This document shows, piece by piece, positions 1 to 64,000 of a stretch of 64,000 nucleotides of DNA. The stretch spans positions 62,001-126,000 of the forward strand of contig NZ_JASCQG010000003.1 of NCBI RefSeq assembly GCF_030005555.1. Direction: 5' to 3'. Source of the DNA: Empedobacter sedimenti. Lineage in GTDB: Bacteria; Bacteroidota; Bacteroidia; Flavobacteriales; Weeksellaceae. The stretch's first letter is position 1. Every line of letters starts with the position of its first letter. The translations under genes were made by a program, and so were the position numbers. The notes under the pieces were generated by a model. That model saw only the letters and a program-made list of their open reading frames with translations. It had not been told where the DNA came from and ran no database searches.

Positions 1-393
1 TTCAAATTTTAAAGAATCGTTTTCTTCATTGTAAACGTACTCACCTGCTAAAACTCCGTAATCCATAGCGATAGTTTTTGCGAAATCTGCAACAATTGGG
101 TAAGTTACACCTTCGATACCTCCGTTATCTTTTGCAGTGTTTAACCATGCTAAGTGCGTTTCTTCTGAATCTACAGAAGCAGCAATAACAACAGCATCTC
201 TTTTTTCGAATTCAGCTAATTTAGCTTGGAATGCGTGTAATTCTGTTGGACAAACGAATGTAAAATCTTTTGGATAAAAGAATAATACAATGTTTTTCTC
301 ACCAATTGGTAAAGAAAAATTTTCTACAATTTCGTCTCCATCAATTACTGCTGGCGCTGTGAATAAAGGCGCTTTTTTTCCTACTAATGACAT
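1..393 (-). CDS. Peroxiredoxin (AhpC/2-Cys Prx family), C-terminus outside the window
   Basis: The reverse strand encodes 131 residues beginning MSLVGKKAPLF and running off the left edge, so the resolving-cysteine half is missing. The protein is a thioredoxin-fold peroxidase that reduces hydrogen peroxide and organic hydroperoxides in the cytoplasm. The peroxidatic cysteine is C48 in the context FTFVCPTE, the standard 2-Cys Prx motif, preceded by FFYPKDF. The ATG at 393 fits the family's usual N-terminus. A TAnnTTTG promoter box lies about 77 nt upstream on the same strand, and ATAG/CTAT half-sites behind it could bind a peroxide regulator. The family is certain; whether it is typical AhpC or another 2-Cys subgroup cannot be told from the fragment. 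Confidence 0.93.
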   Translation of the reverse strand, partial: MSLVGKKAPLFTAPAVIDGDEIVENFSLPIGEKNIVLFFYPKDFTFVCPTELHAFQAKLAEFEKRDAVVIAASVDSEETHLAWLNTAKDNGGIEGVTYPIVADFAKTIAMDYGVLAGEYVYNEENDSLKFE

Positions 394-709
394 AATTTTA
401 ATTTTTATATTTTGTTTTATAATTCTCAATTTGATAAAACTACTTAAGTTTTTATCTCTTTTACTACTGCAAATTTAGTCCTATAACTCCATTTGTCAAT
501 AGATTTTCTATTTCTATTATAGATCAAACTATAAATATTATCTATTAGTTAAATTAATTATAATTATTCTAGATAATATATCTTGATCTACTATTACTGC
601 TAATTTACAAACTTCTTAAGCAAGAAAGTATGATTTCTCTTATGTTCACAATAATTTAAACTGATTAAATTTTTATTTCTATATTAGTAGAACTAAAAAA
701 ACACATGAT
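394..709. other. Non-coding divergent intergenic region
   Basis: This 316-base AT-rich gap separates the leftward peroxiredoxin gene from the rightward GLPGLI pair. It holds the peroxiredoxin promoter box (470-477) and a run of ATAG...CTAT half-sites at 499-511 and 519-532. I see no convincing TAnnTTTG box for the rightward genes and no credible small ORF. Confidence 0.6.
470..477 (-). promoter_or_regulatory. Promoter -7 box for the peroxiredoxin gene
   Basis: The reverse strand reads TAAATTTG, a perfect match to the Bacteroidota -7 consensus TAnnTTTG. It predicts a leader of about 70 nt before the ATG at 393. No clear TTTG -33 element was seen. Confidence 0.5.
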
Positions 710-1426
710 ATGCTAAAATTATTATTGCTACTACTTCCTATTATCACTTTTTCTCAAGATGCGGTTCGTGTAGAATATGAAGTTCGTCAAGAATTTGATC
801 GAAGTAATTTAAATCAAACTTCTGCTAAAATGGAAGAAATGCTTGTCAACTCGGAGAATTTAAGATCTTATTATGAGTTATTTGTAAATTCTACAAATTC
901 AAATTTTGTAAAAATAGAACGTATTAATAATGACCAACGTCGTGGAACTGCTTTTGGCTTAAGTAGTAATGTGAGTTCTAATATTTACAAAGATTTTAAA
1001 TCGAAAGAATTATATGAAAATAGTCAAATGAATCCCAAACTATTTATCAAAGATTCTATTCAGACTTTTCCTTGGGTGTTAAGTAAAGAAGAATCAACAA
1101 TTTTGGGTTATAAAGTGAGAAAAGCAACTTATACAAATCCTACACAAACTGTAGAAGCATGGTATGCATCTGATTTACCATTTCGTGACGGCCCTTCTCG
1201 TTTCAATGGTTTACCTGGGTTGATTTTAAAAATTAAATTCAAATTACCATTTGTAAGTGACATGGATACAAATGTAAGTTTTACTGCAATTGATGTAAAA
1301 CCGTACACAGGAAAAATTGAATTACCAAATAAATCAAAGAAAGTAACCAAAGAAGAATATGACAAAGAAATGGAGAAAAAATCGAGTAAGTTTTCTGGAA
1401 TTTATTCTGGTGTAGAGAAAGATTAA
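710..1426 (+). CDS. GLPGLI family exported protein (tandem copy 1)
   Basis: A 238-residue protein of the GLPGLI family, which is found in Bacteroidota and has no established function. A signal peptide is visible (MLKLLLLLLPIITFSQ, cleavage near residue 16), so it should be exported to the periplasm. The family core is present: ILGYKVRKAT (131-140), the Trp of VEAWYASDLP (W151) and the signature GLPGLI (167-172). It is followed 34 nt later by a close paralogue (1460-2179) with the same C-terminal tail SGIYSGVEKD, so the two are almost certainly a duplication and probably co-transcribed. No lipobox or transmembrane segment is seen beyond the signal. Family assignment is firm; the role is unknown. 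Confidence 0.88.
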   Translation: MLKLLLLLLPIITFSQDAVRVEYEVRQEFDRSNLNQTSAKMEEMLVNSENLRSYYELFVNSTNSNFVKIERINNDQRRGTAFGLSSNVSSNIYKDFKSKELYENSQMNPKLFIKDSIQTFPWVLSKEESTILGYKVRKATYTNPTQTVEAWYASDLPFRDGPSRFNGLPGLILKIKFKLPFVSDMDTNVSFTAIDVKPYTGKIELPNKSKKVTKEEYDKEMEKKSSKFSGIYSGVEKD

Positions 1427-1459
1427 AAATGTATATTTAAAATATTAAATTAACACTTT

Positions 1460-2179
1460 ATGCTAAAATACTTTTTCTTAATTCTTCCCATTATTGGTTT
1501 TTCACAAAAAGCTGTAAGAGTAGAATATGAAGTATATCAAAAATTTGATAGGTCTGTTATAAAACAACCTACATCAAAAGTGACAGAAATGCTTAATAAT
1601 TCGGATGATAAACGATATTATTATGAACTATTTGCAAATAACAATAACTCAAATTTTCATAAAATAGATCAAATAAATAATGCACAAAATCGAGCTACAT
1701 CAGCCATAGGATTACCAACTATAATTAGTTCAGATATTTACAAAGATTTTAAATCGAAAGAATTATATGAAAATAATGAGATGAAACCTAAGTTGTTTAT
1801 AAAGGATTCAATTCAAACATTTCCGTGGGTTTTGAGCAAGGAAGAAACAACAATATTAGGTTATAGAGTTAGAAAAGCAACTTATACCAATCCGACGCAA
1901 ACCGTAGAAGCATGGTATGCACCAGATTTACCTTTTCGAGATGGTCCTTCTCGTTTCAATGGTTTGCCGGGTCTTATTCTACAAATTAATTTTGAAGTAA
2001 CGATGGCAGTTAACTTTGTATCAAATGTTAGCTTTACCGCAATTGATGTTAAACCATATAATGGTGTAATTGAATTACCAAAGAAGGCAATAAAAGTAAG
2101 TAAAGAAGAGTTTAATCAAGAAATAGAAAAAAAATCGAGTAAGTTTTCTGGAATTTATTCTGGTGTAGAGAAAGATTAA
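1460..2179 (+). CDS. GLPGLI family exported protein (tandem copy 2)
   Basis: A 239-residue paralogue of the preceding gene, with signal peptide MLKYFFLILPIIGFSQ and the same core: ILGYRVRKAT, VEAWYAPDLP and RFNGLPGLILQI. Divergence is uneven. Some blocks are identical at DNA level, for example 54 bp at the 3' end, while the region around the first 100 residues differs clearly. That pattern fits duplication followed by gene conversion or selective constraint. The gene ends just before a strong bidirectional terminator at 2181-2210. Function is unknown. Confidence 0.88.
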   Translation: MLKYFFLILPIIGFSQKAVRVEYEVYQKFDRSVIKQPTSKVTEMLNNSDDKRYYYELFANNNNSNFHKIDQINNAQNRATSAIGLPTIISSDIYKDFKSKELYENNEMKPKLFIKDSIQTFPWVLSKEETTILGYRVRKATYTNPTQTVEAWYAPDLPFRDGPSRFNGLPGLILQINFEVTMAVNFVSNVSFTAIDVKPYNGVIELPKKAIKVSKEEFNQEIEKKSSKFSGIYSGVEKD

Positions 2180-2180
2180 A

Positions 2181-2210
2181 AAAGGATTTCTGTTTTAGAA
2201 ATCCTTTTGT
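2181..2210. terminator. Bidirectional intrinsic terminator
   Basis: A 10-bp perfect stem AAAGGATTTC/GAAATCCTTT (2181-2190 with 2198-2207) has a 7-nt loop. T-runs on either strand serve the GLPGLI pair and the converging lipoprotein gene. Confidence 0.85.
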
Positions 2211-2211
2211 A

Positions 2212-2556
2212 TTAATTATATTGCGCAAAGCAAACTTCTATCACTTCGTCATTAAACTTGCAATTAGACAAATTTAGTGTAATCGTTTTTTTTCCAGGAG
2301 TAGCCGTGTATAATTCTGAATGAATGATATAAGTTTTGGTAGAGCTTTTAAATTTAAACTCAAAATATCCTTTCTCATTCAACAAACCTTGGTTATCGTA
2401 AGTAATGGTATAATTACAATTATTCAAAGTTTTATTCCAACCAGAAACCGCTACAATCATCGAGCAAGATAAATAGTTAGTATCATTATCTTCTTGCCAA
2501 AGACAAGATTGAAAACTGAATAAAAAGACTAAGAAACTATATTTTATATACTTCAT
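2212..2556 (-). CDS. Small hypothetical lipoprotein
   Basis: A 114-residue protein with a lipoprotein-type signal: hydrophobic residues 8-15 followed by SFQSC, giving a putative lipidated Cys18. The mature part is rich in Thr and Asn, with several Cys (WQEDNDTNYLSC, NNCNYTITYDN, LSNCKF, EVCFAQYN) that could form disulfides. I do not recognise the family. Its 5' end overlaps the 3' end of mutS2 by 20 nt, so it is probably the last gene of that transcript, and it ends 2 nt before a strong terminator. A small outer-membrane or periplasmic lipoprotein is the safest description. Confidence 0.7.
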   Translation of the reverse strand: MKYIKYSFLVFLFSFQSCLWQEDNDTNYLSCSMIVAVSGWNKTLNNCNYTITYDNQGLLNEKGYFEFKFKSSTKTYIIHSELYTATPGKKTITLNLSNCKFNDEVIEVCFAQYN

Positions 2557-4684
2557 TAACGTTGATTTGAGTTGTAAATAAGCCGTAATTTACAAAAACA
2601 ATATCTTTCTTTAGCTTATCAATTGTCCCGACACTTGATGATCCATGTATTTTTACTCGGTCACCCACTTTTAATGCATCAATTTTCTTTTGAGTAGCCG
2701 CTTTTTCTTTCTTTTCGATAACTTCTTTTTGTTGAAAAATCGTTTCAGAATTTTCTTTTAATTCACGCTTTACTTCTTTCTCTACAATTTTTTCAATTTT
2801 CTTTAATTGCTGAACTTCTTTCGTTTTTTTCGAATTCTCCATTTCAATTAATTTCAAAAAATTAGCAATCATTTGCTTTTTATTCTTTGTTTTAAGATAA
2901 GAATCCGCCATATCCGAAATACGTTCTCCGAGCTTCAAACGTTTTTGTTCACGATCATATAATTGCTGAAAATCATATAGTTTTTGTTGAATTTTCTCGT
3001 TTGTTTGTTCTAATTTTTCATTATGTTCAATATTCGTTTCGCGCAATTCTTCAACATGATCTTTTGTCTTCTGAATTTCAAATTTTTCTTGTTGAAGTTT
3101 CAAAATCGTTTTGTCTAAACTAACTTTATCACTTTCAACCTTTTTCTTTGCACGATTAATCAAACGAAACGGAATTTTATTTTTTTCCGCAACCTCAAAT
3201 GTAAACGAACTTCCAGCTTGTCCAATTTCCAAACGATAAAGTGGCTCTAATGATTTTTTATCAAACAACATACATGCATTTATCGCTTCTGGTAAACTTT
3301 CTGCACTCAATTTGATGTTTGTGTAATGTGTTGTGAAAACACCGAACGAATTACGTTCATAAAATTCTTCAAAGAAAACTTCAGCCAATGCTCCACCCAA
3401 TTCAGGATCAGAACCTGTACCAAATTCATCAACTAACAACAAAGTTTTTTCGTCAGCATTCTTCAAGAAATACGACATCTGTTTTAGACGATAGCTGTAG
3501 GTTGATAAATGATTTTCGATAGATTGATTATCGCCAATATCTGTAAAAATTTGATTAAAGAAACCAAACTGACTTTCATCTTTTACTGGAACTAAAATTC
3601 CACTCTGAATCATAATTTGAAGTAAACCAATTGTTTTCAGTGTAATTGATTTTCCTCCAGCATTTGGACCAGAAATAATGATAATTCGACAATCTTCATT
3701 AATTTCTAAACTTTGCGGAATCGTTTTTTGTTCTTTTCGTTTATTGTTAAGATATAAAACAGGATGAAATGCATCAACTAATTTAATGATTCTATTTTCC
3801 GAAAGTTGTGGTAAAACTCCATTGATTAAAAAAGCATAATTTGCCTTAGCTTGCGTAAAATCGATGTATTCCAAAAATGTTTGATATTCTTCAAGATTTG
3901 GCTTGTATTCAGCAATTTGAGCTGTTAAATCCAACAAAATCTGAATAATCAAATGTTTTTCTTCTTCCTTCAATTCTTCCCATTCGCGACGAGGATTCTG
4001 AACACTTTCTGGCTCTATAAACGTAATTGATCCAGTTTTTGAAGTTCCTAAAAATTGTCCTTTAACACGTTTTCTCAAAGCAGACTTTACTGCCAAAACG
4101 CGACGATTACCGACAACAGATTCTCTGATATCATCTAAATAATCCGAATGATATGACATCGATTTATTGAACAATTCAGTGATTTTTCCATTCAAATGAC
4201 GTAAACGATCTCGTACAATTTTCAGTTCTGGACTTGCATCGTCTTTTATTTCTCCAAATTTATTGAACACTTGATCGATTAATTTAACGATATTCTTCTC
4301 GTATGTAACCGTTGACGCTTTTTCAAATAAAACAGGCGCATATTCGTTGAAAGTCGTCAGATATTTCAAGATTTCTTTTACCTGAAGCGCATTTGCCTTT
4401 ATTTTGAAGAACTCTTCTGCAGGTAAATAGTAATTTTCGATTTCTAATCGGCTTAGATTTTCATCTAAAATATAATATTCTGAAAAAGGAACACGATTTC
4501 CAGTTTCAAAACTTGTTAAAAATTCATTTGTAGTTTGAAGATCTTGAATTAATAATTCATAATTTTCGTATGGTTTTAAGTTGAAAATAAATTCTTCAAC
4601 CTTTTCTGTATAAGCAAATTCTGCGATTTCTTTCTGAATCGCATTAAATTCTAAATCTTTTAAAGTTTGTTCTGATATTTGCAT
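2537..4684 (-). CDS. mutS2: MutS2-type ATPase without Smr domain
   Basis: A 715-residue MutS2-family protein. The MutS core and clamp region is followed by the ABC-type ATPase with Walker A GPNAGGKS (339-346) and Walker B/signature LLLVDEFGTGSDPELGGAL. A long charged coiled coil comes next, then a short SH3/KOW-like end (KVGDRVKIHGSSSVGTI). In Firmicutes MutS2 the C-terminus carries an Smr nuclease domain; here the protein stops at NEVYKI and none is present. MutS2 proteins act on branched DNA or stalled ribosomes depending on lineage, so the precise role here is open. A promoter box ends 6 nt before the ATG, implying a nearly leaderless mRNA. The gene is divergent from ung. Confidence 0.9.
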   Translation of the reverse strand: MQISEQTLKDLEFNAIQKEIAEFAYTEKVEEFIFNLKPYENYELLIQDLQTTNEFLTSFETGNRVPFSEYYILDENLSRLEIENYYLPAEEFFKIKANALQVKEILKYLTTFNEYAPVLFEKASTVTYEKNIVKLIDQVFNKFGEIKDDASPELKIVRDRLRHLNGKITELFNKSMSYHSDYLDDIRESVVGNRRVLAVKSALRKRVKGQFLGTSKTGSITFIEPESVQNPRREWEELKEEEKHLIIQILLDLTAQIAEYKPNLEEYQTFLEYIDFTQAKANYAFLINGVLPQLSENRIIKLVDAFHPVLYLNNKRKEQKTIPQSLEINEDCRIIIISGPNAGGKSITLKTIGLLQIMIQSGILVPVKDESQFGFFNQIFTDIGDNQSIENHLSTYSYRLKQMSYFLKNADEKTLLLVDEFGTGSDPELGGALAEVFFEEFYERNSFGVFTTHYTNIKLSAESLPEAINACMLFDKKSLEPLYRLEIGQAGSSFTFEVAEKNKIPFRLINRAKKKVESDKVSLDKTILKLQQEKFEIQKTKDHVEELRETNIEHNEKLEQTNEKIQQKLYDFQQLYDREQKRLKLGERISDMADSYLKTKNKKQMIANFLKLIEMENSKKTKEVQQLKKIEKIVEKEVKRELKENSETIFQQKEVIEKKEKAATQKKIDALKVGDRVKIHGSSSVGTIDKLKKDIVFVNYGLFTTQINVNEVYKI

Positions 4685-4689
4685 TAATG

Positions 4690-4720
4690 CAAAATTACGG
4701 ATAAATTTATTGTCTCAAAA
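4690..4720 (-). promoter_or_regulatory. mutS2 promoter (-33 and -7 elements)
   Basis: On the reverse strand TTTTG (4720-4716) is followed after 18 nt by TAATTTTG (4697-4690), a close match to the Bacteroidota TTTG-N17..19-TAnnTTTG promoter. Only 5 nt separate the -7 box from the ATG at 4684. Confidence 0.6.
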
Positions 4721-4728
4721 ATCAGAAA

Positions 4729-5400
4729 ATGGATTTAGCATTAGATACTTCTTGGAAAGAAGTTTTAAAGAGTGAATTTGATGAAAATTATTTTAAAAAT
4801 TTGATTGAATTTGTGCAAAATGAATACAACACAAAGACAATTTATCCTCCACAATCAGAAATTTTTGCAGCATTTCATTATACAGATTTTGAAGATGTAA
4901 AAGTCGTTATTTTAGGACAAGATCCTTATCATGGAGAAGGTCAAGCAAATGGTTTATCTTTTTCTGTTGCAGACGGAGTAAAACTACCACCAAGTTTGCG
5001 TAATATTTACAAAGAATTGAATGATGATTTGGGAATAGAAATTTCAACTTCTGGTAATCTTGAAGCTTGGGCAAAACAAGGCGTTTTACTACTGAATGCC
5101 ACCTTAACTGTAGAAGCGACTAAAGCGGGTTCTCATCAAAAGAAAGGTTGGGAAAAGTTTACAGATGCTGTAATACAAAAACTATCTGACAAAAAAGAGA
5201 ACATAGTTTTTATACTATGGGGTGCTTACGCACAAAAGAAAGGTGCAAAAATTGATCGAACGAAACATTTAGTTATAGAAACTGCTCATCCTTCTCCATT
5301 AGGAGCTTACCGAGGTTTTTGGGGCAGTAAACCTTTTTCTACAACCAATCAATTTCTTGAATCAAAAAAAATTTCGGAGATTGATTGGCAGATACAATAA
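4729..5400 (+). CDS. ung: Uracil-DNA glycosylase (family 1)
   Basis: A 223-residue family 1 uracil-DNA glycosylase, which removes uracil from DNA as the first step of base-excision repair. The water-activating motif GQDPYHG (63-69, catalytic D65) and the DNA-intercalating motif HPSPLGAYRG near the C-terminus are both intact, and the length is normal for the family. It is divergent from mutS2, with 44 nt between the starts, and converges on the MerR-type gene with only 4 nt between stop codons and no obvious terminator. Confidence 0.97.
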   Translation: MDLALDTSWKEVLKSEFDENYFKNLIEFVQNEYNTKTIYPPQSEIFAAFHYTDFEDVKVVILGQDPYHGEGQANGLSFSVADGVKLPPSLRNIYKELNDDLGIEISTSGNLEAWAKQGVLLLNATLTVEATKAGSHQKKGWEKFTDAVIQKLSDKKENIVFILWGAYAQKKGAKIDRTKHLVIETAHPSPLGAYRGFWGSKPFSTTNQFLESKKISEIDWQIQ

Positions 5401-5404
5401 ATTA

Positions 5405-6307
5405 TCACATTACCATTACTCGATGTAGATAATCGTTAATTTCTTTCGGATTATTAACATTGATATAAGCTACTTCGTCTGTAATTTTCTCTTTCAATTT
5501 TTCATAAGTAGCAACAAAAATGGTAGCTTCAGGTAAATGTTTTTTAATTAAGATCAAATAATCTTTCAAAATATCAAGATCAGTTTGTTTACTTATATAG
5601 GTAAAAACATGAGTGATATTGATATTTTCTAAACATTCGTTAATGATGCTTAATTCTTGATTTTCGCCCAAATAAATACATTTTTCACTATTAGCTTTTA
5701 ACAAAAGATAAGTATACAACAATTCTATATCATGAAATTCTGTCTTTGGTAAAAATAACAACCATTTTCGATCTGCATTTTCGATAAACTGTGTTGACTT
5801 GATTAGATAGAATAAATGTTTTCTAATTAAGTTTTTAGAAAATGACTTGATTGATTCTTGAACTGTATGCATTTCAAGAATCTCTGACATTGTACTAATA
5901 AAAGGAAAAACTATTTCTAAACAACATTTTTGAATACCTTCTTTCTTGAAACAAATGGTAAGAATTGTATCAAAAAATTTTGAATCAAATGAAAAACAAG
6001 AGTAAATAAGTAAATGAATTAAAGGTTTATAATCTTTACTTTTTTGAAGATAATTCTGAATCTCAAACTCTGTTTTAATCTGTAATTCTTGTAATAAGTT
6101 TGTACTAAGCTTTTCTACAGTATACTTACTATTAGAATTAATTAAAAATGAAATAATAATTAATTTCTTTAAATCATCTTGATTAAAAATTGAGTTTCGA
6201 TCTATTTTTTCTTCTCTAAATATTTTAAATTTTTTATTCCATAAAACAATCATTTGTTCATCTAATCCAGAAAACTGAACTAAATTTTTAAGTGTGTAAC
6301 TATACAT
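5405..6307 (-). CDS. MerR-type regulator with degenerate B12-binding-like region
   Basis: A 300-residue protein laid out like CarH/LitR regulators: an N-terminal MerR-like winged helix (YSYTLKNLVQFSGLDEQMIVLWNKK), a helical middle and a C-terminal Rossmann-like domain. The C-terminal region keeps E-x-H (E190, H192) and CIYLG, resembling the E/D-x-H-x-x-G cobalamin signature, but the Gly is replaced. The helical-bundle W-x9-EH motif that caps adenosylcobalamin in CarH is not recognisable (ES at 151-152). It sits divergently beside the B12-dependent mutase icmF, which makes it a candidate regulator of that gene. Whether it binds cobalamin is uncertain. Divergence from typical MerR proteins is marked, so the call rests on architecture more than identity. 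Confidence 0.65.
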   Translation of the reverse strand: MYSYTLKNLVQFSGLDEQMIVLWNKKFKIFREEKIDRNSIFNQDDLKKLIIISFLINSNSKYTVEKLSTNLLQELQIKTEFEIQNYLQKSKDYKPLIHLLIYSCFSFDSKFFDTILTICFKKEGIQKCCLEIVFPFISTMSEILEMHTVQESIKSFSKNLIRKHLFYLIKSTQFIENADRKWLLFLPKTEFHDIELLYTYLLLKANSEKCIYLGENQELSIINECLENINITHVFTYISKQTDLDILKDYLILIKKHLPEATIFVATYEKLKEKITDEVAYINVNNPKEINDYLHRVMVM

Positions 6308-6493
6308 TGTAGAGATTTCTATATACTAATACCATAATAAAGTTAATGATATATTGTAAATAAAAAATATTTTTTTTTGGTATATTATTAATAAATCATC
6401 CTACTTGTGCTTAATATGATAATAATGTCTTATTTTTTTAGTACAAAAAATAACTATCTTAGCAATAGTCATAGAAATCAAAAGCACAAATAA

Positions 6494-9400
6494 ATGTCAC
6501 AAATAACACAAGAAGAGAAAAAAGAAAAATTTGTACATCCTGTACAAGAAGTTTATCATCCAAAAAATAAAATTAGAATTGTTACTGCAGCAGCTCTATT
6601 TGATGGGCACGATGCCGCAATCAACATCATGCGCCGTATCATTCAATCAACTGGATGTGAGGTTATTCATTTAGGTCACGATAAGTCTGTTGAAGATGTA
6701 GTAAACACAGCTATTCAGGAAGATGCAAATGCAATTGCAATGACGTCTTACCAAGGTGGTCACAACGAATATTTCAAATATATGTACGATTTGCTTCAAG
6801 AAAAAGGAGCTGGTCATATCCGCATCGTTGGTGGTGGTGGTGGAGTAATTTTACCATCGGAAATCAAAGAATTGATGGATTACGGAATTACGCGTTTATA
6901 CTCTCCTGATGATGGTCGCGAATTGGGTTTACAAGGAATGATTAATGATATGGTGGAGAAAGCAGATTTTCCGACAGGATCATTAGAATTACCAGAAGGA
7001 AAAGATGTGTATCAATCATTACAAGATAAAGATATCACGACGATTGCACGATTAATTTCGTTGGCAGAAAACCGTGAAGAAGACTTTTTGAAAGCATTTG
7101 ATTTTGATAAAGTTGCTGATAAATCTGCGCCAGTTTTAGGAATAACAGGAACAGGTGGAGCAGGAAAATCGTCAATGGTTGACGAATTAGTACGTCGTTT
7201 CTTGATTGATTTTCCAGAAAAATCGATTGCTTTGGTTTCTGTCGATCCATCGAAAAAGAAAACAGGTGGCGCTTTGTTAGGAGATCGTATTCGTATGAAT
7301 TCGATTAATAATCCGCGCGTATATATGCGTTCATTGGCAACTCGTCAATCAAATTTAGCGTTATCGAAATATGTAGAGGAAGCAATTCAAGTATTGAAAG
7401 CGGCGAAATACGATTTGATTATTTTAGAAACTTCTGGAATTGGACAGTCTGATACCGAAATTTTAGATCATTCGGATGCTTCATTGTACATTATGACGCC
7501 AGAATTTGGTGCTGCAACGCAATTGGAAAAGATTGATATGTTAGATTTTGCTGATATTGTTGCGATTAACAAATTCGATAAACGTGGCGCTTTAGATGCA
7601 TTGCGCGATGTGAAAAAACAATACCAACGCAATCATAATCTTTGGGATGTAAACCCTGATGAAATGCCAGTTTTTGGTACGATTGCTTCTCAATTTAACG
7701 ATCCAGGAACTAATCAATTATACAAGTCAATCATTGATAAAGTGGTTGAGAAAGCAGGTGCTGATTTGAAATCTTCTTTTGAAATTACAAAAGAGATGTC
7801 AGAGAAAATCTTCGTGATTCCACCGTCAAGAACGCGTTATTTATCAGAGATTGCAGAAAATAATCGTGGATATGATGTTCGTGCAAATGCACAGAAAGAT
7901 GTTGCGCAAAAACTATATGGTTTCTTTAAAACAATTGAAACACTTTCTGGAAAAACGCCAACGATTTCTCAACACGGAATCGATATTTCTGGAACAGAAA
8001 ATGCTGATTTAGTTAAAGTTCTTTTAGCTGAATTTGACAAATTAAAAATGAATTTAGATCCTTTCAACTGGGAAGTAATCACGACTTGGGACGAAAAGGT
8101 AAATAAATATAAAAATCCGGTTTACACATTTAAAGTGCGTGATAAAGAAATAAAAATTCAGACACATTCTGAGTCTTTATCGCACTTACAAATCCCTAAA
8201 ATTGCGTTACCTAAGTACGAAGCTTGGGGCGATATTTTACGTTGGGTGTTGCAAGAAAATGTTCCAGGCGAGTTTCCATTTACTTCAGGATTGTATCCTT
8301 TCAAACGTGAAGGAGAAGATCCAACGCGTATGTTTGCGGGTGAAGGAGGTCCAGAGCGTACCAATCGTCGTTTCCATTATGTATCGAAAGGAATGCCTGC
8401 AAAACGTTTGTCTACAGCTTTTGACTCGGTAACTTTATATGGAAATGATCCAGGTCATCGTCCTGATATTTACGGAAAAATTGGTAATGCTGGAGTTTCG
8501 ATTTGTTGTTTAGATGATGCGAAGAAATTATATTCTGGTTTCGATTTATCGCATGCAGCAACTTCGGTTTCAATGACGATTAACGGGCCAGCGCCTATGT
8601 TATTAGGTTTCTTTATGAATGCCGCAATTGATCAAAATTGTGAAAAATACATCAAAGAAAATGGTTTAGAAGCTGAAATTGAAGCAAAAACCAAAGCTAT
8701 TTACGAAGATAAAGGTTTGGAAAGACCTCGTTACAATGGCGATTTACCAGAAGGAAATGATGGTTTAGGATTGATGCTTTTAGGTGTAACGGGAGATCAG
8801 GTTTTACCTGCTGATGTATATGCTGAAATCAAGAAAAATACCTTGGCGCAAGTTCGTGGAACGGTTCAGGCAGATATTTTGAAAGAAGATCAAGCTCAAA
8901 ATACATGTATTTTCTCAACTGAATTTGCGTTGCGTTTGATGGGTGATGTGCAAGAATATTTCATCAATCAAAATGTTCGTAATTTCTATTCAGTATCAAT
9001 TTCTGGTTACCATATTGCAGAGGCTGGTGCAAATCCTATTTCGCAGTTGGCGTTTACTTTGGCAAACGGATTTACGTATGTTGAGTATTATTTATCTCGT
9101 GGAATGGATATCAATGCATTTGGACCAAACTTATCGTTTTTCTTCTCAAATGGTATCGATCCAGAATATTCTGTAATTGGTCGTGTGGCGCGTAAAATTT
9201 GGGCAAAAGCCTTGAAAAATAAATACGGTGCTAATGAGCGTGCACAAATGTTGAAATATCATATTCAAACTTCTGGTCGTTCGTTACATGCGCAAGAAAT
9301 TGATTTTAATGATATTCGTACTACGTTACAAGCCTTATACGCAATTTACGATAACTGTAACTCATTACATACCAATGCGTATGATGAAGCGATTACAACA

Positions 9401-9955
9401 CCAACAGAAGAATCGGTTCGTCGTGCAATGGCTATCCAGTTGATTATCAATAAAGAATTAGGTTTAGCGAAAAATGAAAATCCAATTCAAGGTTCGTTCA
9501 TTATCGAAGAATTAACAGATTTGGTTGAAGAAGCTGTTTTACAAGAATTTGATCGTATTACTGAGCGTGGAGGCGTTTTAGGAGCGATGGAAACGATGTA
9601 TCAGCGTTCTAAAATTCAGGAAGAATCATTGTATTACGAAACTTTGAAGCATAACGGAACATTCCCAATTATTGGTGTAAATACATTCTTAAGTTCAAAA
9701 GGTTCGCCAACAGTGGTGCCTGCGGAAGTGATTCGTGCAACAGAGGAAGAAAAACAATTCCAAATTAAAACGAAAGAAAACCTAAATAAAATAAACGAAC
9801 AACAAGTTGAAAAAGCTTTAGAAAAAGCACAACAAGCAGCTGTTAACAATCAAAATATCTTTGAAGTGTTAATGGAAGCAACCAAAGTTTGTTCGTTAGG
9901 ACAAATTACTTCTGCCTTATTCGAAGTGGGCGGACAGTACCGTAGAAATATGTAA
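6494..9955 (+). CDS. icmF: Fused adenosylcobalamin-dependent acyl-CoA mutase, IcmF type
   Basis: A 1153-residue fusion with three parts in order: a B12-binding domain (DGHDAA, lower-ligand H39), a MeaB/ArgK-like P-loop GTPase chaperone (GTGGAGKS, 219-226) and the TIM-barrel mutase domain. This is the IcmF architecture, which interconverts isobutyryl-CoA and n-butyryl-CoA and carries its own G-protein chaperone. Two substrate-selecting residues support ICM rather than methylmalonyl-CoA mutase: the position of human MUT Y110 (RQYAG) is F614 (TRMFAG), and that of MUT R228 (VRNTY) is Q802 (AQNTC). The gene faces away from a MerR/B12-like regulator and ends at a strong terminator. Some IcmF enzymes also act on pivalyl- or isovaleryl-CoA, so the exact substrate is unproven. 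Confidence 0.92.
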
Positions 9956-9978
9956 AAATGTGATTTCAATATTATTTT

Positions 9979-10010
9979 AAGCCTTGTATTTCGACAAGGC
10001 TTATTTATTT
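9979..10010 (+). terminator. Terminator of icmF
   Basis: A 9-bp stem AAGCCTTGT/ACAAGGCTT (9979-9987 with 9994-10002) has loop ATTTCG and is followed by a T-rich tract. Confidence 0.8.
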
Positions 10011-10033
10011 TAATTAATTTGTAAATTTCAAAC

Positions 10034-11050
10034 ATGAAAGATTTCCTACTTAAAAAAGATATTCAAATTTCTGCTAAACGATATTTTATCGATGCAATGG
10101 GCGCAATGGCTTATGGTTTGTTTGCAACTTTATTGGTTGGTACAATTTTAAAAACAATTGGAGACGAGTTTAATATATCTTTTTTAACAAATATTGTTTG
10201 GCCAGTTGCGAATCAAGCCACAGGACCAGCAATAGCGTTGGCTATTGCGTATAGTTTACGAGCGCCGCAATTGGTGTTATTTTCATCTGCAGTTGTAGGA
10301 ATTGCAGCTTACAAATTAGGTGGACCTTTGGGCGTTTTTATAGCAACAATAGTTGCAGTAGAAGTAGGAAAAATGGCTGCGGGAGAAACACGCATCGATA
10401 TTGTCATTACACCAATTATTACTGTTTTGGTTGGAGTAATTTTAGCACAAATCATTGGTCCATCTGTACAACAAATGATGAAATGGATTGGTGAAATTAT
10501 TATGTTATCAACAGATTCAAACCCACTAATAATGGGAATTGTAATTGCTGTAATTGTCGGTATGGTTTTGACTTTACCTATTTCTTCTGCTGCTCTTTGT
10601 CTTATGTTAGAGTTAGATGGTTTAGCTGCTGGCGCTGCAACAATAGGTTGTTGTGCACAAATGATAGGTTTTGCAACAATTAGTTTCAGAGACAATGGTT
10701 TAAAAGGTGTTTTGGCACAAGGACTAGGTACAAGTATGTTACAAGTTCCGAATATTTTTAAAAATTGGAAAATTTGGATTCCACCGACGTTAGCTTCAGC
10801 GATTATTGCACCAATTGCAATTATTTATTTCAAGATGGAAAATACAGCTTTAGAATCCGGGATGGGTTCCTGTGGTTTAGTTGGACAAATAGGGACTTTC
10901 AATGCAATGAAATCTAAATATGATTCAACCTATATTTTAACCTCAATATTAATCTTACAAATCATTGCTCCAGCTGTAATTTCTTACATAATTTACTATT
11001 TTATGAGAAAGAAAAACTGGATAAAAGACGGTGATATGAAATTGGGTTAA
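10034..11050 (+). CDS. Orphan PTS EIIC-like membrane protein
   Basis: A 338-residue, very hydrophobic protein with about eight to ten transmembrane segments. Its sequence resembles the PTS_EIIC_2 family of sugar-permease-like proteins, with conserved loops such as ANQATGPAIALAIAYSLRAPQ and the Gly-rich segment ALESGMGSCGLVGQIGTFNAMKSKY. No EIIA, EIIB, HPr or EI gene is nearby, and flavobacteria generally lack a sugar PTS, so phosphotransfer-coupled uptake is unlikely. It follows icmF after a terminator, so it is probably transcribed on its own. The substrate is unknown. Confidence 0.75.
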   Translation: MKDFLLKKDIQISAKRYFIDAMGAMAYGLFATLLVGTILKTIGDEFNISFLTNIVWPVANQATGPAIALAIAYSLRAPQLVLFSSAVVGIAAYKLGGPLGVFIATIVAVEVGKMAAGETRIDIVITPIITVLVGVILAQIIGPSVQQMMKWIGEIIMLSTDSNPLIMGIVIAVIVGMVLTLPISSAALCLMLELDGLAAGAATIGCCAQMIGFATISFRDNGLKGVLAQGLGTSMLQVPNIFKNWKIWIPPTLASAIIAPIAIIYFKMENTALESGMGSCGLVGQIGTFNAMKSKYDSTYILTSILILQIIAPAVISYIIYYFMRKKNWIKDGDMKLG

Positions 11051-11139
11051 ACAAAAAAATATCGGAAAAAGATGGAGGTATTGTTCTCTTAGTTTAATGA
11101 TTGTTTAAGATTAGACGTAACTTAAATGCAATTGTAAAA

Positions 11140-12024
11140 TTATCTATTACTTTGTGAAATATAATTCATCAACTCCTTTTTATCAGAGTTGAAGTTAATT
11201 GCATCATAAACGACATAAAAGTTCTCAGGATCAATACATTTCCCATATAAACTCTTTCCTAAAATCACTTTATTTTTATCAAAATTTAGAATAGAAAGTA
11301 ATGTTTTTATCTGTTGAGAAGTAAAACTTGTTACTTCCTTTTGCTGAAGTATTAAATCTATTCTATTTTCATCAAAAGCATTATATTTTTTGACTTCATT
11401 TACAAAATTAGAAAAGTCTTTATCTTGCATAACTCTTCCATATTGAATTGAGTTTCCGTTTCTATACGGATTATTCCAAATATCATCCCATTCATTAACT
11501 CCATAATTTTGATTTTTAACAGAATAACTATCCAAAAGATATAATCCATAATTAGGAAAAAAATCTAAAACCAAACGAGTATTATTCTTAATTGTAACCG
11601 GAGCGCGGTAAATTAAATAACCATTCTCAAAAATAGAAAGTGTATTTCTGCCTGAGGACAAATCAAAAAATCTAAATTTCCCTGAACCCGAGCTTATTTC
11701 TTGTTCATTTAACTGAACGGTATAATAACCATAATCTGGTATTCTAAGAAAAACCTCTGCATAACCTAAATTATTATTCCAACGGTAATTTGTAGTTCTA
11801 CGATTTGTTCGATTATTGTTTTCTCGACTCTCTCTATTGTTAGAATTAATGGTTGGATTTTCTTTTATTTGAGAACTTCTATCTAAAGTTGAAATTTGAG
11901 GATTCTGTTTCTTCATTTCAGCAGAAGTTGCCTCATTTTCTAATAAAACACCCGCTTTTCCAATTTCTTGTGCAAACACATTTGAAACGAAAATAAGTAA
12001 TGCAAGAGTAATTATTTTTTTCAT
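11140..12024 (-). CDS. Exported DUF4476 protein
   Basis: A 294-residue protein with signal peptide MKKIITLALLIFVSNVFAQ (cleavage near residue 18). An Asn/Arg-rich linker (about residues 60-85, RESRENNNRTNRRTTNYRW) leads to a beta-rich middle domain. The C-terminal DUF4476 domain has MQDKDFSNFVNEVKKYNAFDENR and FTSQQIKTLLSILNFDKNK. DUF4476 is widespread in exported Bacteroidota proteins and lacks an assigned activity. The gene is separated by a terminator from the upstream DUF3472 gene and appears monocistronic. No catalytic motif is visible. Confidence 0.8.
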   Translation of the reverse strand: MKKIITLALLIFVSNVFAQEIGKAGVLLENEATSAEMKKQNPQISTLDRSSQIKENPTINSNNRESRENNNRTNRRTTNYRWNNNLGYAEVFLRIPDYGYYTVQLNEQEISSGSGKFRFFDLSSGRNTLSIFENGYLIYRAPVTIKNNTRLVLDFFPNYGLYLLDSYSVKNQNYGVNEWDDIWNNPYRNGNSIQYGRVMQDKDFSNFVNEVKKYNAFDENRIDLILQQKEVTSFTSQQIKTLLSILNFDKNKVILGKSLYGKCIDPENFYVVYDAINFNSDKKELMNYISQSNR

Positions 12025-12105
12025 ATTTTCTTGATTTCATAAAGTTAATTCATAAACTATACCAATAACAACTGATTGAATTTTATTTGACTTTATTCAA
12101 CTAAA

Positions 12106-12131
12106 AATGACCGGAAGTTTTTCCGATCATT
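12106..12131 (-). terminator. Terminator of the GLPGLI-DUF3472 transcript
   Basis: An 11-bp stem with one mismatch (12106-12116 with 12121-12131) has loop GTTT and is followed on the reverse strand by TTTTT. Confidence 0.7.
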
Positions 12132-12165
12132 CTAAATTATATCAAGTATTATAATTGTAAAAAAA

Positions 12166-13428
12166 TTAAGGTAATTTTGAGAAATCAATTTGCGGTGCAG
12201 TTTTTTTGTTATCAAACTTGAAAGCTGTTCCTGGTTGTTCAATTTCATTAAAAAAACCTCCCATTTTTAGGAAATATCCTGTAGAAGTTGTTCCTCCAAT
12301 TGCATCAACACGTTGATTTGCTTTGTAAGTAGCGTCAACAGTTAATTTCGTTGCATTTACTTTTTTCCATTCACCATCATAAACCCATTGATTATTGAAG
12401 TTTACTTTTCTTGTTAAATATCCTTGAGTAGGCATAAAATTCTCTAAGAAAGAATGAAATCTTTTCAAATAAGTATTGGTTTTAGGTCGTTTGAAACTTG
12501 CGATAATTTGCCAATTATTTGTTTCTGGCATAAAAAACCAAGCTGTATAAGTGGTAGAATTATCTCCATTCGGGACACCTTTCAACAAGAATTTATATGT
12601 TGTGTCAGCTTTCCAATTGTACTTCATATAACTCTGTCCACCAGAACCTTCATTTCCGAATTCTCCCGTTTTCACATTTTCCCCTTTCTTTAGTAAAACG
12701 ATTTTTTCATCATCTGGAATACTTTTAGGATCATCCGTAACGAAAGGACTCCATACTGAAAATAAAATACGTCTCTCAGTTTCAGAATTGTTTTGAATTC
12801 CAAAATACCCTTCACCAAAACCATTTGCCATATAATAAGAACCGATAACATCACCTTCTTTCGGAACAATGATTTCATTGTAATAATAAGAAACATTTTT
12901 CTCTGTAGGGACTTCGTAAGCCAAATGGCAAGAAGGACCACGACGAGACCAATAATAGTATTGAGGATCGTTGCTGTAAATGATTCCGTTTTCTACTGCA
13001 GTTCCGCTTACAACTAAATCTGTAATTGCAATTTCACCTTTTGATCCGCTTAAATCAACAGAAACATAACCTGGTTTTGAAATGGTAAACGTTCCAACAG
13101 AAATCGATTTATCAGTAGATTTCCAAGTATATTTTTTTGTTTTCTTGTTAAAGCCAACATTTAGTTGAGCGTCATTTTTAGCTTCACCCTTCAATTGAAT
13201 CGTAACATTTCCTGTTCCTAAAACTTTGAAATAAGCTTTTGTTACATTTTTAGTTTGTGGTGAAATTAAGGCATTTACTTTTGTAATTGTTGATGAAGAT
13301 CCTTCTTTGTGTCCGACTTCAAAAGCATTACCAATTAATGGGATGTCATAGGTTTTGGTTTGTTGCGCGTTTATAAAACTTGAAGCAAAAAAGCTTAGTA
13401 AATATAAAAACTGATGTTTTGTTCTCAT
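12166..13428 (-). CDS. Exported DUF3472 protein with DUF5077-like N-terminal domain
   Basis: A 420-residue secreted protein. Residues 1-21 form a signal peptide (MRTKHQFLYLLSFFASSFINA). A DUF5077-like beta domain (IPLIGNAFEVGHKEGSSSTITKV) follows, then DUF3472, with hallmarks RRGPSCHLAYEVP, NEIIVPKEGD, GYFGIQNNSETERRILFSVWSP and GNEGSGGQSYMKY. These domains are thought to bind carbohydrate or act in extracellular processing, but no activity is established. I chose the ATG at 13428 over an in-frame TTG at 13458, because the TTG would add a charged stretch before the signal peptide and overlap the upstream gene. It lies 16 nt behind three GLPGLI genes and probably shares their transcript. Confidence 0.85.
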   Translation of the reverse strand: MRTKHQFLYLLSFFASSFINAQQTKTYDIPLIGNAFEVGHKEGSSSTITKVNALISPQTKNVTKAYFKVLGTGNVTIQLKGEAKNDAQLNVGFNKKTKKYTWKSTDKSISVGTFTISKPGYVSVDLSGSKGEIAITDLVVSGTAVENGIIYSNDPQYYYWSRRGPSCHLAYEVPTEKNVSYYYNEIIVPKEGDVIGSYYMANGFGEGYFGIQNNSETERRILFSVWSPFVTDDPKSIPDDEKIVLLKKGENVKTGEFGNEGSGGQSYMKYNWKADTTYKFLLKGVPNGDNSTTYTAWFFMPETNNWQIIASFKRPKTNTYLKRFHSFLENFMPTQGYLTRKVNFNNQWVYDGEWKKVNATKLTVDATYKANQRVDAIGGTTSTGYFLKMGGFFNEIEQPGTAFKFDNKKTAPQIDFSKLP

Positions 13429-13444
13429 GTATTTAATTGTGTTT

Positions 13445-14197
13445 CTATTTAGTATCAACTCCTTGACTGTTCATTTCTTGTTGTTTTTTAAAAAAGGCTT
13501 CCATTTCAGCTTTATAGGTATTGAAATCAACTATTTTTCCTTTTTTGGGTTGGTTAATTGTTGTATTTTTCTTTGCTTCCTTTACAGACATCGCTTTGTA
13601 AGTGACAACCATATCAACTTTGTCATTTAATTTTCTTTCTAGTTCCAAAATCAAACCTGGTAATCCGCTATACTTATTTGGACCTGAGGGATAAGGTAAA
13701 GAAGATGCAAACCAAGCAGTTATTTCTTCTTTATTAACTTGAGCTGTTGCTTTACGAACATCAAATCCTAATACTTTTCTTCTATCTCTAGTAATTGTCC
13801 AATTAATTTTTGGAATAGAATCTTTTATAATTCGATCCATACCAAACCCTACAGATTCATGCATATAATAATTTTCATTCAAATTTTTATAATACAAACC
13901 ATTACCTTGTGTTGAACTGTAACTGTAGGAAGTACCTCCTGTTAAAGTTGATTTTTCGATGTAGTTTGATGCATTTTTATCTGTTGTTAAAATAAATGGA
14001 GTAGGAATTTTCATACGATCCGTAAAATAACGAATTGCTTCTTCCCTACTTAATTTGTGTCCATTCATTGTTACATTAAAACCTTCTGATTTATTTGCAT
14101 CATAAACAGTATACACATCATATTCTACTTCTAAAACATCTTGCGCATTTACAAAACAACACAGAAACATCACTAAAATTAATAAATATTTTTTCAT
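13445..14197 (-). CDS. GLPGLI family exported protein
   Basis: A 250-residue GLPGLI-family protein with signal peptide MKKYLLILVMFLCCFVNAQ. The core reads VLGFDVRKAT, EEITAWFASSLPYPSGPNKYSGLPGLILELE. It is the third of three adjacent GLPGLI genes on this strand, 8 nt behind the previous one, and precedes the DUF3472 gene. It ends NSQGVDTK, sharing the GVD-x tail with its neighbours. An exported protein of unknown function; the family call is firm. Confidence 0.87.
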   Translation of the reverse strand: MKKYLLILVMFLCCFVNAQDVLEVEYDVYTVYDANKSEGFNVTMNGHKLSREEAIRYFTDRMKIPTPFILTTDKNASNYIEKSTLTGGTSYSYSSTQGNGLYYKNLNENYYMHESVGFGMDRIIKDSIPKINWTITRDRRKVLGFDVRKATAQVNKEEITAWFASSLPYPSGPNKYSGLPGLILELERKLNDKVDMVVTYKAMSVKEAKKNTTINQPKKGKIVDFNTYKAEMEAFFKKQQEMNSQGVDTK

Positions 14198-14205
14198 ATC
14201 AACAA

Positions 14206-14949
14206 TTAATTTTTATCAACACCTTGTCCAAAAGCACTCATCATCTTCTTTCTTGATTCTTCTCTCAAAACTTTCAATTCCGCTTCTGTAATCACTTTAT
14301 TTGTTGATTCTTTTAGTTTTGTAAATCGTTTTGGATTTGTATTGATCTTAACAGCTTCATAAATTAATTTGGTTTCTAACTTACTTTTTAATTGTACAAT
14401 CGCTTTCAGAACCGTTCCTGGTAAACCATTTACTTGTGCAGGACCAACATTAGCCTTCATATCTGGAGCAAACCATGCTTCTACATTTTCCTTTTCAGAT
14501 ATTGCTTTTATTACTCTATGACCCAAAATTGTTGTTTCTTCGTCCGTAATATTCCATTGATAATCTTTAAAAGGATAATTGACTAAATAATTTACTCCGT
14601 CTAACTTAACCTCTTGTGTATATTTTTTGTTTGTTTGGTCACCAATCAAAGCTTTCGTTTCTCCACCAATAGAAATAGAAAAGGCTCCAGCCGAACCGTT
14701 TGCTTGATTATTATCTACTGTTTGTATACGATCAAAATTTGAAATTTCACCATTATATTCTAATTGATGATACAAATCCTTACCAGAACCAATTTTCATA
14801 AAACCTTTTCCGTTTTGCTTTTGCTCACGTTCAATCTCTTTTACTTTATCCTCATTAACTTCAGTTTTTTGTTTGTACTCGATTACAAATTTTTCTTGCG
14901 CAAAAAGATTTGTTGCAAAACATAAAGCAAATAGTAATACTTTTTTCAT
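14206..14949 (-). CDS. GLPGLI family exported protein (GLPGTV variant)
   Basis: A 247-residue protein with signal peptide MKKVLLFALCFATNLFAQ and the GLPGLI core ILGHRVIKAI, ENVEAWFAPDM and VNGLPGTVLKA, so the signature is GLPGTV here. It ends AFGQGVDKN, the conserved tail. It sits between two other GLPGLI genes, 8 nt and 33 nt away, consistent with one operon. The mature N-terminus is lysine- and glutamate-rich. Function is unknown. Confidence 0.86.
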   Translation of the reverse strand: MKKVLLFALCFATNLFAQEKFVIEYKQKTEVNEDKVKEIEREQKQNGKGFMKIGSGKDLYHQLEYNGEISNFDRIQTVDNNQANGSAGAFSISIGGETKALIGDQTNKKYTQEVKLDGVNYLVNYPFKDYQWNITDEETTILGHRVIKAISEKENVEAWFAPDMKANVGPAQVNGLPGTVLKAIVQLKSKLETKLIYEAVKINTNPKRFTKLKESTNKVITEAELKVLREESRKKMMSAFGQGVDKN

Positions 14950-14982
14950 ATTAGTGTTAATTTATTTTGAATATATAATTAA

Positions 14983-15711
14983 TTATTGCGTATCAACTCC
15001 TTGATGTTGATTTTCGTTATTCTTTTCATACTCGATCTCTAACTTTTTGAAATCTTGTTTCGTGATTTCTTTGGCTTTAAATAATTTTTTAAATTCTAAA
15101 TTATCTTTCGTAATTACAGAAGTTGCTTTCATATAATAACTTGGTTCTGTTTTACCTTTCTGAAAACCTTCAATTTTAAGAACCAAACCAGGAAGATTGA
15201 TGTATTCTTTTGGTCCAAATCGTTTTGGCAAATCTGGAGCATACCAAATAATTGTCTTATTATCTTCATCATATTTTATGATTGCTTGTTTGACAGAAAA
15301 ACCTAAATAAGTAGCCTTTTCTTGTGTCAACTCATATTTAAAAGGAGAAGAAATTGTATCTGTAACAATAAATTTCTTGTGCTCTATTAACCATTCTTGT
15401 TTCTTCAAATTTTGATTAAAATCTATCAAAATATTATAAGGAATTACGCCAAGCATAATAACAGTATTCTCGCTTTGAGAATTATTAATCTTATCCAATT
15501 TCGTAAAAACACTTTGATTGTTCTTGATTTGTAAAACATAATTTTTAGGAACAGAAAGTGCAGCTAAAAAATCTCCCGAAAGCTTTTCTTCTTTTCCATC
15601 TTTACCTATAATACGAGGAATTGAAACTTCTTCGTATTCTATTTCAATCCCATGTTGCGCAAAACCTAAACTCGTAAAAAGCAAAAAACCAGAAAATAAT
15701 AAATGTTTCAT
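14983..15711 (-). CDS. GLPGLI-like exported protein (NLPGLV variant)
   Basis: A 242-residue protein with signal peptide MKHLLFSGFLLFTSLGFAQ. It aligns to GLPGLI proteins through YLGFSVKQAI, IIWYAPDLPKRFGPKEYINLPGLVLKI, the signature Gly being replaced by Asn (NLPGLV), and through its tail HQGVDTQ. It is the first gene of the leftward GLPGLI-DUF3472 cluster, so its upstream region (15712-15800) should hold the promoter, although I see no perfect TAnnTTTG box. Function is unknown. Confidence 0.83.
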   Translation of the reverse strand: MKHLLFSGFLLFTSLGFAQHGIEIEYEEVSIPRIIGKDGKEEKLSGDFLAALSVPKNYVLQIKNNQSVFTKLDKINNSQSENTVIMLGVIPYNILIDFNQNLKKQEWLIEHKKFIVTDTISSPFKYELTQEKATYLGFSVKQAIIKYDEDNKTIIWYAPDLPKRFGPKEYINLPGLVLKIEGFQKGKTEPSYYMKATSVITKDNLEFKKLFKAKEITKQDFKKLEIEYEKNNENQHQGVDTQ

Positions 15712-15804
15712 TTGTTGTAGTTCAATTGTTAATCTAAAATAATTTTATTTTTTCAATTCTACAATAATAGAATTAATAATTAACACAACATTGTGAAAGA
15801 AAAA

Positions 15805-15828
15805 AAAATCCAACCGAAGTTGGATTTT
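15805..15828. terminator. Bidirectional-looking terminator after the HAD gene
   Basis: A 10-bp stem AAAATCCAAC/GTTGGATTTT with tetraloop CGAA is flanked by A- and T-runs. On the reverse strand it follows the interrupted HAD gene. Confidence 0.8.
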
Positions 15829-15852
15829 TTCTATATAGATTAAAATAAGTTT

Positions 15853-16632
15853 CTAAATTATCTCAAAGTGTTTCAGCGCATTCCATATTCCGTGATTATC
15901 CGCAGAAGTTGTATAATAATCAGCGGCTTCGCGAACATTCTCCTTCGCATCGCCCATTGCTACACCAATTTTGCAGCCTTTCAACATACTAATATCGTTA
16001 CCGCCATCACCAAAAGCCATTGTTTTAGATAAATCTAGATTATCACGTTCAGCCATACGCTCTATTCCGCGCATTTTACTAATATCTTTCGGATTTATAT
16101 CGGCAAAATATTCTATCCAACGTGTTCCTACACTGTTTGTCAACACATTTTTCATCAAATAATCTTCTTGTTCTTCGTTCACAAAAAAGTTCATTTGCAT
16201 GATATTATCTTTCGGTAAAGTTCGAGGATCAACCACTTCTGGGACTTGCATTCCGAAATAAGCAAACGATTTTTCTACATTCTCATTCACACGATTGATA
16301 CTAAACGCTTCTTTCGTCATATACGAAAATGAAAAAGGATTTTCATCATCATATTGCAACAAAGCTTCTATATCATTAGGATTGATGTAATCTACAAAAA
16401 ATGATTGACGATTTTCATCTTAGCACATTCCACCATTATTATTGATATAACCATCAAAACCGTAATCAAAAATATACTCGGGCATATCCACCATATTTCG
16501 TCCAGTTGCGATGTATATTTTTTTGTTTTTGTGTTTCAATAATTTCAACGCTTCGATTGTCGAATCACTGATTTCGTGGTTTTCAAAACCTTGCAATGTT
16601 CCGTCAAAATCAAAGAAAAAAGAATCTATCAT
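15853..16632 (-). pseudogene. Cof-type HAD phosphatase gene interrupted by an in-frame TAA
   Basis: The frame starts with MIDSFFFDFDGTL, giving the HAD nucleophile and acid D8/D10, and reads to NNNGGMC. A TAA stop at 16422-16420 follows. The same frame then continues without further stops for about 188 codons (DENRQSFFVDYINP...), ending with the intact motif GDGGNDISMLKGC and EII. The total of about 258 residues equals a normal Cof/Cof-like sugar-phosphate or nucleotide phosphatase. No frameshift is needed to join the halves. The intact downstream part suggests a recent nonsense mutation, a sequencing error or readthrough. The 70-residue product alone would lack the cap and motif IV, so it should be inactive. 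Confidence 0.85.
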
Positions 16633-16660
16633 ACTTTAGTTTTATCTTTTACAAAATTAA

Positions 16661-16687
16661 AAAAGCAACCTTTCTTTGGTTGCTTTT
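16661..16687 (-). terminator. Terminator of the lysine-degradation operon
   Basis: A 10-bp stem AAAAGCAACC/GGTTGCTTTT with loop TTTCTTT lies just downstream of the lysine transaminase gene on the reverse strand. Confidence 0.8.
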
Positions 16688-16692
16688 GCTGT

Positions 16693-17982
16693 TTATTTTA
16701 ATGCTAATTTAATAATTTCTATTGCTTTATTGGTATCTTCTTCGGAAATATTGAGATGAGGGCGCATTCGCACCGAGTTTTCACCGCAAGGAAGAATAAT
16801 CATGTGATTTTCGAAACACGTTTTAATGAATTCTGAACGATCCAAATCTGATGAAAAATCAAACGCAATGAATAATCCCAAACCACGAACCGAATGAATT
16901 TTCTTAGTTTCTTTTGCAATTTCATTCAATTTTGATAAAATATATTTTCCTTTTTCTGCCGCATTTTCTACTAATTTTTCTTGTTCAATCACTTCTAAAA
17001 TTAATTTGAAACGCAACATATCAATATAATTTCCACCAAAAGTCGAATTAATTCGGCTTGATTCCTTGAAAACATTATTCGGAATTTGATCTAACTTTTC
17101 TTTGTTTGCTAAAATTCCGCAAACTTGTGTTTTCTTTCCAAACGAAACAACATCAGGAATCACATCATAATGCTGAAAAGCCCACATTTTACCCGTCATT
17201 CCCATTCCTGTTTGTACCTCATCAAAGATTAATAAAATCTCTTCTCGATCACAAATTTCTCTCAATTTCTGAAAAAATTCTTTTCGAAAATAATTATCTC
17301 CTCCTTCACCTTGAATCGGCTCAATAATAATACAAGCAACTTTATTTTTTCGTGTTTCTAAAGCATTTTCTATTTGTTCAATCGCTCGTTTTTCAGCCTC
17401 AACAACCTTGCATAAATTATCTTCTGTAACAGGATAAATTCGTTTTGGATTTTCAATTCTTGGCCAATCAAATTTTGGAAAATATTCGTATTTACGGGGA
17501 TCTTTCGTATTCGTCAGCGATAATGTATAACCAGAACGTCCATGAAACGCTTGCTTAAAATGAATCACATCACTTGCTTCTTTTTCAATTCCTTTCGAAA
17601 AATTTAATCTTGTTTTCCAATCAAAAGCAGTTTTCAGAGCATTTTCAACCGCCAATGTTCCACCAGAAATAAAGAATAAATATTGTAATTCTTTTGGCAT
17701 TGCAACACGCTCAAAAGTATCAATTAAATCGGCGTAATCTTTTGTATAAATGTCTGACATAGCAGGTTTATTGACTGCATTTCGACCTAAAAAATCAATT
17801 TTAGCCATCAAATGTGGATGATTATAACCAATCGCCGTTGAAGCAAACATCGAAAATAAATCCAAATATTCAACTCCATTTTCGTCTACAACATAGGAAC
17901 CATGCGACTTATCCATATCCATAACAATCGGATATCCATCTGCCAATATATGTTTTGCTAATCTTTCGTGTACTGTACTCAT
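16693..17982 (-). CDS. lat: L-lysine 6-transaminase
   Basis: A 429-residue class III PLP aminotransferase closest in character to L-lysine 6-transaminase (LAT). LAT transfers the epsilon-amino group of lysine to 2-oxoglutarate and yields 2-aminoadipate 6-semialdehyde, which cyclises to piperideine-6-carboxylate. Supporting motifs are LDLFSMFASTAIGYNHPHL, FISGGTLAVENALKTAFDW, FDEVQTGMGMTGKMWAFQH and the PLP-lysine segment FGKKTQVCG (K283/K284). Its partner dehydrogenase starts the operon 12 nt upstream, which strongly supports the lysine assignment. Other omega-transaminases share the fold, but the QVCG and GGTLAVENA segments are characteristic of LAT. Confidence 0.9.
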   Translation of the reverse strand: MSTVHERLAKHILADGYPIVMDMDKSHGSYVVDENGVEYLDLFSMFASTAIGYNHPHLMAKIDFLGRNAVNKPAMSDIYTKDYADLIDTFERVAMPKELQYLFFISGGTLAVENALKTAFDWKTRLNFSKGIEKEASDVIHFKQAFHGRSGYTLSLTNTKDPRKYEYFPKFDWPRIENPKRIYPVTEDNLCKVVEAEKRAIEQIENALETRKNKVACIIIEPIQGEGGDNYFRKEFFQKLREICDREEILLIFDEVQTGMGMTGKMWAFQHYDVIPDVVSFGKKTQVCGILANKEKLDQIPNNVFKESSRINSTFGGNYIDMLRFKLILEVIEQEKLVENAAEKGKYILSKLNEIAKETKKIHSVRGLGLFIAFDFSSDLDRSEFIKTCFENHMIILPCGENSVRMRPHLNISEEDTNKAIEIIKLALK

Positions 17983-17994
17983 CTGTGTAAATTT

Positions 17995-19524
17995 TTAAAA
18001 ATCAAACTTAATTCCTTGCGCCAATGGCACTTCTGTTGAATAATTAATTGTATTCGTTTGTCGTCGCATATAAGCTTTCCAAGCATCCGAACCCGACTCA
18101 CGACCACCTCCAGTTTCCTTTTCTCCACCGAAAGCACCACCAATTTCAGCACCAGAAGTTCCGATATTAACATTTGCAATTCCACAATCAGAACCTTGTT
18201 GACTTAAAAATAATTCAGCTTCGCGAAGATTATTTGTCATAATAGAAGACGATAAACCTTGCGCTACATTATTCTGAATTTCGATTGCATTTAACACATC
18301 TCCAGAATATTTGATTAAATATAAAATTGGAGCAAAAGTTTCGTGCTGAACAATATCATAATGATTCTCAACCTCAGCAATAACAGGCTTTACGTAACAA
18401 CCACTTTCAAAACCATTTCCTTCTAAAACTCCTCCTTCAACAATAATACTTCCTCCTTCTTGATTGATTTTATCTAAAGCATTCAAATACAATTCAACTG
18501 CATGTTTATCAATCAACGGACCAACATGATTTGCTATATCTAACGGATTACCTATACTTATTTGTTTGTAAGCATTTATCAACGATTCTTTTACTTTATC
18601 ATAAATCGTTTCGTGAACAATCAAACGTCTTGTTGTTGTACAACGCTGTCCAGCCGTACCAACCGCACCAAAAACAGCTGAAGTCAACATAATTTTTAAA
18701 TCAGCATCCGGCGTAACAATGATCGCATTATTTCCACCTAATTCTAAAATTGTTTTCCCCAAACGAGCCGCAACAACTTTATTCACTTCAATACCCATTC
18801 GCGTAGCACCTGTTGCAGAAACCAAAGCTACACGTTGATCTTGCGCAATTAATTCACCAATTGTTTTATCGCCCATCACCAAAGAAGAAACTCCTTCCGA
18901 GATATTATTTACTTTTAAAACTTCTGCTAAAATATGTTGACATGCGACTGCACACAAAGGTGTTTTTTCACTTGGTTTCCAAACTACAACATCTCCGCAA
19001 ACCATCGCTAAACACGTATTCCAAGCCCAAACTGCAACTGGAAAATTAAAAGCTGAAATCACACCAACAATTCCAAGCGGATGATATTGATCGTACATGC
19101 GATGCAAAGGTCTTTCCGAATGAATTGTCGAACCATATAATTGGCGCGATAATCCAACAGCAAAATCACATATATCAATCATTTCTTGCACTTCACCTAA
19201 ACCTTCTTGATAAGATTTTCCCATTTCATATGAAACCAATTTTCCCAAAGAAGCCTTTTTATCACGAAGTTTATCACCAAATTGACGCACAATCTCTCCT
19301 CGCTTCGGTGCAGGAATCATTCTCCATTCTTTGAAAGCTGTTTGTGCTTTTTTTATCACTTCTTCATAATCATCTTTGGTTGATGATTTTACTTTTCCAA
19401 TCAATTTTCCGTCTACTGGCGAGTAAGAAGAAAGCTCTTCACCTTTTCCAAACCAAGTATTTCCTGTCGATGTTCCGAGATTTTCGGAAGAAATACCTAA
19501 TTCTTTTAATTCGTTTTCTATCAT
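17995..19524 (-). CDS. amaB: 2-Aminoadipate 6-semialdehyde dehydrogenase (ALDH7 family)
   Basis: A 509-residue aldehyde dehydrogenase of the ALDH7/antiquitin type, which oxidises 2-aminoadipate 6-semialdehyde to 2-aminoadipate with NAD(P)+. Catalytic E261 lies in LELGGNNAI and the nucleophile C295 in GTAGQRCTTTRRL. The segment GNNAIIVTPDADL followed by FGAVGTAGQRCTT is typical of antiquitin rather than betaine-aldehyde or succinate-semialdehyde enzymes. The C-terminal GGEKETGGGRESGSDAWK motif is also ALDH7-like. It begins the leftward lysine operon and faces glutaryl-CoA dehydrogenase across a 140-nt divergent promoter region containing a 15-bp palindrome. Confidence 0.9.
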   Translation of the reverse strand: MIENELKELGISSENLGTSTGNTWFGKGEELSSYSPVDGKLIGKVKSSTKDDYEEVIKKAQTAFKEWRMIPAPKRGEIVRQFGDKLRDKKASLGKLVSYEMGKSYQEGLGEVQEMIDICDFAVGLSRQLYGSTIHSERPLHRMYDQYHPLGIVGVISAFNFPVAVWAWNTCLAMVCGDVVVWKPSEKTPLCAVACQHILAEVLKVNNISEGVSSLVMGDKTIGELIAQDQRVALVSATGATRMGIEVNKVVAARLGKTILELGGNNAIIVTPDADLKIMLTSAVFGAVGTAGQRCTTTRRLIVHETIYDKVKESLINAYKQISIGNPLDIANHVGPLIDKHAVELYLNALDKINQEGGSIIVEGGVLEGNGFESGCYVKPVIAEVENHYDIVQHETFAPILYLIKYSGDVLNAIEIQNNVAQGLSSSIMTNNLREAELFLSQQGSDCGIANVNIGTSGAEIGGAFGGEKETGGGRESGSDAWKAYMRRQTNTINYSTEVPLAQGIKFDF

Positions 19525-19599
19525 TTTTTGTGTTATTTTGTGGTTTTAACTTTTACCTAAATTAGTCAAAAGTTTCATAAATTAAAATTTTTAATAAAT

Positions 19600-19614
19600 A
19601 TTATTCAGAATAAT
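19600..19614. promoter_or_regulatory. Palindrome in the lysine-degradation divergent promoter
   Basis: ATTATTC-A-GAATAAT is a perfect 7+1+7 palindrome midway between the divergent amaB and gcdH starts. Its size and AT-rich symmetry would fit a dimeric regulator such as an Lrp/AsnC protein. This is inference only, since AT-rich DNA yields such palindromes by chance. Confidence 0.35.
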
Positions 19615-19664
19615 TTTTAATTTAATGAATAATCGTTAGATTTAATAAAATAAAACCGCATAAA

Positions 19665-20831
19665 ATGAATTCAACTACAGATTATTTTAAGATTGATGAT
19701 TTATTAACCGAAGAACATAAATTAATTCGTCAATCTGTTCGAGATTTTGTGGACAACGAAATAAAACCTGTGATAGATGATGCTGCGCAACATCACAAAG
19801 ACATTCCTGATTTAATGAAAAAATTAGGCGCAATCGGCGCTTTAGGACCTTATATTCCAGAAGAATATGGAGGCGCTGGTTTAGATCAAATGTCGTATGG
19901 ATTAATCATGCAAGAATTAGAACGCGGCGATTCGGCTGTTCGTTCTGCTGCATCTGTACAATCTTCATTGGTTATGTATCCTATTTTTTCTTTTGGATCT
20001 GAAGAACAAAAACGAAAATATTTACCAAAATTAGCTTCAGGAGAATTCGTTGGAAGTTTTGGATTAACTGAACCAAATCATGGATCAAATCCAGGTGGAA
20101 TGGAAACTCGTTTAACTAAAAAAGATGATCATTATGTTTTAAATGGTGCAAAAATGTGGATTACAAATTCACCAATTTGTGATATTGCAGTTGTTTGGGC
20201 TAGAGATGAAGAAGGAAAAATTCGTGGTGTTATAGTAGAACGAGGAATGCAAGGTTTTACAACACCAGAAACTTTGAATAAATGGTCATTAAGAGCTTCA
20301 AAAACAGGTGAATTAGTTTTCGAAAATGTAAAGATTGAAGAATCTCAGATTTTACCAGACGTAAAGAGTTTACGCGGACCATTATCTTGTTTAAACTCTG
20401 CTCGATACGGAATTTCTTGGGGTGTAATTGGAGCTGCAATTGATTGTTATGAATCAGCTTTGAAATATTCATTAGAACGAACACAATTTGGAAAACCGAT
20501 TGCTTCCTATCAATTGCAACAGAAAAAACTAGCTGAATTTATTACAGAAATTACGAAAGCTCAGCTGTTATGTTGGCGATTAGGAACATTGAAAAACGAA
20601 AATAAAGCAACACCTGAACAAATTTCGATGGCAAAACGCAACAATGTAAAAATGGCTATTGATATTGCGAGAGAATCTCGTCAAATTATCGGCGCTATGG
20701 GAATTGTAGGTGATTTCCCTATGATGCGACATGCAGCTAATCTTGAATCTGTGATTACTTACGAAGGAACGCACGATGTACATTTATTGATTACTGGCGC
20801 TGATGTAACAGGAATTAATGCTTTTGTGTAA
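19665..20831 (+). CDS. gcdH: Glutaryl-CoA dehydrogenase
   Basis: A 388-residue acyl-CoA dehydrogenase of the glutaryl-CoA dehydrogenase type, a flavoenzyme that oxidises and decarboxylates glutaryl-CoA to crotonyl-CoA. The catalytic base is E367 in ITYEGTHDVH, and the substrate-binding segment RSAASVQSSLVMYPI carries the conserved Arg that binds the distal carboxylate. FGLTEPNHGSNPGGMET and KMWITNSP are the flavin-contact motifs. The gene is divergent from amaB-lat, placing upper and lower lysine-catabolic steps at one locus. The middle steps from aminoadipate to glutaryl-CoA are not encoded in the window. Confidence 0.95.
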   Translation: MNSTTDYFKIDDLLTEEHKLIRQSVRDFVDNEIKPVIDDAAQHHKDIPDLMKKLGAIGALGPYIPEEYGGAGLDQMSYGLIMQELERGDSAVRSAASVQSSLVMYPIFSFGSEEQKRKYLPKLASGEFVGSFGLTEPNHGSNPGGMETRLTKKDDHYVLNGAKMWITNSPICDIAVVWARDEEGKIRGVIVERGMQGFTTPETLNKWSLRASKTGELVFENVKIEESQILPDVKSLRGPLSCLNSARYGISWGVIGAAIDCYESALKYSLERTQFGKPIASYQLQQKKLAEFITEITKAQLLCWRLGTLKNENKATPEQISMAKRNNVKMAIDIARESRQIIGAMGIVGDFPMMRHAANLESVITYEGTHDVHLLITGADVTGINAFV

Positions 20832-20862
20832 GATATTTTTTCATACAATCAGATAATTTTAT

Positions 20863-20893
20863 AGGTTTACAATTCGTTTGTAAACCTTTTTTA
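20863..20893 (+). terminator. Terminator of gcdH
   Basis: A 10-bp stem AGGTTTACAA/TTGTAAACCT with loop TTCGT is followed by TTTTTT. It lies 9 nt before the next ATG, so that gene must use a promoter within or after it, or readthrough. Confidence 0.85.
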
Positions 20894-20901
20894 TTTATCA
20901 C

Positions 20902-22578
20902 ATGAAATTGAAATCAATTCTACTAATCATTTTCTGTATTCAAGCTATTGTTCTTGATGCACAAGAAACTTATAAAATTACCTATGAACGATTTTCTAAC
21001 GGAAAGAAAGTAGAAGAAAATAATCCAATACAAGTTCTTGCTAATGCGAAAGAAACCGTTATTGGAAAGCAACAAAGCTTTAATCACACAACAAGTTATC
21101 CTGATGAAATGTTTTATTACACTAAAACAAATCCATCAATTATCTCGTTAATTACACAATTTGATTCGATAAATTCTATCATAACAAACGATTCTGTTGC
21201 TTTTAACAAATCTATTTTTACCATTTCTAAAGAAACAAAACGAATTTTAGGTTTACGTTGTAAAAAAGCTACAACAAATATCAATTCTAATACTGTGGAT
21301 GTTTGGTTTGTAGATAATATGGATTTAAACGCTTCGCCAACGATGGTTGGAATGAATTTGGGATTTGTTTTAGAAATTACACGAAATAATAATTCAACCA
21401 TTCGTGCTTCAAAAATTGAACGAGAAAAAGATTTGATTCCAAGTCAATTCATCCAGAAAGAATTACTTCAAAATCGAGTTGATTTGCTAACGTATAAAGA
21501 TATTATTTGGAAAAGTAAATTTGTTGACATCCCGTTACTAAACAATCAACAAATTAATTTTAGTAAAGATTTTTCGTCAAATGATTCTATTTATCGTTTT
21601 GCAAACGGAACAGTAGTAGTCAGAAAAATAAAATTACCATTAATAAAAAAAGGAAGTCAAATTTTCTTGAATGTTAAACAACAATCAAATGGAGATGCAT
21701 ATGATAGAACTGGTTCTGTTTTCTTGATTCAGAAAAATTCTGAACTAACGTTTATGGATGCTTTACAAAAAGGAGTCAATCAATTACCAATTTACACGAA
21801 TGGAAATGGCAAAAAATATCAAGGTTATTTTCCTACAGCACAATACAATCCAACTATTGAATTGATGAGATTCTTTACTCCTTTCGGAATTAACAAATTC
21901 AATCATATTCAATTAAAAAATCAAACATGGGAAACTGAAGCAAAATATCGTCAGGAAATATCTGAATTTCAATCTATTTTATCTAATCAAGAAGTTTTAA
22001 TTGGTTTCTTTATCGGAAATTATGATCAAGGTGGACATACCATCTCTGCAAATATCACTGTACATCCTTCGGGAGAATCTACTTTGCCGAATCAAAAAAT
22101 ATTACCTTTATTTAATACAGTCAATGTCATGGAAATGGCAGGACAAGAATATCCTTCTTTATTTGATGATCCTAACGGATTTACAGTAGAATTTACTCTA
22201 AAAGAGGATTACAATAATGCTAAACTACGTTTTACAACAACTGGACATGGTGGGTGGGAAAATGGAGATGAATTTGTTCCGAAAGAAAACACTATATTTG
22301 TTGATAATCAAAAGGTTTTTAGCACAATTCCTTGGCGTCAAGATTGTGGTTCTTACAGAGCATACAATCCGGCATCAGGAAACTTTGACAATGGCTTATC
22401 TTCTTCGGATTATAGCCGTTCTAATTGGTGTCCTGGTACTATTACTAATCCTTACTTTATACAATTAGGCGATTTAAAAGCCGGAAAACACACTATAAGA
22501 GTAAGTATACCTCAAGGAAAACCAGAAGGAAACAGCTTTAGTTATTGGAACGTTTCTGGTGTTCTTTTAGCAAAATAA
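20902..22578 (+). CDS. PNGase F-like N-glycanase with GLPGLI-like N-terminal domain
   Basis: A 558-residue exported protein (signal MKLKSILLIIFCIQAIVLDA). Residues about 22-170 align to GLPGLI proteins: ILGLRCKKAT (115-124), VDVWFVDNMD (W135) and GMNLGFVLEI (150-159) in place of GLPGLILKI. Residues about 215-558 resemble the two jelly-roll domains of PNGase F, which cleaves N-glycans from asparagine. D268 in DAYDR matches PNGase F catalytic D60 (DEWDR), E457 in NGDEF matches E206 (CAEWC), and C482 and C510 (DCGS, NWCPG) match a PNGase F disulfide. The length resembles the PNGF-II subgroup, which also has an extra N-terminal domain. Deglycosylating activity is inferred, not shown. Confidence 0.82.
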   Translation: MKLKSILLIIFCIQAIVLDAQETYKITYERFSNGKKVEENNPIQVLANAKETVIGKQQSFNHTTSYPDEMFYYTKTNPSIISLITQFDSINSIITNDSVAFNKSIFTISKETKRILGLRCKKATTNINSNTVDVWFVDNMDLNASPTMVGMNLGFVLEITRNNNSTIRASKIEREKDLIPSQFIQKELLQNRVDLLTYKDIIWKSKFVDIPLLNNQQINFSKDFSSNDSIYRFANGTVVVRKIKLPLIKKGSQIFLNVKQQSNGDAYDRTGSVFLIQKNSELTFMDALQKGVNQLPIYTNGNGKKYQGYFPTAQYNPTIELMRFFTPFGINKFNHIQLKNQTWETEAKYRQEISEFQSILSNQEVLIGFFIGNYDQGGHTISANITVHPSGESTLPNQKILPLFNTVNVMEMAGQEYPSLFDDPNGFTVEFTLKEDYNNAKLRFTTTGHGGWENGDEFVPKENTIFVDNQKVFSTIPWRQDCGSYRAYNPASGNFDNGLSSSDYSRSNWCPGTITNPYFIQLGDLKAGKHTIRVSIPQGKPEGNSFSYWNVSGVLLAK

Positions 22579-22638
22579 TTTAATAAAATTTTATCATTCA
22601 AAACTACCAATTCATCCTTTTTTTAGGATAGAAATTTG

Positions 22639-22646
22639 TAAATTTG
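22639..22646 (+). promoter_or_regulatory. Promoter -7 box for the DUF4290-murA operon
   Basis: TAAATTTG, a perfect TAnnTTTG match, lies 23 nt before the ATG at 22670. Confidence 0.5.
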
Positions 22647-22669
22647 TAACCAATACAGTAGAAAAATTA

Positions 22670-23425
22670 ATGGAATATAATACACTACGTACACAATTAA
22701 TCATTCCAGAATATGGTCGTCATATTCAAGAAATGGTTGATCACTGTAAAACAATCACAGATGATACTGAACGCAATGGTTTTGCCGAAATTATTATCGA
22801 AGTTATGGGCGAATTAAATCCTCACTTACGGGATGTTCCTGACTTTCAACACAAACTTTGGGATCAGTTATTTATCATGGCAGAATTTGATTTGGATGTA
22901 AAATCTCCCTATCCAATTCCAACAAAAAAAGATACAGTAAATAGTAAACCAAACAAGGTAGAATATCCAAAAAGTATTTATAAATACAGATATTACGGTA
23001 ATAACATTCGCAAAATGATTGATGTTGCTGTAACTTGGGAAGAAGGCGAAAAACGTGAAGGTTTATACTTTGCTATAGCTAATCACATGAAGAAATGTTA
23101 TTTGCTTTGGAACAAGGATACGGTTGATGATCAAGTTATTTTTGATCACTTGTACGAACTTTCTGATGGTAAAATAGATTTACGTAAAGTTGACGATCAA
23201 TTGGTTTCTCCAGATCGTTTGAATAACAATAACAATCATTCAAACAATCATCAAAATAACAACAATCGCAACCAGAACAATACCCGTTCTTACAACAATA
23301 ACAACCAAAATTCGAATCGAAATAACAATCAGAATTCGAATAATAGAAATAACAACAATAACCGAAACAATAATAACCAGAATAATAATCATCGTAACCA
23401 AAACGTTCGAAACAATAAAGGTTAA
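22670..23425 (+). CDS. DUF4290 protein with Asn-rich tail
   Basis: A 251-residue cytoplasmic protein. Residues 1-180 form a DUF4290 domain (MEYNTLRTQLIIPEYGRHIQ, WDQLFIMAEFDLDVKSPYP, YRYYGNNIRKMIDVA), a Bacteroidota family without known function. From about residue 184 the chain turns into a disordered tail made almost only of Asn, Arg, Gln and His, positively charged and without acidic residues. It starts an operon with murA (24 nt) and dedA. The linkage to murA suggests a role related to envelope growth, but that is inference from position. Confidence 0.85.
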   Translation: MEYNTLRTQLIIPEYGRHIQEMVDHCKTITDDTERNGFAEIIIEVMGELNPHLRDVPDFQHKLWDQLFIMAEFDLDVKSPYPIPTKKDTVNSKPNKVEYPKSIYKYRYYGNNIRKMIDVAVTWEEGEKREGLYFAIANHMKKCYLLWNKDTVDDQVIFDHLYELSDGKIDLRKVDDQLVSPDRLNNNNNHSNNHQNNNNRNQNNTRSYNNNNQNSNRNNNQNSNNRNNNNNRNNNNQNNNHRNQNVRNNKG

Positions 23426-23449
23426 AACAAAACTATTTAATACAACTAA

Positions 23450-24760
23450 ATGGCTACATTTCAAATAAAGGGAGGAAAACCTTTGAAAGGAGAAATTACT
23501 CCTCAAGGTGCTAAAAATGAAGTACTACAAATATTATGTGCGGTTTTATTGACCAACGAACAAGTTCGTGTAAAAAATATACCTGATATCCGAGATGTTA
23601 ATCGTTTGATTGAAATTTTGGGAGATTTAGGCGTTAAAACACAAAAAAATGGAAAAGGAGATTTCACTTTCCAAGCTGATGATTTACGTTTAGATTATTT
23701 AAAAGGGAAACAGTTTCGTAAAGATGGTGCTGCATTACGTGGATCTATCATGTTAATGGGACCACTTTTAGCTCGTTTCGGTGAAGCTTTTATGCCAAAA
23801 CCAGGAGGAGATAAAATTGGACGCCGTCGTTTAGATACGCATTTCGAAGGTTTTTTTGCTTTAGGAGCTAAATACCGTTTCAATCCAGACGAAGATTTCT
23901 ATGGTGTAGAAGTAGACGAAAATGGACTGCACGGTGCTTATATGTTATTAGAAGAAGCTTCTGTAACTGGGACTGCCAACATTATTATGGCAGCCGTTTT
24001 AGCAAAAGGAACAACAACTATATATAACGCTGCCTGCGAACCATATATTCAACAATTATGTAAAATGTTGAATCGTATGGGAGCAAAGATTTCAGGAATA
24101 TCTTCTAATCTTTTAACAATTGAAGGAGTCGAAGCTTTAGGTGGAACAGAACATACTTGCTTACCAGATATGATCGAAATTGGGTCTTGGATTGGATTAG
24201 CGGCTATGACAAAGTCTGAGTTGACGATCAAAAATGTATCGTGGGAAAATTTAGGTGTTATTCCAGACGTTTTTAAAAAATTAGGAATAAAATTAGAACG
24301 TCGTGATGATGATATTTACATTCCAGCTCAAGAAAATTATGAAATTGAACGTTTTATTGACGGATCTATTTTAACTATTTCTGATGCTCCTTGGCCAGGT
24401 TTCACGCCAGATTTGTTGTCTATCATCTTAGTTATAGCAACACAAGCAAAAGGAAGCGTTTTGATTCACCAAAAAATGTTCGAATCTCGACTATTCTTTG
24501 TGGATAAATTAATCGAAATGGGCGCACAAATTATTCTATGCGATCCACACCGAGCAACAGTCATTGGTCTTAATCACGAAACACCATTAAAAGGTGCAGA
24601 ATTAACTTCGCCTGATATTCGTGCTGGTATGTCTTTATTAATTGCAGCTTTATCTGCAAAAGGTAAAACAATCATTCATAATATCGATCAAATTGATCGC
24701 GGTTACGAAGATATTGACACTCGTTTGCGTGCAATTGGCGCTGATATTATCAGAGCGTAA
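23450..24760 (+). CDS. murA: UDP-N-acetylglucosamine 1-carboxyvinyltransferase
   Basis: A 436-residue MurA, the first committed enzyme of peptidoglycan synthesis, transferring enolpyruvate from PEP to UDP-GlcNAc. The N-terminal KGGKPLKGEITPQGAKNEVL and C-terminal PDIRAGMSLLIAALSAKG segments are typical. The loop that carries the reactive Cys in E. coli (C115, GGCTIG) reads GGDKIGRRRLDTHF here, so that residue is Asp (D121). Cys-to-Asp MurA enzymes stay active but are not alkylated by fosfomycin. It lies between DUF4290 and dedA in a tight operon. Confidence 0.97.
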   Translation: MATFQIKGGKPLKGEITPQGAKNEVLQILCAVLLTNEQVRVKNIPDIRDVNRLIEILGDLGVKTQKNGKGDFTFQADDLRLDYLKGKQFRKDGAALRGSIMLMGPLLARFGEAFMPKPGGDKIGRRRLDTHFEGFFALGAKYRFNPDEDFYGVEVDENGLHGAYMLLEEASVTGTANIIMAAVLAKGTTTIYNAACEPYIQQLCKMLNRMGAKISGISSNLLTIEGVEALGGTEHTCLPDMIEIGSWIGLAAMTKSELTIKNVSWENLGVIPDVFKKLGIKLERRDDDIYIPAQENYEIERFIDGSILTISDAPWPGFTPDLLSIILVIATQAKGSVLIHQKMFESRLFFVDKLIEMGAQIILCDPHRATVIGLNHETPLKGAELTSPDIRAGMSLLIAALSAKGKTIIHNIDQIDRGYEDIDTRLRAIGADIIRA

Positions 24761-24770
24761 AATATAAAAA

Positions 24771-25448
24771 ATGGAATCTATAATTGAGTTTATCACCAAT
24801 TTTGTTCAACGTCCGGATAAAGTATTAATGGACATAATCAATAACTACGGTTATTGGATATATGTTATTTTATTCGTGATTATTTTTGCAGAAACAGGAC
24901 TAATCATTATGTCATTCTTAATGCCATTCTTACCTGGAGATGCATTAATTTTCTCAATCGGAATGATTGCTGCAAACGATGAACAGAATCATTTACATAT
25001 CGAATATATCATTCCACTACTGATGGTTGCAGCGATATTAGGTGATAACGTAAACTATTATGTTGGAAAGAAATTTGGAGGATGGATTTTGAATAGACCT
25101 GATTCTTGGTTCCTGAAAAAGAAACATATCGAAAAAGCAACAGATTTTTTTAACGAAAATGGAAAAAAAGCCATTATTATAGCACGTTTTATGCCTGTTG
25201 TTCGTACCATTATTCCATTTATTTGTGGTGTTACAAATCTTAATTACAAAACCTTTATTACCTATAGTTTTATTGGTGCTGTACTTTGGGTTGGTGTAAT
25301 TTCGCTACTTGGATATACATTAGGGCAATTTGATATTGTAAAACATAATTTAGAAAAATTTATTTTCGGAATTATATTATTGGCTAATATGCCATTGATT
25401 ATCCGTATTATAAAAGCTCAATTTAATAAAAAGAAAACAGAAGGATGA
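24771..25448 (+). CDS. DedA family membrane protein
   Basis: A 225-residue inner-membrane protein with about five hydrophobic segments. DedA motifs are present: FAETGLIIMSFLMPFLPGD with its acidic and Pro-Gly-Asp residues, and ARFMPVVRTIIPFICGV with the conserved arginines and prolines. DedA proteins are implicated in lipid scrambling, including undecaprenyl-phosphate recycling, and in membrane-potential homeostasis. The position 10 nt after murA fits a cell-wall link. The gene overlaps aroE by 4 nt (ATGA), showing translational coupling. Confidence 0.9.
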   Translation: MESIIEFITNFVQRPDKVLMDIINNYGYWIYVILFVIIFAETGLIIMSFLMPFLPGDALIFSIGMIAANDEQNHLHIEYIIPLLMVAAILGDNVNYYVGKKFGGWILNRPDSWFLKKKHIEKATDFFNENGKKAIIIARFMPVVRTIIPFICGVTNLNYKTFITYSFIGAVLWVGVISLLGYTLGQFDIVKHNLEKFIFGIILLANMPLIIRIIKAQFNKKKTEG

Positions 25449-26179
25449 GACAATTTGGATTAATAGGACGAAATATTTCTTATTCATTTTCTAAATCTTA
25501 TTTTGCTGAGAAATTTATAAACGAAAACATTGTAGACGCTGTCTACAATGTTTTTGATTTACAGCAAATAGATGAAGTAGAAAAAATATTTGCAACAGAA
25601 GGTTTAGTAGGTTTTAACGTCACAATTCCTTACAAACAAGAAATTATTCCATTTTTGGACGAACTATCGCCAGAAGCTAAAAAAATTGGTGCTGTTAATA
25701 CTGTTTTAATCAAAGATGGAAAACGAATTGGTCATAATACGGATTGTTACGGTTTTCATCATTCAATTCTACCACTTTTAGAGCCTCATCACAAAAAAGC
25801 ATTGGTTTTAGGAGATGGTGGTGCTGCAAAAGCTGTATTTTATATTTTGGACGAATTAAATATTGACTATAGAATAGTTTCAAGAAATCCGACTGAGGAA
25901 CAACTTTCTTATGAAAATTTGAACGAAAAAATTGTAACAGAATTTCCGATATTAATCAATTGTTCGCCCGTCGGTACTTTTCCTAATATAGAAAACGCAC
26001 CACTTCTTCCCTATCAATTTATAACAAAAAATCATTTATTGTACGACTTAATTTACAATCCTCCAGTAACTAAATTCTTAGAAAATGGTCAAAATAATGG
26101 AGCAAAAATTAAAAATGGACACGAAATGTTAGTTTTACAAGCCGAAAAAGCTTGGGAAATATGGAATAAAGTAGAGTAA
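25445..26179 (+). CDS. aroE: Shikimate dehydrogenase
   Basis: A 244-residue NADP-dependent dehydrogenase of the shikimate pathway, reducing 3-dehydroshikimate to shikimate. N-terminal SYSFSKSYF (SxS substrate motif), NVTIPYK with catalytic K64, GAVNTV and HNTDCYG with D100 form the active site, and VLGDGGAAKA is the nucleotide-binding glycine motif. At 244 residues it is shorter than E. coli AroE (272), as is usual in flavobacteria. The start overlaps the dedA stop. Confidence 0.95.
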   Translation: MRQFGLIGRNISYSFSKSYFAEKFINENIVDAVYNVFDLQQIDEVEKIFATEGLVGFNVTIPYKQEIIPFLDELSPEAKKIGAVNTVLIKDGKRIGHNTDCYGFHHSILPLLEPHHKKALVLGDGGAAKAVFYILDELNIDYRIVSRNPTEEQLSYENLNEKIVTEFPILINCSPVGTFPNIENAPLLPYQFITKNHLLYDLIYNPPVTKFLENGQNNGAKIKNGHEMLVLQAEKAWEIWNKVE

Positions 26180-26236
26180 ATCACTTGATTTTGTTCTTTA
26201 GATTTATTAGATTTGAGGAACAAAACATATTTACTT

Positions 26237-28099
26237 ATGAACACGGAATTGGATAACCTGCAAAATGCAGATGGAGAACAACAATCAAAATCGGTCTCTA
26301 CAAACGACTTTAATACAGAATCTTACAAAACAGAAGAAACTGTAAATCAAGAAAAAATTAGTGATATTTCGTTCAAAGATTACGAAACTTTTAGTTTTGA
26401 TGTATTGATTAACGAAGCAAAGAATCTTTTGAGCAAACATTCTGTTCAAGACATTCGTGAGCATTTTAATCAAATAAAAGACGCTTTCAAACAAAAACTA
26501 GATTTGGACGAGGCATCTAAAAAAGAAGCTTTCTTAAACGAAGGTGGTAACGAATTGGATTTTAAATACGAGACTTCTTATCGTTCAAAATTCAATGCTA
26601 TTTATAACGATTTCAAGAATCAATTAGCTGTTTATCATAAAGAAAACGAAAAGAAAGAAACTGACAACTTAACTGAGCGTTTAGCAATTATTGACGAATT
26701 AAAAGCATTGTACCAAGAATCAAGTGAATCTTCTTCTACAATGTTCAAAAAATTCCGTGAACTTAAAACGCGTTGGCACAATGCTGGGCGTATTCCTAGT
26801 AAAAATGCAGAAAATGTTTTCAAAAATTATTTCTTTCATTTAGATAATTTCTACACTTATTTGGATATGAATAAAGAATTGCAAACTCTTGATTATGCTC
26901 ATAATCTTGAAGTTCGTTATTCTATCATCAAACGTGCTGAAGAATTAATTGAAGAGCAAAATGTACAAAAAGCGTTAAATGAGTTACAATATCTTCACCG
27001 TTTATGGAAAGAAGAAGCTGTTCCTGTACAAGAAGATTTGCGCGAACCTACGTGGCAAAAATTTAAAGAATTAACGAATAAAATTCACGATCGTAAGGGT
27101 GAATTAAACGAAAAAATAAAACAAGACCAAAAAGATAATTTGGAAAAAAAGAATCAAATTATTGCTCAAATAAAAGACATTTCGACAAAGGCTTCAAACA
27201 AATCGCATAGCGATTGGCAGAAAGCTATTAAAGAAATCAATACGCTACGCGAAGAGTTTATCGGGTTAGGACGAGTTCCGAAAGATAAAAACACCGCTAC
27301 TTGGGATGCTTTTAAAGAAGTTACAAGAGAATTTAATCACATCAAAAATGATTTTTATAAAAATCTAAAAACAGAACAACAAGTTAACTTAGAGAAAAAA
27401 TTAGCTCTTTTAGAAATTGCTAAACAACATACTGAGAGTACTGATTGGAACGCTTCTGTCCAAGTGATTAAAAAAATTCAGAACGATTGGAAAAACATAG
27501 GACATGTTCCTAGAAAAAACTCAGACAAAATCTGGAAAGAATTTAAAGAAACATGTAACAAATTTTTTGATCGTTACAAAAAACGTCACGAACAGAATAA
27601 TCAAAAACTTGAAGAAAACTTTGAGAAAAAACAAGCTTTTGTTGAAGGTTTTATAGCCTATCCGTTATCAGATGATAAGGAACAAGCGCTAAAACAGTTG
27701 GATGATTTACATGCACAATGGAATACATTAGGTAAAGTGCCAAATGATAAATTATCTATTAATCAAGATTTCTCAAATGCATACAATAATAGATTGGAAG
27801 CATTAAACTTATCTAAAACAGAGTTAAATGATTTCAAACTTCAGTCTTTTGTAAATAAAGTGAAAGCAGATAACAATGGAGGTCTATTAGATGAAGAAAT
27901 TAGAAAAACACGAAAAATAATTGATGACCTTGAAAAAGAAATTAATCAATTAGATAATAACGTTCATTTCTTCTCTAATGCAGATGCAAACAGTCCTTTA
28001 TTGAAAGATGTTTACAAACAAATTGACGAAAAACGTAAAAAATTAACGGAAGCAGAAATCAAATTGAAAACATTATTCAACATCGATTTTAAAGCCTAA
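26237..28099 (+). CDS. DUF349 repeat protein
   Basis: A 620-residue charged, largely helical cytoplasmic protein built of several DUF349 modules of about 75 residues. Each carries a pattern like DWQKAIKEINTLREEF, GRVPKDKNTATWDAFKEV, for example around ESSSTMFKKFRELKTRWHNAGRIP and NWKNIGHVPRKNSDKIWKEF. The C-terminus is a coiled coil (IDDLEKEINQLDNNVHFF). DUF349 proteins have no agreed function; some are linked to RNA processes. I chose ATG 26237 (MNTELDNLQ) over an in-frame TTG at 26213. It lies in the murA-ribD gene string. Confidence 0.85.
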   Translation: MNTELDNLQNADGEQQSKSVSTNDFNTESYKTEETVNQEKISDISFKDYETFSFDVLINEAKNLLSKHSVQDIREHFNQIKDAFKQKLDLDEASKKEAFLNEGGNELDFKYETSYRSKFNAIYNDFKNQLAVYHKENEKKETDNLTERLAIIDELKALYQESSESSSTMFKKFRELKTRWHNAGRIPSKNAENVFKNYFFHLDNFYTYLDMNKELQTLDYAHNLEVRYSIIKRAEELIEEQNVQKALNELQYLHRLWKEEAVPVQEDLREPTWQKFKELTNKIHDRKGELNEKIKQDQKDNLEKKNQIIAQIKDISTKASNKSHSDWQKAIKEINTLREEFIGLGRVPKDKNTATWDAFKEVTREFNHIKNDFYKNLKTEQQVNLEKKLALLEIAKQHTESTDWNASVQVIKKIQNDWKNIGHVPRKNSDKIWKEFKETCNKFFDRYKKRHEQNNQKLEENFEKKQAFVEGFIAYPLSDDKEQALKQLDDLHAQWNTLGKVPNDKLSINQDFSNAYNNRLEALNLSKTELNDFKLQSFVNKVKADNNGGLLDEEIRKTRKIIDDLEKEINQLDNNVHFFSNADANSPLLKDVYKQIDEKRKKLTEAEIKLKTLFNIDFKA

Positions 28100-28107
28100 A
28101 ATTTAAA

Positions 28108-29160
28108 ATGACACAACAAATTTTCGATGAGCAATTTATGGCTCGTTGCATACAAATAGCTACAAACGGGTTAGGAACAACATATCCTAATCCGTTTGTT
28201 GGTTCTGTAATTGTACATAACAATCAAATTATTGGAGAAGGTTTTACTTCTGCTTACGGAGGTCCGCACGCAGAAGTGAATGCGATCAATTCGGTAAAAA
28301 ATCAAGATTTACTAAGAGAATCTACACTTTATGTAACCTTAGAACCTTGTTCGCATTTTGGTAAAACACCACCTTGTGCAGATTTAATCATCAAAAAAGA
28401 GATTCCGCGAGTAGTAATCGGCATGTTAGATCCCTTTGCAAAAGTAAATGGTCAGGGTTATTTGCGTTTACTAAAAAATGGCGTTGATGTAACGCTAAAT
28501 GTTTTAGAAAAAGAGTGTGCAAATCTTAATAAACGTTTTATTACTTTTCATGAAAAAAAACGCCCTTACATCATCCTAAAATGGGCGCAAACCGAAGATG
28601 GATACATGGGACGTGATGATGTACAATTGTGGATTACAAACCAATACTCTAAACAATTGGTACACAAATGGCGAACAGAAGAACAAGCCATTTTGGTTGG
28701 AAAAAACACTGCTCTTATCGATAATCCACAGCTCAATGCTAGATTATGGGAAGGGAATAATCCTCTTAGAATGGCGATTGACAAGAATTTAGCTATACCT
28801 ACAAGTTTCCATTTATACGATAAATCTCAACCTACAATCATTTTTAATTCGTTAGAAAATGTAGTAGAAGAAAATCTGAAATTAGTAAAAGTAGATTACA
28901 CTCAACCTATTATACCACAAGTGATGGATTATTTGTACAAACACGATATACAATCGCTTATTGTGGAAGGTGGTAGCGATACAATACAACATTTTATTGA
29001 TATCGATTTGTGGGATGAAGCACGAATTTTGAGTTCGGATACTATTTGGAACGAAGGAATTTTAGCTCCTCGACTGAAAGGAACTCGAACTGAAAAACAT
29101 CGCTTTTTGAATGATGAATTAAATATTTTCGAAAATAGAATAGAAATTGAAGAACCTTAG
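28108..29160 (+). CDS. ribD: Bifunctional riboflavin deaminase/reductase
   Basis: A 350-residue RibD catalysing two steps of riboflavin synthesis: deamination of the GTP-derived pyrimidine, then reduction of its ribosyl side chain. The N-terminal deaminase zinc site is H54 and E56 (GGPHAEVNAI) with C81 and C90 (PCSHFGKTPPC). The C-terminal reductase domain includes LKWAQTEDGYMG, LVGKNTALIDNPQLNARLW and LIVEGGSDTIQHF. It starts 8 nt after the DUF349 gene and ends the operon at a terminator that overlaps its stop codon. No FMN riboswitch is near. Confidence 0.95.
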   Translation: MTQQIFDEQFMARCIQIATNGLGTTYPNPFVGSVIVHNNQIIGEGFTSAYGGPHAEVNAINSVKNQDLLRESTLYVTLEPCSHFGKTPPCADLIIKKEIPRVVIGMLDPFAKVNGQGYLRLLKNGVDVTLNVLEKECANLNKRFITFHEKKRPYIILKWAQTEDGYMGRDDVQLWITNQYSKQLVHKWRTEEQAILVGKNTALIDNPQLNARLWEGNNPLRMAIDKNLAIPTSFHLYDKSQPTIIFNSLENVVEENLKLVKVDYTQPIIPQVMDYLYKHDIQSLIVEGGSDTIQHFIDIDLWDEARILSSDTIWNEGILAPRLKGTRTEKHRFLNDELNIFENRIEIEEP

Positions 29161-29177
29161 TGATAGGGTTCTTTTTA
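29150..29177 (+). terminator. Terminator at the ribD end
   Basis: A 7-bp stem AAGAACC/GGTTCTT spans the ribD stop codon and is followed by a short T-run. Confidence 0.6.
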
Positions 29178-29179
29178 TA

Positions 29180-29434
29180 TTACCTTTTATCAATTATTAA
29201 ATCAGTTTCTAATATCCAAAGAGAATTTTTAATAAGATTATGATTATTAAGATTTAATTCATCTAAATCTTTATCAAATAACACTAAAACTCTTCCTTCA
29301 AATAAATCATTATTTATTTCAATAACTTTTCCACTTTCTCCAATTAAAATCCAATAATGATTTTCATCTCTTAAATCATTTGTATTCTTTTTTCCTAAAA
29401 AAGTATTTAAAATTACTTTATCATTCAAATTCAT
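29180..29434 (-). CDS. Small hypothetical protein
   Basis: An 84-residue soluble, acidic ORF (MNLNDKVILNTFLGKKN...ETDLIIDKR) on the reverse strand between ribD and the YigZ-family gene. It has no signal peptide or membrane segment. Its codon use looks like its neighbours, and the pattern YWILIGESGKVIEINNDLFEGRVLVLFD suggests a small beta-rich fold. I do not recognise the family. It is plausible because it fills an otherwise empty gap with a normal ATG, but evidence is limited. Confidence 0.5.
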   Translation of the reverse strand: MNLNDKVILNTFLGKKNTNDLRDENHYWILIGESGKVIEINNDLFEGRVLVLFDKDLDELNLNNHNLIKNSLWILETDLIIDKR

Positions 29435-29496
29435 TAATAAATCATTTCATCACTCATAAATATAAAACCTTTTTTCTTTAAAAGTACTATTTAAAC

Positions 29497-29504
29497 TATC
29501 TTTG
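29497..29504 (+). promoter_or_regulatory. Promoter -7 box for the YigZ-family gene
   Basis: TATCTTTG, a perfect TAnnTTTG match, lies 19 nt before the ATG at 29524. Confidence 0.5.
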
Positions 29505-29523
29505 CGGTACTTTTCAATACAAC

Positions 29524-30129
29524 ATGACGGACAATTATCGTACAATCGAGAAAGCGGTGGAAGATGTAATTTTCAAAGAATTGGGTAGTAAGTTTATCAA
29601 TTTTGCTTATCCAGTTGAAAATGAAGATGACATCAAAATTTATTTGGATCAATTGCGCGAAATTCATCCTGATGCAAATCATCATTGTTACGCGTATGCA
29701 CTAGGAATTGATTGTAAAAATCATCGTGCAAATGATGATGGCGAACCAAGTGGTTCTGCCGGTTTACCAATTTACAATCAAATTTTATCAAGTGAAATCA
29801 CCAATGTTCTGATTGTTTCGGTTCGTTATTTTGGCGGAACAAAATTAGGAATTCCTGGTTTGGTAAAAGCATATAAATATGCCGCGCAAGTTGTGTTGGA
29901 AGAAGCAAATATTGTAGAAAAATTTGTTTCTAAACGTGTAAAAATGGTTTTTAATTACGATCAACAAGGAATTGTAGAACGTAATGTAGATCGAATTGAC
30001 GGAGAAATAAAAGACAAACACTTTTCGGATAAATGTATGTTTACAATTTCGGTAAGAGAAAGTAAATTGGACGAATTTATTCGTATGTTTGACGAATATT
30101 ATCAAATGGAAATCAAAATCTTAGATTAA
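29524..30129 (+). CDS. YigZ/IMPACT family protein
   Basis: A 201-residue protein of the YigZ (UPF0029/IMPACT) family. The diagnostic segment is DDGEPSGSAGLPIYNQIL followed by VSVRYFGGTKLGIPGLVKAYKYAA. The C-terminal third is an RRM-like half typical of the family. IMPACT proteins modulate Gcn2 in eukaryotes; bacterial members lack a settled function and may interact with nucleic acids or translation factors. Its stop shares one base with the next start (TAATG), so translation is coupled to the acyltransferase. Confidence 0.9.
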   Translation: MTDNYRTIEKAVEDVIFKELGSKFINFAYPVENEDDIKIYLDQLREIHPDANHHCYAYALGIDCKNHRANDDGEPSGSAGLPIYNQILSSEITNVLIVSVRYFGGTKLGIPGLVKAYKYAAQVVLEEANIVEKFVSKRVKMVFNYDQQGIVERNVDRIDGEIKDKHFSDKCMFTISVRESKLDEFIRMFDEYYQMEIKILD

Positions 30130-31175
30130 TGCTAAACAGTTTAACTTCCTTACGATTTTTCTTTGCATTTGCTGTTTTCTTAAGTCATTTAACTTTTGTC
30201 AAAACAGATTTGGAATGGTATAATTGGTTAAAATTCAATGTTTTTTTTGAGGGTTATCTCGGCGTTGGTTTTTTCTTTATTTTGAGCGGATTTGTTTTGG
30301 CACTTAATTATGAAAAGAAAGTAATTGACAATCCAAGTTTTGATAAAAAGAAGTTTTACATCGCTCGTATTGCACGTATTTATCCACTTCATGTCCTAAC
30401 ATTTTGTATTATGTTACCCTTTGTTGTGATTAATGTTTGGCAAGGTTATTTTCATTGGGATATTGGAGGTGCAAACTTATTTTTATTACAATCTTATATT
30501 CCGATAAAAGATTTTTACTTTTCTATTAATAACGTTTCGTGGAGTATATCGACTGAGTTTTTCTTTTATCTAATGTTTCCTTTTTTCGCCATTTGGTTAC
30601 ATAAATTTCCGAAACTGAAATATATTTCACTAATAATCATTCCGATTATCATAGTTGCAGAACCATATTTTAAGACTGATTTAAAACTTGAGAAAGGAAT
30701 ATTTTACATCAATCCGATTGTTCGTAGTTTCGATTTTATTTTAGGAATTATAACATGTCAATTCTATCGAAAGGTAAAAGATACTAACATCAATTTCTCT
30801 AAAGGAACATTGATTGAGTTAGGTTCTCTCCTACTTTTGGGTATCTTTTTCTATTTTCATAATGATGTTGCACGTGCTTTTCGTTATGGTATTTACTATT
30901 GGATTCCCATGGTTGCAATTGTTTTAGTTTTTGCAATGCAAAAAGGTTTTTTTTCGAAGATATTGCAAAATAAAGGCTTAATTTACTTAGGCGAAATTAG
31001 TTTTGCATTTTATATGATTCACATGATTGTGATAAAATATGGAAATCAATATTTACCGAAGTTGAATGATTTCTCAAAAATTGGAATTTATTTTATTGTT
31101 GCTTTAATCTTAAGTGCTTTGATCTTTGAATATTTTGAAAAACCCGTTGCAAGATGGATTAAAAATAAATTCTAA
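30129..31175 (+). CDS. Acyltransferase 3 (OafA/YrhL family) membrane protein
   Basis: A 348-residue integral membrane protein with about ten transmembrane helices, of the acyltransferase 3 family that O-acetylates surface sugars such as LPS or exopolysaccharide. The N-terminal motif NSLTSLRFFFAFAVFLSH carries the conserved His, and ARIARIYPLH gives the downstream Arg/His signature. The C-terminal EYFEKPVARWIK matches the family end. It is coupled to the YigZ gene by a one-base overlap and ends at a strong terminator. The substrate is not predictable; no glycan gene is adjacent. Confidence 0.88.
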   Translation: MLNSLTSLRFFFAFAVFLSHLTFVKTDLEWYNWLKFNVFFEGYLGVGFFFILSGFVLALNYEKKVIDNPSFDKKKFYIARIARIYPLHVLTFCIMLPFVVINVWQGYFHWDIGGANLFLLQSYIPIKDFYFSINNVSWSISTEFFFYLMFPFFAIWLHKFPKLKYISLIIIPIIIVAEPYFKTDLKLEKGIFYINPIVRSFDFILGIITCQFYRKVKDTNINFSKGTLIELGSLLLLGIFFYFHNDVARAFRYGIYYWIPMVAIVLVFAMQKGFFSKILQNKGLIYLGEISFAFYMIHMIVIKYGNQYLPKLNDFSKIGIYFIVALILSALIFEYFEKPVARWIKNKF

Positions 31176-31184
31176 AACATAAAA

Positions 31185-31210
31185 AAATCTCGAGCAAACA
31201 CTCGAGATTT
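31185..31210. terminator. Bidirectional terminator
   Basis: A 10-bp perfect stem AAATCTCGAG/CTCGAGATTT with loop CAAACA lies between convergent genes. Confidence 0.85.
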
Positions 31211-31212
31211 TT

Positions 31213-31683
31213 TTACTTATTCATTTGTTTCAGTATAGAAAGTGTTTTTTTATCTACTTGATCTGCATAAAAAAACTTCAAAACATCTTTGATAATCTTT
31301 TCTTTTGGAACGATGAAATTGAACAAAGTCAAACTTGATTTTAGTTTCATTGCATCATTTTTTCCGAAAATTAATTGCGGAATCACTCCTTTATGTCGCA
31401 TTAACAACACTGATAATACTTCCAAATAATTTGCCCAAAGTTCTTCATCTTTCACAAAAGCTCTTGCCTCTTCCTTTGACGAAATGGCAAATTCTTTTGA
31501 CGAATCACTCGATCCTAATCCTTCTACTTGCGGAAACATAAACACCATCCAATTGGTTTGTTTTTTTCCTGCATGCACTTCCATCAAGATTTCGTCATAG
31601 ACAAAACTTTGCGCATCATGAAAACGTTTTAAATTAAACTTATCATTTGGATCTTTTTGTTTCAGTAAATCTCCTATTTTCAT
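31213..31683 (-). CDS. DUF1810 family protein
   Basis: A 156-residue soluble protein of the DUF1810 family. The diagnostic pattern is FNLKRFHDAQSFVYDEILMEVHAGKKQTNWMVFMFPQVEGLGSSDSSKEFAISSKEEARAF, followed by a helical C-terminal half containing HKGVIPQLIFGKNDAMKLKSSLTLF. Family members are widespread, small and functionally uncharacterised. It sits downstream of argS on the same strand but behind a terminator, so it probably has its own promoter. The stop lies within the shared bidirectional terminator region. Confidence 0.85.
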   Translation of the reverse strand: MKIGDLLKQKDPNDKFNLKRFHDAQSFVYDEILMEVHAGKKQTNWMVFMFPQVEGLGSSDSSKEFAISSKEEARAFVKDEELWANYLEVLSVLLMRHKGVIPQLIFGKNDAMKLKSSLTLFNFIVPKEKIIKDVLKFFYADQVDKKTLSILKQMNK

Positions 31684-31700
31684 CTTTTCTATTAAAAAAA

Positions 31701-31723
31701 TACCTCACCAAAATGATGAGGCA
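31701..31723 (-). terminator. argS terminator
   Basis: A 10-bp hairpin with wobble pairs, 31701-31710 with 31714-31723, is followed on the reverse strand by seven T. Confidence 0.65.
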
Positions 31724-31744
31724 TTGTAAGATTTATATTATTAA

Positions 31745-33517
31745 TTACATTCTTTCTGGTACGCCAATTCCTAATAATTTTAATGATGATTGAATTGTAT
31801 TGGCAACCCATTGCGATAAATAAAGACGGAAATTTTTCACATTTTCATCTTCATTTTTCAAAATTGGATTATTTTGATAGAATGAGTTAAATAATTTCAC
31901 GATTTCGTACACATAATTTGCAATCAAAGCTGGACTCATTTCTGTCGCTGCTTTTGCAATTGTATCTTCAAAATCATATAATGCACGAATAATTTCTTTT
32001 TCAGTATCATTCAATTCAATTGAAGTTAAATCAAATGCTTTTGGCGATTCTTTTCTTAATAACGACTGAATACGTGCAAATGTATATTGAATAAATGGAC
32101 CTGTATTACCATTAAAATCAACAGATTCTTTTGGATCAAACAATATACGTTTCTTAGGATCAACTTTCAAAATATAGTATTTCAAAGCTCCCATTGCAAT
32201 AGTTTCGTATAACTCAGATTTCTCTTCATCAGATAAACCATCAAGTTTTCCTAATTCTTCCGAAATTTCTTTTGCAGTTGCATATACATCTTCCATCAAT
32301 TCGTCTGCATCTACAACAGTTCCTTCACGAGATTTCATTTTACCATTCGGTAAATCAACCATTCCGTAAGACAAGTGATGTAAAGCATCAGCCCAAGAAT
32401 AACCTAATTTTTTTAAGATTAAGAATAAAACTTTGAAGTGGTAATCCTGCTCGTTACCAACCACATAAGTCAATTCTTCTAAAGTTGGATTATTTTTGAA
32501 ACGCTCTACAGCTGTTCCTAAATCTTGCGTAATGTAAACTGAAGTTCCGTCCGAACGTAAAACTAATTTTTCGTCCAAACCTTCTGCAGTTAAATCAATC
32601 CAAACAGAACCATCTTCTTTTTTAAAGAAAACACCTTTATTTAAACCTTCTTCAACAATATCTTTTCCTAAAATATAGGTATTCGATTCGTATAGATATT
32701 CGTCAAAAGCAACTCCAAGACGTTTGTATGTTTTGGCAAAACCTTCGTAAACCCAACCATTCATCACTTTCCACAATTCGATTACTTCAGTATCGTTTGC
32801 TTCCCATTTACGCAACATTTCTTGCGCTTCTAAGAAAATTGGCGCTTGTTTTTTTGCTTCATCTTCCGTTTTACCTTCTTCAATCAATGCTTTGATTTGT
32901 TCGCGGTAATGTTTGTCAAATTCTACATAATATTTACCAACTAAATGATCGCCTTTAAGGCCAGAAGATTGAGGCGTTTCTAAGTTTCCAAATTTCTCCC
33001 AAGCAATCATCGATTTACAAATATGAATACCACGATCATTAATAATTTGCGTCTTAATTACATTGTTTCCTGCAGCCTCAACAATTTGAGAAACAGAAAA
33101 TCCTAATAAATTATTACGAACGTGACCTAAATGTAAAGGTTTGTTGGTATTTGGAGATGAATATTCGACCATTACAGTACGCGAATTTTCATCAACTTTT
33201 GTAATCCCGAAATGATTATTTTGAGCGTTTTCAGCAAAATCAACTAAGAAATCTGCAGAATGAAGACTCATATTCAAGAATCCTTTTACAACATTGAATG
33301 CTGAAATTTTATTGTTTTCAACCAAATTTTCACCGATTTTAGTACCGATTTCTTCTGGTTTACCTTTTAATGTTCTAATTAATGGAAAAACAACCAAAGT
33401 GTACTCACCATCAAACTCTTTCCTTGTAAACTGAATTTCAACAGATTCAGGTGTGATTTGATAAACATTTTGGATTACCTCCAAAACATTTTGGGTAATG
33501 TGTTGTTTTAAATTCAT
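31745..33517 (-). CDS. argS: Arginine--tRNA ligase
   Basis: A 590-residue class I synthetase that charges tRNA-Arg. The HIGH motif appears as HLGH in NKPLHLGHVRNN, and the KMSK region as KMKSREGTVV, both normal for ArgRS. The N-terminal additive domain (EFDGEYTLVVFPLIR) and the C-terminal anticodon-binding helices are complete, ending SSLKLLGIGVPERM. It is divergent from the DEAD-box helicase gene, with promoters on both strands in the 107-nt gap. A terminator follows it. Confidence 0.97.
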   Translation of the reverse strand: MNLKQHITQNVLEVIQNVYQITPESVEIQFTRKEFDGEYTLVVFPLIRTLKGKPEEIGTKIGENLVENNKISAFNVVKGFLNMSLHSADFLVDFAENAQNNHFGITKVDENSRTVMVEYSSPNTNKPLHLGHVRNNLLGFSVSQIVEAAGNNVIKTQIINDRGIHICKSMIAWEKFGNLETPQSSGLKGDHLVGKYYVEFDKHYREQIKALIEEGKTEDEAKKQAPIFLEAQEMLRKWEANDTEVIELWKVMNGWVYEGFAKTYKRLGVAFDEYLYESNTYILGKDIVEEGLNKGVFFKKEDGSVWIDLTAEGLDEKLVLRSDGTSVYITQDLGTAVERFKNNPTLEELTYVVGNEQDYHFKVLFLILKKLGYSWADALHHLSYGMVDLPNGKMKSREGTVVDADELMEDVYATAKEISEELGKLDGLSDEEKSELYETIAMGALKYYILKVDPKKRILFDPKESVDFNGNTGPFIQYTFARIQSLLRKESPKAFDLTSIELNDTEKEIIRALYDFEDTIAKAATEMSPALIANYVYEIVKLFNSFYQNNPILKNEDENVKNFRLYLSQWVANTIQSSLKLLGIGVPERM

Positions 33518-33542
33518 GTTTTCCTATTTATTAATCGAACTG

Positions 33543-33550
33543 CAAAAGTA
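33543..33550 (-). promoter_or_regulatory. argS promoter -7 box
   Basis: The reverse strand reads TACTTTTG, a TAnnTTTG match 25 nt before the argS ATG. Confidence 0.5.
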
Positions 33551-33612
33551 CAAAGTTTCAATGAATTTGAATAGATTGATGCTTCAGTTTTTAAGTTTTC
33601 GCTAAGAAAACT

Positions 33613-33620
33613 TATCTTTG
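33613..33620 (+). promoter_or_regulatory. Promoter -7 box abutting the DEAD-box helicase start
   Basis: TATCTTTG is followed after only 4 nt (CAAA) by the ATG at 33625. Transcription should start at or within the start codon, giving a leaderless mRNA. Confidence 0.55.
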
Positions 33621-33624
33621 CAAA

Positions 33625-34977
33625 ATGAAAGCTACATTCGCGGATTTCGAATTAACAAAACAATTGGATTCGGCTTTAGAAAAGTTGAAGATCACAAACC
33701 CAACTCCTATTCAAGAAAAATCATTTAAACCGATTCTTTCTGGTAGAGACATTATGGGTATTGCGCAAACAGGAACAGGAAAAACATTAGCTTATCTGTT
33801 GCCTTTGCTAAAAACATATCAATATTCTAAAACCAATCAACCTAAGATTGTTATATTAGTTCCTACACGTGAATTGGTCGTTCAGGTAACTGAAATTTTA
33901 GAAAACTTAGCCGAATTTATCAACGTTCGTATTTTAGGAATTTATGGAGGAGTAAATATCAACACTCAAAAATTATTGGTATACGAAGGTGTTGATATTT
34001 TAGTTGGTACACCTGGTCGAGTTTTAGATTTAGCAATCGACAATGTTCTTTCTTTCAAAGAAATGAAGAAATTAGTTGTAGATGAATTTGATGAAATGTT
34101 GAGTTTAGGATTCAAATCTCAACTTTCTCATTTATTTACAATGATGAGTGACAAGCGTCAAAACATTTTGTTCTCTGCAACAATGACGGATCAAGTAGAT
34201 GATATGTTACACGAATATTTCAAGAATCCAATTGAAATTTCGTTAGCTCGTTCTGGAACTCCACTTGAAAAAATTTCTCAAACTTCAATTCCCGTTGAAA
34301 ATTTCAATACAAAATTGAATTTAATCGTTCATCAATTAGAGGACAAAGCTAAATATGAGAAAGTCTTAATTTTTGCTAATAATAAAAAACACGCAGATTT
34401 AATTTTCAATCATTTAGATGAAATTTATCCTGACGAGTTTGGTGTAATTCACTCAAATAAATCTCAAAACTTCCGATTAAGAACAATGGAAGCTTTTACA
34501 AGAGATGAATATCGAGGAATAATAACAACTGATATTATGGCGCGTGGTTTGGATATTCCGGATGTTACGCATGTTATCAACTTTGAGATTCCTGAAATTC
34601 CTGAGCAATATATTCACCGCATTGGACGTACCGGTCGAGCAGACAAAAAAGGTGATGCAATTTCTTATTTCACTGAAAAAGAGATTGAACGCATTGACGC
34701 TATTGAAGAGTTGATGAACAGAGAAATGGTACAAGAACCTTTTCCTCTTGACGATGTTCAAATTAATCCTGTTAAAAGAGAATTTGAAAAAGATGTCATC
34801 AAAATGAAAGCACTTACAACTGTAAAAATTGAAGAGCGTGGTGCTGCATTTCATGAGAAAAAAGATAAAAATAAAAAGGTGAATCTAGGAGGTCCAACAA
34901 AACGTAAACCACCAAAATCTAAACCTAAAAATCGTGGACAACAGAAACAAAAAGCCCGCAAAAAAGGAAAATCATAA
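33625..34977 (+). CDS. DEAD-box RNA helicase
   Basis: A 450-residue ATP-dependent RNA helicase. The motifs run in order: Q motif PTPIQEKSF, motif I AQTGTGKT, PTRELV, motif II as VDEFD (DEFD instead of DEAD), SAT, then RGLDIPDVTHVINFEIPE and HRIGRTGR in the second RecA domain. The tail is lysine- and arginine-rich (KPPKSKPKNRGQQKQKARKKG), suitable for RNA binding. It lies divergent to argS and carries a promoter box directly at its start. The paralogue type (CsdA-, RhlE- or SrmB-like) is not resolved, so no symbol is given. Confidence 0.93.
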   Translation: MKATFADFELTKQLDSALEKLKITNPTPIQEKSFKPILSGRDIMGIAQTGTGKTLAYLLPLLKTYQYSKTNQPKIVILVPTRELVVQVTEILENLAEFINVRILGIYGGVNINTQKLLVYEGVDILVGTPGRVLDLAIDNVLSFKEMKKLVVDEFDEMLSLGFKSQLSHLFTMMSDKRQNILFSATMTDQVDDMLHEYFKNPIEISLARSGTPLEKISQTSIPVENFNTKLNLIVHQLEDKAKYEKVLIFANNKKHADLIFNHLDEIYPDEFGVIHSNKSQNFRLRTMEAFTRDEYRGIITTDIMARGLDIPDVTHVINFEIPEIPEQYIHRIGRTGRADKKGDAISYFTEKEIERIDAIEELMNREMVQEPFPLDDVQINPVKREFEKDVIKMKALTTVKIEERGAAFHEKKDKNKKVNLGGPTKRKPPKSKPKNRGQQKQKARKKGKS

Positions 34978-34981
34978 CAAA

Positions 34982-35007
34982 AAAACACTCCAAATTTGGA
35001 GTGTTTT
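34982..35007. terminator. Bidirectional terminator
   Basis: A near-perfect palindrome AAAACACTCCAAA/TTTGGAGTGTTTT sits between the convergent helicase and msrA genes, with T-runs on each side. Confidence 0.85.
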
Positions 35008-35031
35008 TTTGTTATATTATCAATTACAAGT

Positions 35032-35565
35032 TTATTTTAAAATCTGCTTGAATTTAGATTTGAATTTTGCAATTTTTGGTCCAACTACTGCTGAACAATA
35101 AGGTTGATCAGGATTTTCGTTATAATAACCTTGATGATAATCTTCGGCTGGCCAAAATTTATCTAAAGACTCTATTGTTGTTACGAATTTATCGTCATAC
35201 AAAGTTCCGTTATCAAACTCTTTTAAAGATTCTTCTGCTTGATTTTTTTGTTCTTCAGATGTGTAAAAAATACTCGAACGATATTGTGTACCAACATCAT
35301 TTCCTTGTCTATTTAGTTGTGTTGGATTATGAATATTCCAAAAAATTTCTAATAACTCTGGATATGAAATCACTTCATTATCAAATGTAATTTCAACTAC
35401 TTCGGCATGTTTTGTATCTGTATCACAAACTTGTCGATATGTTGGATTGTCCACATCTCCACCTGTAAATCCAGAAATTGCACTTTCTACTCCATTAATA
35501 GAATTGAAAATTCCTTCTGAACACCAAAAACAACCAGCTCCTAAAACTGCAATTTCTTTACTCAT
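35032..35565 (-). CDS. msrA: Peptide methionine-(S)-S-oxide reductase
   Basis: A 177-residue MsrA, which repairs methionine-S-sulfoxide in proteins. The catalytic Cys is C12 in GAGCFWCSEG, and the family segments ISGFTGGDVDNPTYRQVC, HAEVVEITFD and AEDYHQGYYNENPDQPYC are intact. There is no signal peptide, so it acts in the cytoplasm. It is not fused to MsrB. It lies downstream of the Lrp-type gene on the same strand, separated by a strong terminator. Confidence 0.96.
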   Translation of the reverse strand: MSKEIAVLGAGCFWCSEGIFNSINGVESAISGFTGGDVDNPTYRQVCDTDTKHAEVVEITFDNEVISYPELLEIFWNIHNPTQLNRQGNDVGTQYRSSIFYTSEEQKNQAEESLKEFDNGTLYDDKFVTTIESLDKFWPAEDYHQGYYNENPDQPYCSAVVGPKIAKFKSKFKQILK

Positions 35566-35594
35566 TTTCCCTAATATTTTTATGCAAGTTAAAC

Positions 35595-35624
35595 AAAAAA
35601 GGTTCTCAAATGAGAACCTTTTTT
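35595..35624 (-). terminator. Terminator of the Lrp-type gene
   Basis: A 14-bp perfect stem AAAAAAGGTTCTCA/TGAGAACCTTTTTT has a 2-nt loop. It lies between the Lrp gene's stop and the msrA start. Confidence 0.85.
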
Positions 35625-35633
35625 GTTATTTTT

Positions 35634-36095
35634 TTATAATAATTGATATGCTGTATCATCTTTTACATCACCAATTACAAATGTACTATGTGTACTTCCG
35701 ATAACCTTGATTGTAGTCAATTTATTTACCATAAAATCACGGTATTCATCCATATTTTCAAAGGACATTTTGATAATATAATCATAATCACCACTTACAT
35801 GGTAACTAGCCTGAACTTCTTTTAAAGTTACAATTTCATTCTCAAAAATCTTAATGTTATCAGCAGAATGCTGTTGTAATTTAATGTGACTAAACACCAA
35901 AAGTTCTTTATTAATAAGTCTTCTATTTACAAGAGCTACATATTTAGAAATAATTCCAGATTTTTCTAATTTCTTAATTCGCTCATGGATTGCAGTTGAA
36001 GAAAGATTCAACTTATCAGATAATTCCTTATAAGTTATTTTACTGTTTTCTTGTAAGTACATTAGTAGTTGTTGGTCGAGAGTGTCAAATTTCAT
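35634..36095 (-). CDS. Lrp/AsnC family transcriptional regulator
   Basis: A 153-residue Lrp/AsnC regulator. The N-terminal winged helix-turn-helix (DQQLLMYLQENSKITYKELSDKLNLSSTAIHERIKKLEKSGII) is followed by the effector-binding RAM domain (VQASYHVSGDYDYIIKMSFENMDEYRDFM). Such proteins sense amino acids and often act as local regulators. It is divergent from metK across a 340-nt gap that holds the metK promoter and SAM-II riboswitch. It could act on lysine or methionine genes, but the effector cannot be told from sequence. Confidence 0.92.
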   Translation of the reverse strand: MKFDTLDQQLLMYLQENSKITYKELSDKLNLSSTAIHERIKKLEKSGIISKYVALVNRRLINKELLVFSHIKLQQHSADNIKIFENEIVTLKEVQASYHVSGDYDYIIKMSFENMDEYRDFMVNKLTTIKVIGSTHSTFVIGDVKDDTAYQLL

Positions 36096-36312
36096 GAATA
36101 TTAATTTTTTTCTAAAGTAATAACTTTTTTTTGAATATTTATCTATTTAAAAACATTTTTTTAATACTATACAGAAATTAATATTAAAAACTTGCTAATA
36201 TCCAATGATTAACAAGAGTAGATTAATCAGTAAAATTAATTGATTTAACAGATGAAATAGCAAATTAAAATATAAATAAACCAAAATACTTTTCAGTTTC
36301 ATTATATCATTG

Positions 36313-36320
36313 TATATTTG
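36313..36320 (+). promoter_or_regulatory. metK promoter -7 box
   Basis: TATATTTG matches TAnnTTTG and sits 16 nt upstream of the SAM-II aptamer, so the transcript would begin just before the aptamer. Confidence 0.6.
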
Positions 36321-36336
36321 AGCTCGAAAAATCGTA

Positions 36337-36387
36337 GAGGAAAGATTTGACTGATTGCAACCTCATAAAACAATTGCTAAAGCAGGA
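36337..36387 (+). promoter_or_regulatory. SAM-II riboswitch in the metK leader
   Basis: The leader matches the SAM-II aptamer in order: stem GAGG (36337-36340) pairing with CCTC (36361-36364), the loop core GATTTGA, then TTGCAA immediately before the closing strand, an A-rich stretch, then TTGCTAAAGC with a pseudoknot partner CAGG (36384-36387). This layout follows the published SAM-II consensus (GAUUUnA...UUGCAA...GCUAAA). It lies about 50 nt upstream of metK, the S-adenosylmethionine synthetase gene, so SAM would repress its own synthesis. The identification is from pattern memory, without a covariance search. Confidence 0.82.
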
Positions 36388-36434
36388 CTTCAGTTGACTT
36401 CTTCCCTATTTTATATTTTTAAAATAATTATATA

Positions 36435-37694
36435 ATGTCATATTTATTTACATCAGAATCAGTATCTGAAGGGCATCCAGATAAACTTGCCGACCAAATT
36501 TCTGACTCTATCTTAGATCACTTTTTAGCATTTGACGCAAAAAGTAAAGTGGCTTGTGAAACTTTAGTTACTACGGGACAAGTTGTATTAGCTGGAGAAG
36601 TAAAATCTAACGCTTATATCGATTTACAACGTGTGGCTAGAGAAACAATCGCTGAAATTGGTTACACAAAAAGTGAATATATGTTTGATGCTAATTCTTG
36701 TGGAATTTTATCAGCTATTCACGAGCAATCTCCAGAAATCAACCAAGGTGTTGTTCGTACTTCTGACGAAGAACAAGGAGCTGGTGATCAAGGAATGATG
36801 TTTGGTTACGCTACTAGCGAAACAGAAAACTACATGCCTTTAGCATTAGATTTATCTCACAAAATCTTAAAAGAATTATCTAATATTCGTAAAAACGAAA
36901 TTGAATTATTACCTTATTTACGTCCTGATGCAAAATCTCAGGTTACAATTGAATATGATAATGACAATAAACCTGTTCGTATTGATACAATCGTTATTTC
37001 TACGCAACATGATGACTTCGCTAACGAAGAAGCGATGCGTGATAAAATTACAAATGATTTAATTAACATTTTAATTCCTCGAGTTAAAGCTCAGTTACCT
37101 GTTCATATTCGTGATTTATTTACTGATGATATTAAATATCACATTAATCCAACAGGAAAATTCGTAATTGGAGGACCTCACGGAGATACAGGTTTAACAG
37201 GTCGTAAAATTATTGTAGATACTTATGGAGGAAAAGGTGCACACGGAGGTGGAGCATTTTCTGGAAAAGATCCTTCAAAAGTAGACCGTTCTGCTGCTTA
37301 TGCTGCTCGTCACATTGCAAAAAACTTAGTTGCAGCTGGTTTAGCTGACGAAGTTTTAGTACAAGTTTCGTATGCAATTGGTGTTGCTGCTCCTGTCTCT
37401 TTATTAGTAAATACATTCGGAACACAAAAAGTTAATTTAACTGAAGGTGAAATTTCGAAAAAAGTTTCTGAGATTTTTGATATGAAACCTTTCGCTATCG
37501 AGCAAAGATTAAAATTAAGAAATCCTATTTACAAAGAAACTGCATCTTACGGACACCTAGGACGTCAACCAGAAACTGTAACAAAACGTTTTGAATCTGC
37601 AAATGGACAAGACGTTGTAGAAGTTGAAGTTGAGTTATTTACTTGGGAGAAATTAGATTTCGTAGACAAAGTAAAAGAAGCTTTCGGATTATAA
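36435..37694 (+). CDS. metK: S-adenosylmethionine synthetase
   Basis: A 419-residue methionine adenosyltransferase, making SAM from methionine and ATP. The ATP/methionine-binding motifs [27 protein letters not shown] and [13 protein letters not shown] are intact and the length is normal. The leader carries a SAM-II riboswitch, giving feedback control by the product. A bidirectional terminator follows the stop codon. Confidence 0.97.
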
Positions 37695-37713
37695 TCTGAA
37701 ATACATCATAATA

Positions 37714-37740
37714 AAAAAGTCGCTAAAAAGCGACTTTTTT
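37714..37740. terminator. Bidirectional terminator after metK
   Basis: An 11- to 12-bp stem with loop AAAA and GTCGCT/AGCGAC at its core has A/T runs on both sides. Confidence 0.85.
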
Positions 37741-37762
37741 GTTGAACTATTGTTATCAAAAA

Positions 37763-38134
37763 TCATTTAACCAACCCATTTACTCTCCAAGTTTGATTAG
37801 ATAAATTATACGAAATATTAAGACTATCTTTTGTCATCATAATTAACCTTGTTGGTGTCCAATCAATATTTCTTAATGTATTTGCACCCGTCATTTCCAT
37901 CTTAATATCCTTTATTGAAGCGACTTTTCCATTTTGAACTTCAAAATCAAAATTATACGAGTTATTCTTCTGCGAAATTTTTACGACTCCATTTCCTTCA
38001 TAACTAGAAATCGAATCTTTGTAAATAATATGACGTTGATATTCTGAACTATAAACAGAATTCTCTGCATCATCTTCATTATTACATGAAAATAAAACAC
38101 AAAAAATTGAAACGAATAATAAAACATACTTCAT
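37763..38134 (-). CDS. Small lipoprotein (paralogue pair, copy A)
   Basis: A 123-residue lipoprotein with lipobox LFSC (C17), followed by the acidic NNEDD stretch typical of Bacteroidota surface-lipoprotein signals. Its layout matches the neighbouring lipoprotein at 38235-38618: a short YSSEY/GTY start, a 'nnngvvk/gsvfv' strand, a 'YNFDFEV/YNFAFSD' strand, a 'SLNISYNLS/KLTILYTKD' strand and a C-terminal TWRVN/TWRAN. The two are probably paralogues. The fold is small and beta-rich; function is unknown. Confidence 0.72.
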   Translation of the reverse strand: MKYVLLFVSIFCVLFSCNNEDDAENSVYSSEYQRHIIYKDSISSYEGNGVVKISQKNNSYNFDFEVQNGKVASIKDIKMEMTGANTLRNIDWTPTRLIMMTKDSLNISYNLSNQTWRVNGLVK

Positions 38135-38180
38135 GGCTTAGGTTTTAATAATAACTAATAAAATACTCCTTTTATTGCAT

Positions 38181-38205
38181 AAAAAAAGCGCTATAAATAG
38201 CGCCT
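38181..38205 (-). terminator. Terminator of lipoprotein copy B
   Basis: On the reverse strand GGCGCTAT/ATAGCGC forms a stem followed by seven T. Confidence 0.7.
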
Positions 38206-38234
38206 TAAATTTATCAATCTTAAAATCTATACTA

Positions 38235-38618
38235 TTATCTTGTAGCGTTTGCTCTCCAAGTTTTACCATCTTTTGTGTAAAGAATTGTAAGCTTTTTGCT
38301 ATCAATTGTAATAAAAGACGAAGCACTAGATCCTACACTAACTAAAGAGTTATCACCTTTTTTCTCAAACTCAATACCATTCAAATCTGGAATTTTATCA
38401 GAAAAAGCAAAATTATACTTTGTTCCACTTGCAATTTTTGTAACAAATACACTTCCATTATCATTAGAAACTGTTTTATCTCCATCAACATAACTTACAC
38501 TTCCTTTGTATGTCCCTGCAAAAAAATCGTTGTTTGCTGGATCATCATCGTTGCTACAAGCTGTAAATACAAATAATGCAAAAAAAGTTACTGCCAAAAA
38601 TTTTAATAAATTCTTCAT
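38235..38618 (-). CDS. Small lipoprotein (paralogue pair, copy B)
   Basis: A 127-residue lipoprotein with signal MKNLLKFLAVTFFALFVFTAC (C21) followed by SNDDD, a surface-export-type acidic patch. The mature chain is beta-rich (GTYKGSVSYVDGDKTVSNDNGSVFV) and ends GKTWRANATR, matching the end of the neighbouring paralogue. It is separated from copy A by a terminator, so each is probably expressed alone. No catalytic motif is seen. Confidence 0.72.
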   Translation of the reverse strand: MKNLLKFLAVTFFALFVFTACSNDDDPANNDFFAGTYKGSVSYVDGDKTVSNDNGSVFVTKIASGTKYNFAFSDKIPDLNGIEFEKKGDNSLVSVGSSASSFITIDSKKLTILYTKDGKTWRANATR

Positions 38619-38731
38619 GTTTTCTATTTTTTTATTGGTTATATAATCGATATTTTCAATTATAATACCACAAATTGTTAATTAATATCTATCAAATAAA
38701 TTTTAACATTTTTAACTCTCGCAAAAAATCG

Positions 38732-38739
38732 TATTTTTG
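38732..38739 (+). promoter_or_regulatory. fabG promoter -7 box
   Basis: TATTTTTG, a TAnnTTTG match, lies 23 nt before the fabG ATG. Confidence 0.5.
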
Positions 38740-38762
38740 AAGATAAATAAATAGCTATAAAC

Positions 38763-39506
38763 ATGAATTTATTGCAAGGTAAAACAGCAATCGTAACAGG
38801 CGCAACACGCGGTATTGGAAAAAGTATTGCAGAAGTTTTTGTAAAAAATGGCGCTAACGTTGCCTTTACTTATGCTTCTTCTGTAGAAAAAGCAAATGCT
38901 TTGGAAGAAGAACTAGGTCAATTCGGAAAAGTAAAAGGATATCAATCTGATGCTTCAAATTATGAAGCTGCTCAAAAATTAGTGGAAGATGTTTTGGCTG
39001 AGTTTGGACAAATTGATATTGTAATCAATAATGCAGGAATTACAAAGGATAATTTATTAATGAGAATGTCTGCTGAAGATTTCGAAAATGTAATTCAAAC
39101 AAACTTAAATTCGGCTTTCAACTTAACAAAAGCAGTGATCAAACCAATGATGAAACAACGTTCTGGATCTATCGTGAACATGTCTTCTATTGTTGGAATC
39201 AAAGGAAACGCTGGACAAGCAAATTATGCAGCTTCTAAAGCTGGTTTAATTGGTTTTTCTAAGTCTGTTGCATTAGAATTAGGTTCTCGAAACATTCGTT
39301 GTAATGCAATTGCACCAGGCTTTATCGAAACTGAAATGACAGAAGTTTTAGATCAAAAAGTAGTTGAAGAATGGCGCAATGGTATTCCATTAAAACGTGG
39401 GGGACAGCCAGAAGACGTTGCAAATGCATGTTTATTCTTAGCTTCAGATTTATCAAGTTATGTAACAGGACAAGTTTTGAGTGTAGACGGTGGTTTACAT
39501 ACTTAA
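38763..39506 (+). CDS. fabG: 3-oxoacyl-ACP reductase
   Basis: A 247-residue short-chain dehydrogenase, the NADPH-dependent ketoreductase of type II fatty acid synthesis. The cofactor motif TGATRGIG, the NNAG segment, catalytic Ser in NMSSIVG and YAASK with the Tyr-Lys pair are intact, and the C-terminal SYVTGQVLSVDGGLHT is typical of FabG. It precedes menD by 82 nt on the same strand. As with all SDRs the substrate is judged by close similarity to FabG. Confidence 0.93.
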   Translation: MNLLQGKTAIVTGATRGIGKSIAEVFVKNGANVAFTYASSVEKANALEEELGQFGKVKGYQSDASNYEAAQKLVEDVLAEFGQIDIVINNAGITKDNLLMRMSAEDFENVIQTNLNSAFNLTKAVIKPMMKQRSGSIVNMSSIVGIKGNAGQANYAASKAGLIGFSKSVALELGSRNIRCNAIAPGFIETEMTEVLDQKVVEEWRNGIPLKRGGQPEDVANACLFLASDLSSYVTGQVLSVDGGLHT

Positions 39507-39588
39507 TTCTTAAAAATATCATACTTTTTGAAAGGTTTTGTTTAGTAAATTTGCTAATCAAAACCTTTTATAATTTAAGACAACTACG

Positions 39589-41259
39589 TTGAGAAAAATA
39601 TCAAATAAATTAAATGTTCAATTGATTGCCGAAACTTTTTTGGCTTTCGGAATTGACCATATCGTATTATCGCCAGGATCTCGAAATGGAGCATTAACCA
39701 TGCAATTTGCGAATGACAAACGTTTCAAAACTTATAGTGTAATCGACGAGCGTTCGGCTGGATTTGTCGCTTTGGGAATGGCTCAACAAATTCAGAAACC
39801 TGTTGTGGTTTGTTGTACTTCTGGTTCGGCAACGGCAAATTATTATCCTGCAATTACAGAAGCTTTTTTTCAAAATATTCCTGTAATCGTCCTTTCTGCA
39901 GATCGTCCCGAACATTTAGTTGATAATTTTGATGGACAAACCATTCGCCAAAAAGATATTTTTGAGAAACATTCGGTTCATAATGTTCAGCTTTCTGAAA
40001 GTGAAGAAACAGATGATTTAACGCGAAATATGTTGTTGACGAAATATGCGTTGATTGATTGTATGCAAAAATCTGCGCCAATACACATCAACATGCCTTT
40101 TTCTGAACCTTTGTACGAATCTGTAACAACGCCAGATATTGAAATTGACACAATTACAATTCCTGCAAAAGATTATCCAGAAATTGATGTAATTGATTTG
40201 ATGAAACGTTGGAATACTTCTTCGCGTAAAATGATATTGGTCGGATTACATCATCCTGATGCCAAATTTGATCATTTTGTAAAACAATTGGCGCAAGATG
40301 ATTCGGTAGTTGTATTGACAGAAGTAACGTCAAATATTCATGATGAACGATTTTTCAATAAAATTGATCAAGTTATTTTCCCTTATTCAGAAGAAGAATT
40401 AGAAGCGTTGAAACCTGATATTTTATTGACAATTGGGCAAAATGTCGTTTCGAAAAAGATTAAAAAATTCTTACGTGATCAAAAACAAACGCAACATTGG
40501 CATTTAGATGAATATTGGCAACCAGACACTTTTCAAGCGTTAACAGATAAAATTGAAACAAAACCTGAATTGTTTTTAGAACAGTTTGTTCCGTTTATTA
40601 ATCCAAAAGAATCTGAATATTACAACACATGGAATTCGATACGTGAAGCGAATAATATCAAACACAAAAATTACATTAATGTGATTCCGTTTTGTGATTT
40701 GAAAGCATTTGATTCTATTATCAAAAATTATCCAGAAAATTGGCAAATTCAGTACGGAAATTCTACCGTTATTCGATATGGATTATTGTTCGATCATAAC
40801 AATTCGAATCCTGTTTTCTGTAATCGCGGAACAAGCGGAATTGATGGTTCTACGTCTACAGCGATTGGGGCTTGCATCGCTTCTGAGCAAAATACGGTGA
40901 TGATTACAGGAGATATTTCATTTTTCTATGATTCGAATGCGTTATGGAATGTGAATATGCCGAATAATTTCAGAATTATTTTGATTAATAATGGTGGAGG
41001 AAATATTTTCAAATTTATTCCTGGTCCATCTGAAACAGATGTTGTTGAAGATTATTTTGAAACAAAACATCATTTTACTGCCGAACATTTAGCTAAAATG
41101 TATGATTTTGAGTATAACGTAGTTTCAAATTTAACAGATTTAGAAAGTTGTTTCAACGATTTTTATGCAGAAAGTAATCGTCCGAAAATTTTAGAAATTG
41201 ATACACGAAATTCTTCTAACGATGCTATTTTAAGAGGATATTTTAGTAGTTTGAAGTAA
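39589..41259 (+). CDS. menD: SEPHCHC synthase (menaquinone pathway)
   Basis: A 556-residue thiamine-diphosphate enzyme that condenses isochorismate with 2-oxoglutarate in menaquinone biosynthesis. Motifs include SPGSRNGAL and CCTSGSATANYYPAI near the N-terminus, NRGTSGIDGSTSTAIG and GDISFFYDSNALWN for ThDP binding, and NNGGGNIF. The frame appears to start with TTG at 39589: the first in-frame ATG would remove the SPGSRNG motif, and no upstream ATG is in frame. A TTG start is unusual but supported by homology. It converges with the OmpA-like gene. Confidence 0.93.
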   Translation: MRKISNKLNVQLIAETFLAFGIDHIVLSPGSRNGALTMQFANDKRFKTYSVIDERSAGFVALGMAQQIQKPVVVCCTSGSATANYYPAITEAFFQNIPVIVLSADRPEHLVDNFDGQTIRQKDIFEKHSVHNVQLSESEETDDLTRNMLLTKYALIDCMQKSAPIHINMPFSEPLYESVTTPDIEIDTITIPAKDYPEIDVIDLMKRWNTSSRKMILVGLHHPDAKFDHFVKQLAQDDSVVVLTEVTSNIHDERFFNKIDQVIFPYSEEELEALKPDILLTIGQNVVSKKIKKFLRDQKQTQHWHLDEYWQPDTFQALTDKIETKPELFLEQFVPFINPKESEYYNTWNSIREANNIKHKNYINVIPFCDLKAFDSIIKNYPENWQIQYGNSTVIRYGLLFDHNNSNPVFCNRGTSGIDGSTSTAIGACIASEQNTVMITGDISFFYDSNALWNVNMPNNFRIILINNGGGNIFKFIPGPSETDVVEDYFETKHHFTAEHLAKMYDFEYNVVSNLTDLESCFNDFYAESNRPKILEIDTRNSSNDAILRGYFSSLK

Positions 41260-41268
41260 AAATATTAC

Positions 41269-41297
41269 AAGAGAAATCAATTCGTTTGGTTTCTCTT
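41269..41297. terminator. Terminator between menD and the OmpA-like gene
   Basis: An 8-bp stem AAGAGAAA/TTTCTCTT is followed by a T-run and overlaps the stop codon of the leftward gene. Confidence 0.6.
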
Positions 41298-41816
41298 TTT
41301 AATTCCAAATGAAATTCTATTTTCTTCATTAATTTTCCATTCTGGACATTCTTCATCAGCACATTCTTTCCATCTTAAATCAGAATCAATTTTAAGCTCT
41401 ATAGTTACTTTTCTAAAAATCTTATTCTTCTTAATCATAATTTTTTTGACATTTTCAGCTCTTTTCTTTGCTAATTTTTTCAACTTATTTTTATCTGAAT
41501 CTAAACTTGTATAACTAATAATTGATAATTGTTCAAGTTCTTCTTTTTTTAAAGAATTTAAAAATGATGAAATATAATTATCAAGTTGTTTTAATTCAGA
41601 TTCATTAATATTAGTTTTATCTTTCTCAAAATAAATTGTCGGAGTCGAATAACAAATCATTTCTTGCCACTGACATCCATTATTTTCTTTTGGACCTTTT
41701 ACAGTCGGACAATGATCTTCAATATCAGTAATTCCATCTCCATCAGTATCAATCAATTCTTGAGCAAATAAATTTGAGTAAAATATTACAGAAAATATAA
41801 TCAAAAACCTTCTCAT
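41277..41816 (-). CDS. OmpA-like exported protein with TSP3 calcium repeat
   Basis: A 179-residue exported protein (signal MRRFLIIFSVIFYSNLFAQ). A thrombospondin type 3 repeat (DTDGDGITDIEDHCP) binds calcium and often precedes an OmpA-like domain in Bacteroidota. The remaining C-terminal part (IYFEKDKTNINESELKQLDNYISSFL, KKLAKKRAENVKKIM) resembles a divergent OmpA domain lacking its clearest peptidoglycan-binding residues. It overlaps the SanA-type gene by 4 nt and so is translated with it. Confidence 0.78.
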   Translation of the reverse strand: MRRFLIIFSVIFYSNLFAQELIDTDGDGITDIEDHCPTVKGPKENNGCQWQEMICYSTPTIYFEKDKTNINESELKQLDNYISSFLNSLKKEELEQLSIISYTSLDSDKNKLKKLAKKRAENVKKIMIKKNKIFRKVTIELKIDSDLRWKECADEECPEWKINEENRISFGIKKRNQTN

Positions 41817-42469
41817 ATTATCTCAATTTTCTCTCCTAAAAACTTTGGTTGAATACCAAAAAAGCTATCAATAAAAACTTTAGCACGAGCAAAATATTCG
41901 CGAATATTTGTTTTTAATCCAGCATTTTTATTGACATCTTTCGCATTATATCCAAACGCGTTAATTCCGTTTTGACGAGCAACATAAACCGCTCGTTGAT
42001 TGTGAAATTCTTGCGAAACAACAATAAATTCTTTCTGACCAAAAATTTCTTTTGCTCGTATCATCGAATCTAATGTTCTAAAACCTGCATAATCTAAATA
42101 AATTACATTTTCTGGAATTCCATTTTTTATCAACGCTTGTTTCATCGCTTCGGGTTCGTTGTAATTTTTTTTACCATGATCGCCACTCAAAATAAAATGA
42201 GTTACTTTCCCAGATTGATACAATTTTGTTGCAGCATCAATACGATATGTAAAATAATAATTCTGATAACCATTGACTAAATTTGGCGCAGTTCCTAATA
42301 CAACCGCAACTTTAGTTTTGGGTAAAATTTCTAATTTATCTGTGACAAAGTCTTTAGTCGAATTTTCTATTTTATAATTTGCAAAAGCTGTGAATAAAAG
42401 GCTTACAACACCTATAATTGTTCCGTAAAGAAATGTTTTTTTGATGATATTTTTAGCTTTGGTTTTCAT
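41813..42469 (-). CDS. SanA/ElyC/YdcF-type DUF218 envelope protein
   Basis: A 218-residue protein with an N-terminal membrane anchor (KKTFLYGTIIGVVSLLFTAFA) and a DUF218 domain like E. coli SanA, which affects envelope permeability at high temperature. Matching segments are KTKVAVVLGTAPNLVNG, RIDAATKLYQSGKVTHFILSGDHG and VVSQEFHNQRAVYVARQNGINAFGYNAKDV. It should act at the inner membrane facing the periplasm. It precedes the OmpA-like gene with a 4-nt overlap and lies behind efp and its terminator. Confidence 0.87.
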   Translation of the reverse strand: MKTKAKNIIKKTFLYGTIIGVVSLLFTAFANYKIENSTKDFVTDKLEILPKTKVAVVLGTAPNLVNGYQNYYFTYRIDAATKLYQSGKVTHFILSGDHGKKNYNEPEAMKQALIKNGIPENVIYLDYAGFRTLDSMIRAKEIFGQKEFIVVSQEFHNQRAVYVARQNGINAFGYNAKDVNKNAGLKTNIREYFARAKVFIDSFFGIQPKFLGEKIEII

Positions 42470-42531
42470 AAAATAATTGGGTTGATATTTAGCTAAAATA
42501 CATGATTAACTTGATTTAACCCAATAAAAAA

Positions 42532-42550
42532 AGTAGCTAAATTAGCTACT
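42532..42550 (-). terminator. efp terminator
   Basis: A 9-bp stem AGTAGCTAA/TTAGCTACT with a very short loop is followed on the reverse strand by TTTTTT. Confidence 0.75.
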
Positions 42551-42575
42551 TTACTTTATAATTATTCAGAATATA

Positions 42576-43142
42576 TTATTCTTTAATTCTTTCTACATAA
42601 GAACCATCTTCTGTGTTGATTTTCACTTTATCACCTTCGTTGATGAATAAAGGAACACGAATTTCAGCACCAGTTTCTGTTGTTGCAGGTTTTGTAGCAT
42701 TTGTAGCTGTATCACCTTTAAGACCTGGTTCTGTGTATGTAATTTCCATTACAACAGTAGTTGGTAACTCAGCTGCTAAAGCTGTTTCATCAGAAGCACG
42801 GAACAAGATTTTTACTTCGTCACCAGCTTTCATAAATTGAGAATTATCAATCAAATCTTTGTTTAAATAAACTTGAGAGAAATCATCATTATTCATGAAG
42901 TGGAAACCATTATCATCTTCATATAAATATTGGTAGTTACGCGTTTCTACACGAACTTCTTCAATTTTATGACCAGCAGAAAATGTATTATCTAATACTT
43001 TTCCGTTTGTTAATGATTTTAATTTTGTACGAACGAAAGCAGGTCCTTTACCTGGTTTTACGTGTAAAAATTCGATAATTTTATACGTATCATTATTAAA
43101 AATAATACATAAACCTTTTCTGATATCAGAAGTTGTTGCCAT
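42576..43142 (-). CDS. efp: Translation elongation factor P
   Basis: A 188-residue EF-P, which relieves ribosome stalling at polyproline stretches. The domain I loop KPGKGPAF carries K32, the lysine at the tip that contacts the P-site tRNA. The KOW/S1-like domains II and III are complete (GHKIEEVRVETRNYQYLYEDDNGFHFMNN). It lies 19 nt after lpxA at the end of the lipid A gene string and is followed by a terminator. Confidence 0.96.
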   Translation of the reverse strand: MATTSDIRKGLCIIFNNDTYKIIEFLHVKPGKGPAFVRTKLKSLTNGKVLDNTFSAGHKIEEVRVETRNYQYLYEDDNGFHFMNNDDFSQVYLNKDLIDNSQFMKAGDEVKILFRASDETALAAELPTTVVMEITYTEPGLKGDTATNATKPATTETGAEIRVPLFINEGDKVKINTEDGSYVERIKE

Positions 43143-43161
43143 TTATTCTATTGTTATTTTA

Positions 43162-43956
43162 TTAAACTCCCGAGCTATACCCTTTCATAATTCCACGATC
43201 GCTTGTATTGATAAAATCAAGAATTACCTCACGGTAATGTGATTCTGGAAATTTTTCTAAGATTTGTTCTACAGCTTGAGAGACATTATTTTTTTGTTGA
43301 TATAAAATTCTATAAATACCTTGAATTTCAAAAATTTCTTCTGAAGAGAAACCTTTTCTTCTCAAACCAATTGCATTTACACCAGCATATGCTACCGGAT
43401 TTTTAGCAGCTTTTACATAAGGAGGAACATCTTTCCGAATTTGAGTAGCTCCTGCTACAAACGCGTGTTCTCCAATTTTCGTAAACTGATGTACAGCACT
43501 ATAACCACCAATAAAAGCATAATCTCCTACTTCTATATGTCCAGCTAAACCTACTGCATTTACAATAACTACATTATTACCTACTACACAATCGTGTGCA
43601 ATGTGCGCTGTTGCCATAATTAAACAATTGTCACCAATTTTAGTATAACCTAAAGCATTAGTTCCTTTGTTTACGGTAACACATTCTCTAATTGTGGTAT
43701 TGTTACCAATATATGTTAAAGTTTTTTCACCTTCGTACTTCAAATCTTGAGGTTCACCAGAAATTACTGTACCTGGATAAATTTTACAATTTTTTCCAAT
43801 ACGTGCACCTGGCATAATTGTTACGTTAGGACCAATCCAAGTCCCATCGCCAATCTCTACATCTTCGTATACTGAAGAAAAAGGACTAATCGTAACATTT
43901 TCACCTATAATTGCAGTTGGATGAACGTATGCCATCGGGTAATTCATAACTTCCAT
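43162..43956 (-). CDS. lpxA: UDP-N-acetylglucosamine acyltransferase
   Basis: A 264-residue LpxA, transferring an acyl chain from ACP to UDP-GlcNAc in the first step of lipid A synthesis. The left-handed beta-helix hexapeptides are clear (IGENVTISPFSSVYEDVEIGDGTWIGP), with the catalytic His in ATAHIAHDCVVGNN. The C-terminal helices (AIGLRRKGFSSEEI...IYRILYQQ) are normal. It follows lpxC/fabZ by 4 nt and precedes efp in the same operon. Confidence 0.96.
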   Translation of the reverse strand: MEVMNYPMAYVHPTAIIGENVTISPFSSVYEDVEIGDGTWIGPNVTIMPGARIGKNCKIYPGTVISGEPQDLKYEGEKTLTYIGNNTTIRECVTVNKGTNALGYTKIGDNCLIMATAHIAHDCVVGNNVVIVNAVGLAGHIEVGDYAFIGGYSAVHQFTKIGEHAFVAGATQIRKDVPPYVKAAKNPVAYAGVNAIGLRRKGFSSEEIFEIQGIYRILYQQKNNVSQAVEQILEKFPESHYREVILDFINTSDRGIMKGYSSGV

Positions 43957-43960
43957 TTCT

Positions 43961-45352
43961 TTAATTATTCTTTTGTACGACAGCCATCATTTCAGCTTCT
44001 ACTGCAAGTTGGCTATTTACATATCCGTAGCCATTCATGTGTACAATTCCTCTTCTTATTGGTTCTACTAACTCTAATTTGAAAACGATTGTATCTCCTG
44101 GAATAATTTTTCGTTTAAATTTAGCACTTTCAATTTTCATGAAATAAGTAGAATAATCTTGTGGGTTTTCTAATTCTCCTAAGATTAATAAACCTCCTAA
44201 TTGCGCCATTGCTTCAATCTGTAAAACACCTGGCATTACAGGTTCTTTCGGGAAATGACCAACAAAATAAGGTTCGTTCATCGTTACATTTTTCACTCCT
44301 ACAAGTCCTGTTGGTGTTTTTGAAATGACTTTATCAATTAACAAAAACGGAGGACGATGTGGTAACAGTTTCATAATATCATTGATATCATAAACTGGAT
44401 CGACAGTCAAATCGAATTCTGGCACTTTATTGCGTTGTGCTAATTTAATTTGTTTGCTCAATTTTTTTGCGAAATTAGTATTGGTATGGTGACCTGGTTT
44501 TGTTGCAATAATTTTTGCTTTCAGTTTTTTACCAACCAAGGCTAAATCTCCTACAACATCTAATAATTTGTGACGAGCAGCTTCGTTTGGATAATGCAAT
44601 GTCAAATGATCTAAAATACCATTTGGACGAATTGATACATTATCACGGTTAAATGCTTTGCATAATTTATCTTTTGTTTCTGGTGTAATTTCTTTGTCAA
44701 CATAAACAATTGCATTGTCTAAATCACCACCTTTCACAAGACCAGCTTCTAACAACTGTTCTAATTCGTGTAAGAAACAAAATGTACGAGCCTCAGAAAT
44801 ATCTTCTTTAAAATTTTTGATTGATGATAAAGTTGCATTTTGAGTTCCTAAAACTTTCGTTCCGAAATCTACCATTGCTGTTACTTGATAATCATCAGCA
44901 GGAATTGCAGTAATCTCAGATCCTGTTTCTGGGTCTACATACGTTACAATTTCTTTAATTCTGTAATATTCTCTTTCTTTATCTTGCTCAACAATACCTG
45001 CGTTTTCTATTGCTTCAACAAAAAACTTAGAAGAACCGTCCATAATTGGTGGTTCTGCATTGTCAATTTCTATATAACAGTTATCGATATCCATACCAAC
45101 TAAAGCTGCCAAAACATGCTCTGTTGTATGCACTCTAACTCCTTTCTTCTCCAAAGTTGTCCCTCTAGCTGTACTCACAACATACTGTGCATCAGCTTCT
45201 ACTTGAGGTTGACCTTCTAAATCTGTTCTTACAAATACAAAACCTGTATCTGCATCGGCAGGTTTAAACGTTAAGGTAACATAATTACCTGTATGCAAAC
45301 CAACACCTTTCAGAACCACTTCATTCGCTAAAGTTTTTTGTTTATCAGACAT
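43961..45352 (-). CDS. lpxC/fabZ: Bifunctional LpxC deacetylase / FabZ dehydratase
   Basis: A 463-residue fusion. Residues about 1-300 form LpxC, the zinc-dependent UDP-3-O-acyl-GlcNAc deacetylase (GVGLHTG, TTEHVLAALVGMDID, EPPIMDGSSKFFVEAIE, GHHTNTNF). Residues about 315-463 form FabZ, the 3-hydroxyacyl-ACP dehydratase, with the active-site segment HFPKEPVMPGVLQIEAMAQLGG. LpxC-FabZ fusion is normal in Bacteroidota and joins lipid A and fatty acid synthesis. The gene lies between lpxD (6 nt) and lpxA (4 nt) in one operon. Confidence 0.96.
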   Translation of the reverse strand: MSDKQKTLANEVVLKGVGLHTGNYVTLTFKPADADTGFVFVRTDLEGQPQVEADAQYVVSTARGTTLEKKGVRVHTTEHVLAALVGMDIDNCYIEIDNAEPPIMDGSSKFFVEAIENAGIVEQDKEREYYRIKEIVTYVDPETGSEITAIPADDYQVTAMVDFGTKVLGTQNATLSSIKNFKEDISEARTFCFLHELEQLLEAGLVKGGDLDNAIVYVDKEITPETKDKLCKAFNRDNVSIRPNGILDHLTLHYPNEAARHKLLDVVGDLALVGKKLKAKIIATKPGHHTNTNFAKKLSKQIKLAQRNKVPEFDLTVDPVYDINDIMKLLPHRPPFLLIDKVISKTPTGLVGVKNVTMNEPYFVGHFPKEPVMPGVLQIEAMAQLGGLLILGELENPQDYSTYFMKIESAKFKRKIIPGDTIVFKLELVEPIRRGIVHMNGYGYVNSQLAVEAEMMAVVQKNN

Positions 45353-45358
45353 TAACTT

Positions 45359-46384
45359 TTACTTTTGTTTATTATCTTTTTCTAATTGATCGATACGTTT
45401 CATTATTTCAGGAAACTTTCTAAAATACACATATGATTTTTTGAAATCACCTGCATTCATTGCTGGCGAACCATACAATTGTACGTTGCTTTGCACATCA
45501 CTATTTACACCACTTTGTGCTTGAATCTGTACAAAATCTCCAATTGTAAGATGACCAACGATACCTACTTGACCTCCAATCATACAATTTCGTCCAATTT
45601 TAGTAGAACCTGCAACTCCTGTTTGAGAAGCGATTACAGTATTCTCTCCTATTTGAACATTGTGCGCAACCTGAATTTGGTTATCTAACTTAACTCCTTT
45701 ACGAATTATTGTAGATCCCATTGTTGCTCTATCTATTGTTGATCCTGCTCCTATTTCTACATTATCCTCGATCAAAACATTTCCTATTTGAGGAATTTTC
45801 TCGAAAGATCCATCTGCAGTTGGTGCAAAACCAAATCCGTCAGCTCCAATGACTACATTAGAATGGATAATACAGTTTTTACCAATCTCACACTCATTAT
45901 ATACCTGAGCGCCAGAAAATAGAATTGTATTATCTCCAATCTTTACATGATCAGAAATTGTTACATTAGGATATATTTTTACATTATTCCCTATTGTTAC
46001 ATTAGCTCCAATATAAGAAAAACTTCCAATATATACATTATCACCAAGTTGAGCTGTAGAATCTACTTTCGCATATTCTTCTATCCCAACTTTATTATTT
46101 TTTATTGTATTATAATGTTGCAATAACTGCGTAAATGCTTGATAAGCATCTTCTACAACTATTAATGTAGACGAAATAGAATCTGTAGCCACAAAATCTT
46201 TACTTACAATAACAATAGATGCTTTTGTTGTATAGATATATTGTTCATACTTAGGATTAGCCAAAAACGAAATCGTTCCTGCTGTACCCTCTTCTATTTT
46301 CGACAAAGTCGAAACCTCTACATTTGCATCACCTTTTACGGTACCTTGCAATAATTGCGCTATCTCCGCAGCTTTAAATTTCAT
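45359..46384 (-). CDS. lpxD: UDP-3-O-acylglucosamine N-acyltransferase
   Basis: A 341-residue LpxD, adding the N-linked acyl chain in lipid A synthesis. A uridine-binding N-domain ([20 protein letters not shown]...ISFLANPKY) is followed by long hexapeptide beta-helix repeats, with the catalytic His in [15 protein letters not shown] set the start at ATG 46384 (MKFKAAEI), not the in-frame TTG at 46393, because the TAGTTTTG promoter box lies only 6 nt upstream of the ATG and overlaps that TTG. The mRNA may be leaderless. It begins the lpx operon. Confidence 0.95.
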
Positions 46385-46390
46385 AGTCTG

Positions 46391-46398
46391 CAAAACTA
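46391..46398 (-). promoter_or_regulatory. lpxD promoter -7 box abutting the start codon
   Basis: The reverse strand reads TAGTTTTG, then CAGACT and the lpxD ATG, so the transcript should begin at or near the start codon. Confidence 0.5.
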
Positions 46399-46470
46399 AT
46401 AATTATTCTTAAATTTTTAAAATGAATATTTAAGTAATTTAACTTTTTTGTCAAATTCTGTCTATCCAAT

Positions 46471-47685
46471 TTATATACTATGGTAATGATATTTTGTAAT
46501 TTCTTGTTGTAAAAACTGTGTCAACAAACTTTTGTCTGAACAAGAAATCTCTTTTACTTCTCCATTTTTGAACAAAACTTTGATTGGACTTTTTGACTTT
46601 TCATATGGTACAATCTTTATCGGAGTTTGCTCAACAAAATAACTTGCATCATCTATATTAAATAACTCTTGAACTCTTGCTTTCTCAACAATAATTTCAT
46701 CAACTGACAACGATTTATCCATCAAAAATGATTTTGGTAATTCGCGCTGAATAATATTTCTTGATAATTTACTTAGAATAAAATCATCATGAAACTGCCA
46801 TTCTTTGATTGCCGATAAAACATCCGAATCATCCAAACGTGTAAAAATCTCTAATCCTTTCTTAGACAAACTCCCTTTTTCATTGTCATTCAGAAAATAA
46901 CTAAACGCAGAAGTTGCAAATAAATTTTCACCTTGCTGTGTTAATTCTTTTGCTCTTCTCAAAACACTCATCAAAAAATTTTCTGCTGTAAAAGACTTTT
47001 TGTGCATATACACTTGCATATACATAAACATACGCGCCATCAAAAACTTTTCTACAGAAGGAATTCCTTTAGCTTCAATCACTAATTCGTTATCAGCTAC
47101 ATTCATCATCGAAATGATTCGTTCTGGATTAATATTTCCTTCAACAACTCCAGTATAGAAACTATCTCGTTTCAAATAATCCATCCGATCTACATCTAAC
47201 TGACTAGATACTAATTGAGATAAAAATTTTTTCGAATATTCTCCTTTAAAAATCTGAATAGCAAGAGATAATTTTTGACCAAAAATTTGATTTAACTCTT
47301 CCATCAATTGCAACGAAATCTCTTCATGATGAGATCCATTAATAATAGAATGTTCTAATGAATGCGAAAATGGTCCGTGACCTAAGTCATGCAAAAGTAT
47401 TGCAATTAAAGCTCCATTTTCTTCTTCCGGAGTTATTTCTACATTTTTTCGCTTCAGGATATTCAATGCTTTATGCATCAAATGCATGCATCCCAAAGCA
47501 TGATGAAATCTTGAATGTCGCGCACCTGGGTAAACCATTTCCGTCAATCCTGTTTGAGAAATTCGACGTAAACGCTGAAAGTAAGGATGTTGAATAATTT
47601 GGTAAATAAGCTCGTTAGGTATAGTTACAAATCCATGTACTGGATCATTTACTATCTTTAACTTATTATTGTTTAATGAATTCAA
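46471..47685 (-). CDS. HD-domain hydrolase (dNTP triphosphohydrolase-like)
   Basis: A 404-residue HD-superfamily metal hydrolase resembling the YdhJ/SAMHD1-like nucleotidohydrolases. Metal ligands appear in RHSRFHHALGCMHLMHKALN, then ILLHDLGHGPFSHSLEHSI (the HD pair), and a later Asp in SSQLDVDRMDYLKRDSFYTG. Probable substrates are dNTPs, but this subgroup is not proven. The frame begins with TTG at 47685, because no in-frame ATG exists before the conserved NDPVHGF segment; a promoter box at 47703-47710 fits that start. It lies 86 nt upstream of lpxD on the same strand. Confidence 0.85.
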   Translation of the reverse strand: MNSLNNNKLKIVNDPVHGFVTIPNELIYQIIQHPYFQRLRRISQTGLTEMVYPGARHSRFHHALGCMHLMHKALNILKRKNVEITPEEENGALIAILLHDLGHGPFSHSLEHSIINGSHHEEISLQLMEELNQIFGQKLSLAIQIFKGEYSKKFLSQLVSSQLDVDRMDYLKRDSFYTGVVEGNINPERIISMMNVADNELVIEAKGIPSVEKFLMARMFMYMQVYMHKKSFTAENFLMSVLRRAKELTQQGENLFATSAFSYFLNDNEKGSLSKKGLEIFTRLDDSDVLSAIKEWQFHDDFILSKLSRNIIQRELPKSFLMDKSLSVDEIIVEKARVQELFNIDDASYFVEQTPIKIVPYEKSKSPIKVLFKNGEVKEISCSDKSLLTQFLQQEITKYHYHSI

Positions 47686-47702
47686 ACGTTCTATTTTGAC
47701 TA

Positions 47703-47710
47703 CAAAGATA
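47703..47710 (-). promoter_or_regulatory. Promoter -7 box for the HD hydrolase
   Basis: The reverse strand reads TATCTTTG, 17 nt before the TTG start. Confidence 0.45.
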
Positions 47711-47884
47711 CGAAATATAGTAATTAAAATACTTCAGAAACAAAGAAAAGCGCTGTTAAATTCAAATTATTTAGTTGATTTCAAATTTTTGGAATTATTT
47801 ATGCTATTTAATGGCAGAAAATTTTTAGCATTTCTCAAATTTTTGTTTAACATACAATTTAGATTTTAACATTTTTGTTATCGC

Positions 47885-47892
47885 TATATTTG
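47885..47892 (+). promoter_or_regulatory. porX operon promoter -7 box
   Basis: TATATTTG, a TAnnTTTG match, lies 45 nt before the ATG at 47938. Confidence 0.5.
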
Positions 47893-47937
47893 AAATAGGC
47901 TTTAAAACAAGAAGCATCATTATAAAAAACAAACTAC

Positions 47938-49491
47938 ATGGCAATAAAAATATTATGGATTGATGACGAAATCGATTTATTAAAACCACATCAACTTTTT
48001 TTAGAAAAAAAAGGCTACACTACAACAATGATCAATAATGCTACTGACGCATTAGAAGAAATAGAAAAAGAAAACTTTTCAGCTGTTTTAATTGACGAAA
48101 ATATGCCTGGTCTTAGTGGCTTAGAAGCGCTACCAAAGATTAAAGAATTGCGTCCTAATCTTCCTGTAATTATGGTTACTAAAAGTGAAGAAGAACACAT
48201 TATGGAAGACGCAATTGGTTCTCATATTGCTGATTATTTGATTAAACCTGTTAATCCTAATCAAATATTATTGAGTTTGAAAAAGATTTTAGACTCCTCT
48301 AAAATTATTTCAGAAAAAACGGTCATCAACTATCAACAAGAGTTCAGAAATATTGCAATGGAAATGATGAACGCAAGAGATTTTGAAGATTGGCAAGAAA
48401 TTTATAAAAAATTAGTTTTTTGGGAATTAGAACTTGAGAACATAGAAGACACAGCACTATCTGAAATTATTGAAAATCAGAAAAGTGAAGCAAATGCAGC
48501 TTTCTTCAAATTTATTGAACGTAATTACGAAGATTGGTTACATAATGAGGAAGATCGCCCTATATTATCGCATACTATTTTCAGAGAATTAGTAAAACCC
48601 CTACTTTCTAAAGACGAAAAAGTATTATTAATTTTGGTAGATAATTTACGTTTTGATCAATGGAAAGTGATCGAACCGATTTTCAATCGTTATTATAATT
48701 CAGAAAACGAAAATTTATATTACAGTATCTTACCATCTGCAACACAGTATGCTCGTAATGCTTTTTTCTCAGGTTTAATGCCTTTAGAAATAGAAAAAAA
48801 ATATCCTCAATATTGGTTAAATGATACTGATGAAGGAAATAAAAACATGCACGAAAAAGAATTGTTAGGCGAACAATTGAAAAGACTTGGATTAGGACAT
48901 TTATCTTACAACTATTTCAAGATTTTAAACTCTGATTTTGAGAAAAAAATTGCGGACGATTTTAATAATTACAAAAACAATAACTTAAATGTAATTGTTT
49001 ACAACTTTATTGATATTCTTTCGCACGCCAAAACTGACAACAAAATTGTTGGAGAAATAATTCGTGATGATAAAACATATCGCTCAATTACTAAACATTG
49101 GTTTGAAAATTCTTACTTAATGGAAATCGTAAAAAAAGCAGCACAAGAAGGTATGAAAATAGTGTTAACAACCGATCACGGAACTATTTACGTAAAAGAG
49201 CCTACACGTGTAATTGGCGACAAAGAAGCAAGTACAAATTTGCGATACAAATTAGGAAAACAATTGCAATATGACCCGAAAGATGTATTAGCTGTTGATC
49301 AGCCAGAAAAGTTCCTTTTACCTAAGGTTAATGTTACGTCAAAGTATATCTTTGCAAAAGAAAATTTATTTTTAACGTATCCAAAAAATTACAATCATTT
49401 CGTTAATTATTACAAAAACACTTACCAACATGGTGGAATTTCATTAGAAGAAGTAATAATTCCGATGGTTGTATTAACACCAAAAAATTAA
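47938..49491 (+). CDS. porX: PorX-type response regulator with PglZ phosphatase-like domain
   Basis: A 517-residue regulator of the type IX secretion system, PorX. Residues 1-120 form a receiver domain with phospho-acceptor D53 (VLIDENMPG), acidic pair DDE and Lys in LIKP. The C-terminal part is a PglZ/alkaline-phosphatase-like domain (LILVDNLRFDQW, ATQYARNAFFSGLMP, TTDHGTIYVKEP). In Porphyromonas PorX works with sensor PorY and the sigma factor SigP to control T9SS genes, and the PglZ domain can hydrolyse oligonucleotides. No porY is in the window. It starts a run with tsaE, ald and a DUF4258-like gene with one- to four-nt junctions. Confidence 0.93.
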   Translation: MAIKILWIDDEIDLLKPHQLFLEKKGYTTTMINNATDALEEIEKENFSAVLIDENMPGLSGLEALPKIKELRPNLPVIMVTKSEEEHIMEDAIGSHIADYLIKPVNPNQILLSLKKILDSSKIISEKTVINYQQEFRNIAMEMMNARDFEDWQEIYKKLVFWELELENIEDTALSEIIENQKSEANAAFFKFIERNYEDWLHNEEDRPILSHTIFRELVKPLLSKDEKVLLILVDNLRFDQWKVIEPIFNRYYNSENENLYYSILPSATQYARNAFFSGLMPLEIEKKYPQYWLNDTDEGNKNMHEKELLGEQLKRLGLGHLSYNYFKILNSDFEKKIADDFNNYKNNNLNVIVYNFIDILSHAKTDNKIVGEIIRDDKTYRSITKHWFENSYLMEIVKKAAQEGMKIVLTTDHGTIYVKEPTRVIGDKEASTNLRYKLGKQLQYDPKDVLAVDQPEKFLLPKVNVTSKYIFAKENLFLTYPKNYNHFVNYYKNTYQHGGISLEEVIIPMVVLTPKN

Positions 49492-49895
49492 TGGAATTTA
49501 TCATCAATAGTTTAGACGAATTACCAGAAGTTGCCAACAAAATAATCAATCAACTTCAGTATAAATTAATCACTTTTGAAGGAGAAATGGGCGCTGGAAA
49601 AACAACTTTTATTAAAGAGTTTGTAAAAGCATTAGGAACAAATGATGAAGTTTCAAGCCCTACTTTTTCGATTGTAAATGAATACGAAACAGATAACGGA
49701 AAAGTATATCATTTCGATTTTTATCGTTTAAACCATGAAGAAGAAGCTTTAGACTTCGGAATTGAAGAGTATTTATATTCAAATCAATATTGTTTAATGG
49801 AATGGCCAAATAAAATTGCTAACTTTATACCAGACGAGCACCATACCATCACAATCGAAAATGTAGATGGCGTTCGTCATTTAAATTTCAATTAA
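49491..49895 (+). CDS. tsaE: tRNA threonylcarbamoyladenosine ATPase
   Basis: A 134-residue TsaE, the small P-loop ATPase needed with TsaB and TsaD to place t6A on ANN-decoding tRNAs. Walker A is EGEMGAGKTTFIK, followed by VSSPTFSIVNEYE and YHFDFYRL, all diagnostic. It overlaps the porX stop by one base (TAATG). The link to porX is common in flavobacteria and may only reflect shared transcription. Confidence 0.95.
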   Translation: MEFIINSLDELPEVANKIINQLQYKLITFEGEMGAGKTTFIKEFVKALGTNDEVSSPTFSIVNEYETDNGKVYHFDFYRLNHEEEALDFGIEEYLYSNQYCLMEWPNKIANFIPDEHHTITIENVDGVRHLNFN

Positions 49896-49899
49896 CAAT

Positions 49900-51105
49900 A
49901 TGGAAGGAAAAAATATTTTCACGCCTTTTTCACAGGAAGATTTAATCCCTCAACCAGAACGATTAGAGATTCCTCGAAAAAAAGAACGCTTTGATATTGG
50001 TATTCCAAAAGAAACAAATAATCAAGAAAAAAGGGTTTGTCTTTCTCCAGATGCAGTAGAAATTTTGGTAAACAATGGTCATTTAGTGACGATTGAGACT
50101 GGAGCTGGAGAAGGTGCAAACTATACAGATAAAGAATATTCAGAAGCAGGTGCACAAATTTCTTATAACACACAAGCTGTTTTTGAGAAACCAGTCATTC
50201 TAAAAGTTGGTCCATTAACTTTGGATGAAATAGATTGGATAAAACCAAATGCTCTAATTATTTCTTCTGTTCCCACAAACACATTAAAACGTGAATATTT
50301 TCAAAAATTAATTACAAAACGTGTAGATGCTGTTGGTTTTGAATTCATTAGAGATGAACAAAATCACTTACCAGTTGTTCGTTTATTAAGTGAAATTGCT
50401 GGCACAACTGCAATATTAGTTGCAAGCGAATTAATGTCTTCTTCAAATGGTGGTAACGGAATTTTGATGGGTGGTGTAACAGGTGTACGTCCTACAGAAG
50501 TTGTTATTCTTGGTGCTGGAACTGTTGCCGAAAATGCTACAAGAACAGCATTAGGCTTAGGAGCTTCGGTTCGTGTTTTTGATAATTCATTAACAAGATT
50601 AAGACGTTTGCAACAAAATATAGGGCAACGCGTTTCTACTTCTACAATAGACCCTAAAGAGTTAGGAAAAGCATTACGTCGTTGTGATTTAGCCATCGGT
50701 GCTTTACGTGGGGAAACAAGAACACCATGTGTTGTAACAGAAGTAATGGTGCAAAATATGAAACCTGGTGCTGTTATTATTGATGTAAGTATTGATCAGG
50801 GTGGTTGTTTCGAAACTTCTGAACTAACAACACATGATCATCCAATAATTATAAAGAATGATATAATTCATTATGCCGTTTCTAACATCACTTCTCGCGT
50901 TGCACGTACGTCTACCAAAGCGTTAAGTAATTATTTTTTATCATACTTACTTCAAATTTCAGAAGAATCAGGCTTTGCAAATGTGGTACAATCTGATAAA
51001 TCTGTAAGAAATGGTGTATATTTGTACAAAGGTAGAATTGTAAAAAAGAATTTATGTGATTGGTTTGATTTACCTTTTCACGATATTAATTTATTGATTA
51101 TATGA
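49900..51105 (+). CDS. ald: Alanine dehydrogenase
   Basis: A 401-residue NAD-dependent alanine dehydrogenase/PNT-family protein, interconverting alanine and pyruvate with ammonia. Features are GIPKETNNQEKRVCLSPDAV near the N-terminus, TVAENATRTALGLGASVRVFDNSLTRLRRLQ for NAD binding, and IDVSIDQGGCFETSELTTH with the substrate region. The N-terminal extension before the catalytic core (about 30 residues) is longer than in many Ald enzymes. It follows tsaE by 4 nt and overlaps the next gene by 4 nt. Confidence 0.93.
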   Translation: MEGKNIFTPFSQEDLIPQPERLEIPRKKERFDIGIPKETNNQEKRVCLSPDAVEILVNNGHLVTIETGAGEGANYTDKEYSEAGAQISYNTQAVFEKPVILKVGPLTLDEIDWIKPNALIISSVPTNTLKREYFQKLITKRVDAVGFEFIRDEQNHLPVVRLLSEIAGTTAILVASELMSSSNGGNGILMGGVTGVRPTEVVILGAGTVAENATRTALGLGASVRVFDNSLTRLRRLQQNIGQRVSTSTIDPKELGKALRRCDLAIGALRGETRTPCVVTEVMVQNMKPGAVIIDVSIDQGGCFETSELTTHDHPIIIKNDIIHYAVSNITSRVARTSTKALSNYFLSYLLQISEESGFANVVQSDKSVRNGVYLYKGRIVKKNLCDWFDLPFHDINLLII

Positions 51106-51482
51106 CATTAACGCAAAGATTTATAAAATTTGGAATGGGTGTTGGGATCGGAATGGTTTTTATAGCAATGGCATTCGGACCAAGAGCTTTTTCTTGTAAT
51201 TATTTCCCAAATGCGAGAGTTTTAGATGAAGCACATTCAAAAAGGCTATCATTTTCGCCTGAAGCACAAGCTTTTTTGACTGCAGAGAATTTAGATTCAA
51301 CTTTCTTAAAAAAAGAATTATTTGCAAAAAGTAAAGTTGATTTTGATAAATCGAAAAAAGATCAAGTTCCGTGTAGAGAGTATTTTGCTACTTACGAGAG
51401 TAAAGATAAAACAAAGAACTACGAATTTACTTTTGATGTTTGTAAAGAAGATTCAAAATTAGTTTCGATCATTAAAAAATAA
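51102..51482 (+). CDS. DUF4258-like small anchored protein
   Basis: A 126-residue protein with one N-terminal membrane segment (KFGMGVGIGMVFIAMAF), so anchored and facing the periplasm. The mature part has paired Cys (SCNYFPNARVL, QVPCREYFATYE, FDVCKED) and resembles the DUF4258-type proteins often found after ald in flavobacteria. It overlaps the ald stop by 4 nt (ATGA), so the link is translational. A strong terminator follows. The family call is moderate; the function is unknown. Confidence 0.72.
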   Translation: MTLTQRFIKFGMGVGIGMVFIAMAFGPRAFSCNYFPNARVLDEAHSKRLSFSPEAQAFLTAENLDSTFLKKELFAKSKVDFDKSKKDQVPCREYFATYESKDKTKNYEFTFDVCKEDSKLVSIIKK

Positions 51483-51484
51483 AG

Positions 51485-51510
51485 AAAGCCACTCAAATTT
51501 GAGTGGCTTT
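51485..51510 (+). terminator. Terminator of the porX-ald operon
   Basis: An 11-bp stem AAAGCCACTCA/TGAGTGGCTTT with loop AATT is followed by TTTAA. Confidence 0.85.
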
Positions 51511-51527
51511 TTAATTTATCTTCGTTT

Positions 51528-51665
51528 TTAATTTATCGTTTTTAAAATAATCAGCACAACAATAAATAGTATTGCAATTACTACTATTACATCTTTGAAC
51601 TGAATTTTTTTTGTTCCGAATTCAACATTTCGGTTTAAACTTTTTCTTTTTTTATTGGCTTGCAT
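51528..51665 (-). CDS. Small single-span membrane protein (45 residues)
   Basis: On the reverse strand ATG 51665 opens a 45-codon ORF ending TAA at 51528. It starts MQANKKRKSLNRNVEFGTKK, a basic cytoplasmic part, followed by one hydrophobic helix (about residues 25-42, VIVVIAILFIVVLIILK). A TAAATTTG promoter box lies 18 nt upstream. The basic head, one membrane helix, a real promoter and placement in an otherwise empty 270-nt gap argue for a genuine gene. I do not recognise the family; possible roles are membrane protein assembly or complex stabilisation, which is speculation. Confidence 0.6.
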   Translation of the reverse strand: MQANKKRKSLNRNVEFGTKKIQFKDVIVVIAILFIVVLIILKTIN

Positions 51666-51683
51666 GAGTAGATATTTGTACTG

Positions 51684-51691
51684 CAAATTTA
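51684..51691 (-). promoter_or_regulatory. Promoter -7 box for the small membrane protein
   Basis: The reverse strand reads TAAATTTG, 18 nt upstream of the ATG at 51665. Confidence 0.5.
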
Positions 51692-51755
51692 TATAAATTT
51701 ATCAAATATCAAACCATTATTTAATTGTAAAATATTTAATCTACAATAAGATATC

Positions 51756-52991
51756 TTAAATTCCGATTTCTATTTGTAAACGAGCGTACCAATTATTTTT
51801 CTTTTCTAAGTTATAGAATTTTTGTTGCTCATAGGTAAATTCTGCTTGTAACTTGAAAGCGTGTTCCCAAATGTATTTTGTCAATCCTAGTGTATATTGA
51901 TTTGTATTTGGCGTAAATTCAAAAATATCTTTGTCTACTTTTTGAGTAGAATAGCGACCAATTACTTCCCAATGTTTCGGGAATGTATATGAACCTTGGA
52001 AATCCATTCCTTCTCCATTATAGATATAATTAAAATCAGAAACATCTGTTGGATTATAAAACAAGACATTATCAGAATTACGATTCATATAAGAATACAT
52101 CACATTCCAACCACGGTATTTTAACATTGCGTCCAAAAATAAAGATCTAATATTTGCAGTCTTACCTCCTACAATATCATCTCCTAACATTCCTGCCGTT
52201 CTATGCGCTCTGTCGTTGTAACTATACGCACCAGAAAGCATTAATTTAGGCGTTTGTTCGTGAACTAAATCTCCTTCGTAATTGCTTCCTCCTTTCGTAA
52301 ATTCTCCCAAAGGAAACAATTCTACTTTACCTGTATATGCTAATCCTGTATCTTTAAAATTTGTCCAATTTCGTCCTTCACCAGTAGAAACAGCTCCTCT
52401 CAAAACATATGAGAATTTATCTCCATTTCTTTTATTGTATAAAACCTGAAATCCAAAATCACGATCAATATTAAAATCTGCATTATTAATAGAACGATCT
52501 GTAAGCTGTAAAGCTCCAGATGAGTTTACGCGTTGTCTATTTCCAGGAAGTTTTGTTTGACCAAATCCTAAACTCCAGTGTTTATTTGGATAATAGAAAA
52601 TCATCGCGTCACGTATAATATTCGTATTCTTCCCTTCTTCTGCTTTTCCTACATCACCTGCTGCGAAAGATAATTGCATCGAATATCCAAATTTTGGATC
52701 ACCGATATAACCATCAAAACGTAGTCTTAAACGACGTATTTGTCCATCTATATTATCTTCTTCTCCGTCATTGTGATTATAACTGATGCGATTCTGCATA
52801 CGAAATCTGATGTTTACCTGATAAAGACTATCGGGCGAAGTAATTCCCAATCCATTACCATAACTATAATATGGCGACATCATATTTTTAAACTCTTGTA
52901 CAGTTTTCTTTTTAGATTCTGTCGAATCTTTAACTTGTGCATACGAATTGAAAGAAAATACAATAAGTAATAAAGTTAAAATTTGCCTCAT
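51756..52991 (-). CDS. Phosphate-selective porin O/P-type outer-membrane protein
   Basis: A 411-residue exported beta-barrel (signal MRQILTLLLIVFSFNSYAQ) of the porin O/P family. Alternating strands carry typical segments RRLRLRFDGYIGDPKFGYSMQLSFAA, RDAMIFYYPNKHWSLGFGQTKLPGNRQR and DFGFQVLYNKRN, and the chain ends IEIGI. Porin O/P proteins take up phosphate or pyrophosphate in Pseudomonas; in Bacteroidota the substrate is generally unproven. No phosphate-transport gene is adjacent, and it appears to be a single transcription unit. Confidence 0.87.
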   Translation of the reverse strand: MRQILTLLLIVFSFNSYAQVKDSTESKKKTVQEFKNMMSPYYSYGNGLGITSPDSLYQVNIRFRMQNRISYNHNDGEEDNIDGQIRRLRLRFDGYIGDPKFGYSMQLSFAAGDVGKAEEGKNTNIIRDAMIFYYPNKHWSLGFGQTKLPGNRQRVNSSGALQLTDRSINNADFNIDRDFGFQVLYNKRNGDKFSYVLRGAVSTGEGRNWTNFKDTGLAYTGKVELFPLGEFTKGGSNYEGDLVHEQTPKLMLSGAYSYNDRAHRTAGMLGDDIVGGKTANIRSLFLDAMLKYRGWNVMYSYMNRNSDNVLFYNPTDVSDFNYIYNGEGMDFQGSYTFPKHWEVIGRYSTQKVDKDIFEFTPNTNQYTLGLTKYIWEHAFKLQAEFTYEQQKFYNLEKKNNWYARLQIEIGI

Positions 52992-53058
52992 GTTTGTTTG
53001 TTTCTTGATTCGTGTGCAAAAATGCGTTGATTTAAATTAAATAATTGTAAACTATAAA

Positions 53059-53589
53059 TTAAATTAACGTTAACAATGATTCAAAATTCGCTATACGGTG
53101 ATTATCATCAACTTCAATAAGCTCTATCTGATCAGGAAAAATCTTTTGCTGAATCTCAAAAAACTGTTTTGATTTTTCTGCATCTAAAACCTCATCGTGT
53201 ACACTTATAAATACTTTTGTATGTTCAAATCTATTCATGTCTACTAAATAATGAGAAAGATTTTCAGGAAAATTATCTTCATATTTCAACGAAACATCAA
53301 CCAAAGGATTAAGTAAAACCAATTCACTTGATTTTCCATGTTCCTTTAATTTTTTTTGTAATTGCCACCCAAAATTTCCTCCAGTAGAACTCCCTATAAT
53401 TGTCAAATCTTCTACTACTCCCTTCAAATGCTCATAAGCATCATGAAGTATTGTTGTAATATTATCGTTAGTTTTCCATTCAATACAAATTGCAGAAGGA
53501 TAAACTTTTAGGATAGATTTGAACTTTTTGGAATTTGCCGAGCTATTTAAACCATGTATATAAACAATTTGTCGATTATTCGTATTCAT
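53059..53589 (-). CDS. YqiA/UPF0227-type alpha/beta hydrolase
   Basis: A 176-residue alpha/beta hydrolase like YqiA and YcfP. It begins IVYIHGLNSSANSKK, with the oxyanion-hole GLNSS, followed by the nucleophile elbow IGSSTGGNFGW (catalytic Ser in GSSTG), LVLLNPLVD and a C-terminal DDNHRI containing the catalytic His. It lacks a signal peptide and is predicted to be a cytoplasmic esterase with unknown substrate. It ends 92 nt from the neighbouring porin gene. Confidence 0.8.
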   Translation of the reverse strand: MNTNNRQIVYIHGLNSSANSKKFKSILKVYPSAICIEWKTNDNITTILHDAYEHLKGVVEDLTIIGSSTGGNFGWQLQKKLKEHGKSSELVLLNPLVDVSLKYEDNFPENLSHYLVDMNRFEHTKVFISVHDEVLDAEKSKQFFEIQQKIFPDQIELIEVDDNHRIANFESLLTLI

Positions 53590-53694
53590 ATTCAGCGCAA
53601 TTAAAGCTTTAAATTAAACTTTTTCAATCAGTTAATCAAATTAGATATGTAAATTTAACAATATAATAGTGTTGTGCGAAAAATACTCCATAAA

Positions 53695-53718
53695 AAAAGC
53701 GATCACAACGATCGCTTT
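53695..53718 (-). terminator. S9 peptidase terminator
   Basis: On the reverse strand a 9-bp stem AAAGCGATC/GATCGCTTT with a 5-nt loop is followed by TTTTTT. Confidence 0.75.
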
Positions 53719-53723
53719 CTCTT

Positions 53724-56615
53724 TTATTTAGTTGGTTCACTATAATCAAATCCCCAATCAATTCCCTTTTTAATTGCAGGAACACCTTCTGTCATCCATT
53801 TTGGCGCTGGTTTATCTTTTAGATAATGATCAAAAAACTGAACTTGACGTTGTTGAATATCATTTTTATTCGCACGTTTCAATAAATTATGGTCATCTCC
53901 ATTATAATTTAACATCCAAACTGGCTTCCCAAGACGTTTTAACGCCATAAACATTTCAATTCCTTGATACCAAGGCACAGCTCCATCTTCATCGTTGTGC
54001 ATAATTACAACTGGCGTCGTTACTTTTGGCATATTAAACAATGGCGAATTTTCGATGTATAATTCTGGCGCTTCCCACAATGTTTTTCCAATTCTACTTT
54101 GTGTTTGCTCATACTGAAATTGACGACTCATTCCTGTTCCCCAACGTATTCCACCATAAGCAGAAGTCATATTAACAACCGGTGCACCAGTCCAAGCAGC
54201 AGCATATATATTAGTTGCAGTAATTAAATGTGCCACTTGATATCCTCCCCAACTTTGTCCTTGTATTGCTATTTTATTACCATTTACCCATGTGTTTTTC
54301 TTCAATGCTTCTACTCCAGAATTGATATAATCTTCGGCAGATTTACCTGGATGACCAATTGTGTACGAAATATCTGGCGTAAATACAATGTAATCGTTAC
54401 TTACAAAATAAGTATGATTGATGCGCGAAGGCGTTGGCGCAGGCGCTTGATAGCGATTTAGATTATCTGATAGTTTTTCGTAAAAGTAAACGATAACTGG
54501 ATATTTTTTGTTTGGATCAAAATTATCAGGTTTATACACAACACCCGTTGCATTTTTACCAGAGTAAGTTTTCCAATTTACAAGTTCTCCTTTACCCCAT
54601 GTATAATTTTTTTGTTGAGGATTTGTAGACGAAATCTTTTTCTCATCCTTAAAATTAGTAGACACATAAATATCTGGCGAATTTTGGAAAGATTCTTTTG
54701 TATAAATTAACTCGTTAGAGTTTAACGCTTTCGTCATTTTTTGAGCACCCCAAGTATCAGACATCACAACTTGTTCTGGGTTTTTAGCTTTCTCAATAAT
54801 TGTTTGATAAACTCCCGACTGTTTATTTATATTATTAAAAGCGCCTAAAAATATCGGTTGATTACGATTTACTGTTTTTGCATCTTCATTTAACTTATTA
54901 ATTTCAAATGTGATGTTGTTCTTACGTCCAAAACCATTTGTCATATTTTCTGGACGACGATCTCCTGCTAAATCAAACTCCCAAATATCGTAACGATCTT
55001 TGATCAAAACAGTTTCGTCATTATCCGTAAAATAAGCAATTCCGTATTCTTGTGCTATTGTTGGTGAGTCATTCTCTTCATCATAGAATTTTACCTTCAA
55101 CTTTTTATTTAACACTTTCGTTTCTTTTGTAAACAAGTTATAACTTGTCCACAAACCTGTTTCACCATTATAATAAACCGCAAATTTTCCGTTAGGAGAA
55201 ATTTCCACATTACCAATCAAAGCTTTTGCTAAAAGCTCTCTTTGCCCCGTTTTTGTATTGATAATATAATAATCTTTACGCCCTGTCGTATCCCAAGACA
55301 TTGACGAACGATAAGCATTATCTGAAACTCCTAAAGCAAATTCTGAATCTCCTTCTGCAATTATATCAACTCGATTAAGATCTAAATCCGCTAATTGATT
55401 AACTTTAGTAGGATTCAATAAGTCTATAACAGCTAAATAAGCGCGTTTTTGTTCACGCTCAAGATTTTTTAATTGTTGTGGTTGAATAAAATCATCTTTA
55501 TAACTCCAGATATCAACTTTTGCATGATCTTCTGCAATTAACGTGGTGTCTTTTTCTGCTAATTTAGGTGCAATTCCTAAATACAATAAATTTGAATTTT
55601 TACTAAACTTTGGTTGACGATTCTCAGAAACCTGCCAATCTTTTTTCAGACCAGTTAACTCTACTTTCTTTATTTCTTGCTGATTTGGTATTGCTGTATA
55701 GTATAAATTATACGTTTTACTTGTCTTCTTTTCGTCATCAGTTGTTCCTACAAAAGCAACTTTTGTTGCATTTTCATCAAAAACAAATTGCTTAAATTCT
55801 CCTATTGTGTCAACCAATTGTTTCTCAACAAAAGTCGCTGTGTTTACTAAGAAAACGCCATATTTTGTTTTATCTAAACTATCCTTTTTTTCTTGCTTTG
55901 TCGAAAAAATTAATTGTTTACCATTCTCGCTAAACTCATAATTCATCACATTTTTGAATGATTTTTTCTGTCCAGAAATCAAGTTTCTCAAAACTAATTC
56001 CAAAGGCGCATTCTTCTTATCTTTAGAAGCAGCAGGCTTCACCGTTTTTTCTTTTGTTTTTGCCGAATCAGATTTATCCTCTTTCTTGTCTTTCTTCAAC
56101 TCTTCTTTCTCTAACAAATAAGCTAAAAAAGAACCTCCTTTTTTTGGTGTTTTGAAAGACTTGATATTAGCTAATTTTTCAACTTTGTTTGTCGAAAGAT
56201 TTAAAATTCCTATCGAATCCTTTGCAATTTCATTCTCTTTTTTCTTCTTGATTCGAACCAGTTTTAAATCTTTGTAAAATGGTCGAATCTTGAAAACTGC
56301 AAATTTAGAATCTGCTGTAAAAATACTTTGTTCTCCTCTTGGAAAATTCAAACTTTTATCTGTTTTCAATCCGAAGAAATTCAAAGTATTATCACTTTCT
56401 TGAGCATTAACTTGATAAGCAACCCAAGCTCCATTATTTGATAATTCTTTCATTCCGATTGATTGCCATTCGTCAAAAACAGTCAAATCAAGCGGTTTTT
56501 TTTGCGCATCAACATTTGTAGCCAACATAGCAATTGCCGCAGCATAAATTGCTTTATTCGTTAAAAGTTGAGTCGCGTAATTTTTTAAATTTTTAGTAGA
56601 TAATTTCGATTTCAT
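53724..56615 (-). CDS. S9 family (prolyl oligopeptidase-like) peptidase
   Basis: A 963-residue exported serine peptidase. A signal-like N-terminus (NKAIYAAAIAMLATNVDAQ) leads to a beta-propeller of several hundred residues, then the alpha/beta-hydrolase domain with Ser788 (IQGQSWGGY), Asp877 (NDEDGAVP) and His909 (GDDHNL). A lysine-rich low-complexity stretch around residues 170-200 (KEELKKDKKEDKSDSAKTKEK) interrupts the propeller. It resembles the dipeptidyl/acylaminoacyl-peptidase branch, and should degrade peptides in the periplasm or at the surface. It is monocistronic, with no linked transporter. Confidence 0.9.
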   Translation of the reverse strand: MKSKLSTKNLKNYATQLLTNKAIYAAAIAMLATNVDAQKKPLDLTVFDEWQSIGMKELSNNGAWVAYQVNAQESDNTLNFFGLKTDKSLNFPRGEQSIFTADSKFAVFKIRPFYKDLKLVRIKKKKENEIAKDSIGILNLSTNKVEKLANIKSFKTPKKGGSFLAYLLEKEELKKDKKEDKSDSAKTKEKTVKPAASKDKKNAPLELVLRNLISGQKKSFKNVMNYEFSENGKQLIFSTKQEKKDSLDKTKYGVFLVNTATFVEKQLVDTIGEFKQFVFDENATKVAFVGTTDDEKKTSKTYNLYYTAIPNQQEIKKVELTGLKKDWQVSENRQPKFSKNSNLLYLGIAPKLAEKDTTLIAEDHAKVDIWSYKDDFIQPQQLKNLEREQKRAYLAVIDLLNPTKVNQLADLDLNRVDIIAEGDSEFALGVSDNAYRSSMSWDTTGRKDYYIINTKTGQRELLAKALIGNVEISPNGKFAVYYNGETGLWTSYNLFTKETKVLNKKLKVKFYDEENDSPTIAQEYGIAYFTDNDETVLIKDRYDIWEFDLAGDRRPENMTNGFGRKNNITFEINKLNEDAKTVNRNQPIFLGAFNNINKQSGVYQTIIEKAKNPEQVVMSDTWGAQKMTKALNSNELIYTKESFQNSPDIYVSTNFKDEKKISSTNPQQKNYTWGKGELVNWKTYSGKNATGVVYKPDNFDPNKKYPVIVYFYEKLSDNLNRYQAPAPTPSRINHTYFVSNDYIVFTPDISYTIGHPGKSAEDYINSGVEALKKNTWVNGNKIAIQGQSWGGYQVAHLITATNIYAAAWTGAPVVNMTSAYGGIRWGTGMSRQFQYEQTQSRIGKTLWEAPELYIENSPLFNMPKVTTPVVIMHNDEDGAVPWYQGIEMFMALKRLGKPVWMLNYNGDDHNLLKRANKNDIQQRQVQFFDHYLKDKPAPKWMTEGVPAIKKGIDWGFDYSEPTK

Positions 56616-56708
56616 ACTCTAAAATAAACGCGTTAATGTATAAGAAGTGTGAAAATACTAATTTTTAAGAAATTGTAACTATATTATGGAATTAAAATTG
56701 CAGTATCG

Positions 56709-56716
56709 TATTTTTG
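56709..56716 (+). promoter_or_regulatory. Promoter -7 box for the exported phosphodiesterase
   Basis: TATTTTTG, a TAnnTTTG match, lies 16 nt before the ATG at 56733. Confidence 0.5.
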
Positions 56717-56732
56717 TAAAAATAACCTATTG

Positions 56733-57674
56733 ATGAAGAAAATTTTATTTAATATTTGCCTTACACTACCTATCCTATCATTTGCACAAAATTTGCAAAT
56801 CGTTCCTCTTGGTGTATATGGAGGTAGTAACGAAAGTAATTTGTCGTCTTATTTAGTTGCCGAAGAAAATTCGAACAATTATTTAGCTTTAGATGGTGGT
56901 ACAATTTATAGTGGAATCAATAAAGCAATAGAGAAAGGAACTTTTGAGGTAGATAATTCTACAGTTTTGAAGGATTATATCAAAGGATATTTTATTTCGC
57001 ATGGACATTTGGATCATCTTTCAGGAATGATTATTAATTCGCCTGAAGATTCGAGCAAACCTATTTATGGTATTACCGAAATGATAGAAGTCTTAAAAAA
57101 GAAGTATTTCACAAATGATGCTTGGGCAAATTTTGCCAACGAAGGCGAAGAACCTGTACTAAACAAATATTATTACAAATATGCGGAAGTTGGTAAATCT
57201 TTTAAAATAGAAAACACCAACTTAAAAGGTACAATCTACGAATTGAGCCATGTAAATCCACTTAAAAGCTCGGCTATTTTAGTAGAAAATGAGGAATCTG
57301 CGATTATATATTTTGGAGATACTGGTGCTGATAGAATCGAAAAATCAGACAAATTAGCTACAATTTGGAAAGCCTTAGAACCTAAAATAAAATACGGAAA
57401 ATTAAAAGCGATGATGCTCGAAGTTTCATTTCCTAATTCTCAACCAGAAAAGTTATTATTTGGGCATTTAACACCGAGTTTGATGAACGAAGAATTAAAA
57501 AACCTGGCAAAAGAAGTTGGTCAAGGAAAATTGAAAGGAATGACTATTATCGTTACACACATAAAACCAAAAGGTGATTTTGAACAAAAAATTCAAGAAG
57601 AATTGTTGAAAGATAATCCATATAAAATCAATTATATTTTCCCGAAGCAAGGAGAACGTATTATTGTAAAATAA
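56733..57674 (+). CDS. Exported class II cyclic-nucleotide phosphodiesterase
   Basis: A 313-residue metallo-beta-lactamase-fold protein of the class II 3',5'-cyclic nucleotide phosphodiesterase family. Signal peptide MKKILFNICLTLPILSFAQ is followed by the metal motif ISHGHLDH (H90, H92, D94, H95), IYFGDTGAD, LEVSFPN and IIVTHIKP, giving the full metal-ligand set. Similar enzymes (Vibrio CpdP, yeast PDE1) cleave cAMP. Export means it would act on periplasmic or environmental cyclic nucleotides, not on intracellular signalling. The start is the ATG at 56733, just after an in-frame TTG. Confidence 0.85.
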   Translation: MKKILFNICLTLPILSFAQNLQIVPLGVYGGSNESNLSSYLVAEENSNNYLALDGGTIYSGINKAIEKGTFEVDNSTVLKDYIKGYFISHGHLDHLSGMIINSPEDSSKPIYGITEMIEVLKKKYFTNDAWANFANEGEEPVLNKYYYKYAEVGKSFKIENTNLKGTIYELSHVNPLKSSAILVENEESAIIYFGDTGADRIEKSDKLATIWKALEPKIKYGKLKAMMLEVSFPNSQPEKLLFGHLTPSLMNEELKNLAKEVGQGKLKGMTIIVTHIKPKGDFEQKIQEELLKDNPYKINYIFPKQGERIIVK

Positions 57675-57797
57675 TACAAAATGTATTATTTATTAAATAA
57701 AGACTAAATAATTTTTCAATTTTTATTTTTATCGGTCAATTTTTAGTAAATTGATAAAATAGCGCTATTGTTTTTTTTCTATTTGAATAAGCTCAGC

Positions 57798-57805
57798 TAA
57801 ATTTG
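57798..57805 (+). promoter_or_regulatory. Promoter -7 box for the 144-residue hypothetical gene
   Basis: TAAATTTG, a perfect TAnnTTTG match, lies 19 nt before the ATG at 57825. Confidence 0.5.
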
Positions 57806-57824
57806 AGGTAAATCATACAAGAAA

Positions 57825-58259
57825 ATGACCGCTCAGATAGGAGAAATTTTATTAATTGACAACCAACAATACCTTATTGCCGAACATCCTTTACACCAAT
57901 ATATAAAAGGACTTAATTCTCCTCCTTATTTTACACCACCTTCACCAACGTGTTGGCGCGGATATTATGGAAAATGGGAATTGAAAGATGATGAATTATT
58001 TTTAATTAATTTCAAAGGGTATTTAGATAATTTAGACGAAGTTGAGCTGAATTATTTATTCCCTCAAAGAGAAGAAGTTTTTGCAAACTGGTATTCAGGA
58101 ATCATAAAAATTTCTCAAGGAAAATTAATCAAATTTAATCAGTTAACACAAACATCAATTTATGAAGAAGATGTGATGCTGTGTTTTGAAAATGGAAAAC
58201 TAATCGATTATATCGTTCATAGTAATTGTATTAACTCTGAACGTGAAGTTGGGATCTAA
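57825..58259 (+). CDS. Hypothetical cytoplasmic protein
   Basis: A 144-residue soluble protein without a signal peptide. A region TPPSPTCWRGYYGKWELKDDELFLINFKGYL, followed by WYSGIIKISQGKLIKF, resembles a small beta-rich domain seen in uncharacterised bacterial proteins, some encoded near secreted toxins. I cannot assign the family. It has its own promoter box and is bracketed by an exported phosphodiesterase gene and a long inverted repeat. An immunity-like role is possible, but no toxin gene is present in the window. Confidence 0.6.
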   Translation: MTAQIGEILLIDNQQYLIAEHPLHQYIKGLNSPPYFTPPSPTCWRGYYGKWELKDDELFLINFKGYLDNLDEVELNYLFPQREEVFANWYSGIIKISQGKLIKFNQLTQTSIYEEDVMLCFENGKLIDYIVHSNCINSEREVGI

Positions 58260-58282
58260 TTAATCACTACTTCGAAAACTCG

Positions 58283-58338
58283 TCGGTGAATTCGTCTTGT
58301 TATTTGACCTTATTATTCTGTCGAATTCACCGATTTTT
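58283..58338 (+). terminator. Long-loop inverted repeat, probable terminator
   Basis: A perfect 12-bp inverted repeat TCGGTGAATTCG/CGAATTCACCGA (58283-58294 with 58322-58333) is separated by 27 nt and followed by TTTTTAT. It probably terminates the 144-residue gene. Confidence 0.5.
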
Positions 58339-58348
58339 ATAAAATAAA

Positions 58349-58372
58349 AAAACCAACTTTTCAGTTGGTTTT
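58349..58372 (-). terminator. punA terminator
   Basis: A 10-bp stem AAAACCAACT/AGTTGGTTTT with loop TTTC is followed on the reverse strand by a T-run. Confidence 0.8.
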
Positions 58373-58392
58373 CTTCTATATTCTAATAAAAA

Positions 58393-59205
58393 TTAGCAAT
58401 TCTCTATTACGCTTTTCACCACACGAATTACGTTTGGCATTGCATTGTTAGCTGCATTCAAAACATCTTCGTGCGAAACATCAAAAGAAATTTCTGGCCC
58501 ACCTAAATCTGTAATAATAGATAAACAGAAAACTCGCATATCCATGTGACGAGCCACAATAACCTCAGGAACTGTACTCATACCAACACAATCTCCACCG
58601 ATAAAACGAACTAATCCATACTCAGATGGCGTTTCGAAAGTTGGTCCTTGTAAACCTACATAAACACCTTGATGAACCAAAATATCATTTGCTTTTGCAA
58701 ATTCAACAGCTTGATTCAACATTTCTTTGTCATATGCTTTTGACATATCTACAAAACGAGGGCCTAATTCGTCAATATTTTTTCCACGTAAAGGGTGTTC
58801 TGGCATCATATTAATGTGATCTCTCACCAAACAAATATCACCAACACTAAAACTTGGATTTACACCACCTGAAGCATTAGAAAGAACCACTTTTTTGATT
58901 CCTAATCCGTTAAAAACACGCATAGGGAAAGTCACTTCTTCCATCGAATATCCTTCATAGTAATGGAAACGTCCAGCCATCATTAAGACTTTTTTACCTA
59001 AAATAGTTCCGTAAACTAAATGTCCTTTGTGACCCTCTACGGTAACTTGCGGAAAATTTGGAATGTCTTTATAATTGATAACAATTTTATTTTCAACCTC
59101 ATCTTCTAATTTTCCTAAACCAGATCCCAATACAACAACGTATTCTGGTTGATCTGGTAATAAATTATTGATGTACTTTGCAGCTTCATTAATTCTGTCC
59201 AACAT
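58393..59205 (-). CDS. punA: Purine nucleoside phosphorylase
   Basis: A 270-residue class I (trimeric) purine nucleoside phosphorylase, splitting inosine or guanosine to base plus ribose-1-phosphate in purine salvage. VVLGSGLGKLEDEVE is the phosphate-binding loop, followed by TVEGHKGHLVYG, the base-binding segment LSNASGGVNPSFSVGDICLVRDHINMM and the GPTFETPSEYGLVRFIGGDCVGMSTVPE region. Its start overlaps the lpxK end by 17 nt, so the two are likely co-transcribed although functionally unrelated. Confidence 0.95.
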   Translation of the reverse strand: MLDRINEAAKYINNLLPDQPEYVVVLGSGLGKLEDEVENKIVINYKDIPNFPQVTVEGHKGHLVYGTILGKKVLMMAGRFHYYEGYSMEEVTFPMRVFNGLGIKKVVLSNASGGVNPSFSVGDICLVRDHINMMPEHPLRGKNIDELGPRFVDMSKAYDKEMLNQAVEFAKANDILVHQGVYVGLQGPTFETPSEYGLVRFIGGDCVGMSTVPEVIVARHMDMRVFCLSIITDLGGPEISFDVSHEDVLNAANNAMPNVIRVVKSVIENC

Positions 59206-60229
59206 ACTCTAAAATAGTTTGATTAAATTTTTCTTTATCGTTAATTTCGATACTGATCGGAATGTAGTATAAATCGTCTTTTATCATCGATTCTTCCATC
59301 AAACGCATATAATCTTTCTCCGTAGTTAGGATAATTTTATCAAAGCGTTTTCTACCATCCGTATCCTCGTATCGTTTGTAAATATACTCAATTTCTGATT
59401 GACTAAAATTGTGATGATCTGGATATTCTAAATGCAAGACATTTGCAAAATTTTCTTCAGCAAATTTCACCAAACCATCTGTTTTAGCAATTCCTGTTAC
59501 TAAGATTACATTATAATTTTTCCAAGTTGATTTTTCTATATTATCTAAACGACCAATAACTTTATTGTCATAAATAATTTTAGAAAAAAACAATTGTTGA
59601 TGCGATTTCAACTTTATTTTACTCGAAATTTCTTTTAACTTATCTTCCGAAATACGATCCGGACATTTCGTTACAATAACAATATCAGCTCTTTTTACTC
59701 CGCTTCTACTCTCGCGCAAATCACCTGCAGGAAGTAAATAATCTTTATAATATGGATTATTGTAATCTGTCAATAATATATTAAATCCTGCTTTTATAGC
59801 GCGATGTTGATACGCGTCATCCAACAAAATTGCTTCAGCATTATAATGTTCAATTAATTTCTGAGCTCCAAAAACTCGATCTTCGCAAACAGCAATTATT
59901 ATTCTATTTTTAAAGCGTTGAAAAAACTGCATTGGCTCATCACCAATATCATATACTTTTGTAGAATAATTCGCTATATGAAATCCTTTTGTTTTTCTTC
60001 CATAACCACGACTCAATGTACTTAACAGCTTTTCATCTTTTAATAAATTAGCCAAATACATGATATGCGGAGATTTTCCTGTTCCACCGACAGAAAGGTT
60101 TCCTACGTTAATAATTGGAATATTAAACGATTTTGAAGGCATCATCCCAATAGAATACATCATATTTCGAACCGAAGTTCCTATCCAATATAAACTAGAA
60201 AATGGAAGTAAAAGTTTACGCAAATTCAT
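59189..60229 (-). CDS. lpxK: Tetraacyldisaccharide 4'-kinase
   Basis: A 346-residue membrane-associated kinase that phosphorylates the lipid A precursor at the 4' position. An N-terminal helix region is followed by the P-loop VGNLSVGGTGKSPH and LLDDAYQHRAIKAG, the Asp-rich nucleotide/metal site, then the C-terminal NFSQSEIEYI region. I chose ATG 60229 (MNLRKLLLPF); the frame extends up to a TTG at 60292, but that would add a less usual hydrophobic preface. Its stop overlaps punA by 17 nt. The other lpx genes are 13-16 kb away. Confidence 0.93.
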   Translation of the reverse strand: MNLRKLLLPFSSLYWIGTSVRNMMYSIGMMPSKSFNIPIINVGNLSVGGTGKSPHIMYLANLLKDEKLLSTLSRGYGRKTKGFHIANYSTKVYDIGDEPMQFFQRFKNRIIIAVCEDRVFGAQKLIEHYNAEAILLDDAYQHRAIKAGFNILLTDYNNPYYKDYLLPAGDLRESRSGVKRADIVIVTKCPDRISEDKLKEISSKIKLKSHQQLFFSKIIYDNKVIGRLDNIEKSTWKNYNVILVTGIAKTDGLVKFAEENFANVLHLEYPDHHNFSQSEIEYIYKRYEDTDGRKRFDKIILTTEKDYMRLMEESMIKDDLYYIPISIEINDKEKFNQTILEYVGQN

Positions 60230-60311
60230 TTTTGTTTTAATATTTAGCGAAAATACTATTTTCAATTTTATTGAAAAAATGAAAACACTCAAATCTTTTT
60301 TTAGATAAAAA

Positions 60312-60335
60312 AAACCTATTCATTAGAACAGGTTT
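60312..60335 (-). terminator. Terminator of the DUF4230 gene
   Basis: A 10-bp stem with one wobble pair, 60312-60321 with 60326-60335, has a tetraloop and is followed on the reverse strand by TTTT. Confidence 0.65.
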
Positions 60336-60345
60336 TATCTATTTA

Positions 60346-60966
60346 TTAATTGTAAATTTTATTTAATTCGTTCGCGTAATCAGTTTTATCTTCAATTGTC
60401 CAACCATATGTTTTTGCTAAAAAATACAAATCCCCAAGGTTTTGAATGAGTTGCTGATGCGCTTCTTGTTTTAATTTTGTTTGATCTATGGTTTTCTCCA
60501 CATGCTCTATTGCACGTTTCTTAATTCCATTCAAATCATCTTTATCAAATTTATTGAAAACACTTTGATCCATATCATAAAAACTAACATCTGGATAAAC
60601 TTTGATTTCTACTGGAGGAATCGAATTGATGATAATTTTCTTATTCACAGAATCTAATTCAACATCCATTTTTTTCAAGTCATACGTTGCTTGTGCTTTT
60701 GCATTTACCAACAACGTTACCTTTTTATCTGCCGAATAAATATTCTCGAAACCTGGTAAAGATTTCTTCGAGGTATGATTGTATACATCAGAATACGCTT
60801 GTTCTGCTACAATCATTTTATTCATTTTCTCTATTTGATAAGCAATTACATGTGATTGTTCGTTAGTATTCTCTGTTTTGAATTGTTTCATTACAAAGTA
60901 AGTCAACAAACCTCCAAACAGAAAAGCAACAATAACAAGTATTATTTTTTTTAGATTATTAGTCAT
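60346..60966 (-). CDS. DUF4230 membrane-anchored protein
   Basis: A 206-residue protein with an N-terminal transmembrane anchor (KKIILVIVAFLFGGLLTYFV) and a DUF4230 domain (EKMNKMIVAEQAYSDVYN, KKVTLLVNAKAQATYDLKKMDVE, IKVYPDVSFYDMDQSVFNKFDKDDLNGIKKRAIEHVEK). The domain faces the periplasm or cytoplasm, orientation not determined, and its function is unknown. It overlaps the thioredoxin-like gene by 8 nt, so the two are translationally linked. Confidence 0.82.
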   Translation of the reverse strand: MTNNLKKIILVIVAFLFGGLLTYFVMKQFKTENTNEQSHVIAYQIEKMNKMIVAEQAYSDVYNHTSKKSLPGFENIYSADKKVTLLVNAKAQATYDLKKMDVELDSVNKKIIINSIPPVEIKVYPDVSFYDMDQSVFNKFDKDDLNGIKKRAIEHVEKTIDQTKLKQEAHQQLIQNLGDLYFLAKTYGWTIEDKTDYANELNKIYN

Positions 60967-61510
60967 TCGAATAATTTGGTGTTAACGGTGTTCCGTTCAC
61001 AATTTGTGCCAAATCTTCTTCCAAATAACCCGAAACTGGCGATTCTACAATTCTACCAACTTCATTCTTTTTATTATCGTAAACGATGATAGTTGGTACA
61101 TGTGTAATTTCTTTGTTAATTTCTTCTCCGTAAAAACTCTTTTTATCTCTATTTACAGCGTAAACTTTCAGTCTATTTTGAGGAAATTTTATAGCATCCA
61201 AAATTTTGTACAAACGTGGCAATTCACGTTGACTATCCGAACACCAAGTACCTACAAAAACTTCTAAACGATAATTTCTTAAATCTTTTAAACCTTTTAA
61301 CTTACTTTTTTCTACTTCATAAGAGTCAAACTCTGGTTGATACCAACTAACATAATCCTTTTTCTGTAAAGCAGTACGCTCAAACTCTCCAGTTAAAATT
61401 CGTTCACCATTCTCATATTTAATTGAACGATTCAACACTTTTTGTTGATCACAACTCATTATTGTAAAAGTTAAAATAGCTACAAAAGCTGCTGCAAATA
61501 TTTTTTTCAT
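60959..61510 (-). CDS. Thioredoxin-like lipoprotein with a CSDS motif
   Basis: A 183-residue lipoprotein, with signal MKKIFAAAFVAILTFTIMSC (C20) anchoring it to a periplasmic membrane face. The remainder has a thioredoxin fold (RLEVFVGTWCSDSQRELPRLYKILDAI, THVPTIIVYDNKKNEVGRIVES). The active-site motif is CSDS rather than CxxC, so the resolving Cys is Ser and this would be a monothiol, or a trapping or non-redox protein. It overlaps DUF4230 and shares its transcript. Confidence 0.82.
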   Translation of the reverse strand: MKKIFAAAFVAILTFTIMSCDQQKVLNRSIKYENGERILTGEFERTALQKKDYVSWYQPEFDSYEVEKSKLKGLKDLRNYRLEVFVGTWCSDSQRELPRLYKILDAIKFPQNRLKVYAVNRDKKSFYGEEINKEITHVPTIIVYDNKKNEVGRIVESPVSGYLEEDLAQIVNGTPLTPNYSND

Positions 61511-61587
61511 GTTTTCTTAGTATTGATTTTAGTAGGATTTATATTTTAGATTAAAATTCGTCATTTCAATTTATACTACAAAGTATT

Positions 61588-62745
61588 TTATTTGATTATT
61601 TGTCCATTTTCAATTTTAGTTGAACCAATTTCAAAAGTAGCAACTTGATTCAACAATGGATAATTTTTACGGAGTCCTTTATAAATTTGCTTTTGCGCAT
61701 CAAATTCAAGATGACCGATAAATTTTCGCAAATCTCCAATTTCAATAATCTTCGCAATTTGCTCCACTAAATTATTTTCTTCGTTGTATTCATCTTCAAA
61801 ATAAATTCCCAAATCAACAACAGAAGAACTTTCACCATTTTGGATTTGAACATTATGAATGACAACATCCAAATATTTTTGTCCATTTTGTGGAATCGAT
61901 AAATACTCATCAAACGGAAAGTTTTCTTGTGTAGCTAAAGCATTCAATCCTGCTAAAATAGCCAATGCATTGTACTTTCTTGTTGTATTTCGTTGATAAT
62001 CATTCGGAAAATGTCCCGCTTCAAACAACACACACGGATAACCCATTTTCGTAAAATTATCCCCGGTAGACATCGGATAAAACTCTGATGTATAACGACC
62101 TACATGACCAGAAATTACTTTTTGCAATTCTGTATTCATAGATTGAATAATTCCCATCGTTTTTTCGCGAACTTCGTTCACATCTTCTTCAACATTGTAA
62201 GAAGGCGCCAAAAAAGAAAGCGTTGCTGGTTTCGCTGTTTGCCCAACATTGAAAATCGTACGTTGATCGTGTAAATTAAACAACGTTTGATAATTTCCTT
62301 TCTCCACTTGATCTAACAAAACATGAATTTCTGTCGATTCCTTTGCTAAAAAATCACGGTTAATATCAATTCCAACCGCATTTCTACGGGTATTGACATT
62401 TGCACCATCAGGATTTAACATCGGAATAAAATCAATCGTCAATTGAGATAAAATGGTTTGAGCTAATTCAGATTTTTGTTCAAAAAAATTAATCACATCA
62501 AACATTGCTCGCGTACCAGAAGATTCGTTTCCATGCATTTGAGACCAAATCAATAATCGCTTTTCTCCAGTTCCGAAACTTAATTTATAAATTTCGTTAC
62601 CTAAAAAAGAGGTTCCTATTTGTTCTTTTTGAGATGATTTTAATGAAAAATATTGATTTAAAGCTTCAAAATTTAACCATTTCGAATCAAAACCTTCTTG
62701 TCTGAAAGTTGAATATTCTTTCTCTAATTGATGAATATCAAACAT
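61588..62745 (-). CDS. M14 family zinc carboxypeptidase
   Basis: A 385-residue M14 metallopeptidase. Zinc ligands are H71 and E74 (QMHGNESSG) and H159 (NLHDQR). Substrate-binding GIDINRDF (N129, R130) and the catalytic Glu near PCVLFEAGHF support the M14 fold. No signal peptide is visible, which is odd because most M14 carboxypeptidases are secreted, so it may be cytoplasmic or exported another way. A similar group acts on peptidoglycan or peptides; the substrate is uncertain. It lies 11 nt after the GNAT gene on the same strand. Confidence 0.85.
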   Translation of the reverse strand: MFDIHQLEKEYSTFRQEGFDSKWLNFEALNQYFSLKSSQKEQIGTSFLGNEIYKLSFGTGEKRLLIWSQMHGNESSGTRAMFDVINFFEQKSELAQTILSQLTIDFIPMLNPDGANVNTRRNAVGIDINRDFLAKESTEIHVLLDQVEKGNYQTLFNLHDQRTIFNVGQTAKPATLSFLAPSYNVEEDVNEVREKTMGIIQSMNTELQKVISGHVGRYTSEFYPMSTGDNFTKMGYPCVLFEAGHFPNDYQRNTTRKYNALAILAGLNALATQENFPFDEYLSIPQNGQKYLDVVIHNVQIQNGESSSVVDLGIYFEDEYNEENNLVEQIAKIIEIGDLRKFIGHLEFDAQKQIYKGLRKNYPLLNQVATFEIGSTKIENGQIIK

Positions 62746-62756
62746 ATTTTGTTACG

Positions 62757-63881
62757 TTATTGAATTGATTTCTTGAAAGTTTTACGCGCTTTATGGTTTA
62801 CTGGCGAATATGCTTTCCATAAAACTTGTATACTTTCGTTATCAGCCAACTCTGGATTCGTTTCTAAAAATTCTATATTATTTCGATTAAATGTATCAAA
62901 CATTGCGCTAAAAATCAATGCTGTAACACCTTTTCCTTGAAATTTTGGATCAATTCCGATTAAATAAAATTGAGCTGAATCATTCTTTTTACTTGCTTGT
63001 AACATGTGCCACCAACCAAAAGGAAACAATTTTCCTTTTGCTTTTTGCATCGCTTTAGAATACGACGGCATTGTAATAGCAAAAGCAATCATTTTATTAT
63101 TCTCATCAACAATACAGTTAACAAAATCGGGGTTGATAAACGGAATATATTTCTTTTTGTAATAGTCAATTTGGTAATCCGCAATCGGAACATAGGTATC
63201 CAATTCGCTGTACGTTTTATCTAACAAATCGAACATTTCGTCTACATACGGAATAATCTCGGACGTTTTCTTAAAATTAAGTTCTCTCAATTTATAACGT
63301 TCGCGAATAATCGTATTAAACTTCACGACTTTTTCTGGTAAAACTTTTGGCGCATGCAATTCATATTCCACCCACTCATTCGCCGTCTCAAAACCTAATG
63401 ATTCTAAATGTTGCGCATAGTAAGGAAAATTATATAAACCGACCATTGTTGCCAATTTATCAAATCCAAAAGTTAGCAAACCTGCCTTTTCTAAATTTGA
63501 AAAACCAACTGGACCTTCTATATATTCTAATTTATTTCCTCTACCTATTTCCTCTACCTTAGCTAAAAGCGCCTTTGTTACTTCGATATCATCAATCATA
63601 TCAAACCAACCGAAACGCATTTTTTTCTTTGCTTGACCATTTACTTCTTGCCAATTGATAATTGCAGCCACACGACCAACAATTATACCATCCTTTTCTG
63701 CCAAAAAGTAGCGTGCCTCAGCATCTTTAAAAACGGGATTTTTAGAAACATCTAATGTTTCCTTTTCCTCATTAATAAAGGGCGGAACATAGTATTGATT
63801 ATCCTTATACAAATTCATCGGAAACTTAATAAATGTTTCCAAATCTTGTTTTGATTGCACTTCTTTTATACGAATACTCAT
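62757..63881 (-). CDS. GNAT family acetyltransferase-like protein
   Basis: A 374-residue protein. The C-terminal part contains the GNAT cofactor-binding pattern (AQFYLIGIDPKFQGKGVTALIFSAMFDTFNR), preceded by a long N-terminal region (FIKFPMNLYKDNQYYVPPFINEEKETL) typical of a family of large uncharacterised acyltransferases in Bacteroidota. I chose ATG 63881 (MSIRIKEVQ), not the upstream TTG at 63890, because the promoter box TACATTTG lies just before it. It probably starts an operon with the M14 peptidase. Confidence 0.87.
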   Translation of the reverse strand: MSIRIKEVQSKQDLETFIKFPMNLYKDNQYYVPPFINEEKETLDVSKNPVFKDAEARYFLAEKDGIIVGRVAAIINWQEVNGQAKKKMRFGWFDMIDDIEVTKALLAKVEEIGRGNKLEYIEGPVGFSNLEKAGLLTFGFDKLATMVGLYNFPYYAQHLESLGFETANEWVEYELHAPKVLPEKVVKFNTIIRERYKLRELNFKKTSEIIPYVDEMFDLLDKTYSELDTYVPIADYQIDYYKKKYIPFINPDFVNCIVDENNKMIAFAITMPSYSKAMQKAKGKLFPFGWWHMLQASKKNDSAQFYLIGIDPKFQGKGVTALIFSAMFDTFNRNNIEFLETNPELADNESIQVLWKAYSPVNHKARKTFKKSIQ

Positions 63882-63887
63882 AGCCTG

Positions 63888-63895
63888 CAAATGTA
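63888..63895 (-). promoter_or_regulatory. GNAT gene promoter -7 box abutting the start codon
   Basis: The reverse strand reads TACATTTG, 6 nt before the ATG at 63881, with CAGGCT between, the same arrangement as lpxD. Confidence 0.5.
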
Positions 63896-63961
63896 GTAAG
63901 ATTTAAAATTCTTCTTTATAAATATTTATACAAAAATGTCAGTTTATCCTGTAAAAATTAT

Positions 63962-64000
63962 ATGATTATCGACAGAAAACTGCCATTACCTCAACAAATC
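63962..64000 (+). CDS. Possible start of a rightward gene, truncated
   Basis: ATG 63962 opens a frame of 13 codons (MIIDRKLPLPQQI) that reaches the window edge. Nothing in so short a stretch identifies a family. It could equally be a chance start in the upstream region of the next gene. Confidence 0.25.
   Translation, partial: MIIDRKLPLPQQI

What the first reader, a model, noticed from the sequence alone, without database searches (positions are those of the whole stretch)
20902..22578. GLPGLI-like domain fused to a PNGase F-like amidase
Seen: residues 115-160 follow the GLPGLI-family core step by step (ILGLRCKKAT versus ILGYKVRKAT, VDVWFVDNMD versus VEAWYASDLP, GMNLGFVLEI versus GLPGLILKI). 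Residues about 215-558 carry PNGase F landmarks: D268 for D60, E457 for E206, and the C482/C510 pair. The long PNGase subgroup (PNGF-II) has an extra N-terminal domain. If that domain is a GLPGLI fold, the orphan GLPGLI family gains a structural anchor, and possibly a link to glycoprotein recognition, since five stand-alone GLPGLI genes lie within 20 kb.
Basis: partly seen in the sequence, partly recalled or inferred. Interest (0 to 1): 0.72.

Follow-up and report, generated by a model that had tools for sequence, protein, structure and literature searches.

The report
Sugar-removing enzyme carrying a GLPGLI domain
This gene makes a recognisable enzyme that cuts sugar chains off proteins, and its extra front part, published as having a unique structure, turns out to be a relative of GLPGLI, a very common bacterial protein family of unknown function, so solved crystal structures of the enzyme already show what that family looks like.

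Summary
Both halves of the observation hold. The 558-aa protein is a type II peptide-N-glycanase (PNGF-II kind; genus Empedobacter). Pfam assigns residues 26-200, 210-387 and 416-555 to PNGase_F-II_N, N-glycanase_N and N-glycanase_C. D268, E457 and C482/C510 align with PNGase F D60, E206 and C231/C252. The E118 position is Gly in all 28 relatives, the type II signature.

The N-terminal domain is a diverged GLPGLI domain. Profile-profile comparison gives 98.9%, E=1.2e-17, with controls at 0.41% or less. A profile of stand-alone GLPGLI proteins finds only PNGF-II and 7ZGN in the whole PDB. A stand-alone GLPGLI model superposes best on the PNGF-II domain (Z 14.2). A 2022 paper calls this domain unique (PMC9522356); database labels already contain the link implicitly.

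Beyond the finding: both models next match the LolA/RseB/VioE half-barrel class (Z about 5-9), suggesting a LolA-like bowl; there is no sequence support.

The glycoprotein-recognition link is not supported. The domain is reported dispensable for activity and specificity, and proximity to GLPGLI genes is local synteny.

The protein is a new member of a known kind; the homology is what matters.

The parts
20902..22578 (+). type II peptide-N-glycanase (PNGF-II-like), 558 aa, N-terminal signal peptide then GLPGLI/NBL domain then catalytic domain
   Evidence: Pfam PF22252 + PF09112 + PF09113; PDB 4r4z E=4.6e-175
20902..20961 (+). probable type I signal peptide (residues 1-20, ...IVLDA)
   Evidence: read directly from the translation; same shape in relatives; not run through a predictor
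20962..21507 (+). N-terminal bowl-like (NBL) domain = diverged GLPGLI domain (about residues 21-202); the core with the ILGLRCKKAT / VDVWF / GMNLGFVLEI steps is residues 112-160 (21235-21381)
   Evidence: PF22252 26-200; TIGR01200 48-181; hhalign E 1.2e-17
21529..22566 (+). catalytic domain, two N-glycanase sub-domains (residues 210-555)
   Evidence: PF09112 6.3e-62, PF09113 2.9e-54
21703..21705 (+). D268, equivalent of PNGase F catalytic D60
   Evidence: alignment with PNGase F orthologues, invariant in 28 relatives
22015..22017 (+). G372, at the place of PNGase F E118; glycine is the type II signature that leaves room for core alpha1,3-fucose
   Evidence: alignment; meaning from PMC9522356
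22270..22272 (+). E457, equivalent of PNGase F E206
22345..22431 (+). C482 and C510 (first and last codon of this stretch), equivalent of the C231-C252 disulfide of PNGase F
710..1426 (+). stand-alone GLPGLI protein, 238 aa
   Evidence: TIGR01200 5.9e-43; PF09697 and PF22252
1460..2179 (+). stand-alone GLPGLI protein, 239 aa (modelled)
   Evidence: TIGR01200 2.7e-40; model m3cd183084142
13445..14197 (-). stand-alone GLPGLI protein, 250 aa
   Evidence: TIGR01200 3e-38; PF22252 6.1e-12
14206..14949 (-). stand-alone GLPGLI protein, 247 aa
   Evidence: TIGR01200 8.9e-26
14983..15711 (-). stand-alone GLPGLI protein, 242 aa
   Evidence: TIGR01200 6.1e-24

Best explanation
The protein is an exported type II peptide-N-glycanase. 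Its C-terminal two thirds hydrolyse the bond between asparagine and the first GlcNAc of an N-glycan, with D268 and E457 in the places of PNGase F D60 and E206. Gly372, in the place of E118, should leave room for a core alpha1,3-fucose (plant and insect type). Its N-terminal domain is a GLPGLI domain that was fused to the enzyme once. The shared fold of NBL and stand-alone GLPGLI proteins is most probably a LolA/RseB-like half-barrel, a bowl open on one side. Shown here: domain make-up, homology of NBL and GLPGLI, conservation of catalytic positions, single origin of the fused form. Probable (about 0.75): the LolA-like fold class. Inferred only (about 0.4): the bowl is a non-catalytic accessory that holds a hydrophobic or extended ligand (a peptide tail of the glycopeptide, a lipid, or a partner protein) and so keeps or places the enzyme in the envelope. 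It is not needed for bond cleavage. The confidence below is for identity, homology and enzyme class, not for the role of the bowl.
For: Pfam domains. 4r4z PNGF-II E=4.6e-175 over residues 22-557. Catalytic positions. NBL-GLPGLI homology by four routes: TIGR01200 on the PNGase and on orthologues above cut-off; PF22252 on stand-alone GLPGLI proteins, above gathering score; hhalign E 1.2e-17 with clean controls; a stand-alone-only profile that finds nothing in the PDB but 4r4x, 4r4z and 7zgn. Structure: a stand-alone GLPGLI model built without any PNGase in its alignment has 4r4z, 4r4x and 7zgn as best matches (Foldseek E about 2e-6 to 1.4e-5; Z 14.2, 11.8, 11.5). They are followed by VioE 8.9, RseB 8.5, MucB 8.3, EPD-BCP1 8.1 and LolA 7.5; Foldseek E for LolA is 1.7e-4. 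A separate, weaker model of the NBL domain gives the same order. Fused form monophyletic, 31 of 31, support 0.999. NBL dispensable for activity: PMC9522356.
Against: No enzymatic data for this protein. Model confidence is modest (pLDDT 61 for stand-alone GLPGLI; 51 for NBL), and AlphaFold2 was presumably trained on data that include 4R4X. LolA-like Z values of 7-9 lie close to what the aligner gives for unrelated models, and there is no sequence-profile similarity to LolA beyond the signal peptide. The GLPGLI motif itself has drifted in the PNGase (GMNLGFVLE), and this protein misses the TIGR01200 cut-off by 9 bits. No ligand of any GLPGLI protein is known to me.
Confidence: 0.85

Rival explanations
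1. The GLPGLI domain is a glycoprotein- or glycan-recognition module that steers the enzyme to its substrate, and the stand-alone GLPGLI proteins do related recognition work.
For: It is fused to a glycan-releasing enzyme in every type II PNGase found here. An accessory domain on a glycan enzyme is often a binding module (general knowledge).
Against: PMC9522356 reports that removing the domain did not change activity or specificity of the Elizabethkingia enzyme. GLPGLI genes occur 11-40 times per genome, mostly far from any PNGase. Nearness to the PNGase is genus-level synteny. The closest folds are LolA, RseB and VioE, not lectins or carbohydrate-binding modules.
Confidence: 0.12
2. The domain is a docking piece for an outer-membrane receptor: GLPGLI proteins partner with TonB-linked beta-barrels of the CarboxypepD_reg type, and the PNGase is kept near the receptor that imports glycopeptides.
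For: In six complete genomes 6 of 85 GLPGLI loci have a CarbopepD_reg_2 receptor gene within 1 kb, all on the same strand, against about 1 expected and at most 5 in 500 rotations. Two further cases in the own genome, one on the same strand (C44) and one divergent (C43).
Against: Most loci have no such neighbour, and the PNGase gene has none: its neighbours are an acyl-CoA dehydrogenase and a DUF4290 gene.
Confidence: 0.15
3. The domain is a folding or export aid (intramolecular chaperone) for the enzyme, without ligand.
For: It sits between signal peptide and catalytic domain and is dispensable once the enzyme is made (PMC9522356).
Against: The catalytic domain alone was expressed and active, and type I PNGases do without it (PMC9522356). 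The domain is kept in the solved enzymes.
Confidence: 0.18
4. NBL and GLPGLI are unrelated half-barrels that look alike by convergence.
For: Identity is only about 17-28% and the GLPGLI motif is not kept in NBL.
Against: Significant matches in both directions with curated models and clean controls, plus best structural match.
Confidence: 0.02

Closest known systems
PNGF-II (type II PNGase) of Elizabethkingia meningoseptica, PDB 4R4X/4R4Z
   Same: Full-length match residues 22-557, E=4.6e-175, same three domains, same active-site residues, glycine at the E118 place
   Different: Only about half the residues are identical (aligned relatives from other genera of the family are about 49-53% identical); activity of this protein untested
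B. massiliensis PNGase B035DRAFT_03341, PDB 7ZGN, labelled 'Glpgli family protein'
   Same: Same architecture, E=1.1e-121; group 2 enzyme active on plant/insect N-glycans (PMC9522356)
   Different: From a Bacteroides; narrower specificity reported than for the Elizabethkingia enzyme
GLPGLI family, TIGR01200 / Pfam PF09697 (Porph_ging)
   Same: N-terminal domain is homologous
   Different: Stand-alone members are mostly 240-330 aa, keep the GLPGLI motif and have no attached enzyme; their function is unknown
LolA / RseB / MucB / VioE / LppX half-barrel class
   Same: Next-best structural matches of both models after the PNGF-II domain
   Different: No sequence-profile similarity; Z about 5-9 only; no lipid or lipoprotein binding shown

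Membership tests
PNGase F family, type II (PNGF-II) | both N-glycanase sub-domains (PF09112, PF09113) | tested here: met
   6.3e-62 and 2.9e-54, far above gathering scores
PNGase F family, type II (PNGF-II) | catalytic D60 and E206 equivalents | tested here: met
   D268 and E457, invariant in 28 relatives
PNGase F family, type II (PNGF-II) | glycine in place of E118 | tested here: met
   G372, glycine in all 28 relatives; criterion from PMC9522356
PNGase F family, type II (PNGF-II) | N-terminal bowl-like domain (PF22252) | tested here: met
   residues 26-200, 1.4e-49
PNGase F family, type II (PNGF-II) | N-glycan release including core alpha1,3-fucosylated glycans | not testable with these tools
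   needs an enzyme assay
GLPGLI family (TIGR01200) | score at or above NCBI's cut-off of 50 bits | tested here: not met
   41.1 bits for this protein; two orthologues in other genera reach 66.7 and 65.9 bits, so it is filed as a homologous, diverged domain, not as a family member by the curated rule
GLPGLI family (TIGR01200) | significant homology over the family core | tested here: met
   E 1.7e-10; hhalign 98.9%, 1.2e-17 with clean controls
GLPGLI family (TIGR01200) | GLPGLI motif | tested here: not met
   the aligned stretch reads GMNLGFVLE
GLPGLI family (TIGR01200) | fold of stand-alone members equals the N-terminal domain of PNGF-II | tested here: met
   best match Z 14.2, 128 residues, 3.5 A, from a model of modest confidence
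LolA-like half-barrel class | structural match standing clear of background | tested here: inconclusive
   Z 7-9 for the GLPGLI model and Foldseek E 1.7e-4; nearly all top rows after PNGF-II are of this class, but Z is near the aligner's stated background
LolA-like half-barrel class | sequence-profile similarity to LolA (PF03548) outside the signal peptide | tested here: not met

The most novel reading that the evidence does not exclude
GLPGLI proteins, present in 11-40 copies in each of six genomes of the family examined here and in 22 places in this one, are an expanded family of LolA/RseB-like periplasmic bowls that carry or sense hydrophobic cargo (lipids, lipoproteins or peptides). Type II PNGases borrowed one such bowl once, to handle glycopeptide substrates or to stay in the envelope.
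Probability: 0.35. Interest if true: 0.75.

Novelty: new member of a known kind. Interest (0 to 1): 0.5.

Why it matters
GLPGLI is a very common family of unknown function in Bacteroidota. Only three papers in the searched library even name it, two of them listing members in two-component regulons. The homology with the PNGF-II N-terminal domain means three PDB entries already show its fold, while the literature calls that domain unique and of unknown function. The LolA-like reading, if right, turns an orphan family into one with a testable idea: bind and carry a hydrophobic ligand. It also gives the puzzling, dispensable N-terminal domain of a biotechnologically useful enzyme type a family and an origin. 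The gene itself is an ordinary type II PNGase.

Tried and rejected
Sequence link between GLPGLI or NBL and LolA: hhalign aligned only the signal peptide (76%, 19 columns) or nothing; rejected as sequence evidence. Structure of the NBL domain predicted on its own with stand-alone GLPGLI rows: pLDDT 51, used only as a weak second look. More relatives for modelling: an alignment of five paralogues had no usable pattern, a two-paralogue query found one Empedobacter tilapiae locus, and IMG/VR scans with three proteins found nothing. A conserved operon around the PNGase: none; the neighbours acyl-CoA dehydrogenase and, in part, DUF4290 are kept within the genus and were not found beside the PNGase in the other genera tested with the same flank. 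Functional linkage of PNGase and GLPGLI genes: rejected, synteny inside one genus only. The 2015 PNGF-II paper is not held, so its statements are taken from PMC9522356. Whether Pfam already puts PF22252 and PF09697 in one clan could not be checked. The PNGF-II numbering G380/E418 quoted in PMC9522356 fits this protein's G372/E411 only to within one residue, so E411 as the E418 equivalent is likely but not certain.

Full report
What was checked. The ORF at 20902-22578 (+) is 558 codons long and starts with what looks like a signal peptide. Pfam finds three families end to end: PNGase_F-II_N (residues 26-200, 1.4e-49), N-glycanase_N (210-387, 6.3e-62) and N-glycanase_C (416-555, 2.9e-54). The best solved relatives are PNGF-II of Elizabethkingia (4r4z, E=4.6e-175 over residues 22-557) and the Bacteroides massiliensis PNGase 7ZGN (1.1e-121), whose deposited molecule name is 'Glpgli family protein'. 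The genome most probably belongs to the genus Empedobacter, judged from the one named relative of the neighbouring GLPGLI genes (Empedobacter tilapiae, 67% identical).

Active site. PNGase F orthologues were taken from genomes of another genus of the family (L071-L074, 354 aa) and aligned with 28 type II enzymes. PNGase F D60 falls on D268, E206 on E457, C231 and C252 on C482 and C510; all are invariant. E118 of PNGase F falls on G372, glycine in all 28. PMC9522356 describes that glycine as the feature that lets type II enzymes accept a core alpha1,3-fucose. Activity itself was not testable here.

Is the N-terminal domain a GLPGLI domain? Yes, by independent routes. TIGR01200 hits residues 48-181 at 1.7e-10, 41.1 bits, below NCBI's cut-off of 50. 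PNGases of two other genera score 66.7 and 65.9 bits, above it. In the other direction, three of the five stand-alone GLPGLI proteins of the window score above the gathering threshold of PF22252, the PNGase N-terminal model. In whole genomes of the family and phylum the PF22252 hits fall into two size classes: open frames of about 555-616 aa (fused PNGases) and mostly 240-330 aa (stand-alone GLPGLI). A profile made from the five stand-alone proteins only, run against the whole PDB, returns three sequences: 4r4x and 4r4z (about 7e-12) and 7zgn (1.3e-4). Profile-profile comparison gives 98.9%, E 1.2e-17; the catalytic domain, a reversed profile and five column shuffles give at most 0.41%. The motif that names the family has drifted in the PNGase to GMNLGFVLE, which probably explains the missed cut-off.

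Structure. A model of the stand-alone protein 1460-2179, made with GLPGLI sequences only (mean pLDDT 61, best in residues 121-200), has the PNGF-II and 7ZGN N-terminal domains as its first matches by Foldseek (E 2.2e-6 to 1.4e-5) and VIA-align (Z 14.2 with 128 residues at 3.5 A, 11.8, 11.5). The following rows are nearly all one fold class: VioE 8.9, RseB 8.5, MucB 8.3, EPD-BCP1 8.1, LolA of Porphyromonas gingivalis 7.5; Foldseek gives LolA 1.7e-4. A weaker model of the NBL domain itself repeats the order: PNGF-II 10.9, 7ZGN 8.4, RseB 8.1, VioE 6.9, LolA 5.9. So NBL/GLPGLI is most probably a LolA/RseB-like half-barrel. This is a fold statement only. The Z values are near the aligner's stated background, the models are of modest confidence, AlphaFold2 has presumably seen 4R4X, and there is no sequence-profile support.

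Origin and surroundings. All 31 NBL domains form one clade (support 0.999) on a long branch among the GLPGLI proteins, so one fusion is enough. The PNGase sits between an acyl-CoA dehydrogenase gene and a DUF4290 gene in this genus, with no glycan-use genes directly beside it. GLPGLI genes are everywhere in the genome (22 matches), and there are 11-40 matches per genome in six others. Their nearness to the PNGase is kept within the genus (about 5-20 kb) but not in the complete genomes G060 and G062. A modest excess of GLPGLI loci next to CarboxypepD_reg-type receptor genes was seen: 6 of 85 loci, all same strand, about 1 expected, plus two loci in the own genome. That is a lead, not a rule.

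How it works. Shown: architecture, catalytic positions, homology. Taken from the literature: type II chemistry and dispensability of the N-terminal domain for activity and specificity (PMC9522356, citing the 2015 PNGF-II paper). Probable: LolA-like bowl. Inferred: the bowl is an accessory that holds a ligand or partner and is not part of the catalytic step. The glycoprotein-recognition reading is not excluded for native substrates, but nothing here favours it.

What is known and what is new. The protein is a new member of the type II PNGases. The NBL-GLPGLI link is already latent in database labels (7ZGN's name; PF22252 hitting GLPGLI proteins) but is absent from the papers that could be searched. 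Three papers hold the word GLPGLI, none about PNGases, and PMC9522356 states that the NBL fold is unique to the two PNGases. The LolA-like assignment was not found stated in the searched library either, though that search was narrow.

Noticed in passing
L119:825-2180 (-), genome G018: A 452-aa open frame with two GLPGLI domains in tandem, each with its own motif (GLPGLIL, GLPGIIL); a second kind of GLPGLI fusion.
   Followed up: partly
L113:4041-4799 and 4805-5536 (-), own genome contig C44: Two adjacent exported proteins of about 250 aa with no Pfam family; one scores only 24 bits with TIGR01200, the other nothing. Possibly very diverged GLPGLI-type proteins.
   Followed up: partly
L011 (own genome C23:164908-165561): A GLPGLI gene interrupted by one TAG stop inside a cluster of three; in L061 the GLPGLI frame at 3596-4099 is also cut short. 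Turnover of paralogues seems common.
   Followed up: no
L105:1961-4573, L108:9163-11850 and six loci in other genomes: GLPGLI genes directly beside CarboxypepD_reg outer-membrane barrel genes: 6 of 85 loci within 1 kb against about 1 expected.
   Followed up: partly
22670-23425 (+): DUF4290 protein with a long asparagine/glutamine/arginine-rich C-terminal tail.
   Followed up: no
10034-11050 (+): A lone PTS EIIC-type membrane protein (PF13303, 3.5e-92); no partner components were seen among the neighbouring genes annotated here.
   Followed up: no
6494-9955 (+): A 1153-aa fusion of B12-binding domain, MeaB-type GTPase and acyl-CoA mutase (IcmF-like).
   Followed up: no

Follow-up and report, generated by a model that had tools for sequence, protein, structure and literature searches.

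A SAM-II aptamer upstream of metK in a flavobacterium and its conserved anti-aptamer arm, a candidate expression platform

The window analysed here is a 64-kb stretch of Empedobacter sedimenti DNA, and our subject within it is the leader of metK, which encodes a 419-aa S-adenosylmethionine synthetase (NCBIfam TIGR01034, 528.6 bits; Pfam domains S-AdoMet_synt N, M and C). Among 52 named records fetched for comparison, Chishuiella changwenlii has the closest metK (89% DNA identity) and Empedobacter tilapiae the next (88%); an earlier note, made from the letters of the window, had recognized both the gene and a flavobacterial host. Divergent to metK lies an Lrp/AsnC-family regulator gene (PF01037; 35634-36095, reverse strand), with msrA (PF01625; 35032-35565, reverse strand) beyond it. 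The terminator-like hairpin 3' of metK is the sole such site in 36000-38000, where shuffled sequence gives 0.6. Two adjacent small ORFs on the reverse strand (37763-38134 and 38235-38618; 123 and 127 aa) have lipoprotein-like starts by eye and no Pfam match at E ≤ 0.001. The features of the locus are as follows.

36313..36320, +, promoter -7 element TATATTTG, which fits TAHHTTTG (sequence)
36325..36326, +, probable transcript start, placed by its spacing from the -7 element
36331..36390, +, SAM-II aptamer (RF01726; 69.2 bits, E 2.8e-11)
36334..36354, +, aptamer segment open to invasion by the arm, predicted to pair with 36390-36409 in the unconstrained fold
36337..36340, +, P1 5' strand GAGG, partner 36361-36364 (Rfam structure line and sequence)
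36344..36350, +, GATTTGA (sequence)
36351..36353, +, CTG, putative P2 pseudoknot 5' strand, complementary to CAG at 36383-36385
36355..36360, +, TTGCAA (sequence)
36361..36364, +, P1 3' strand CCTC (Rfam structure line and sequence)
36376..36381, +, GCTAAA (sequence)
36383..36385, +, CAG, putative P2 pseudoknot 3' strand, complementary to CTG at 36351-36353
36390..36409, +, anti-aptamer arm, predicted to pair with 36334-36354 (own z -2.3 to -2.4)
36395..36398, +, UGAC, predicted partner 36437-36440 (beginning at the last base of the start codon) with the aptamer held (constrained fold)
36407..36413, +, U-rich strand, predicted partner 36420-36426 with the aptamer held (constrained fold)
36420..36426, +, A-rich strand 5' of the start codon, predicted partner 36407-36413 (constrained fold)
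36435..37694, +, metK, S-adenosylmethionine synthetase (NCBIfam, Pfam)
37709..37744, +, terminator-like hairpin 3' of metK

A covariance search, the check that the earlier note had proposed for its SAM-II assignment, matched Rfam family RF01726 (SAM-II, "long loop") over the full 60 positions of the model, 25 bits above the gathering cut-off of 44 bits. All the sequence features that had been named for the SAM-II layout are present, including the GAGG/CCTC P1 stem, and the aptamer ends 45 to 50 nt upstream of the metK ATG at 36435. RF01726 membership also goes with a position upstream of a SAM or methionine gene, which here is metK. This is the sole match in the window to reach a gathering score; across the genome, 32 places match RF01726 at E ≤ 10, and the metK leader alone lies above the cut-off. 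The other 31 (runner-up 24.7 bits) were taken as chance. A spermidine-sensing variant, considered from a paper title, was dropped; the paper is about SAM-I (PMC10853860).

The suggestion that this lineage is an unusual one for SAM-II was not supported: the element was reported from the Bacteroides group as early as 2005 (PMC1273637), Bacteroidetes were named as carriers of SAM-II in 2007 (PMC2258182), and RF01726 was listed in 2010 as "SAM-II long loops" from Bacteroidetes and marine samples (PMC2864571). The segment 36331-36390 is a SAM-II aptamer, ordinary for its lineage and a predicted sensor of SAM; it adds one member to an established family whose presence in this lineage was to be expected.

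The -7 element directly upstream of the aptamer is of the Bacteroidota type, as the earlier note had read it. TAHHTTTG is the -7 consensus given for Flavobacterium johnsoniae, in which many promoters start transcription 4 to 5 nt past this element (PMC6847099), and the same spacing would place the start of the metK transcript at 36325 or 36326. A sigma-70-type promoter scan, a tool not made for this phylum, returned 9 sites against 10.4 in shuffles and was set aside. By inspection of the sequence, no GG occurs in 36387-36434, and therefore the leader has no Shine-Dalgarno-like core, which bears out the description of metK as a gene without a strong Shine-Dalgarno sequence. Shine-Dalgarno sequences are lacking in members of this phylum (PMC6847099).

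We found RF01726 (E ≤ 0.001) in all 14 genomes of the genus, in 308 of 320 genomes and 29 of 33 genera of the family, in 92 of 138 genomes sampled from the order and in 19 of 138 from a sample of the phylum, each of the 19 within this order or class; these samples overlap, and the bigger searches used stricter filters and lost weak matches. The family loci are the best 150 matches of the family search, and so that sample leans to high scores. Every one of the 163 whole-genome loci precedes metK, 159 as called by script and 4 by inspection (L080, L087, L090 and L148, for which the extraction pattern failed and which stand outside the leader tests below). Among named loci, which were retrieved with a search pattern that left the aptamer almost fixed, 50 of 52 precede metK (49 by script, L187 by inspection); the other two, L172 and L189 from uncultured Bacteroidetes, carry SAM-II before an O-acetylhomoserine sulfhydrylase gene (TIGR01326). 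RF01726 is absent from all nine genomes of genus g3 (G017-G025); in the six examined (loci L226-L231) metK is present without the aptamer, and five of these have a promoter-like box, TAAATTTG, some tens of bases before the metK ATG.

Several variations were seen along the way. Twelve genomes have two RF01726 matches each (G035, G041, G057, G086, G105, G107, G117, G118, G135, G188 of genus g6, G241 and G250), the second copies being candidates. Matches at L083-L086, L088 and L155-L158 are about 103 to 109 nt long instead of 60, with an insert before GCTAAA. At L009-L015 and L020 a CTCGAAAAATCGAG-like stretch lies 5' of P1 and may form a small 5' hairpin; by eye it is weaker in the leader of the window itself. 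A protein search did not find metK in G104 (genus g6, 97% complete), which has a weak RF01726 match (E 9.9e-4); the missing gene is perhaps an assembly gap.

In the unconstrained fold of the leader, a stretch rich in C and U just 3' of the aptamer (36390-36409) is predicted to pair with the P1 5' strand, the GATTTG core and the P2 5' strand. To score such an arm, we computed the duplex energy of an aptamer with its own downstream stretch against dinucleotide shuffles of that stretch, which for this leader gave z of -2.3 to -2.4 (p about 0.03). This aptamer pairs equally well, by raw energy, with 281 of 3449 other stretches taken from the window, and the minimum-energy fold of the whole leader was no better than shuffles (z 0.06). 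Taken alone, the arm at this locus is weakly supported; the evidence from its own leader being modest, the claim for an arm rests on comparison among leaders.

For that comparison we used 85 leaders, no more than 80% alike, from the 159 script-extracted whole-genome loci. The mean z was -2.54, with negative values in 84 of 85 leaders and p < 0.05 in 56, while the same test gave -0.02 for the upstream flank and 0.12 for the coding start. Own aptamer-arm pairs beat exchanged ones by 3.96 kcal/mol (double centring; permutation sd 0.31), and own pairing was the better in 77 of 85 leaders. The effect was negative in 55 of 56 genera, in 12 of 13 families (family f13 is the exception, at 0.43) and in 14 of 14 members of the genus. 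It was also negative in 23 of 24 further named leaders (mean z -2.26), this replication set being those of the 49 usable named loci that stay below 80% similarity to the 159 and to one another; L172, L187 and L189, for which the script failed, were left out, and several of the named loci not used are probably from the same genomes as the whole-genome set. Tested by themselves, the two sulfhydrylase leaders L172 and L189 gave z of -1.7 (p 0.07) and -2.0 (p 0.05). Of the 56 genera, 44 have predicted arm pairs (P > 0.5) with the P1 5' strand and 47 with the loop that precedes TTGC. By eye, relatives' leaders show the same arrangement in other letters, such as GGCTGATTGC with GCAATTAGCC and GGATAGATTTGGC with GCCAAATCTTCC. 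Column-wise covariation on the 14-sequence alignment A1 was not counted, because by eye the arm is set against the aptamer in two or more registers, so that a fixed column would line up unlike positions; shuffle and swap tests on each sequence took its place. A helix swap calls for a downstream strand complementary to its own aptamer beyond chance across relatives, and such a strand is found here. We conclude that a conserved anti-aptamer arm 3' of the aptamer is well supported across Flavobacteriales.

The same 85 leaders were examined for P2. The letters CTG/CAG of this leader recur in 66 of them, and there is little covariation: 2.67 of 3 pairs form within leaders against 2.55 when partners are swapped (the largest of 2000 swaps gave 2.66), a count in which some rows pair poorly, perhaps partly from the fixed offset used. 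Two leaders of genus g85 have the variant CCG/CGG.

How the arm might act on metK was explored with folding models that include neither the pseudoknot nor the ligand. In stepwise folding of this leader, P1 persisted until the transcript reached 36398, and by 36406 the anti-aptamer had formed, which would leave about 20 nt of transcription for a SAM-bound aptamer to win. The anti-aptamer state is favoured by a mean of 15.9 kcal/mol, pseudoknot and SAM not counted, and a gap of this size suggests that the decision falls during transcription and not at equilibrium. The cost of opening the start region (-18..+10) in the 85 leaders was 3.91 kcal/mol when folding was free (4.75 in shuffles, z -0.58) and 6.17 kcal/mol with the aptamer held (5.04 in shuffles, z +0.77); the difference, 2.26 against 0.29 kcal/mol, exceeded shuffles in 65 of 85 leaders and 44 of 56 genera. 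In this leader the cost rises from 2.83 to 5.28 kcal/mol when the aptamer is held. A start that is harder to open with the aptamer held is in keeping with an OFF switch, the direction to be expected for metK.

The start-region effect varies with the window and the set of leaders. In the 85 leaders, -20..+20 and -15..+3, which like all start windows besides -18..+10 were chosen after the first result was known, agree with -18..+10, while -30..+3 gave no effect there and a reversed sign in the 24 further leaders. In those 24, the effect appeared in 12 for -18..+10 (p 0.29) and in 11 for -20..+20, neither significant, and in 15 for -15..+3 (p 0.013), the sole significant window of the four. Within the genus the difference is positive in 11 of 14 leaders, several of them near zero, and the UGAC pairing with 36437-36440, predicted in this leader, is not conserved among the 14. 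Direct duplexes between arm and start are weak (mean z -0.44 and -0.63 in the 85 leaders; +0.08 and +0.37 here). These models suggest that the closing of the arm or the U-tract against the start region is likely, though uneven among leaders, and it is less certain than the pairing of arm and aptamer.

Which output the swap drives can be weighed against what is known of SAM-II elsewhere. In the Sargasso Sea example and the Sinorhizobium meliloti metA riboswitch, the pseudoknot, with SAM bound, is described as covering the ribosome site directly (PMC9373788), an arrangement that places a Shine-Dalgarno sequence in or beside the P2 3' strand. Here the stretch following that strand has no GG, members of the phylum lack Shine-Dalgarno sequences (PMC6847099), and the end of GCTAAA lies 53 nt before the ATG in this leader and 42 to 121 nt before it in the 85 (median 72). 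Given this distance, and the absence of a Shine-Dalgarno sequence in this leader, we regard direct masking by the pseudoknot as very unlikely. We think equally little of transcription attenuation, if not a shade less, in which an intrinsic terminator would form once SAM frees the arm: between GCTAAA and the ATG, a terminator-like element was found neither in this leader nor in any of the 85, where 0.9 would be expected from shuffles, in a scan that required at least 3 G-C pairs, misses stems of A and U only and did not score the anti-aptamer hairpin as a terminator.

The same swap between aptamer and anti-aptamer could instead end in termination by Rho, or in RNA decay, at the pyrimidine-rich arm once it is released. 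This proposal shares all of the arm evidence and would sit well with the unevenness of the start-region effect; C/U-rich stretches can load Rho, and the arm of this leader is such a stretch. A leader of about 110 nt is, however, short for Rho, and a start-region effect does exist on average, so that we hold this output to be unlikely, if worth keeping in mind. The arm tests give no direction, and SAM might in principle turn metK on, with the anti-aptamer as the closed state; but the start is easier to open than in shuffled spacers when folding is free and harder when the aptamer is held, and repression by SAM is the expected sense for a gene that makes SAM, which leaves an ON switch quite improbable. 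Least credible of all is that the RF01726 match marks a SAM-II relative that has lost SAM binding: its score stands well over the cut-off, the core letters are intact, and metK lies downstream in each of the whole-genome loci.

We lean, by no wide measure, towards a SAM-II riboswitch that uses the anti-aptamer arm as its expression platform and, through a helix swap, turns translation off. At low SAM, the arm would invade P1 together with the loop and the 5' strand of P2 and dismantle the aptamer, and the A/U-rich start region, which lacks a Shine-Dalgarno sequence, would remain open for translation of metK. At high SAM, the bound aptamer would withstand invasion over the roughly 20 nt in which the arm is transcribed (36386 to 36406), and the freed arm and U-tract would then fold against the start region, so that translation drops. 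The earlier note had expected switching to differ from ribosome-site masking; a conserved arm between aptamer and start codon agrees with this in part, while the end point that we favour, with less certainty than the arm, is still occlusion of the start region, by way of a second helix.

The leader shares with the RF01726 "long loops" (PMC2864571) a full-length match and the lineage; the Rfam model stops 5 nt past CAG and does not include the anti-aptamer arm. With proteobacterial SAM-II (RF00521; S. meliloti metA and metZ; PMC9373788) it shares the aptamer class and the association with methionine and SAM genes, but masking of the Shine-Dalgarno sequence by P2 or an intrinsic terminator, as described there, is not seen here. 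A downstream strand that competes with an aptamer strand is common to the helix-swap platforms of other riboswitch classes (PMC2258182); the end point here, unlike theirs, appears to be an A/U-rich start region without a Shine-Dalgarno sequence. Our searches of open-licence PMC papers returned no description of an anti-aptamer platform for RF01726, though one may still have been published.

That the SAM-II riboswitches of Flavobacteriales share an undescribed platform, with an arm that drifts in sequence yet stays complementary to its own aptamer, a decision taken during transcription on whether the aptamer ahead of the ribosome's landing site is SAM-bound or unfolded, and a start without a Shine-Dalgarno sequence that is gated directly, is a proposal for which we see about even chances. 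In this lineage the 60-position Rfam model may leave out a portion of the functional switch. The aptamer and anti-aptamer pair before an A/U-rich start, recurring in 55 of 56 genera, offers a concrete system that can be tested with one reporter, and the arm suggests how SAM sensors may switch genes in bacteria without Shine-Dalgarno sequences. If the proposal is true, this would be a clear case of translation control by a riboswitch without any role for Shine-Dalgarno pairing.
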